Virus record (IMG/VR): IMGVR_UViG_3300010970_000072
Coordinates: 1-27,172 of that record
DNA from: a virus
Reading direction: 5' to 3' (one strand)
Length of the DNA: 27,172 nt
Shown: piece after piece, positions 1 to 27,172 of the stretch
Layout: each line of letters begins with the position of its first letter
Numbering within the stretch: position 1 is the stretch's first letter
Made by a program: the position numbers and the translations under genes
The notes under the pieces: model-generated
Databases searched by the model: none
Told to the model about the DNA's origin: nothing
The model's input: only the letters and a program-made list of their open reading frames with translations

Positions 1-312
1 TATGCGGGGTTAACTAATGCTTTAATAGACCACATAGATAACGACTTCCGCAAAAACATATTTAACAAGCAAAGCTTAAAGTTTAAAAGCAATGCAATTT
101 TAAAAGAACTTGAATCTATAACTGATAAGCTTTACTCAAAGGAAGCCTCCGCTGAAGCAGTAGAGCAACACATTGAAGCTGGAAACATAATGATAAATCT
201 ATTCAGAATTGGAATTCAAATGTCTGATATGGAAGAATTAAAACACGAAGGCTTAAATACTCAAATGAATTTATTACTTAAATCTTATGGTATAAATGGA
301 ATCGAATTTTAG
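1..312 (+). CDS. unknown helical protein, 5' end outside window
   Basis: The frame is open from the first base of the window to a TAG at 310-312, giving at least 103 residues with no start codon that fits, so the gene begins upstream. The visible part is rich in Leu, Ile, Glu and Lys, reads as mostly alpha-helical, and has no signal peptide, membrane segment or motif I recognise. The next gene starts inside it (overlap 296-312), so the two are probably translated together. It may be the tail end of an early or replication-associated module. I assign no function. Confidence 0.6.
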   Translation, partial: YAGLTNALIDHIDNDFRKNIFNKQSLKFKSNAILKELESITDKLYSKEASAEAVEQHIEAGNIMINLFRIGIQMSDMEELKHEGLNTQMNLLLKSYGINGIEF

Positions 313-541
313 TAGCTTAAAACAAGCTATACACGAAGCCCAAAATATGGTGGATCATCCAGCACACTATCAAGGTAAAAACTTTGAAGTGATTGATATT
401 ATTAACGACTACTCTTTGAATTTTGAGTTAGGAAATGCAATCAAATATATTTTGAGAGCAGATAAAAAGGGAAATAAAAAGCAAGACTTGGAAAAAGCCT
501 TATGGTATATCAATTATGAATTATCTAAATTCAGAGGATAA
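296..541 (+). CDS. DUF3310 family protein
   Basis: An 81-residue protein whose residues 19-79 match my recollection of the DUF3310 family: a VDHPAHY motif (19-25), a central 'EVIDIINDY' segment, then 'NAIKYILRADKKGNKKQDLEKALWY' split over the C-terminal helices (NAIKYILRA and DLEKALWYI). This small domain is widespread in phages, sometimes fused to nucleotide-metabolism proteins, and its biochemical role is not settled. The start ATG at 296 overlaps the previous gene by 17 nt, and the end overlaps a tiny downstream gene. Family assignment is from recognition of motifs; any link to nucleotide metabolism is inference. Confidence 0.8.
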   Translation: MESNFSSLKQAIHEAQNMVDHPAHYQGKNFEVIDIINDYSLNFELGNAIKYILRADKKGNKKQDLEKALWYINYELSKFRG

Positions 542-638
542 ACGATTAATTATTGAAGCTTTCATAATCGGATTCATCGAAATTTCGTTTATAGTATATA
601 TGGCGGTAAAGATTTACCAAAAATCAAAGGAATTATGA
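516..638 (+). CDS. tiny predicted membrane protein (40 aa)
   Basis: A 40-codon frame from ATG 516 to TGA 636-638 that fills part of the space between the DUF3310 gene and the sigma-like gene. The product is a short polar N-terminus, one hydrophobic helix at about residues 13-31 (LIIEAFIIGFIEISFIVYMA) and a basic tail, as expected for a single-pass inner-membrane protein. It overlaps the preceding gene by 26 nt, and its stop overlaps the next start as ATGA (635-638), the coupling style used throughout this phage. The call rests on this tiling and on the membrane helix. I recognise no homologue, so it could be chance. Confidence 0.4.
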   Translation: MNYLNSEDKRLIIEAFIIGFIEISFIVYMAVKIYQKSKEL

Positions 639-814
639 AGCCTGATGAAAGAGCAGCTTTCTTGTGCAATCACGCAAACTTCTTTTGCAGAGATAGAAGC
701 AATGCAATAGAACTTGCTTTATTAATGTGCGAATTAGTATTGGAGAATCGTTTAAAAGAAGATGACAAAGTTTATTGGAAGCTTGTTGTCGAAGAGATAT
801 ATAAATTACGATGA
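635..814 (+). CDS. small unknown protein (59 aa)
   Basis: A 59-residue frame from ATG 635 to TGA 812-814, linked on both sides by ATGA start/stop overlaps (635-638 and 811-814). That arrangement, and the absence of any other explanation for 640-810, are the main support. The product has three Cys and is otherwise mixed and helical (segments such as AIELALLMCELVLENRL). No membrane segment, signal peptide or known motif is visible. Because it sits directly before the sigma-like gene it may be co-translated with it. Function unknown. Confidence 0.5.
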   Translation: MKPDERAAFLCNHANFFCRDRSNAIELALLMCELVLENRLKEDDKVYWKLVVEEIYKLR

Positions 815-1260
815 ATCACATCTACCAGAAGCACAAGCATTGGATTAAGGTAGTAGAGAAGTTTGGAGAAAAGCATTACGCTGAAGATGTTGTGCAAGAA
901 GCATACATCAAGATTTATGGCAAAGATATAAACGAAGCTTATTTTTATTTTACTCTACGATCCTTAACAATGGATTTGCATCGTAAAAAAGTAGAAAAGA
1001 TTGAGATTACAAAAGAGATAGAATATTTGTTAATAGAAGAGAATGATGAGTTTATCATAGAACTTGCTAAACCTTATCAAGATTACATCGAAACTTGGGA
1101 ATGGTACGATAAGAAACTCTTTATGCTTTGGATTGAATCTGGGGTAAGTATGAGAGAAATAGCAAGAAGAACTAACATCGGCTTTATGTCAGTTTATAAC
1201 ACAATCAAAAATTGTAAAGAAAAAATAAAACAATGGGAAAAAGAAAATCACAAGGATTAG
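811..1260 (+). CDS. compact sigma-70/ECF-like protein
   Basis: A 149-residue protein with the two landmarks of a minimal sigma factor. Residues 24-36 (AEDVVQEAYIKIY) resemble region 2.2, and the following FYFTLRSLTMDLHRKK segment (about 45-60) resembles region 2.4, which reads the -10/-7 element. After an acidic linker, residues 102-143 contain a region-4-like helix-turn-helix with the segment SMREIARRTNIGFMSVYNTI. The length is slightly shorter than typical ECF sigma factors. It lies just upstream of the terminase genes, overlaps its neighbours, and could direct late transcription or act as a DNA-binding regulator. An alternative is a DNA-binding packaging protein that reuses the same fold. 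The domain likeness is seen in the sequence; the role is inference. Confidence 0.6.
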   Translation: MNHIYQKHKHWIKVVEKFGEKHYAEDVVQEAYIKIYGKDINEAYFYFTLRSLTMDLHRKKVEKIEITKEIEYLLIEENDEFIIELAKPYQDYIETWEWYDKKLFMLWIESGVSMREIARRTNIGFMSVYNTIKNCKEKIKQWEKENHKD

Positions 1261-1595
1261 GCGATTCAATAGAAAAGCTTACAGAAGCAACTGGTATTAA
1301 AAAGGCAGTTGAATTATTTAGCGAAGTAACAGGTATAGATTGCGGATGCGATGAAAGAAAGGAAAAGCTTAATAAAATCTTTCCTTACAAAAAGCCTAAT
1401 TGTTTAAATGAAACGGATTACAATTATCTAAAAGATTTTTTTGAAAGAAATCCAAGCCAAATTACTCCAATAGTACAAAGAGAATTGTCGGCTATTTACA
1501 AGAATATCTTTAATGTAAATCTTGAAGCTACTTCTTGTGATTCGTGCTGGAGAGATTACATTGGACAAATCAGAAGAATTTATAACGAATACTAA
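1233..1595 (+). CDS. conserved phage protein with CxC and CxxC motifs
   Basis: A 120-residue protein that starts inside the sigma-like gene (28 nt overlap) and ends on the start codon of the next gene. Residues 9-45 include 'SIEKLTEATGIKKAVELFSE' and then CGCDERKEKLN, a sequence type I recall from Bacteroidota phages near the terminase. Cys37 and Cys39 (CxC), with Cys102 and Cys105 (CDSC), could form a four-cysteine metal site. That is inference from spacing only. The C-terminal half is helical. Position between a regulator-like gene and the packaging genes suggests a packaging or regulatory role, but no function can be assigned. Confidence 0.6.
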   Translation: MGKRKSQGLGDSIEKLTEATGIKKAVELFSEVTGIDCGCDERKEKLNKIFPYKKPNCLNETDYNYLKDFFERNPSQITPIVQRELSAIYKNIFNVNLEATSCDSCWRDYIGQIRRIYNEY

Positions 1596-1855
1596 TGGAA
1601 GATAAGAAAAGAGGAGGCTATCGTGAAGGAGCTGGCAGAAAGTCAAAAGCTGAAGAGCAATCTTTAGTGGAAAAATTAACTCCATTAGAGCCAAAGGCAT
1701 TTGAAGCATTAGTTGCTGCATTAGAAGACCATAAGGATTGGGCAGTGAAACTATTTTTTCAGTACAAGTTTGGTATGCCAAAGCAAGTTATTGACCAAAA
1801 TACTACTCATACGGTAAACGACTTTGACATTCGAGAGATCGTGAAGTTTAAATGA
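1595..1855 (+). CDS. probable terminase small subunit
   Basis: An 86-residue protein directly before the (interrupted) large terminase gene. Its N-terminus has the basic GGYREGAGRKSKAEE segment (residues 7-21), typical of the DNA-contacting start of small terminase-like proteins in many phages. This is followed by helical material (LTPLEPKAFEALVAAL and the WAVKLFFQYKFGMPKQ helix at about 49-64). It is short for a small terminase, and no classical helix-turn-helix is clear. The stop codon is embedded in an ATGATA sequence (1852-1857) that is repeated at the start of the large terminase, which suggests the two genes originally overlapped before the HNH gene was inserted. The call rests on position and the N-terminal motif. 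Confidence 0.55.
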   Translation: MEDKKRGGYREGAGRKSKAEEQSLVEKLTPLEPKAFEALVAALEDHKDWAVKLFFQYKFGMPKQVIDQNTTHTVNDFDIREIVKFK

Positions 1856-1857
1856 TA
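1852..1857 (+). repeat. ATGATA direct repeat, left copy flanking HNH cassette
   Basis: The ATGATA here overlaps the stop of the small terminase gene. The same six bases recur at 2409-2414, where they form the start of the large terminase frame. Removing 1858-2414 (or the equivalent 1852-2408) would restore a terminase gene pair overlapping as ATGA. A six-base match is short and could be chance in A/T-rich DNA, but both copies sit exactly at the gene junction. Confidence 0.45.
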
Positions 1858-1896
1858 GGGTGTTGCTTTGAAAATCATTTTTAACTATATTGCATT

Positions 1897-2412
1897 ATGG
1901 AAATATGGAAAAAAATTGATGGCTACCAAGGCTACGAATGTTCTAATTTAGGAAGAATTAAAACATTTAATTGGAAAAATACTGGAAGAGAAGCAATAAT
2001 GAAACCAGCTTTAGATGGTTCAGGATATTTGCGAACGGTATTAAAAAGAAGCGATGGCAAATTATGTACAATAAAAGTGCATAGAATAGTATTACAAACT
2101 TTTAATCCAAATTCAAATTGTGATATTTTAGAATGCAATCACAAAAATGGCATTAAAAATGACAATAATATTTTAAATCTTGAATGGGTAACAAAAAAGC
2201 AGAACTTGCAACACAGTAAAGATAATAATTTGCAATATGTTTTAAGGGGAGAAGAAGTTGGAAACTCTGTTTTGACTTCAATTAAGGTGCTTGAAATAAG
2301 AAGTAAATTTATTCCAAGAAAGTATTCAAGAACAAAGTTAGCAAAAGAGTATGGTGTTTCTGAAGCAACAATAAAAGATGTACTTTATAAAAGAAGTTGG
2401 AAACATATATGA
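1897..2412 (+). CDS. HNH homing endonuclease (NUMOD4-HNH-HTH type)
   Basis: A 171-residue protein with three recognisable parts. Residues 1-45 form a NUMOD4-like module (EIWKKIDGYQGYECSNLGRIK). Residues 60-115 form an HNH_3-like nuclease core with VHRIVLQTFNP, ECNHKNGIKNDN and LNLEWVTKKQNLQHS. Residues 130-171 contain a repeat-type DNA-binding helix-turn-helix (RTKLAKEYGVSEATIKDVLY). Such proteins cut a specific site in related phage DNA and spread their own gene. It lies between the small and large terminase genes. Its stop overlaps the terminase start as ATGA, and ATGATA repeats flank the cassette. Whether it is free-standing or part of a degenerate intron cannot be decided here; I see no convincing intron core in the 39 nt before it. 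Confidence 0.9.
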   Translation: MEIWKKIDGYQGYECSNLGRIKTFNWKNTGREAIMKPALDGSGYLRTVLKRSDGKLCTIKVHRIVLQTFNPNSNCDILECNHKNGIKNDNNILNLEWVTKKQNLQHSKDNNLQYVLRGEEVGNSVLTSIKVLEIRSKFIPRKYSRTKLAKEYGVSEATIKDVLYKRSWKHI

Positions 2413-2414
2413 TA
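2409..2414 (+). repeat. ATGATA direct repeat, right copy
   Basis: Second copy of the hexamer at 1852-1857. Here it provides the ATG of the large terminase frame and the TGA stop of the HNH gene. Confidence 0.45.
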
Positions 2415-3625
2415 AATATTAACAAAAAATATATCCCCCTGTTTAGCGAAGATAGCAGATACTTCGTTATAACGGGGGGGCGATAAGTGGGAGCGGTAAA
2501 TCGTTTGCCCTAAACTCATTTCTTTTGCTTCTAACATACGAAGTTGGGCATACAATACTATTTACTCGTTACACATTAACATCAGCTCATATCTCAATTA
2601 TTCCAGAGTTTGTGGAGAAGATTGAAATGGCTGATTTGCATAACGACTTTAGCATAACAAAAGATGAAATTATAAACTTGCGTACTGGTAGCAAGATTTT
2701 ATTCAAAGGAATCAAGACTTCTTCTGGTACTCAAACTGCAAACTTGAAATCATTACAAGGAGTAACTACTTGGGTGCTTGATGAGGCAGAAGAATTAGTT
2801 GAAGAAGATGTATTTGATAAGATTGATTTGTCGGTGCGTAATTTCTCCAAGCAGAATAGAGTTATTCTTATTTTAAATCCGACAACAAAAGAGCATTTTA
2901 TTTACTCAAGATTCTTTGAGCAAAAAGGAGTTGAAGCTGGAGCTACAATATCCAAAGGAGATACGACTTATATCCATACTACCTACTTGGATAACAAAGA
3001 ATATCTTTCGGAATCATTTCTTAATCAGATTGAGCAATTAGAAAAAAACAATCCTAAAAAATACCAACATTCAATTCTTGGAGGCTGGCTTGACAAAGCA
3101 GAAGGTGTAGTATTTACTAATTGGAAATTTGGAGCATTTAATCCAGATAACTTACAGACATCATTTGGACAAGACTTTGGATTTAGTATTGATCCAACAA
3201 CATTGGTAGAAGTGGCGATTGACAAAAGCAAGCGCAAGATTTATGTCAAGGAGCATTTGTACAAGCCAAAGCTTACAACTTCAGAAATTGCAGTTATAAA
3301 TAAACAAGTATGCGGAGGCAATTTAATTATAGCTGATAGTGCAGAGCCAAGACTAATTGCAGAACTTCAAAGTCAAAGATGTAATATCCAGCCAACAGAA
3401 AAAGGAGCTGGAAGCATTACGGCTGGTATTGCCTTAATGCAAGACTTTGAAATAGTTCTTGAGCCTAATTCAATGAATGTAGCAAAGGAATTTAATAACT
3501 ATATTTATTCAGATAAGAAATCTGGATTAGTAATAGATAATTTTAATCACGCTATTGATGCAATTAGGTACAATGTATTTTACCATTTATCTAATCCAAG
3601 CAAAGGTCAATACTTTGTGTATTAG
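2409..3625 (+). CDS. terL: terminase large subunit, frame broken at the P-loop
   Basis: ATP-driven DNA packaging motor and nuclease. The frame from ATG 2409 encodes 25 residues ending RYFVITGGR before a TAA at 2484-2486. The rest of the protein continues in the -1 frame to TAG 3623-3625. A -1 shift on the G run (2474-2480) gives VITGG then AISGSGKS, which fits the P-loop pattern [AG]-x4-GK-[ST]. Downstream are Walker B (VLDEAEE, Asp codon 2780-2782) and the three RNase H-like nuclease acidic motifs: QDFGFSIDP (Asp 3173-3175), IADSAEP (Asp 3335-3337) and AIDAIRY (Asp 3557-3559). Starting at ATG 2525 instead would lose the P-loop. Causes could be a true mutation, a homopolymer assembly error or programmed frameshifting. 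A 5-nt insert (TAAGT) between GGR and GSGKS is another reading. Confidence 0.88.
2435..2478 (+). other. imperfect hairpin with C5 and G-run arms over the terminase frame break
   Basis: The arm 2435-2451 (CCCCCTGTTTAGCGAAG) can pair with 2462-2478 (CTTCGTTATAACGGGGG) across a 10-nt loop. The inner six pairs (one G-U) and five outer C-G pairs are separated by isolated mismatches. The 3' arm is the same G run at which the terminase frame breaks. It could be an RNA element affecting translation, a recognition structure, or coincidence of the coding sequence. Folding energy was not computed. Confidence 0.4.
2474..2480 (+). other. G7 run: site of the -1 frame change in terL
   Basis: In the upstream frame the codons read ACG GGG GGG CGA TAA, so the phase is G_GGG_GGG, a legal -1 slippery heptamer, and a stop follows one codon later. 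Slipping back one base yields GGG GGG GCG ATA AGT GGG AGC GGT AAA TCG and restores the P-loop. An eighth G in the real genome would give the same protein without slippage. Confidence 0.6.
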
Positions 3626-3646
3626 AGTAACAAAGATTTTAATAAC

Positions 3647-3654
3647 TCGTTTAT
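3647..3654 (+). promoter_or_regulatory. TCGTTTAT start-proximal motif, copy 1
   Basis: TCGTTTAT followed by AAATT and then the ATG of the tail chaperone gene. The same octamer with exactly five intervening bases (the last two always TT) precedes the genes at 10360 and 13719. It could be a promoter for a nearly leaderless transcript or a translation signal. Confidence 0.5.
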
Positions 3655-3659
3655 AAATT

Positions 3660-4337
3660 ATGAAGATAGAATTAGATATTCCAACTGATTTAAGTGAAAT
3701 TACTCTTGGTAAATACCAAAAGTTTTTAAAGGTAGTAGAGGATAATGAGGAATCTGAATTTGTGCATCACAAAATGGTAGAGATATTCTGCGGAGTAAGT
3801 CTAAAGAATGTTTCTAAAATAAAGCACAAAGATTTGAGCTATATTATAAGCAATGTTTCAGCGTTGTTTAATGGCAAACACGATTTAGTGCAAAGATTTA
3901 AAATTGATAACACGGAGTTTGGTTTTATTCCGAACTTGGATGATATAACTTCTGGCGAATATATGGACATTGATTCATATATAACTGATTGGTCAAATAT
4001 GCACAAAGCTATGGCGGTACTATTTAGACCAATTATAAGTAAAGCTGGGGCAAGGTACTCCATTACTGATTACAATGGTACATCAGAATATGGAGAGATT
4101 ATGAAGCGAATGCCTTTAAGTGCAGTAATGGGAGCGATGGTTTTTTTTTATCATTTAGGAAACGAGTTACTGAAAAGTATTCTGACTTATTTGGAGAACA
4201 ATCAGGAGGCAATGAATACTCTGAACAATCACAATTTGGGCAAAGATGGGGATGGTATTCATCTATCTATGCTCTCTCTCAAGGAGATGTTAGAAGATTT
4301 GATGAAATTTCCAAGCTTTCCATCTTTACCTGTTTGA
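3660..4337 (+). CDS. tail assembly chaperone, unshifted product
   Basis: A 225-residue protein. Its N-terminus (LDIPTDLSEITLGKYQKFLKV) and the later segment GAMVFFYHLGNELLKSIL are ones I associate with Bacteroidota phage proteins upstream of the tape measure. Siphoviruses commonly encode a chaperone pair (lambda gpG/gpGT) from one gene by -1 frameshifting, and this gene shows that layout. A run of nine T (4141-4149) lies at codon 163, and a long open -1 frame runs past the normal stop to 4399, leaving one base before the next gene. The unshifted C-terminus (residues 164-225) is itself helical and plausible. The role is to coat the tape measure during tail assembly. It is inferred from the frameshift architecture and from position between terminase and tail genes. 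Start ATG 3660 is preceded by the TCGTTTAT motif. Confidence 0.7.
   Translation: MKIELDIPTDLSEITLGKYQKFLKVVEDNEESEFVHHKMVEIFCGVSLKNVSKIKHKDLSYIISNVSALFNGKHDLVQRFKIDNTEFGFIPNLDDITSGEYMDIDSYITDWSNMHKAMAVLFRPIISKAGARYSITDYNGTSEYGEIMKRMPLSAVMGAMVFFYHLGNELLKSILTYLENNQEAMNTLNNHNLGKDGDGIHLSMLSLKEMLEDLMKFPSFPSLPV
4141..4149 (+). other. T9 slippery run: probable programmed -1 frameshift site
   Basis: The reading frame is GTT TTT TTT TAT, so the heptamer T_TTT_TTT is in the right phase for -1 slippage. After the slip the ribosome reads TTA TCA TTT AGG. I see no obvious strong downstream hairpin. A run of nine T is also a place where sequencing can miscount. Confidence 0.7.
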
Positions 4338-4399
4338 CTTATTTAACATTTGAAAAGCAAAAGAATACATTAGAAGCAAATATGCTAAAGCAAAAATAA
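4148..4399 (+). CDS. tail assembly chaperone, -1 frame extension (gpT-like part)
   Basis: The -1 frame entered at the T run encodes 83 residues ending at TAA 4397-4399, giving a 246-residue fusion with the first 163 residues of the gene. The extension reads as real protein: FGQRWGWYSSIYALSQGD, then FDEISKLSIFTCLTYLTFEKQK. I recall the WGWYSSIYAL...FDE...TYLTFEK pattern from Bacteroidota phage proteins encoded before tape measure genes. It overlaps the unshifted frame for 189 nt, so both frames are coding there. It also removes what would be a 63-nt gap before the next gene. By analogy with lambda gpGT the longer form would recruit tail tube subunits to the tape measure. It depends on frameshifting, so its expression is inferred. 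Confidence 0.65.
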   Translation, partial: LSFRKRVTEKYSDLFGEQSGGNEYSEQSQFGQRWGWYSSIYALSQGDVRRFDEISKLSIFTCLTYLTFEKQKNTLEANMLKQK

Positions 4400-4400
4400 T

Positions 4401-4853
4401 ATGGGTTACTACTACATAATTGACAAGTTAAAAACTTACTTAAAAGCTACTGATTTTATTAATACAGTAACTACTGGAGATTTAACATTTATAGATAATG
4501 CCAAGCAAACTATATTTCCTTTAAGCCATATTATTGTAAACAATGCTACTCCAAGCGAACAATCGTTAAGCTTTAATATATCTATTCTTTTTATGGATAT
4601 TGTTGATGAGAGTAAATCAGAAACTATTAATGTATTTGAAGGCAATGATAATACACATGATGTTTTAAATACTCAATTAGATTTGGCTAATAAAACATTT
4701 ATGGATCTTGTAAGAGGAAATCTTTACGATGATTTAGTTCAAATTAATGGCACTCCAATATGTGAGCCTTTTGTCGATAGATTTGAAAATTCTATTGCTG
4801 GATGGACTTTAACTTTTGATGTAATTGTACCTAATGAAATGACTACTTGCTAA
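4401..4853 (+). CDS. probable tail completion/neck protein
   Basis: A 150-residue soluble protein starting one base after the end of the shifted chaperone frame; its stop overlaps the next start (TAATG). N-terminal helix (YYIIDKLKTYLKATDFINTV) followed by beta-rich segments (LSHIIVNNATPSEQSLSFNISILFMDIVDE) and a C-terminal strand pair with ICEPFVDRFENSIAGWTLTFDVIVP. This size and helix-then-sheet organisation, next to an HK97 gp10-like gene, fits tail-terminator or head-tail joining proteins that cap the tail tube. I do not recognise a specific named family, so the call is contextual. Confidence 0.5.
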   Translation: MGYYYIIDKLKTYLKATDFINTVTTGDLTFIDNAKQTIFPLSHIIVNNATPSEQSLSFNISILFMDIVDESKSETINVFEGNDNTHDVLNTQLDLANKTFMDLVRGNLYDDLVQINGTPICEPFVDRFENSIAGWTLTFDVIVPNEMTTC

Positions 4854-5389
4854 TGCAATTAACTGAATCACAAAAGGTAGTTAAGAAGTATAGAGATTAT
4901 GTAATTCAGCAATCAAGAAGTAACTTGTCAAAGCTGAAACACAATAATACAGGAAGCCTTTATAAAAGTATTAAAGGCGAAGTATTGCAAGATAAGAACT
5001 ACTTTATAGTTGGATTTGAATATGATTACTACGGAGAGTTTTTAGACAAAGGTGTTAAAGGAAAAGCAAGTTCTGCTAAAGCTCCAAATAGTCCTTATAA
5101 ATTTGGCAATAAAACTGGCAGAAAAGGAGGTTTGACTGAAGGAATCCAAAAGTGGGTTAAGCAAAAAGGGATTCAATTTAGAGATAAGAAAAGTGGCAAG
5201 TTTTTAACTTATAAGTCAACTGCTTTTATTATTGCAAGGAGTATTTATATGACTGGTATTAAGTCAAGCTTCTTCTTTACAAAACCATTTGAAGCTGGAT
5301 ATAAAAAGTACATTCAAACCGATTTAGTTAAAGCTCTTAAAATAGATTTAGCAACAATAGTAGATAACGGAATAACAAAAGCGAAATGA
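4853..5389 (+). CDS. HK97 gp10-like neck/tail-completion protein
   Basis: A 178-residue basic protein. I chose ATG 4853, overlapping the previous stop as TAATG, rather than the in-frame TTG six bases earlier. Features of the gp10-like head-tail joining group are visible: an N-terminal helix of the form SQKVVKKYRDYVIQQSRSNL, the phrase NTGSLYKSIKGEV, the core strand YFIVGFEYDYYGEFLDKGVKG, and a C-terminal SFFFTKPFEAGY. These proteins connect the tail to the head or complete the tail tube. The Lys-rich middle (KAPNSPYKFGNKTGRKGG) is a loop typical of Bacteroidota phage versions. Family call is from remembered motifs. Confidence 0.6.
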   Translation: MQLTESQKVVKKYRDYVIQQSRSNLSKLKHNNTGSLYKSIKGEVLQDKNYFIVGFEYDYYGEFLDKGVKGKASSAKAPNSPYKFGNKTGRKGGLTEGIQKWVKQKGIQFRDKKSGKFLTYKSTAFIIARSIYMTGIKSSFFFTKPFEAGYKKYIQTDLVKALKIDLATIVDNGITKAK

Positions 5390-6456
5390 TTATAAATGCA
5401 AGAAGTCCCTACTTCATTTTAGTAAATGAAAGTGGGCAAGTAGGTAGTAAAATTGAGATATTTCTTTGGAATACTCCAGCTTCAGTTCCAGCTTCAGCAA
5501 CTTATACTTTAAGTAAGCGGAATGCCTCCGCAACTCAAACAGAAAACTCTTACAATATATCTTCTTTTATTCGTGAATATATTGACAATATAGCTCCAAC
5601 TGAATCAACTGATTTAATGTGGTGCAATGTCAGAATTAAGAGATATAAGGAAACTTCTTATGGTACATATTCTTTAGTTGATACTATTGATTATGTAGGT
5701 GTTAATGGATATACAAAATATTTAGATGGATACAATAAAACTGATGCCTCCACAAAATTTGTAGTGCTTGCTGATACTACCAAAGAAATACAATATACAT
5801 TAGGAGATATTCCTTTTGTTAATGTAGTAGTAAATACGACTTTAGGAGATAAGGTTGAAGTTATATACAAAGACTTGAATGGAAGGAATGCAATTACTTC
5901 TACATTAATAGCTACAACAGATGCAAGCCGAAAAGATATGCTTGCCATTGATTTAAGCACATCATCAGTAAAATATAAATGTGGTAATACTATTACCTTA
6001 AATTATTATGTTGCTACGGTATTAACTACAACAAAAACATTTAGAGTTATTCCAGTATGCGAAGTAAAATATACTCCAGTTGTATGTTCTTATATTAATC
6101 GTTACGGAGGTTGGCAATTTCTTAATTTCTTTAAGGCTCAAACTAATTCAATAAGCGTAGATTCTACGACTTATAAAATGATGCCAGATGCAGTTGACTA
6201 TAATACAAGCAGACCACAAAGCACATCATTTAATATCAATGGAAGTCAATCAGTAATATTAAATACTGGTTTTGTTAATGAGAATTATTCAGACTTAATT
6301 CAAGACTTGATTCTTGCAGAAACTATTTTGCTCGATGGCAAGCCAGCTGAATGCAAGACAACTGGCACAAGCTTGAAGACTTCGCTTATGGATCGTAACA
6401 TTAATTATACGATTGAATTTGAATATGCTTATAACTTAATTAATAATGTAATTTAA
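5386..6456 (+). CDS. tail structural protein (distal tail or baseplate candidate)
   Basis: A 356-residue beta-rich protein with no signal peptide or membrane helix. The N-terminus (INARSPYFILVNESGQVGSKIEIFLW) leads into strands and Ser/Thr-rich loops resembling immunoglobulin-like or fibronectin-like tail domains. A C-terminal region with INRYGGWQFLNFFKAQ is followed by a strand-rich end. ATGA overlap with the preceding gene and TAATG overlap with the next tie it to the tail operon. It precedes the 654-residue tail protein and the tape measure, so it is probably a tail-tip component. I know similar sequences from Bacteroidota phages only as tail proteins of unknown role. Confidence 0.5.
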   Translation: MIINARSPYFILVNESGQVGSKIEIFLWNTPASVPASATYTLSKRNASATQTENSYNISSFIREYIDNIAPTESTDLMWCNVRIKRYKETSYGTYSLVDTIDYVGVNGYTKYLDGYNKTDASTKFVVLADTTKEIQYTLGDIPFVNVVVNTTLGDKVEVIYKDLNGRNAITSTLIATTDASRKDMLAIDLSTSSVKYKCGNTITLNYYVATVLTTTKTFRVIPVCEVKYTPVVCSYINRYGGWQFLNFFKAQTNSISVDSTTYKMMPDAVDYNTSRPQSTSFNINGSQSVILNTGFVNENYSDLIQDLILAETILLDGKPAECKTTGTSLKTSLMDRNINYTIEFEYAYNLINNVI

Positions 6457-8420
6457 TGGTAATAGTTGGAGTATATATTTATGTAGATGGCATTGCTAAA
6501 CGACTTGAGCTTTTCAAGGATGAAACGATTAGCATAACAAGTTCTATACAAGATGTTAATGATATTGGCAAAGTATTTACTGATTTTAGTCAATCTTTTA
6601 CCGTTCCAGCTTCAAAGAATAACAATGCTATTTTTAAGCATTGGTACGAAAACTCTATTGATAATGGATTTGATTCAAGAGTAAGAATTGAAGCCTACAT
6701 TGAGCTTGATACTATTCCATTCCGTAAAGGAAAAATTCAAATTGAAAAGGCTCAATATAAAAATGGAGTAATTGATAATTACCAACTTACATTTATTGGA
6801 AGTCTTATTTCTTTAAAAGATGCTTTTGCTGGCAAGCAATTAAAAGATATCGATTTTAGTTCTTATGATTTTACATATAGTGGAACGGTAGTAAAAAATC
6901 GTGTAACTACTTTTAGCAATTTAGATATTAAATTTCCTTTAATTAGTTCAAAGAATGTTTGGCAATATGGTGGAGGCGGAGCTGCGGTAAGTAATTGGGA
7001 CATATCAAATACTGCTACTCCAATTTATACTTCCGACTTGTTTCCAGCAATGAAGGTTGCAAGTATATTTGATGCAATATCTGGTAATTTGGGGTTAACT
7101 TTTCAAGGTGATTTCTTAACTGATTCAAGATTTACGCGCGCATTTTTGTGGCTAAAGAATACCGATTTATTTGAGCAAAAATTTAAAGTAACTAAAATCA
7201 ATTTTCAGACTAATACATCTACTACTGGTACTCAAGGAATGTTTAATGTATTTACTGATACATTGACATATACGAAGCCTATTGCTCCAGCTTATTTAAG
7301 CCAAAGCCACATTACCTTTACATTTACTTCATCAGGTACTCCATTTACTTTTTATGTGTATCGAAATGGAATTAAATTAAATGAACAAAGCTATCTTACT
7401 CAAACTTCGCCAATGTATTTGGAAGTTCCTCTTGGTGAATCAGGAGCTTACACATTCCATATATCTGCTACTTCTCCAGTAACCTATACTTCGGTTTATT
7501 ATTTTGAAACAAAAGTAGGAGCAACAACTACAAGCGATGTTACGGTAACTCAAAGCACAAGCCAAACTACTCAAACTATTTTGGATGTAGCTTCTTATAT
7601 GCCAGATATTAGCTTGGAAGAATTCTTTACTGGTATTTTAAAGATGTTCAATCTTACTTGCTATTCAGTTGAAGATTCAGTATTTAAAATTGAGCAGATT
7701 GAAGATTGGTATAATGCTGGTGAAATCAAAGATATTACGAAGTATGTAATTACAGATGAAATTGATATAGCAAGACAAAAGGCTTATAAGAAAATAAAAT
7801 TCAATTATGAGCCAAGTGAAAGCTTTATGAATAAACAATATTTGGGAATTGCTAATCACGAATACGGAGATTTGAATTACGATCTTCAAAATGATGGAGA
7901 AGAATATACAATAAAAGTACCATTTGAGAATTTACTATTTCAAAAGTTTACCGGAACAGATTTACAAGTTGGCTATTCATTAAAAGTTGGATTTGATAAT
8001 TATATTCCAAAGCCAGTTATTTTATATGAATATGGCTCTGCGACTGCTACATCATTTAAAATTAATGATGGATCAACAACATCTACTGCAAGTGCATACA
8101 ATGTATTTGGACAAGATACCAATATATCAAGCGTAAATTGGACAATCAATTTTGGAGCTGAACAATCAAGCTTTACAAATATGATTGAAACGAATACTTT
8201 ATACGCTAATTACTACGATGATTATATTACTAATATCTTTAGTATAAAGGCTCGAATTATAAGCATTAAAGCAATGATGCCAATTCCTTTTTTAACTTCC
8301 TTAAAACTAAACGATAGGGTTGTAATAAGAGATAAGCGTTATACTATTAACTCATATACAACTGATTTAACGACTGGCGAAGTTGATTTAGAGCTACTAA
8401 ATGATTTTAGAACAATATGA
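6456..8420 (+). CDS. large tail/baseplate protein
   Basis: A 654-residue protein, beta-rich, starting at ATG 6456 within TAATG. The N-terminal 30-110 region contains DFSQSFTVPASKNNNAIFKH followed by an RVRIEAYIELDTIPFRKGKIQ strand set, a combination I recall from tail proteins of Bacteroidota phages that resemble baseplate hub or distal tail proteins. The middle (about 220-380) looks like inserted carbohydrate-binding-type or Ig-like strands rich in Thr and Ser. The C-terminus ends with KARIISIKAMMPIPFLTSLKLNDRVVI, typical of hub-like OB or beta domains. Probable role: tail tip or host contact hub. The stop overlaps a tiny gene (ATGA). Confidence 0.55.
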   Translation: MVIVGVYIYVDGIAKRLELFKDETISITSSIQDVNDIGKVFTDFSQSFTVPASKNNNAIFKHWYENSIDNGFDSRVRIEAYIELDTIPFRKGKIQIEKAQYKNGVIDNYQLTFIGSLISLKDAFAGKQLKDIDFSSYDFTYSGTVVKNRVTTFSNLDIKFPLISSKNVWQYGGGGAAVSNWDISNTATPIYTSDLFPAMKVASIFDAISGNLGLTFQGDFLTDSRFTRAFLWLKNTDLFEQKFKVTKINFQTNTSTTGTQGMFNVFTDTLTYTKPIAPAYLSQSHITFTFTSSGTPFTFYVYRNGIKLNEQSYLTQTSPMYLEVPLGESGAYTFHISATSPVTYTSVYYFETKVGATTTSDVTVTQSTSQTTQTILDVASYMPDISLEEFFTGILKMFNLTCYSVEDSVFKIEQIEDWYNAGEIKDITKYVITDEIDIARQKAYKKIKFNYEPSESFMNKQYLGIANHEYGDLNYDLQNDGEEYTIKVPFENLLFQKFTGTDLQVGYSLKVGFDNYIPKPVILYEYGSATATSFKINDGSTTSTASAYNVFGQDTNISSVNWTINFGAEQSSFTNMIETNTLYANYYDDYITNIFSIKARIISIKAMMPIPFLTSLKLNDRVVIRDKRYTINSYTTDLTTGEVDLELLNDFRTI

Positions 8421-8581
8421 TAAAGCAAATTATAGATTTACTTATTATTGATGACCATTTTGCACAAGCGGAGGTTATCGAAATAGCAAAAGGTAAGAAT
8501 TACTTGCCAAATACATTTACAGAATTATTTAAACTATTTAAGAGAGAATTGAAATGGCTGAAAAGAAAGAATTTGAATTAG
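8417..8581 (+). CDS. small protein between tail hub and tape measure (54 aa)
   Basis: Frame from ATG 8417 (ATGA overlap with the preceding stop) to TAG 8579-8581, overlapping the tape measure start by 28 nt. It fills the only 133-nt gap in this part of the operon. The product has an N-terminal amphipathic helix (MIKQIIDLLIIDDHFAQAEV), then KGKNYLPNTFTELFKLFKRE and a basic C-terminus. It is predicted soluble. I recognise no family. The support is tiling, start/stop coupling and a normal amino acid composition. Confidence 0.5.
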   Translation: MIKQIIDLLIIDDHFAQAEVIEIAKGKNYLPNTFTELFKLFKRELKWLKRKNLN

Positions 8582-10320
8582 AAATTAAAAGCAATCTTGA
8601 CAAAGTTGTTAAGAATGTTGAGCATTTATCTGATTCATTAGAAGATGTTAAGCAGACTGCTGAAAAAACTGATAAATCTCTTAAAAATGTTGAGCAAGAT
8701 GTTAAGGATATTGGCAAATCTGGTAATCAAGCTGCTAACTCATTGCGAAAAATGGGTGGTGCAATTAGTGGAATTGCATCTAACATTAAAGGTATAGGTA
8801 TTGGTATTCTTGCATCACAATTTGAAGATTTTAAAGATACTCTTACAAGTTCAAATAAAGTTGCTGATTTTTATAGTAACTCACTTAATACGGTAAAAAA
8901 ATCTGCATCAGATTTAGGCAATTTATTATTTTCTGGAAAGTTTTTAGAAACAACTGGAAATGCTATTAAAGGTTTAGTTTCAAATCCAACTCAAACTTTA
9001 GCAAATGCAGCACAATATTTTAAAAACGCAAACAATGATGCACAAAAAGTTACTAATCTTGCTAATCAAGCATTATTTGCATCTGTAAAGCAACAAAGAA
9101 TATTTGAGGAATACGATAGACAAGCAGAGGAACAAAGAAAAATTCGTGATAATGAATTGCTTTCTCTTGATGTTAGAAATAAAGCCAATGAAAAACTTGG
9201 TATTATTATTTCAAAACAAAAAAGCGAAATGCTTGCTCAAGCTCAAATTCAAAAGGATGCTGCTCAAGCTCAATTTAATTTAACTGGTCAAAGAGAAGAT
9301 GAATTAAAATTAGAGGAATCTATTAATAATATTTTAGCAGTTAAAGCTCAACTGCAAGGTTTTATTACAGAACAAGACCAAGCAAGAATTGCTTTAATTA
9401 ATGAGAAGTTTCAGTTAGAAAATGATACTGCAAGAAATGCTATTGATATTGATAATGCTCAAATTGATTCAAATAATGCTTTAATAAAATCTGATGGAGA
9501 AAGACTAAAAGAACAAGAGTTAGCATTAAAACAAAGACTACTTGATGAATCTCAACTTTATCAATCTTTAGAACAAAAATATGAAGTAGGTAGTACAAGA
9601 AGAGCTGAAATTGAAAGAGAAGGAAGTCAAAAACTTAATGAAATACGACTTGCTTTGCTTGCTAATCAAGATGAACAGGAAACTTATTTTTATAATAAGA
9701 ATCAAGAATTGAGAATGCAAGTTGTTAATAATGAACTTGAAGCTTATTCCTCTCGTTTATTTGCACTACAACAATTTAATCAAGCTGCTCAAGAATCTAC
9801 TCAAGTTAGTGAAGATGAAAAAAGAAGGATTGCTAATGAAACTTTAGTTCAGCAAAAAATAATTGAAAATCAGAGAATTGCAATGGTGTCAAATACTCTT
9901 GGCAATATATCTTCTTTATTTGAGGCATCATCAACTGAAGGTAAAGCTTTTGCAGTTGCTCAATCATTAGTTAATACTTATCAGGGTATTACTGCTGAAT
10001 TAGCAACAAAGACTGCAACTCCTTTTGAATTTGGCTTAAAAGTTGCAAATGTTGCTACGGTAGCTGCAATGGGATTCAAGGCAGTTCAAGATATTATAAA
10101 TACTCAACCATCTACATCTGGTGGTGGTATGGATATAACAGGTGCTGCTCCAGCTTTAGCAGCTCCTCAATTTAATGTTGTAGGAGCAAGTGGTATTAAT
10201 CAAGTTGCTCAAACAATTAATAAGCAAGCTAATACTCCAGTAAAAGCTTATGTAGTTTCAAAAGATGTAACGACTGCACAAAGCCTTGATAGAAATATAG
10301 TCAATGCTGCATCAATGTAG
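8554..10320 (+). CDS. tail tape measure protein
   Basis: A 588-residue protein, the longest helical protein in the window. Residues 1-60 form a coiled coil (EIKSNLDKVVKNVEHLSDSL...). A short hydrophobic/glycine stretch (about 66-92, GGAISGIASNIKGIGIGILA) follows. Residues 180-440 are a long Gln/Glu/Lys-rich coiled coil. The C-terminus has the hydrophobic AVAQSLVNTYQGITAELATK and VATVAAMGFKAVQDII segments, which I recognise from tape measure proteins of Bacteroidota phages. It sets tail length and is ejected with the DNA. At about 0.15 nm per residue it would suit a tail near 90 nm, an estimate only. Unusually, it lies downstream of the tail-tip-like genes. Confidence 0.78.
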   Translation: MAEKKEFELEIKSNLDKVVKNVEHLSDSLEDVKQTAEKTDKSLKNVEQDVKDIGKSGNQAANSLRKMGGAISGIASNIKGIGIGILASQFEDFKDTLTSSNKVADFYSNSLNTVKKSASDLGNLLFSGKFLETTGNAIKGLVSNPTQTLANAAQYFKNANNDAQKVTNLANQALFASVKQQRIFEEYDRQAEEQRKIRDNELLSLDVRNKANEKLGIIISKQKSEMLAQAQIQKDAAQAQFNLTGQREDELKLEESINNILAVKAQLQGFITEQDQARIALINEKFQLENDTARNAIDIDNAQIDSNNALIKSDGERLKEQELALKQRLLDESQLYQSLEQKYEVGSTRRAEIEREGSQKLNEIRLALLANQDEQETYFYNKNQELRMQVVNNELEAYSSRLFALQQFNQAAQESTQVSEDEKRRIANETLVQQKIIENQRIAMVSNTLGNISSLFEASSTEGKAFAVAQSLVNTYQGITAELATKTATPFEFGLKVANVATVAAMGFKAVQDIINTQPSTSGGGMDITGAAPALAAPQFNVVGASGINQVAQTINKQANTPVKAYVVSKDVTTAQSLDRNIVNAASM

Positions 10321-10346
10321 CGAAAATAAAACAATCACTTTTTAAA

Positions 10347-10354
10347 TCGTTTAT
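10347..10354 (+). promoter_or_regulatory. TCGTTTAT start-proximal motif, copy 2
   Basis: TCGTTTAT, then AGGTT, then the ATG of the prohead protease gene at 10360. It lies in the 39-nt gap after the tape measure gene, matching the copies at 3647 and 13706 in both octamer and spacing. Confidence 0.5.
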
Positions 10355-10359
10355 AGGTT

Positions 10360-10929
10360 ATGAGAATCGTGGAATTAATTATAGATAAAGATACAGATGG
10401 TATTGATGCCGTTTCCCTTGTCGACTTTCCAGCAATAGAGAGCAACTTTGTCGCTTTGAATAAAGAATACGAGGTTAAGCTTGCCGAAGTAGATGCAGAG
10501 AAACGGATATTGATGGGAGCGGCATTAATACCAAACAAGCAAATTTATCGTAAATATGGGAAAGATGAATTTTATGTATTCTTCTCAAAAGATACCGTAA
10601 AACTTGCTTCTGAATTATTCCTAAAGAATGGCAATCAGTCAAACGCTACTTTGCAACATAATAGCAAAATTGATGGAATGACCGTAGTTGAATCTTGGAT
10701 TATTGATGATACGGAGAATGATAAGTCAAACGCTTACGGATTCTCTTTGCCACAAGGTACTTGGATGATTTCAATGAAAGCAGACAATGATAAAGTTTGG
10801 CAAGATGTAAAGGATGGTAAAGTAAAGGGTTTCTCAATTGAGGGATACTTTGCTGATAAATTAGAAATGGCTAAAGAAGAAGAACTTGTTAACCAAATTA
10901 TTTCAATACTTAAAGATGGCGAAGAATAA
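10360..10929 (+). CDS. XkdF-like prohead protease
   Basis: A 189-residue protein resembling the XkdF (peptidase U35-like) family. The opening LIIDKDTDGIDAVSLVDFPA matches the family's 'gidavSlVd.PA' hallmark. Candidate catalytic residues are His100 in the TLQHNSK segment and Ser159 in KGFSIEGYF, by comparison with the His/Ser motif order of prohead proteases. It would cleave scaffold and capsid delta-domain during head maturation. It lies four genes before the major capsid gene, with an acidic scaffold-like gene between, which is the expected neighbourhood. The next gene begins inside it (14 nt overlap). Start ATG 10360 is preceded by the TCGTTTAT motif. Confidence 0.8.
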   Translation: MRIVELIIDKDTDGIDAVSLVDFPAIESNFVALNKEYEVKLAEVDAEKRILMGAALIPNKQIYRKYGKDEFYVFFSKDTVKLASELFLKNGNQSNATLQHNSKIDGMTVVESWIIDDTENDKSNAYGFSLPQGTWMISMKADNDKVWQDVKDGKVKGFSIEGYFADKLEMAKEEELVNQIISILKDGEE

Positions 10930-11104
10930 GAATAGCTCTCCAGTTGGAGGCAATAGAGCTTGCTTGTGCGAAGATGGCACATATAGCAAAGAATGTTGCA
11001 AAGGCGAAGAAATCAATCAGGGGATTGGATCGTTGGTAGGGCAATCTACTACAACAACAATTGTAAATACAAATCAGTCAAGAACAATTATAAGCACACA
11101 TTAA
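10916..11104 (+). CDS. small Cys-rich conserved phage protein (62 aa)
   Basis: Start chosen at ATG 10916, which overlaps the protease gene by 14 nt; a longer reading from an upstream alternative start has no support. Residues 16-28 read CLCEDGTYSKECC, a CxC...CC arrangement, followed by GEEINQGIGSL and a Thr/Ser/Asn-rich tail. I recall this 'CLC-x-DGTYS-x-x-CC...QGIG' pattern in small proteins next to capsid genes of Bacteroidota phages, without known function. The four cysteines could bind a metal or form disulfides in the virion. No signal peptide or membrane segment. Confidence 0.6.
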   Translation: MAKNKNSSPVGGNRACLCEDGTYSKECCKGEEINQGIGSLVGQSTTTTIVNTNQSRTIISTH

Positions 11105-11105
11105 G

Positions 11106-11450
11106 ATGGGAATCGAAAACAAAGTATTTAATAAATTAAATAAGGTTGAGTTAGAATCTCAAAGAGTTGAATTGGCTAATATTCAAGATTTAGGAAGAAT
11201 TATTTCTGAAGGAAAATCTATTTTAGCAAGAGGAACTGAATTTATAAATAAAAAAAATTCTTTGCAAAAAGAAGCTAAAGTTTTAAATACAGATTCAAAA
11301 AGTCTATTGACTGGAGGCGAAAAATTAATTAATGATTTTATACAATCTGCAAGAGAATTAGGTATTGATGTAAAATCTGTAAAAGAAGTACAAATGGCTA
11401 TTGATGCACTTGGTGCAGTTGCAATCACAAGCATTTTAATTAGTAAATAA
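11106..11450 (+). CDS. helical protein of unknown function in head module
   Basis: A 114-residue protein beginning two bases after the previous stop. It is predicted almost entirely helical with heptad-like spacing (NKLNKVELESQRVELANIQDL, later GGEKLINDFIQSARELGIDV), and ends in a mildly hydrophobic segment IDALGAVAITSILISK. Its position between the prohead protease and an acidic scaffold-like protein suggests an accessory head or internal virion protein. I recognise no specific family. The C-terminal hydrophobic helix might associate with a membrane or another helix. Confidence 0.55.
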   Translation: MGIENKVFNKLNKVELESQRVELANIQDLGRIISEGKSILARGTEFINKKNSLQKEAKVLNTDSKSLLTGGEKLINDFIQSARELGIDVKSVKEVQMAIDALGAVAITSILISK

Positions 11451-11464
11451 ATAAATAAATAAGT

Positions 11465-12067
11465 ATGAACTACAAAAACAAGTTAAACCAAATCAAAGCA
11501 TTGCTTTCGATGGATGTTAAGCTTGCTCAAATGAAGCTTGAAGATGGTATTACCATTATCGAAGCAGAATCTTTTGAGCCTGACTTTTCCGTTGGAATTG
11601 TAACTGCTGATGGTGTTGTGCCTATGCCAGTTGGCGAGTACAAGTTGGAAGATGGAAGTATCTTGGTTGTTGAGGTTGAAGGCATTATTGCTGCAATCAA
11701 ACAAGAAGAAGCTCCAGCTGAAGTTGAAGTTGAAGTTGAAGTTGCTCCAGAAGAGGTTGTTGAGCCAATGATGGAAGCAGAATCTGCTCCAACTCCAAAG
11801 CGTATTGTTGAATCAGTTTCAAAAGAAACATTCTTTGAGGCTGAATTAGAAGCATTAAAGACAGAATTAGCTGCTATCAAGGCAGAGAATAAATCTTTAA
11901 AAGCATCAAAAGAATCTTTAGAGGTTGAATTATCAAATGTTGAAGCTGGTGCTGAAGCAATTGTAACTAATCCAGAATCTGAAGTAAAAATATCTTCATT
12001 TAAATTATCAAAGAATCGTACTCGTTCAATCGAAGATTCAGTATTTTCAAAAATTTTTAACAAATAA
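11465..12067 (+). CDS. acidic scaffold-like capsid assembly protein
   Basis: A 200-residue protein immediately before the major capsid gene. Residues 20-80 form a beta-rich domain (GITIIEAESFEPDFSVGIVT, GEYKLEDGSILVVEVEG) resembling the small domains seen in Bacteroidota phage head proteins. Residues 82-105 are an extremely Glu/Val/Pro-rich linker (VEVEVEVAPEEVVEP). Residues 118-155 are a coiled coil (FFEAELEALKTELAAIKAEN), and the C-terminus is basic. An acidic, coiled-coil protein between prohead protease and major capsid fits a scaffolding protein that is digested on maturation. That role is inferred from position and composition. Confidence 0.6.
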   Translation: MNYKNKLNQIKALLSMDVKLAQMKLEDGITIIEAESFEPDFSVGIVTADGVVPMPVGEYKLEDGSILVVEVEGIIAAIKQEEAPAEVEVEVEVAPEEVVEPMMEAESAPTPKRIVESVSKETFFEAELEALKTELAAIKAENKSLKASKESLEVELSNVEAGAEAIVTNPESEVKISSFKLSKNRTRSIEDSVFSKIFNK

Positions 12068-12077
12068 TTATTAAAAA

Positions 12078-13031
12078 ATGGCTACTACAACAAGTATTAC
12101 CACATCTTATAGCGGTGAATTTAAAGACCAAATTATCGCTGCAGCATTATTATCAGCTCCAACTATTGAGGCTGGTGGTATCACAGTAAAACCAAGTATC
12201 AAATACAAAGAAGTTATCAAGAAATTATCTTCTGATGCTATCTTGAAAAACGCAACTTGCGATTTTGATGCTACTTCTACTATTACTATAACTGAAAAAA
12301 TTCTTGCTCCAGAAGAATTCCAAGTTAACTTACAACTTTGCAAGAAAGATTTCCATTCAGATTGGTTATCAGCACAACAAGGATACTCTGCATTTGATGT
12401 ATTGCCATCTTCTTTCCAAGATTTCTTGGTAGCTCATGTTGCTGCTAAAGTTGCTGCAAAGAATGAAACAAACATTTGGTCAGGTGTTACTGCTAACGCT
12501 GGCGAGTTTGATGGTTTTGCTACATTATTGACTACTGATGCTGCTTTACCAGCTGCTCAAGAAGTTGCTGGTACTACGGTAACTGCTGCCAATGTTGTTG
12601 CTGAATTAGGCAAAATCGTTGATGCTATTCCAGCTGCTCTATACGGAAATGATGGATTGTACTTATATGTTTCTCAAAACATTGCTCGCGCTTATGTTCG
12701 TGCTTTAGGCGGATTTGGTGCATCAGGTTTAGGAGCTAATGGTACTAATGCTATGGGTACTCAATGGTACAACAATGGCTCTTTATCTTTCGATGGTGTT
12801 AAAATCTTCGTAGCAAATGGTATGGCTGCTAACAAAGCAATCGCTACTACTAAAGACAACTTGTTCTTCGGTACAGGTTTATTGACTGACCATACTGAAG
12901 TTAAAGTTATTGACTTGGCTGATATTGATGGCTCACAAAATGTTCGTGTTGTTATGCGATTGACTGCTGGTGTTCAATACGGAGTAGTTGAAGATATCGT
13001 AACTTACGGTATTACAAACGCTGCTAACTAA
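12078..13031 (+). CDS. major capsid protein
   Basis: A 317-residue protein following the protease and scaffold-like genes. It is rich in Ala and Thr, lacks membrane segments, and contains segments I associate with Bacteroidota phage capsid proteins: an N-terminal ITTSYSGEFKDQIIAAALLS, then VNLQLCKKDFHSDWLSAQQG, and a C-terminal beta-rich part with GVQYGVVEDIVTYG. It probably has the HK97 fold. The A/T-rich leader TTATTAAAAA immediately before ATG resembles the leader of the tail tube gene and is expected to be strong in these hosts. The gene is followed by a rho-independent terminator, consistent with a high-level transcript ending here. Confidence 0.8.
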   Translation: MATTTSITTSYSGEFKDQIIAAALLSAPTIEAGGITVKPSIKYKEVIKKLSSDAILKNATCDFDATSTITITEKILAPEEFQVNLQLCKKDFHSDWLSAQQGYSAFDVLPSSFQDFLVAHVAAKVAAKNETNIWSGVTANAGEFDGFATLLTTDAALPAAQEVAGTTVTAANVVAELGKIVDAIPAALYGNDGLYLYVSQNIARAYVRALGGFGASGLGANGTNAMGTQWYNNGSLSFDGVKIFVANGMAANKAIATTKDNLFFGTGLLTDHTEVKVIDLADIDGSQNVRVVMRLTAGVQYGVVEDIVTYGITNAAN

Positions 13032-13044
13032 TTAGCATCTTAAT

Positions 13045-13074
13045 AGCTCCTCGTTAATTCGGGGAGCTTATTTT
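13045..13074 (+). terminator. rho-independent terminator after major capsid gene
   Basis: Stem AGCTCCTCG (13045-13053) pairs with CGGGGAGCT (13060-13068), nine pairs including one T-G wobble, around a TTAATT loop. It is followed by TATTTT. It sits 14 nt after the major capsid stop codon. Confidence 0.8.
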
Positions 13075-13097
13075 ACAATCATTTAAATTTTTAAAAT

Positions 13098-13625
13098 ATG
13101 GCTTGTGATATTTCACTTGGTAGATTAGAGCCTTGCAAAACAAGTAACGGAGGATTAAAAGCCGTTTACTTTGTTAACGAAGGCGATGCTACTGGAGTAA
13201 CATACGATGTTACGGATACTGATGCCATTTCTGCGGTAGCTGGTACACCATCAGCATACAAATATGATTTGAAAGGAAACTCTTCATTTGAGCAAACTAT
13301 CACTTCATCTCGTGAAAATGGTACAACTTTCTTCGAGCAAACGTTAAATTTGACTTTGAAGAAATTAACAATTAAAGACCATAAGCAAATCAAATTGCTT
13401 TCTTATGGTAGACCACAAGTAATTGTTGAAGATAACAATGGTAACTTATTCTATTGTGGATTAAAGAATGGGATGGAAGTTAGCGGTGGTACAATTGTTA
13501 CAGGCGCTGCTATGGGAGATTTGTCAGGATATACTTTGGTATTATCAGGACAAGAGCCAGTACCAGCAAACTTCTTGACTACAACTTTAACTGCTGCTGG
13601 ATTTACTATTGTATCTGGAGTTTAG
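13098..13625 (+). CDS. major tail tube protein
   Basis: A 175-residue protein, beta-rich, following the major capsid gene and bracketed by two terminators. The start MACDISLGRLEPCKTSNGGL and the KYDLKGNSSFEQTITSS segment match tail tube-like proteins I recall from Bacteroidota phages. The later section (FYCGLKNGMEVSGGTIVTGAA followed by GYTLVLSGQEP) looks like the repeated strands of the tube fold. It would polymerise around the tape measure. Alternatives include a capsid decoration protein. Its own terminator and strong A/T-rich leader fit an abundantly made structural protein. Confidence 0.65.
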   Translation: MACDISLGRLEPCKTSNGGLKAVYFVNEGDATGVTYDVTDTDAISAVAGTPSAYKYDLKGNSSFEQTITSSRENGTTFFEQTLNLTLKKLTIKDHKQIKLLSYGRPQVIVEDNNGNLFYCGLKNGMEVSGGTIVTGAAMGDLSGYTLVLSGQEPVPANFLTTTLTAAGFTIVSGV

Positions 13626-13653
13626 TTTTTTGTGTTGTTTAGGTTTTGAAATT

Positions 13654-13679
13654 GGGCGGACAGATGTTCCGTCCTTTTT
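13654..13679 (+). terminator. rho-independent terminator after tail tube gene
   Basis: GGGCGGA (13654-13660) pairs with TCCGTCC (13668-13674), seven pairs with one G-T wobble, around a CAGATGT loop. It is followed by TTTTT. It lies 28 nt after the tail tube stop. Confidence 0.78.
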
Positions 13680-13705
13680 CATTTAAAAACAAACCTATAA
13701 TATTA

Positions 13706-13713
13706 TCGTTTAT
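13706..13713 (+). promoter_or_regulatory. TCGTTTAT start-proximal motif, copy 3
   Basis: TCGTTTAT, then TAATT, then ATG at 13719. It lies downstream of the terminator at 13654-13679, so the following genes need a new promoter or read-through. This makes a promoter role for the motif more likely. Confidence 0.5.
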
Positions 13714-13718
13714 TAATT

Positions 13719-14045
13719 ATGATAATATTACGCGAATCAGCATTGGCTCAACAGGTAAAGTTTATACCGACTAGATTGGCAACTGCTAATAAGTTATATT
13801 TAAGGAATGAATCTACCAATGTAGAAGTTGAATATTCAATCACTTGTACTGCGGAAAGTTTCTATTTAAAATTTAGTAAAATTGTTGCTTTGGAAGAAGG
13901 GCATTTTTACACAATGACTATCAAGAATAATACGGATTTAGTGTATCTTGATAAAGTATTTTGTACTAATCAAGATATTGATACATATTCGATTAACAAA
14001 GATGAATATGTGGCACACAATCAAAACATAATTTTCTATGAGTAA
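13719..14045 (+). CDS. small beta-rich structural protein, unknown role
   Basis: A 108-residue protein, the first gene after the tail tube terminator, overlapping the portal start by 8 nt. Composition suggests a beta sandwich (TANKLYLRNESTNVEVEYSI, FYLKFSKIVALEEGHFYTMTI). It has no signal peptide or membrane segment. I recall proteins of this kind next to portal genes in Bacteroidota phages, annotated only as hypothetical or structural. Translational coupling to the portal suggests a virion or head-assembly role; that is inference. Confidence 0.5.
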   Translation: MIILRESALAQQVKFIPTRLATANKLYLRNESTNVEVEYSITCTAESFYLKFSKIVALEEGHFYTMTIKNNTDLVYLDKVFCTNQDIDTYSINKDEYVAHNQNIIFYE

Positions 14046-15771
14046 TATTCACTTCGTGGAATTGGAAGCTTACAAAGCACCAAAATCTATTGAGAGCAAC
14101 AAGAATAACTGGGTTGAGTTTGGAGATAATAATGATTATTATACTTTCTTAAATGATAGATATAATGGATCAACAACAAACAATTCAGTTATCAACTCAA
14201 TCACAAAGCTTATTTATGGTAAAGGATTAGATGCAAGTGATTCTAATCGCAAGCCAAACGAATACGCTCAAATGAAGATGTTACTTCGCAAAGATGTTGT
14301 GAAGAAATTGGTAGTTGATTACAAGCGTTTAGGTCAAGGATATTTGCAACTTATTTATAATAAAGCAAAGAATGCTATTATCAAAGTAGAGCATATTCCT
14401 ACAATGAATATTCGTGTAGAAAAATGCAATGAGAAAGGCGAGATTACTGGATATTATTATTCTGATAATTGGAAGGATACTAAAAAGTTTCCGCCAAAGC
14501 GTATTCCAGCTTTTGGATATGGAGATAAAACTTTGGAGTTAATTGAAGTAGGTAATTATACTATTGGACAAAAATATTATTCTAATGTTGATTATTTAGG
14601 TGCTTTACCTTATGCTCAACTTGAGGAAGAGATTGCAGACTATTTAATCAATGATGTACAAAATGGCTTTGCTCCTACTACTATTATTAATTTTAACAAC
14701 GGAATTCCCGATGAAGAAAAACAAGCCTTAATTTCAAACGATGTTAAGCGCAAGACTTCTGGATCGCACGGAGTTAAAACAATCGTAGCATTTAATAATG
14801 ATGAAACGAAAAAGACTACTATTGATTCAGTTCCTTTAAATAACGCTCCAGAACATTATCAGTATTTAAGCGAAGAAGCAAGAGGCAAGATTCTTTTAGG
14901 ACACGGAGTTACATCTGGATTGCTTTTTGGTATTCCATCAGCTAACGGATTTAGCTCTAATGCTGATGAATTAAAGAATGCTTTTGTATTGTTTGACAAT
15001 ATGATAATCAGACCATTCCAAGAGAATCTTTGTGATATGTTTGACCAAATCTTGGCTTTCAATGGTATCTCTTTAGAATTATATTTTAAAACTCTTCAGC
15101 CTTTAGAATTTACTGACTTATCGCCAGTTATGGACAAGGCAGCAATGGAAGAAGAAACAGGAGTAAAACTTTCTTCTCATATTGATGAATTAAATATTGA
15201 TGAATTTGGTGAAGAGATTGATTTAAACGAATGGGAATTAATTGATTCAAGACCAGTAAGCTACGAAGATGAAGCTCGTTTAGATGCAGAGCTTGAAGCT
15301 TTAAACAATCCTGATAAATCTTTAATGGCTAAAGTTTGGGAATTTGTAACTACTGGAGTTGCAAGACCAAATTTGCAAAGCGCACAAGATGGCAAATTAT
15401 TTATGAGCCGTTATCGTTATAGTGGTCAATTATCAGCAAACTCAAGAGAGTTTTGCCAAAAGATGATTAAAGCAAATAAGCTTTATCGCAAAGAAGATAT
15501 TCAGTTGATGAGCCAAAAGCCTAATACAAATCAAGGTTGGGGACCGGGCGGAACTGATACTTATGATATCTTTCTTTATAAAGGAGGCGGAGCTTGCCAT
15601 CACTTTTGGACAAGAGAAACTTACAAGCGTTTTACCGATCCAAGAAGAAAAGGAAGCGAAGAAATAACTCCATCACAAGCAAGAAGAGCTGGAGAGATTT
15701 TACCAACAAATGACAAAAAAGTATATCAAAAGCCTATTGATATGCCCAATCAAGGATTTTTACCGAAATAA
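14038..15771 (+). CDS. portal protein with C-terminal MuF-like domain
   Basis: A 577-residue protein. Residues 1-430 look like a phage portal: N-terminal KNNWVEFGDNNDYYTFLNDR, INSITKLIYGKGLDA, the stem-region segment GHGVTSGLLFGIPSANGFSS, and NAFVLFDNMIIRPFQENL. Residues about 445-577 resemble the C-terminal part of MuF-like minor head proteins: SREFCQKMIKANKLYRKEDI, the GWGPGGTDTYDIFLYKGGGA segment, then CHHFW. The fusion would place the MuF-like domain at the portal ring, perhaps inside the head. The portal forms the DNA channel and binds terminase. It lies 11.6 kb from the terminase gene instead of next to it, which is unusual. The next gene follows after 7 nt. Confidence 0.82.
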   Translation: MSNIHFVELEAYKAPKSIESNKNNWVEFGDNNDYYTFLNDRYNGSTTNNSVINSITKLIYGKGLDASDSNRKPNEYAQMKMLLRKDVVKKLVVDYKRLGQGYLQLIYNKAKNAIIKVEHIPTMNIRVEKCNEKGEITGYYYSDNWKDTKKFPPKRIPAFGYGDKTLELIEVGNYTIGQKYYSNVDYLGALPYAQLEEEIADYLINDVQNGFAPTTIINFNNGIPDEEKQALISNDVKRKTSGSHGVKTIVAFNNDETKKTTIDSVPLNNAPEHYQYLSEEARGKILLGHGVTSGLLFGIPSANGFSSNADELKNAFVLFDNMIIRPFQENLCDMFDQILAFNGISLELYFKTLQPLEFTDLSPVMDKAAMEEETGVKLSSHIDELNIDEFGEEIDLNEWELIDSRPVSYEDEARLDAELEALNNPDKSLMAKVWEFVTTGVARPNLQSAQDGKLFMSRYRYSGQLSANSREFCQKMIKANKLYRKEDIQLMSQKPNTNQGWGPGGTDTYDIFLYKGGGACHHFWTRETYKRFTDPRRKGSEEITPSQARRAGEILPTNDKKVYQKPIDMPNQGFLPK

Positions 15772-15778
15772 TTAGACA

Positions 15779-16279
15779 ATGGCTCAAGCATTATTTGTAA
15801 CTCGTGAAGATATTGTAAAGTTTACTGCACTCAATGGTAACATTGATACTGATAAATTTATTCAATGGGTTAAGGTTGCACAAGATATACATATCCAAAA
15901 CTACTTGGGTACAAAGCTTTTTAATAAGATTAACGATGCAATCGTAGCTAATACATTAGCTAATCCTTATTTAATGCTTTTAAATGTGTATATTAAGCCA
16001 ATGGTTATCCATTGGACAATGGTTGAATATATGCCATTTGCAGCGTACACAATCGCAAACAAAGGAGTATTTAAACACGGAAGCGAAAATAGCACCAATG
16101 TAGAGAAATCAGAGGTTGATTTTTTAGTTGAAAAGGAAAGAAGCATAGCTCAAAACTATACTCGTAGATTTATCGATTATATGAGCTTTAATCAATCAAG
16201 CTTTCCAGAATACAATACAAATAGTAATGCAGATGTCTATCCAGAAAAACAAGCAGACTTCGGAGGCTGGTACTTGTAG
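15779..16279 (+). CDS. head-tail connector protein (DUF6712-like)
   Basis: A 166-residue, mostly helical protein right after the portal. Its N-terminus (FVTREDIVKFTALNGNIDTD) and the following FIQWVKVAQDIHIQNYLGTK are typical of the small helical adaptor proteins (gp6-like fold, DUF6712 in Bacteroidota phages) that form a ring below the portal. The middle carries LLNVYIKPMVIHWTMVEYMP, and the C-terminus FGGWYL is also characteristic in my memory. Position after the portal supports the call. The exact family name is from memory. Confidence 0.65.
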   Translation: MAQALFVTREDIVKFTALNGNIDTDKFIQWVKVAQDIHIQNYLGTKLFNKINDAIVANTLANPYLMLLNVYIKPMVIHWTMVEYMPFAAYTIANKGVFKHGSENSTNVEKSEVDFLVEKERSIAQNYTRRFIDYMSFNQSSFPEYNTNSNADVYPEKQADFGGWYL

Positions 16280-16358
16280 AGGTAAGTACAAGCCAAAAGA
16301 TAAGAATGTAAAAAAGTTGCAGATATTTTTAAATAAAATAAATAATGAGCGGTCTTAA
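16233..16358 (+). CDS. tiny basic protein (41 aa)
   Basis: Frame from ATG 16233 to TAA 16356-16358, overlapping the connector gene by 47 nt and the next gene by 14 nt. It covers the 65-nt gap between them. The product is Lys/Asn-rich (GKYKPKDKNVKKLQIFLNKI) with one Cys and would be a short basic helix. I have a vague recollection of similar 'K-x-K-P-x-D-K-x-V-K-x-L' peptides in related phages, but not enough to name a family. Its main support is that it fills an otherwise unexplained gap. Confidence 0.35.
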   Translation: MSIQKNKQTSEAGTCRGKYKPKDKNVKKLQIFLNKINNERS

Positions 16359-16686
16359 TTTCACACATATAAAAGGCGATACTTTTAACCAAGTAGCGTT
16401 TGAACTAAAAATTGATACGGTAGCAGTAAATTTAACTGGTGCGGTAATTAAGATGCAACTTCGCAAAAATGCAAACGATGTATCTCCAGCTTTATCTCTT
16501 ACTTCAGTAAGTTCTGCTGGCATTACTATTACTGCTCCTACATTAGGTCAATTTAAAATCAATCAACAAATCATTGATATACCAGTTGATACTTATCAAT
16601 ACGATATTCAAATTACTTTTTCAAGTGGAATTGTAAAGACATACATTGCGGGATCATTTAATATCACTCCAGAAATAACACGATAA
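16345..16686 (+). CDS. BppU-like N-terminal domain protein, fibre/baseplate linked
   Basis: A 113-residue protein with the Ig-like beta pattern of the BppU N-terminal domain: FTHIKGDTFNQVAFELKI, then VNLTGAVIKMQLRKN, the VSSAGITITAPTLGQFKINQ strand pair and a C-terminal YQYDIQITFSSGIVKTYIAGSFNI. In lactococcal phages this domain links receptor-binding proteins to the baseplate. Here it is a separate short gene ending two bases before the large tail fibre gene, so it probably anchors or initiates the fibre. Domain call is by pattern, role by context. Confidence 0.65.
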   Translation: MSGLNFTHIKGDTFNQVAFELKIDTVAVNLTGAVIKMQLRKNANDVSPALSLTSVSSAGITITAPTLGQFKINQQIIDIPVDTYQYDIQITFSSGIVKTYIAGSFNITPEITR

Positions 16687-16688
16687 TT

Positions 16689-19600
16689 ATGTGTGATGAA
16701 AACATCGAAATTGGTGTAACGGAAATCACAAATAACATTCTTGTTTCTGCTACTCCAACTGACCAAATAATTGACATCAATGTTCTTGAGGAAGTTGAGA
16801 ATGTTGAGCTTACTATTACTCCATCAGTTGTGGAGGTTAATATTGATGTAACTCAAGAGCTGATTACTGAAGTTGTTACTATTGATGCAAATACTTGTGT
16901 TAATATCATTGATGTTACGGTAACAGATGCAACTGATAATGTCGTTTTAAACATCACTCCAAGTTTAGTTGAGGTAAATATCAATAGAGGACAAAATAAT
17001 CTCTCTATCGAAGAATATGATACCTTTGCTGACTTGCCTACTATCGGTGATACTGATACTTATTACATAACTTTAGATGATAATAAGTTTTGGCGTTGGG
17101 ATGCTATCAATGAAGTATATGTAGAGATTTCTGATAGTGATGATAAAGTACCATATTTAGGAGCAACTGGCAATGTTAATTTAGGTGAATGGGGGATTAA
17201 AGCTGGATGGTTTGGTTTTGATACAACTCCTACAAATACTCCTACTGCTGTTGGGACAATGTCTTGGAATGATACAGATGGTACTGCTGACTTAAAATTA
17301 AAAGGAGGGAATGTAACGCTTCAAATTGGTCAAGAATCAGTTGTTCGAGTAGTAAATAAAACTGGAGCAACATTAAATGAAGCTGATTTTAGAGCAGTTC
17401 GAGTTCGTTCAGTTGCTGAAGGTGGTGCGCAAGGTCAAAGACTTGCAGTATTGTTAGCTCAAGCAGATTCAGATGCAGATTCAGCAACAACTATTGGATT
17501 AGTTACTGAAAGCATTAGCAATAACCAAGAAGGATTTATTACCATTGTTGGAGATGTTAAGGAAATAAATACAACTGGTGCAAAATCTTATGGAGGCGCT
17601 GAAACTTGGGTTGATGGTGATATACTTTATTTATCTCCTACTCACGCTGGATATTTAACCAATGTAAAACCATCAGCTCCAAATCATTTGGTAATTGTTG
17701 GATATGTGGTCTACGCTCACGCTAATCACGGAAAGATATTTGTTAAAGTTGATAATGGCTATGAGCTTGATGAATTACATAATGTTCATATTACTACTCC
17801 TACAAATGGTCAATCTTTAATATACGATTCAGCTTTAGGATATTGGAAAAATGGAGCAGCTACTTTATCATTAACTGCAAATTCTCCTTTAAGCATTGCT
17901 TCAAATGTTATTAGCATAAGCCAAGCAAATGCAACTACTGATGGTTATGTTTCAAGTACTGATTGGAATTACTTTAGCGCAAAACAAAGTGCATTAAGTG
18001 GTACAGGATTTGTTAAAATTAGCGGTAGTACAATTAGCTACGATAATACAACTTATACTCCACAAGGCAGAACTTTAACTATTAATGGTACTTCTTACGA
18101 TTTGTCAGCTGATAGAAGTTGGTCAATTTCCGTAGGATCGGGAATGCGCAATGTATCTTCATTTGTTGCAACTGCTGGACAAACTACATTTACTATTACA
18201 GGTGGATATACTGCTGGATTGGTAGATGTTTATGTTAACGGAGCAAGATTAAATGCTTCAGATTATACTGCTTCAAATGGTACTACCGTAGTTTTAGGAA
18301 CTGGATTAGTAGCTAATGATATTGTTGATATTATTAACTATGTTGCAAGCTTAACATCAGGATTAACAGGTGCTGGAACTACTAATTACATTCCTAAATG
18401 GTCAAGCAGTTCAAACTTGACAAATAGCTTATTATTTGATAATGGCACAAATATCGGATTAGGAACAATTACTCCTGATTCATTATTACATATTTATTAC
18501 AATTCAGCTGGCACTACATTTAATGATATTGCTCATATTGGCGCTGGTGCTGGTAAATCTTTATTCATTGGAACAAATGCTTATGGATTTAGCTTAAATG
18601 ATTCAGCAAGCAGAGCTGGATGGGGAATTGACACAGATTCAGATTCTGGATTTATGCGATTCTATTATGGAGCATCTGAAAAAATAAGACTTAAATTTAA
18701 TGGTAATTTAGGTATTGGATTAACTAATCCATCTTATAAATTAGATGTTGCTGGAGATATTAATATTACTGGTACTTATTATGTCAATGGTGTTGCTATA
18801 AATAGTGGAACGGTAACATCTATTTCTGCTTTAACTATTGGAACGACTGGAACTGATATAACTTCTTCGGTAGCAAATAGCACTACAACTCCAGTAATTA
18901 CACTAAATATTCCTACTGCCTCTGCAACTAATCGTGGCGCATTATCTTCTGCTGATTGGACAACTTTTAATAGCAAACAAGCAGCTTTAACTAATCCAGT
19001 TACAGGTACAGGAACAAGCGGATATTTAGCTAAATGGAATGGTACTACTACTATTAATAGCTCTATTATTTATGATAATGGAACTAATGTAGGAATTGGA
19101 ACAACATCTCCAACTGCAATGGGCGCATATAAAATTCTTGAAGTTCAAAATGCAACAGGCGGAATTATACGATATACAAATACATCAGCACAAGGTGGTT
19201 ATATTGCTGGGAATAGTGGTGGATTAACTTATGATACATTAGGTGCGTTTCCTCATATTTTTTACACAAATGGAAGTACAAGGATGACAATTGCAAATTC
19301 AGGCAATGTTGGAATCGGAACAAGTTCGCCAAGTAGAAGATTAGATGTTGCATCAGATGGTTCAAATTGGATTAGTGGCACATTTAGTGGTACAGGAAAT
19401 ACAGACAAAGTTGTAATTGGTAATTTAGCAATGCCAACAATTGGAGGTCATAATTCAGCATTAAATGCGTGGTCTGATTTTATGATTTCGGGAGTAAATG
19501 TAATTTTTGCAAATTATGGTGCTGAAAAAGCAAGATTAATATCTGATGGCACTTTTGCTATTGGTACAACAACAAGGGCAAATGTTTGGGGTTTATTAAC

Positions 19601-20009
19601 ATTAAGAAATACATTAAATGCAGCTGGTTCAAAATGGGGAATTGGCCCAGATACTAATAATTCATTAACCGTTTATAATCCAAGCAATGTTGGTGTTTAC
19701 ATAGTTGATGGAGGTGTTGCTTGGATTGCAAATTCAGATGAAAGATTAAAAACAGATTTAGTTCCAATTCAAAATGCAATTAATAAAGTATCATTATTGC
19801 GTTCTGTAATTGGTAGATATAAAACTGATGAAATAGGAACTAAAAGAGCATTTTTAATTGCTCAAGATGTTCTTAAAGTTCTTCCAGAGGCAGTTACAAA
19901 TAATAATACAACTGGATATTTAGGAGTTAGTTATTCTGAAATTATACCATTATTGGTGGCATCTATAAAAGAATTAAATGCAAAAATTGAATTATTAGAA
20001 GCAAAATAA
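16689..20009 (+). CDS. long tail fibre with C-terminal S74 chaperone domain
   Basis: An 1106-residue modular fibre. Residues 1-105 contain two similar strands (LTITPSVVEVNI, LNITPSLVEVNI) followed by LPTIGDTDTYYITLDDNKFW. Residues 215-365 form a structural module seen in many phage virion proteins (RLAVLLAQADSD to KVDNGYELDELHNVH). Stalk repeats follow (NATTDGYVSSTDWNYFSAKQ and GALSSADWTTFNSKQ), then VGIGTTSP-type repeats with KLDVAGDINITG. The end is a peptidase S74 intramolecular chaperone with SDERLK (Ser1016, Lys1021), AFLIAQDVLKVLPEAV and LGVSYSEIIPLLVASIKELN. Self-cleavage is expected just before Ser1016, releasing about 91 residues after trimerisation. It is the likely receptor-binding fibre. 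Confidence 0.85.
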   Translation: MCDENIEIGVTEITNNILVSATPTDQIIDINVLEEVENVELTITPSVVEVNIDVTQELITEVVTIDANTCVNIIDVTVTDATDNVVLNITPSLVEVNINRGQNNLSIEEYDTFADLPTIGDTDTYYITLDDNKFWRWDAINEVYVEISDSDDKVPYLGATGNVNLGEWGIKAGWFGFDTTPTNTPTAVGTMSWNDTDGTADLKLKGGNVTLQIGQESVVRVVNKTGATLNEADFRAVRVRSVAEGGAQGQRLAVLLAQADSDADSATTIGLVTESISNNQEGFITIVGDVKEINTTGAKSYGGAETWVDGDILYLSPTHAGYLTNVKPSAPNHLVIVGYVVYAHANHGKIFVKVDNGYELDELHNVHITTPTNGQSLIYDSALGYWKNGAATLSLTANSPLSIASNVISISQANATTDGYVSSTDWNYFSAKQSALSGTGFVKISGSTISYDNTTYTPQGRTLTINGTSYDLSADRSWSISVGSGMRNVSSFVATAGQTTFTITGGYTAGLVDVYVNGARLNASDYTASNGTTVVLGTGLVANDIVDIINYVASLTSGLTGAGTTNYIPKWSSSSNLTNSLLFDNGTNIGLGTITPDSLLHIYYNSAGTTFNDIAHIGAGAGKSLFIGTNAYGFSLNDSASRAGWGIDTDSDSGFMRFYYGASEKIRLKFNGNLGIGLTNPSYKLDVAGDINITGTYYVNGVAINSGTVTSISALTIGTTGTDITSSVANSTTTPVITLNIPTASATNRGALSSADWTTFNSKQAALTNPVTGTGTSGYLAKWNGTTTINSSIIYDNGTNVGIGTTSPTAMGAYKILEVQNATGGIIRYTNTSAQGGYIAGNSGGLTYDTLGAFPHIFYTNGSTRMTIANSGNVGIGTSSPSRRLDVASDGSNWISGTFSGTGNTDKVVIGNLAMPTIGGHNSALNAWSDFMISGVNVIFANYGAEKARLISDGTFAIGTTTRANVWGLLTLRNTLNAAGSKWGIGPDTNNSLTVYNPSNVGVYIVDGGVAWIANSDERLKTDLVPIQNAINKVSLLRSVIGRYKTDEIGTKRAFLIAQDVLKVLPEAVTNNNTTGYLGVSYSEIIPLLVASIKELNAKIELLEAK

Positions 20010-20010
20010 A

Positions 20011-21537
20011 ATGTCAAAAAATACTGATTTATCAGAACTTATTAATTATGTAAAAGGGATTTCATCAGGAAAATTGACATTCCCTTTTTACACATCAACA
20101 ACTTCATTTACTGGAACGGTAGCTGGTTATCTTGCATTTGATTCAAGTGGTAATGTTTTAACTACAACTGCTCCATCTACTCAATGGACAACAAGCGGAA
20201 GTAATATCTATTATAATTCGGGGAATGTTGGTGTAGGTACGGTAAGCCCAGCTTATAAAATTGATGTTAATGGCGATATAAATATTACAGGAGCTTTTCG
20301 TGTTAATGGTGTTGCTATTGGTACAGGAGGAGGCGGTGGAATATCTGGAGCTGGTACTACAAACTATGTTACTAAATGGTCAAGCTCTACATCAGTAACT
20401 AATTCAGTTCTTTACGATGATGGCACAAATGTCGCAGTAGGTACTACTTCTGCATTATATAAATTTACCGTTCAGCCATTTTCAAATATTAACTTTGGAG
20501 TTGGTAGAACTACCTTATTTTCAGCAGATGATTCGATATTTTTAAACGCAGTTAATAACTCATTTATTTCTATTCCATTAGCTATTAATAGCCATCATTT
20601 AGGTTTCTATATTGCATTTAGTGAAGCAATGCGAATTGATAGCACTAAAACCGTAATGATAGGAACATCATCAGGAATTACTGGTGGAGGATTATTGCAA
20701 GTAAATGGTGATGTTAATATCAGCGGTCAATTCAAAATTAATGGTACTCCTATTGGTAGTGGAGGTGGAGGCGGAGGCAATGTCTATGCTGGCACACAAA
20801 CTATTAATTATGTTACTAAATGGACTGGCTCTAATTACATCGGTAATTCTAATATATTTGATAATGGATCAATCGTAGGAATCGGAACTACTGGAATTAC
20901 AGGCGGAGGAGCTTTACAAGTATCGGGAGATGTTAATATTACAGGAACTTTTAAAGTAAACGGAACTGCAATTGGAACTGGAGGCGGTGGAGTATCAGGA
21001 AGTGGGACAACAAACCGACTTGCAATGTGGTCAAGCTCTACTTCATTAACTGATTCTGGTATTTATCATTCTACCTATACAGGAGGCAATGGAATTGGAT
21101 TCCAGCCAAGCGGAGCATCAGGTGAGGTTATGCGAATTGAAAACAATGGTAGAGTTTACATTGGAGCAAGTACATCAGCAAACGCTGCATTAGCATTGAG
21201 CGTACATACTCAAGGAAATGCTAACTTATATACTCAACTTGGAAGTACAACATTCTATGCAATGGCAAGATTTATGCAGAATGAAAGTAACTTTAAGGGA
21301 ATTGGATTTGGATTTGATAGTGGATCGCAAGCTGGTTTTATTTATGGTACAGTTCCAAGCTTATCATTCAATTCTACGATTAAATTTGTAGTTGCAAAAT
21401 CTTCGACTGCTACTTGGATTGAAGCTATGGCTATCAAGAATAATACGATTAATACTACCATTTTACCTACATCATCTTCTGGACTTGTTACAGGCGATTT
21501 ATATCGTGATGCAAGTGGATATGTTAGAATTGTATAA
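20011..21537 (+). CDS. second tail fibre, repeat-rich, without S74 domain
   Basis: A 508-residue fibre beginning one base after the first fibre ends. It carries three copies of a module also present in the first fibre: a glycine run, GSGTTN-YVTKWSSS-like, NSVLYDDGTN, a VGIGTT-like step, then a DVNGDINITG-FRVNGVAIG strand set. Glycine-rich linkers (GTGGGGGISGAG, GSGGGGGGNVYAG, GTGGGGVSGSG) separate the modules. The last 150 residues (RIENNGRVYIGASTSANAAL onwards) form a unique beta-rich tip ending SSGLVTGDLYRDASGYVRIV, an ending I recall from other phage fibres. There is no S74 dyad, so it must fold alone or with help from another protein. Confidence 0.75.
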   Translation: MSKNTDLSELINYVKGISSGKLTFPFYTSTTSFTGTVAGYLAFDSSGNVLTTTAPSTQWTTSGSNIYYNSGNVGVGTVSPAYKIDVNGDINITGAFRVNGVAIGTGGGGGISGAGTTNYVTKWSSSTSVTNSVLYDDGTNVAVGTTSALYKFTVQPFSNINFGVGRTTLFSADDSIFLNAVNNSFISIPLAINSHHLGFYIAFSEAMRIDSTKTVMIGTSSGITGGGLLQVNGDVNISGQFKINGTPIGSGGGGGGNVYAGTQTINYVTKWTGSNYIGNSNIFDNGSIVGIGTTGITGGGALQVSGDVNITGTFKVNGTAIGTGGGGVSGSGTTNRLAMWSSSTSLTDSGIYHSTYTGGNGIGFQPSGASGEVMRIENNGRVYIGASTSANAALALSVHTQGNANLYTQLGSTTFYAMARFMQNESNFKGIGFGFDSGSQAGFIYGTVPSLSFNSTIKFVVAKSSTATWIEAMAIKNNTINTTILPTSSSGLVTGDLYRDASGYVRIV

Positions 21538-21542
21538 ATGAT

Positions 21543-21550
21543 TATATTTG
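21543..21550 (+). promoter_or_regulatory. possible -7 promoter element (TATATTTG)
   Basis: TATATTTG fits the Bacteroidota TAnnTTTG -7 consensus and lies in the 34-nt gap between the second fibre and the next gene. A TTG at 21530-21532 is the only -33-like element, and it is closer than usual (10 nt). The -7 consensus occurs often by chance in such A/T-rich DNA. Confidence 0.25.
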
Positions 21551-21571
21551 TCTAAACAAACACAACATAAA

Positions 21572-21967
21572 ATGAAGAAGTATTCTGATTTATTAACATT
21601 AGTACAAATTTTAAATGCCTTTACTCAAGAAGATAAGACTAAAGGACAAAAAAAATTGCGCAAGATTGGCGAATTAATTCAGCCTTATTTAGATGATTTC
21701 AACGATAAGAAAGAAGAAATGCGATTAGATGCTGCTTCGGTAGATAAAGATGGCAATTTAATCACAAACGAAAAAGGCGAATATTCGTTTAATAAAGAGG
21801 GAGTTAAGAAGTTAAATCAGTCAATCAAAGAATTATTATTAACTGAAATGGCATTTACTCCAATTCAAGTTTCGTTTCCAGAAGGATTAGAGAATTATTC
21901 TTTTCTTGAAGGATGGGTAAAAGGAGTTAATTTTAACAAAGTAGAACAAGAAGAAATCGAACTATAA
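21572..21967 (+). CDS. unknown helical protein downstream of tail fibres
   Basis: A 131-residue protein. I chose ATG 21572 (MKKYSDLLTLVQILNAF...) over an in-frame TTG 24 nt upstream, because an A-rich leader precedes the ATG and TTG starts are rare here. The protein is helical and charged, with GQKKLRKIGELIQPYLDDFN and a C-terminal FPEGLENYSFLEGWVKGVNF. Its pattern of 'core helix, KDGNLI..NEKGEYSF strand pair, helix' resembles small phage proteins encoded after fibre genes, perhaps chaperones of fibre assembly. The stop overlaps the next start (TAATG). Function not assigned. Confidence 0.5.
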   Translation: MKKYSDLLTLVQILNAFTQEDKTKGQKKLRKIGELIQPYLDDFNDKKEEMRLDAASVDKDGNLITNEKGEYSFNKEGVKKLNQSIKELLLTEMAFTPIQVSFPEGLENYSFLEGWVKGVNFNKVEQEEIEL

Positions 21968-22284
21968 TGGCAGTATATTTTAATTGGGTTATTGTCCAAC
22001 TTGATACCAAACCTCAAGAAGGAGATTTGTTAGATGTAGTATCTGTAGTACATTGGAGAAGAAGAGCAACTGAAGATAAATATGTTGCTGAATCTTATGG
22101 CTCTATGGGATGTCCTACTCCATCATCTACTGATTTTACTGCTTATCCTGATTTAAAAGAAGAACAAGTTATTTCTTGGCTTGAAGCTGGACTTGATGTA
22201 TTTACTATTGACAATGGCTTGGTAAATAACATTGATGACCAAAAGAATCCTCCTATTGTTGTACTTCCTTTACCTTGGGCATAA
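21967..22284 (+). CDS. small conserved phage protein (VVHWRRRAT...GSMG type)
   Basis: A 105-residue protein starting within TAATG. The segment LLDVVSVVHWRRRATEDKYV followed by ESYGSMGCPTPSSTDFTAYP, then DLKEEQVISWLEAGLDV and an IDDQKNPPIVVLPLPW end, is a pattern I know from small proteins beside tail fibre genes in many marine and freshwater phages (I believe the DUF7936 group, name uncertain). Function is unknown. The position suggests a virion or tail-associated role. The C-terminal PLPW is typical. Its stop overlaps the holin candidate's start. Confidence 0.55.
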   Translation: MAVYFNWVIVQLDTKPQEGDLLDVVSVVHWRRRATEDKYVAESYGSMGCPTPSSTDFTAYPDLKEEQVISWLEAGLDVFTIDNGLVNNIDDQKNPPIVVLPLPWA

Positions 22285-22592
22285 TGAACTTTGATGATAT
22301 CATAGTACCATCTATTACTGGAGCAATCGGTGCTTTTGTTACTTGGCTTGCTGGAAGAAAGAAAGAGAATGTAGAAGTGCAAGGAAGTGAAATTACAAAT
22401 ACACAAGAAGCGATAAAGATTTGGCGAGAGATGGCGCAAGAGATGTCTGATAAAGTAAAGGAGTTAAGCGATAAAGTTGATGCGCTTACTCAAGAAGTTC
22501 ATAGCTTACGAACTGAAAATAGCGATTTAAAACACAAACTTGGACTTGATGAAAGTAAACCAAATAGGAGCAAAAGGATTAAACCTGATTAA
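22284..22592 (+). CDS. holin candidate: one membrane helix plus coiled coil
   Basis: A 102-residue protein; ATG 22284 lies in TAATG, so I prefer it over the upstream TTG. Residues 6-24 (IIVPSITGAIGAFVTWLAG) form one membrane helix, followed by a charged segment (RKKENVEVQ) and a long coiled coil (about 42-90, REMAQEMSDKVKELSDKVDA and on). It sits directly before the lysozyme, overlapping it by 44 nt. Small one-helix proteins with a coiled coil beside a phage lysozyme are commonly annotated as holins or lysis accessory proteins in Bacteroidota phages. Holin function is inference from position and topology. Confidence 0.55.
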   Translation: MNFDDIIVPSITGAIGAFVTWLAGRKKENVEVQGSEITNTQEAIKIWREMAQEMSDKVKELSDKVDALTQEVHSLRTENSDLKHKLGLDESKPNRSKRIKPD

Positions 22593-23010
22593 GAAGTATG
22601 AAGGATTTAAAGCTTCTCCTTACAAATGTCCAGCTGGCATACCTACTATTGGATATGGTGCTACTTATTATCCTAATGGCACAAAGGTAAAACTTACTGA
22701 TAAGCCAGTAACTCAAAGAGAAGCTGATACAATGCTCTTAAATATGCTTAAACATTATGAGCAAGGTGTTGATTCATTCACGACTGATAAAGTTAATCAA
22801 AATCAATTTGATGCACTTGTAAGCATTGCTTATAATATAGGTTTGCAAGCATTAAAAGGAAGCACATTAATTCGCAAAGTAAATCTTGACCCTAATGATA
22901 AGACTATCAAGAATGAGTTTATGCGTTGGACTAAAGCCAACGGAAAAGTATTGGATGGATTATTAGCCAGAAGAAAAGAAGAAGCAGAGCTTTATGGAAC
23001 AATATGTTAA
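22549..23010 (+). CDS. T4-type endolysin (lysozyme, GH24 family)
   Basis: A 153-residue muramidase that cuts peptidoglycan glycan strands. From ATG 22549 the catalytic triad spacing Glu-8-Cys-5-Thr is exact: Glu18 in KKYEGFK, Cys27, and Thr33 in GIPTIGYG. The Cys variant is known in some phage lysozymes of this family. Later NQNQFDALVSIAYNIG and LLARRKEEAELY are standard family segments. There is no signal peptide or SAR membrane helix at the N-terminus, so export needs a holin, which the preceding gene may supply. It overlaps that gene by 44 nt and the next by 17 nt. Confidence 0.9.
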   Translation: MKVNQIGAKGLNLIKKYEGFKASPYKCPAGIPTIGYGATYYPNGTKVKLTDKPVTQREADTMLLNMLKHYEQGVDSFTTDKVNQNQFDALVSIAYNIGLQALKGSTLIRKVNLDPNDKTIKNEFMRWTKANGKVLDGLLARRKEEAELYGTIC

Positions 23011-23224
23011 TTTAATTAAGGCAGTAACAAGTTTACTGCTTTTGTTTTTTGTAGGATATGTTTACAATTCTTGCAAAGAAAAGCCTAAATCTTTGCCTAT
23101 TTCACAACAAATCACAATACAAAATGAAATCATTAAAATCGATTCCTCTATTAATCGGATTCCTTTTACTTATGCAGATAGCGAAAGGACAAATTTCTTA
23201 CAAAATTACAGGACATACAGGTAA
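22994..23224 (+). CDS. candidate outer-membrane lipoprotein (o-spanin-like)
   Basis: A 76-residue protein overlapping the end of the lysozyme gene. The N-terminus has a Lys, then a hydrophobic stretch (AVTSLLLLFFVGYVY, about 10-24) and NSCKEKP with Cys27. The '-SCKEK' ending after a hydrophobic run is the usual form of Bacteroidota lipoprotein signals, although the strict lipobox is imperfect. The mature part (about 50 residues) is short and helical. Placement after the endolysin and overlap with the next secreted protein in another frame are what spanin pairs look like. It could alternatively be a single-pass inner-membrane protein. Spanin role is inference. Confidence 0.5.
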   Translation: MEQYVNLIKAVTSLLLLFFVGYVYNSCKEKPKSLPISQQITIQNEIIKIDSSINRIPFTYADSERTNFLQNYRTYR

Positions 23225-23480
23225 GCAAGTTTGTATTCCAGTTACTTTAATGGATACTATAATTCACGATTTGCAAGAGCGCAAGTTGTATATTAGAAAA
23301 GATTCCTTAAATTCTGCTTATATTTCGATTCTAACAAACGAAAATTACTCAAGACAATCAAAGATATACGAAACTGAAAAATCGTTTATTATAAGCGAAT
23401 CTAAACGAAAAAGAAACGGATGGCAAAGAAACTTTTTTATACTCACAACGATAGTAACTTCTTACTTTTTAATTCGATGA
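23124..23480 (+). CDS. secreted membrane-anchored protein, spanin partner candidate
   Basis: A 118-residue protein; ATG 23124 is chosen because a clean signal peptide starts there (KSLKSIPLLIGFLLLMQIAKG, likely cut near AKG-QIS). After about 70 residues of periplasmic sequence, including VTLMDTIIHDLQERKLYIRK and a coiled-coil-like stretch, a basic segment (KRKRNGWQR) precedes a C-terminal membrane helix (NFFILTTIVTSYFLI). It is nested for 101 nt in a different frame over the lipoprotein-like gene, as in phage spanin pairs. The topology, export signal plus C-terminal anchor, resembles spanins that bridge the periplasm. The stop overlaps the next start (ATGA). Confidence 0.5.
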   Translation: MKSLKSIPLLIGFLLLMQIAKGQISYKITGHTGKQVCIPVTLMDTIIHDLQERKLYIRKDSLNSAYISILTNENYSRQSKIYETEKSFIISESKRKRNGWQRNFFILTTIVTSYFLIR

Positions 23481-23647
23481 ACGAAAAGCTGACAACTGCA
23501 CAAGTTCTGGATATTATGCTTGATGTAATGCAACAAGTCAGCGATTCAGATGATGCTACCTTTGTCTTGAAGATGAAGCTTGCAAATAATATAGAGTTTT
23601 TAGTTGACCAATTAATGGCTGAATATGAGCAATCAATCGCAAAATAA
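23477..23647 (+). CDS. small acidic helical protein (56 aa)
   Basis: ATG 23477 sits in an ATGA overlap with the preceding stop, so I prefer it over an upstream in-frame start. The product is an acidic helix pair (TAQVLDIMLDVMQQVSDSDD and ATFVLKMKLANNIEFLVDQL). No membrane segment or motif is visible. It overlaps the metallophosphoesterase gene by 23 nt. I recognise no family; it may be a regulator or partner of the downstream enzyme. Confidence 0.5.
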   Translation: MNEKLTTAQVLDIMLDVMQQVSDSDDATFVLKMKLANNIEFLVDQLMAEYEQSIAK

Positions 23648-24782
23648 GAGTACACAAGAGGTAGCAGCAGAAGCTTTAGAGCTTTTCAAATTAGGACAAT
23701 TTAATACTCAAGGTGCAATCGTTCGACATTTAATAGAAATTTATCCTTATATCAATAGAGAACTATTAAGAGTTGCTTTGCTTCGCAGAGTTCAAAGATA
23801 TAAGCGAACAAATAGCCATCCAGCTCTTTCTAATGAATGTGATGCAGTTGGTTTACCAGTTGAAAATGTTTCAAATTATTGGTACAAAGGCAAGCAGTAT
23901 TCAATTCATATTAAAGGCGATAAAGCAAAGACTTATGAGGAAATCAGAGATGAAATTGTTGCAAGTATGCAAGAATATTCCCCGATATATCCTGTTATTA
24001 TTAGAGATAATATTGTTGATGGACATCTTCTTGTTGTCGATCCTGCTGACATCCATATTGGAAAGCTTGCTACGGCTTATGAAACGGGCGATGCGTATAA
24101 TGTTGAAATTGCGATGAAGCGAGTTCTTGATGGAGTTCGAGGAATCATACAGAAAGCTCAAGGATTTAATATTGACCAAATACTTTTTATAGCTGGTAAT
24201 GACATACTACACACTGATTCAGCCAAGCGAACTACCACGAGCGGTACTCCACAAGACACAGATGGAATGTTTTACGAGAATTTCTTATGTGCCAAGAAGT
24301 TATACATTGAAGTGATTGAATTGCTTCTTCAAGTGGCAGATATTCACTTTGTATTCAATCCATCTAATCACGATTATCAATCGGGATTCTTTCTTGCTGA
24401 TGTGATTCAAAGCTGGTTTAGATTATGTCCTAATATTAGATTCGATTGTAGCATAGCACATCGCAAGTATTACCAGTACGGAAGCAATCTAATCGGAACA
24501 ACTCACGGAGATGGAGCGAAGCCACAAGATTTACCTATGTTAATGGCAGTAGAAGCAAAGGAGATGTGGGCAGATACTAATCACAAATATGTATATAGCC
24601 ATCACTTGCATCATAAAGTAAGCAAGGATTATATCGGAGTTACGGTAGAAAGTTTACGATCTCCAAGTGGAACTGATTCTTGGCATCATAGAAACGGATA
24701 CCAGCACGCAACAAAAGCAGTTGAAGGATTTATACATCATAAAGAATTTGGACAAGTAGCGAGGCTATCTCATATATTTTAG
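23625..24782 (+). CDS. calcineurin-like metallophosphoesterase
   Basis: A 385-residue protein. Residues 1-60 are helical (DNA-binding-like helices with RELLRVALLRRVQRY). The catalytic part begins near residue 135 with the family motifs in order: D-x-H in DPADIHIGKL (Asp142, His144), AGNDIL (Asn192, Asp193), NPSNHD (Asn248, His249, Asp250; Ser replaces the usual Gly), THGD (His294) and SHHLHH (326-330). These bind two metal ions and hydrolyse phosphodiesters. Relatives include DNA nucleases of the SbcD/Mre11 type and cyclic-nucleotide or phosphatase enzymes, so the substrate is uncertain. It is the last gene before a terminator. Similar enzymes are frequent in Bacteroidota phages. Confidence 0.8.
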   Translation: MSNQSQNKSTQEVAAEALELFKLGQFNTQGAIVRHLIEIYPYINRELLRVALLRRVQRYKRTNSHPALSNECDAVGLPVENVSNYWYKGKQYSIHIKGDKAKTYEEIRDEIVASMQEYSPIYPVIIRDNIVDGHLLVVDPADIHIGKLATAYETGDAYNVEIAMKRVLDGVRGIIQKAQGFNIDQILFIAGNDILHTDSAKRTTTSGTPQDTDGMFYENFLCAKKLYIEVIELLLQVADIHFVFNPSNHDYQSGFFLADVIQSWFRLCPNIRFDCSIAHRKYYQYGSNLIGTTHGDGAKPQDLPMLMAVEAKEMWADTNHKYVYSHHLHHKVSKDYIGVTVESLRSPSGTDSWHHRNGYQHATKAVEGFIHHKEFGQVARLSHIF

Positions 24783-24829
24783 TATATTGTATCAGTTTTC
24801 ATAGTAAGATAGGTTTAGTTGAAAGGAAA

Positions 24830-24858
24830 GGGTACCGGTAATGCTGGTATCCTTTTTT
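24830..24858 (+). terminator. rho-independent terminator after metallophosphoesterase
   Basis: GGGTACC (24830-24836) pairs with GGTATCC (24846-24852), seven pairs with one G-T, with GGTAATGCT in the loop, then TTTTTT. It closes the late transcript 47 nt after the stop. Confidence 0.8.
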
Positions 24859-24893
24859 GTTGATTGAAAAAAAATATTTAAAAAAGTTTTTTA

Positions 24894-24916
24894 TTTGCAA
24901 AAAAGAGTTACCTTTG
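24894..24916 (+). promoter_or_regulatory. promoter for the recombination module
   Basis: TACCTTTG (24909-24916) is a full match to the Bacteroidota -7 consensus TAnnTTTG, and a TTTG (24894-24897) lies upstream, though the 11-nt gap is shorter than the usual -33/-7 spacing. An A/T tract precedes it. It sits between the terminator and the first gene of the next unit; transcription should start near 24922, leaving a leader of about 37 nt. Confidence 0.6.
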
Positions 24917-24958
24917 ACATATCGAAAGCAACAAAGCAATCGAATAAACCTTATCAAA

Positions 24959-25123
24959 ATGACAACTTTATCAAATTCAATCAAAGCATTTCAAATTTTC
25001 AAAGCTGGAACTACTTCTACTTGGACTACAATTTTAATTCCTCAATCTCAATTCAATAATGAAATTTTACAAAAGAAAATTTCTTGGTATTTGTATTTAG
25101 GATATCAAGTAAAAAATATTTAA
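24959..25123 (+). CDS. small unknown protein, first gene of new unit (54 aa)
   Basis: Starts at ATG 24959, after the promoter and within the repeated leader CTTATCAAAATGA. The 54-residue product is polar in the N-terminal half (TLSNSIKAFQIFKAGTTSTW), with some aromatic residues at the end (KISWYLYLGYQVKN). There is no membrane helix or recognised motif. A conspicuous GTTSTWTTILI segment could be a strand. Being first in the unit, it may act early, for example against host functions. This is inference only. Confidence 0.5.
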   Translation: MTTLSNSIKAFQIFKAGTTSTWTTILIPQSQFNNEILQKKISWYLYLGYQVKNI

Positions 25124-25143
25124 TAACTTTTAAACTTATCAAA

Positions 25144-25269
25144 ATGAAAAACTTTATTTCACTTATGCTTGGTGAAGATTTTACTAAAGCCGACATCATT
25201 CCAGCAATTAAAACTTTCGCTTGCTTAATCTTATTACTTACAATCGTTTCAATCATCGAGAACTTATGA
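25144..25269 (+). CDS. tiny predicted membrane protein (41 aa)
   Basis: Starts at ATG 25144 with the same CTTATCAAAATGA leader as the preceding gene. The N-terminal half (KNFISLMLGEDFTKADIIPA) is polar; residues 21-38 (AIKTFACLILLLTIVSII) form one membrane helix. The stop overlaps the next start (ATGA). No family recognised. Shared leaders suggest a common translational control with its upstream neighbour. Confidence 0.5.
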   Translation: MKNFISLMLGEDFTKADIIPAIKTFACLILLLTIVSIIENL

Positions 25270-25421
25270 AAGTAGTCAAAGCTCAATTCAAAGACCAAGG
25301 TGGTTACTATACTATGACTTGGTCATACAATCCTCAACTTTGGGAAGTCAAAGACATCATCAAAAACGAGGAAAAAAAATGTCGTTCAACTTTTATTAAA
25401 TTTATTAATCATGGAAACTAA
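25266..25421 (+). CDS. small unknown protein (51 aa)
   Basis: ATG 25266 overlaps the preceding stop (ATGA), and the stop overlaps the next gene's start by 11 nt. The product (VKAQFKDQGGYYTMTWSYNP, then EVKDIIKNEEKKCRSTFIKF) looks like a short strand-helix protein with a basic tail. No motif recognised. The call rests on the coupled overlaps. Confidence 0.45.
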   Translation: MKVVKAQFKDQGGYYTMTWSYNPQLWEVKDIIKNEEKKCRSTFIKFINHGN

Positions 25422-25641
25422 ATTCAAAAATCTTCAAGACTTCATCGCAGAATATGAAGTAGATTTAACTTACTTTTATTCGGTCAGAATAGATAGCCAA
25501 AAAGTTTGGCTGCAAGGATTCTCAAACAAAGCTCCAATGTTACTTGGTGCAAAGTTTACACATCCAGTAGTGCAAGTTGATGGAAGCTTATCTTTCGACT
25601 TTGAATTTAACGGAACAGAATTTCAAATTTACTTAACTTAA
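25411..25641 (+). CDS. small beta-rich unknown protein (76 aa)
   Basis: A 76-residue acidic/aromatic protein (ETKFKNLQDFIAEYEVDLTY, GSLSFDFEFNGTEFQIYLT), with alternating hydrophobic residues suggesting a beta sheet after an N-terminal helix. It starts inside the preceding gene and ends five bases before the ERF gene. It has no membrane segment. Position directly upstream of ERF suggests a role in DNA recombination or replication, but nothing in the sequence shows it. Confidence 0.5.
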   Translation: METKFKNLQDFIAEYEVDLTYFYSVRIDSQKVWLQGFSNKAPMLLGAKFTHPVVQVDGSLSFDFEFNGTEFQIYLT

Positions 25642-25646
25642 TCAAT

Positions 25647-26195
25647 ATGAAAACAACTAACTCATTAGCTGAAATCCAAGCAAAGGTCAAAGCGCCTAAA
25701 GGTCAATTCAATTCATTCGGTAAATATCACTACCGTTCTGCTGAAGATATTCTGGAAGCAGTAAAGCAAGTAATAAATCCTATGGGTTTCTATATTTCGA
25801 TTAGCGATTCGATTGTAGTGCAAGGCGATAGATTCTATGTCCAAGCTACTGCAACGCTTTCAAACGGAACGGAAACATATACATCGACTGCATTTGCAAG
25901 AGAAGAAGAATCCAAGAAAGGAATGGATGGATCGCAAGTTACTGGAGCTTCATCAAGCTACGCTCGTAAGTATGCTTTGAACGGATTATTTGCTTTAGAT
26001 GATACAAAGGATTCAGATGCAACTAATACTCACGGAAAAGAGCAAACTCCAGCTATTAATTGGCAATCAAAAGTAAACGCTTGTAATTCATTAAGTCAAT
26101 TATCAGATTTATTTACTGCTCACGAAACTACAATAGCTGGTGATAAATCAATTTTAACTTTATTTTCAAATCGTAAACAACAACTTCAATCATAA
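25647..26195 (+). CDS. erf: ERF family single-strand annealing protein
   Basis: A 182-residue recombinase of the Essential Recombination Function family. Family segments are visible in order: SLAEIQAKVKAPKGQFNSFG, KYHYRSAEDILEAVKQVINP, GDRFYVQATATLSNGTETYT and the SQVTGASSSYARKYALNGLF segment with LDDTKDSDATN. It anneals complementary single strands, promoting circularisation or recombination of phage DNA. The C-terminal 45 residues are an extension that may contact SSB. Its stop overlaps the SSB-like gene by one base, the usual partner arrangement. Confidence 0.88.
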   Translation: MKTTNSLAEIQAKVKAPKGQFNSFGKYHYRSAEDILEAVKQVINPMGFYISISDSIVVQGDRFYVQATATLSNGTETYTSTAFAREEESKKGMDGSQVTGASSSYARKYALNGLFALDDTKDSDATNTHGKEQTPAINWQSKVNACNSLSQLSDLFTAHETTIAGDKSILTLFSNRKQQLQS

Positions 26196-26479
26196 TGGAA
26201 AAGAAAGAAAAAGTATTCGCAGATGGCATTATCTTCAAGCGTAATGATAATGCTCCAGCTTGGGCAGTAGGCAAGCTATCATTTAAAGTTGAGGAGGCAA
26301 TTAGCTTCCTCAATGCAAATGCCAAGAAAGGCTGGGTAAATTTAAATATCAATCAAGGGCAAAGCGGCAAATATTACATTGAACTTGATACTTGGGAAGG
26401 TACCGGTAAGCCAGTAGCAAAAGTTGCAGAATCAGCAAGTTTTAATAATACAAATAATTCAACTGACTTGCCATTCTAA
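26195..26479 (+). CDS. single-stranded DNA-binding protein-like
   Basis: A 94-residue protein after ERF. The N-terminal 75 residues form strands (VFADGIIFKRNDNAPAWAVG, LSFKVEEAISFLNAN, WVNLNINQGQSGKYYIEL) compatible with a small OB-like fold. The C-terminus, with Asn/Thr linker and final STDLPF, matches the acidic-hydrophobic tip that SSB proteins use to recruit partners. It is shorter than bacterial SSB (about 170 residues), as for many phage versions. ERF-SSB pairing supports a recombination/replication role. The OB-fold call is inference; the tip is visible. It contains a second copy of GGTACCGGTAA. Confidence 0.65.
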   Translation: MEKKEKVFADGIIFKRNDNAPAWAVGKLSFKVEEAISFLNANAKKGWVNLNINQGQSGKYYIELDTWEGTGKPVAKVAESASFNNTNNSTDLPF

Positions 26480-26739
26480 TGATTTGGAACTTAAACAATA
26501 CCTACGAATTTAGATGGGAGGATCACTTCGCAGGAGATGATAAATGGTTTGTTCGAAGATATTATCATATGAAGCAATTTAAATCGCAAGAGCAAGCCAA
26601 TGAATATGTCGCTAATATGTTAGCTGGCAATAGATGTTTGGGAGTTTTAGAATTAACTACAGAATACGATGAAATTTTAGAATCTTGCGATGGAGATAAA
26701 ATCGAAGAGTTTAGAGAATTAAAAGAATTTACATTATGA
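26479..26739 (+). CDS. unknown acidic protein (86 aa)
   Basis: A coupled gene that starts on the last base of the SSB-like stop. The product has an N-terminal strand pair (IWNLNNTYEFRWEDHFAGDD) with WFVRRYYHMKQFKSQEQANE, and an acidic C-terminal helix (EILESCDGDKIEEFRELKE). It contains several aromatic residues. I recognise no family. The neighbourhood suggests DNA metabolism. Confidence 0.5.
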   Translation: MIWNLNNTYEFRWEDHFAGDDKWFVRRYYHMKQFKSQEQANEYVANMLAGNRCLGVLELTTEYDEILESCDGDKIEEFRELKEFTL

Positions 26740-27005
26740 GAATCAAGAAGATGGAATTATATAAAGAAGTCGCAGAGCGTTTAAATCAAAAAGGAATTAA
26801 ACCATTCAGCGCAAGAGAATTTTCTATGCCATTAGTTCAGCAAGTTGTGTATGGTAAAGTAAAGAACGATGATGTAATGGATGAGATTAAAGAGCTTATG
26901 CTTGAGCATCTATACGAATCAAGATATTATAGCGATTCGAAGAACAAAGAGATTATAAGTGAATTCAATGAATTTTCTAAAAAGAAATTGAATGTCGCAA
27001 GGTAA
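26736..27005 (+). CDS. unknown charged helical protein (89 aa)
   Basis: Begins at ATG 26736, overlapping the previous stop (ATGA). The product is a charged helical protein. Its first half (ELYKEVAERLNQKGIKPFSA followed by REFSMPLVQQVVYGKVKNDD) resembles a small helix-turn-helix protein: helix, tight turn, then a helix with QQVVYGK. It could be a DNA-binding regulator of the early unit. A gene for a tiny membrane protein starts inside it. Family unknown. Confidence 0.5.
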   Translation: MRIKKMELYKEVAERLNQKGIKPFSAREFSMPLVQQVVYGKVKNDDVMDEIKELMLEHLYESRYYSDSKNKEIISEFNEFSKKKLNVAR

Positions 27006-27111
27006 GAACAAAAATCACGAGAGAGCCAGCGAAGCGTTGGCTTTCTTTGGAGTTTGCGGAATGATTTCCGTATGGATCATTTACTTAATCGTTTATTTAT
27101 TTAAGCTATGA
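26992..27111 (+). CDS. tiny predicted membrane protein (39 aa)
   Basis: Frame from ATG 26992 to TGA 27109-27111, overlapping the preceding gene by 14 nt and the next start by ATGA. The N-terminus is basic and polar (SQGKNKNHERASEAL), followed by one membrane helix (FFGVCGMISVWIIYLIVYLF). Such tiny membrane proteins recur in this phage (516 and 25144). Inside its coding region lies an eight-pair hairpin (27024-27042). Support is tiling, start/stop coupling and a plausible membrane helix. Confidence 0.45.
   Translation: MSQGKNKNHERASEALAFFGVCGMISVWIIYLIVYLFKL
27024..27042 (+). other. hairpin inside a small coding frame
   Basis: AGCCAGCG (27024-27031) pairs with CGTTGGCT (27035-27042), eight pairs with one G-T, around an AAG loop, followed by TTCTTT. 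It resembles a weak terminator or attenuator, but the T tract is interrupted, and the region appears to be coding. Confidence 0.35.
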
Positions 27112-27172
27112 AAGAACTAACCTTTAACCAATGGCAAGAGCATCTTGCTAAAGAATTACAAAACAACTATCG
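27108..27172 (+). CDS. start of an unknown gene, cut by window end
   Basis: ATG 27108 overlaps the preceding stop (ATGA) and the frame stays open to the last base, giving 21 residues (KELTFNQWQEHLAKELQNNY). They suggest a helical N-terminus. Too short to identify. Confidence 0.45.
   Translation, partial: MKELTFNQWQEHLAKELQNNY

Follow-up and report, generated by a model that had tools for sequence, protein, structure and literature searches.

A stop-containing gap in the P-loop of phage large terminase genes, conserved among metagenomic contigs and probably crossed by translational bypassing

The large terminase gene (terL) in a 27,172-base IMG/VR virus record (the whole stretch analysed, hereafter the window) is interrupted inside its P-loop by five bases that open with a stop codon, and related genes in 22 other contigs are interrupted at exactly the same codon boundary. 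Comparison of these sequences leaves little doubt that the interruption is real and conserved, and full-length large terminase is probably made from such genes by programmed translational bypassing. The parts of the window on which the argument rests are as follows.

1595 to 1855, plus strand: small terminase-like gene in the terS position, assigned by position and conservation in relatives; no Pfam match
1897 to 2412, plus strand: putative free-standing homing endonuclease gene between terS and terL (Pfam NUMOD4 3.1e-10, HNH_3 1.3e-8); nearly all intact relatives have this junction without it
2409 to 2483, plus strand: terL 5' segment of 25 codons ending VITGGR, the "block" that is diverged from the nearest intact genes
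2434 to 2480, plus strand: predicted mRNA stem-loop with its 3' end just before the take-off codon (minimum free energy, MFE, -25.9 kcal/mol for 2424-2483)
2481 to 2483, plus strand: CGA Arg codon, the proposed take-off codon
2484 to 2488, plus strand: five-base gap UAAGU, stop codon first, delimited by alignment with intact and other interrupted relatives
2486 to 2488, plus strand: AGU, the proposed landing triplet, the last three bases of the gap
2489 to 3625, plus strand: remainder of terL from GSGKS, with ATPase and nuclease domains (Pfam Terminase_3 5.1e-28, Terminase_3C 2.1e-18)

The terL start codon (ATG, 2409) overlaps the end of the HNH gene, and, as stated in the original prediction, the first 25 codons end in VITGGR and run into TAA at 2484 with the rest of the protein in another frame. 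A run of seven Gs (G7, 2474-2480) is followed by CGA (2481-2483) and TAA (2484-2486), and GSGKSFALNSF begins at 2489 in a different frame that stays open up to 3625. Together the two segments correspond to a terminase with ATPase and RNase H-like nuclease domains, whose Walker A motif is whole only if the five bases are left out. Two ways of joining them had been worked out correctly beforehand: dropping TAAGT links GGR directly to GSGKS, and GGAISGSGKS results if reading slips by -1 within the G run.

A scan of viral contigs returned 80 close terL relatives, a set that was enlarged by further scans. The P-loop is uninterrupted in most of the 80, reading VITGGRGSGKSFAL, and ten of them carry the identical break, GGN CGA TAAGY GGG. 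The further scans brought the 5-nt class to its full size and turned up L299, and a later one, for TGG with a CGN codon and then a stop-like triplet behind it, added more forms at the identical boundary, giving 23 interrupted contigs (the window plus 22, these from 19 metagenomes) in three classes: gaps of 5 nt in 14 contigs including the window (CGA/UAAGY, the slash marking the start of the gap), of 6 nt in five (CGA/UAACGN) and of 7 nt in four (CGC/UGANCGN). The 6-nt class comprises CGA TAACGT GGC (L299, L403 and L410), CGA TAA CGA GGA (L407) and CGA TAA CGG GGG (L408), and the 7-nt class CGC TGA A CGA GGC (L402 and L405), CGC TGA C CGA GGC (L406) and CGC TGA C CGT GGT (L409). The 5-nt form looks like the 6-nt form less one C. 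In 23 of 23 contigs the gap directly follows an Arg codon and opens with a stop codon (UAA or UGA); where it is 6 or 7 nt long, two CGN Arg codons flank the stop. Skipping the gap restores GGR-GSGKS in every contig, whatever the gap length. The CGA take-off codon is invariant in the 5-nt class, an invariance to which shared descent contributes; among intact relatives only 6 of 199 use it. L252, a contig outside these classes, carries one additional base at the identical P-loop boundary (CGA A GGC; locus base 3000) behind a moderately stable upstream hairpin, and represents either a fourth variant or an independent lesion or assembly error.

Since GGR-G is found at identical spacing in 199 of 200 distinct uninterrupted relatives, positions 2484-2488 are an insert relative to intact genes. 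Alignment with related terminases had been proposed as the way to choose between the two joins, and the intact genes read GGR-GSGKS, not GGAISGSGKS, and lack the TAAGT bases, which bears out the suggested insertion. An undercounted eighth G or other assembly error in the window contig, also raised at the outset because a homopolymer adjoins the break, is by contrast hardly credible, as the break recurs in the 22 other contigs with different neighbouring bases, several of them having GGGGGT or GGGGGGT in place of G7. The nearest isolate phages, of Nonlabens (61% identity), Riemerella, Leeuwenhoekiella and Bacteroides, infect mostly Flavobacteriia and have uninterrupted terminases where inspected; no isolate in the collections searched carries the interrupted allele. 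Among GTDB genomes, 95 stretches matched the 5-nt form, none a terminase on inspection, and 397 genomes related to Flavobacterium piscinae gave only one weak partial match to an intact terL query.

Between them, the three gap lengths put the downstream segment into every possible phase, and one type of event, whether a -1 slip, a +1 slip or readthrough, therefore could not serve all of the interrupted genes. Stop-codon readthrough was rejected because in the window and in 18 of the 23 contigs the sequence beyond the stop is out of frame. Ordinary -1 programmed frameshifting at G_GGG_GGG, producing GGAISGSGKS, draws on the presence of G7 just 5' of the stop in some of the interrupted genes, the window's included, but we consider it unlikely: the run is replaced by GGGGGT in L048, L065, L066 and L070, leaving no conserved slippery heptamer, the net shift differs between homologous sites, a -1 slip is unable to serve the in-frame 6-nt forms or the 7-nt forms, and it would add two residues to a loop of fixed spacing. 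Programmed recoding of the packaging motor, one of the readings first put forward, thus finds support as a hop over the gap and not as a slip at G7. Internal restart was also rejected, there being no ATG, GTG or TTG in the downstream frame ahead of the P-loop, and restart at AUA would not match the reading phase of the 6-nt forms. A group I or II intron was discounted on the 5-nt size of the insert and the lack of an Rfam match in the window.

We therefore prefer a hop to a -1 slip, given that the slippery run is unconserved and the relatives with 6- and 7-nt gaps require another net shift, and we think it quite probable from the comparative evidence that ribosomes do hop over the gap. The ribosome would translate 25 codons up to the CGA Arg codon and then encounter the UAA stop; the peptidyl-tRNA-Arg would detach and re-pair just ahead of the Gly codon with which the P-loop continues. 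Such a hop of 5 nt (6 or 7 in the relatives) would produce the canonical GGR-GSGKS loop in the peptide YIPLFSEDSRYFVITGGRGSGK, where a -1 slip would instead give GGAISGSGK. In bacteria CGN codons are generally read by tRNA-Arg(ICG), which is assumed to hold for the host. For this tRNA, the in-frame triplet around the stop that would re-pair best is the one immediately 5' of the Gly codon at which reading resumes: AGY (5-nt class) offers 2/3 pairs and CGU (L299) 3/3, as compared with 0-1 for the remaining triplets of that frame. When the gap is 6 or 7 nt long, take-off and landing codons are both CGN, and the landing codon could simply be ancestral. Only two of three positions match in the window's AGU, and this imperfect landing in the 5-nt class is a point against bypassing.

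A strong stem-loop is predicted immediately upstream of the gap. When the 60 nt ending with the take-off codon were compared with 1000 synonymous versions in 19 interrupted members, all 19 had such a structure (MFE -18.6 to -27.4 kcal/mol) and none of the 1000 versions was equally stable for any of them. The mean MFE is -23.0 for interrupted genes against -8.9 for 170 intact relatives, and dinucleotide shuffles give z scores of -2.4 to -3.9 for interrupted genes as compared with 0.3 to -1.1 for three intact ones; for the window hairpin z is -3.3 to -3.9. The structure is made by synonymous codon choice (CCC, GGG) within a conserved peptide. Conservation of this peptide would suit a nascent-peptide stimulator of the T4 gene 60 kind, but the peptide also belongs to the enzyme. 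Covariation is slight (two compensatory pairs in A1, none in the broader set), and consensus folding of 18 sequences retains only the outer stem because the inner stems are out of register between sequences. The stem-loop behind the take-off codon probably refolds as the mRNA exits the ribosome and so drives or directs a short forward slide; part of its 3' arm would still lie within the ribosome at take-off, which would fit a motor like that proposed for T4 gene 60. Two intact genes, L300 and L320, combine an uninterrupted P-loop with a GIY-YIG or NUMOD4-HNH gene at the junction and 5' hairpins unusually stable for intact genes, and possibly represent states before gap gain or after gap loss.

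The hairpin could also act as the recognition element of a tiny splicing or editing reaction of a new type that removes the insert from the RNA before translation, which would likewise restore GGR-GSGKS for every gap length. We rate this as quite improbable, a little below frameshifting, since it leaves the stop directly after an Arg codon at the start of the gap unexplained and the window contains no Rfam intron or other RNA family. We know of no intron as short as this insert.

Another rival holds that the terminases are dead, being either recent casualties of endonuclease cleavage or genes of defective phages that use a helper's terminase. Indels clustering at a single boundary beside endonuclease genes, and the different, single-base indel of L252, are what this would predict, but it is improbable in view of the selection on these genes: both terL segments are under purifying selection (pN/pS among interrupted members is 0.27 in the upstream block and 0.24 in the segment after the gap), no interrupted lineage has lost the open downstream frame, and the sequence 5' of the gap is specifically structured. 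Nor was a second terL found in the records of 30.5 kb (L077), 32.2 kb (L075) and 35.7 kb (L406), in which the interrupted copy is the sole terL. With gap-free relatives and selection on both segments, the gene corresponds to one protein encoded in two segments split by untranslated bases, as expected under bypassing.

The interruption is associated with endonuclease genes. A small terminase-like gene lies directly 5' of terL in most intact relatives, and in the window the intervening gene (1897-2412) has HNH catalytic and NUMOD DNA-binding motifs above the Pfam cut-off. Junction endonucleases of interrupted lineages are of three kinds: NUMOD4-HNH_3 (the window, L075 and L095), GIY-YIG (L102 and L299) and a second HNH-like family (L402/L405, L403/L410, L406 and L409), in which L402 matches Pfam NUMOD3 with a sub-threshold HNH and L403 has no match. 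An endonuclease is present at the junction in 9 of 21 interrupted lineages as compared with 3 of about 200 intact ones (L320, L300 and L267), with a Fisher p of 2e-8 that serves as a guide only because the lineages are not fully independent. A simple motif check of relatives of the endonucleases elsewhere found no comparable interruption.

The interrupted state is patchily distributed. In a FastTree phylogeny built from the downstream part of 215 terL sequences, 14 rows are interrupted and require at least 12 changes of state, a number that weakly resolved branches may inflate. Eight interrupted genes, each compared with its nearest intact relative, are 37-41/60 identical in the upstream block and 86-95% identical downstream, while the window and L077 share 63/65 positions of the block and are 67% identical beyond it. 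The terL of L077 looks recombinant, with ~95% identity to the window through the 5' block and ~80 bases into the resumed frame, then 67-85%. L223 (the contig of L095) differs from L224 and L225 by an endonuclease gene between terS and terL and a diverged first block, after which identity is ~93%. This patchy block with its sharp boundaries is indirect evidence that the HNH enzyme of the window may cleave alleles that lack its gene and spread by homing. The spacer between terS and the HNH gene (1853-1896; GATAGGGTGTTGC...TTGAAAA) is conserved in L075 and L223 and perhaps marks the left boundary of the inserted element. In L402 the endonuclease frame, some 90-770 bases 5' of the point where terL resumes, opens with a stretch resembling a terL N terminus (MTEALTVNIHPKYQVLWHNKSRYY), which suggests that the endonuclease gene entered terL itself and that the present recoded N-terminal block is a second copy.

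Block boundaries that coincide with recombination breakpoints would also suit a role of the hairpin and insert at the DNA level, as an endonuclease target or a recombination or packaging site, with the frame regained by low-level, non-programmed slippage. We judge this very unlikely, as the matched Arg codons and the stop opening each gap are translational features and an essential motor protein would hardly depend on chance slippage. Rather, with programmed bypassing as the probable means of translation, the insert and recoded 5' block probably persist as a shield of the P-loop DNA against endonucleases settling between terS and terL. The P-loop would be a dependable target for such enzymes because the protein sequence there cannot change, and the insert a dependable shield because it is invisible in the protein. 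Block and endonuclease would spread jointly, the endonuclease often being lost afterwards. That protection is the reason for the insert seems to us rather better than an even bet; the case is indirect, since fewer than half of the interrupted lineages have an endonuclease and three bearers have an intact terL.

The closest precedent is T4 gene 60, in which a 50-nt gap lies near the MobA homing endonuclease and may protect against cleavage (PMC5009743, PMC3014915), and in which a 5' stem-loop is proposed to complete its pairing as the mRNA exits, pulling the ribosome forward (PMC5009743, PMC11194080). Both are phage genes split by a translation-stopping insert; in both, the take-off codon has a stop immediately 3' and a stem-loop 5' (predicted in terL), a homing endonuclease gene lies upstream and an anti-cleavage role of the insert is proposed. 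They differ in the gene (terminase vs topoisomerase), gap length (5-7 vs 50 nt), take-off codon (Arg CGN vs Gly GGA) and landing, which is imperfectly matched in the 5-nt class of terL, and the terL case spans many lineages and three gap lengths, known so far from sequence. Synthetic stop-hops in Escherichia coli cover nine bases, a stop with a codon for the same residue on each side of it, and yield one amino acid (PMC5009743). The 6-nt terL forms (CGA UAA CGN) have exactly this layout, but are natural rather than constructs. A 2016 review lists few natural bypasses and no natural in-frame stop-hop (PMC5009743), and names the Hau3 terminase as a bypassing candidate, with a UUA codon at its centre and a suggested regulatory role (PMC5009743). 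As far as descriptions can be compared, Hau3 shares with our genes a proposed bypass in a phage terminase, whereas the review does not describe for it a pair of Arg codons on either side of a stop or a connection with endonucleases. The mitochondria of Magnusiomyces capitatus likewise have short inserts skipped during translation, the byp elements, at 81 sites; these are said not to depend on mRNA context, and their take-off and landing codons do not always match perfectly (PMC5009743). They differ from phage terL in using mitochondrial ribosomes. Endonucleases near phage terminases are common, and the terL intron of ICP1 with its adjacent T5orf172 endonuclease is a case of collaborative homing (PMC10448857). 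That terminase is also interrupted, with the endonuclease beside the N-terminal segment and outside the insert, but there a self-splicing intron leaves the RNA, whereas the window insert is far too short for any known splicing mechanism. It is the fixed P-loop, the gene 60/MobA precedent and the ICP1 case that lead us to suggest that a homing-linked block carries a short programmed bypass. A search of open-access literature found no later report of terL bypassing of this kind; the trait is easily overlooked because gene callers report such terminases as truncated.

We put at about even the chance that the whole picture is right, namely a family of natural stop-hops in which a hairpin assists a 5-7 nt hop between Arg codons over a stop inside an invariant P-loop, and in which the insert with its recoded 5' block and three kinds of endonuclease forms a home-and-rescue cassette. 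Efficient natural bypassing outside mitochondria has so far been essentially a matter of one gene, T4 gene 60. If true, the terminases would provide a second natural kind of bypass, much shorter and widespread, that includes the first natural in-frame stop-hops and offers in its three gap lengths a ready-made mutational series. It would also mean that bypassing has been used repeatedly to lodge DNA in an unchangeable protein motif, and would tie translational recoding to phage-phage competition via homing endonucleases.
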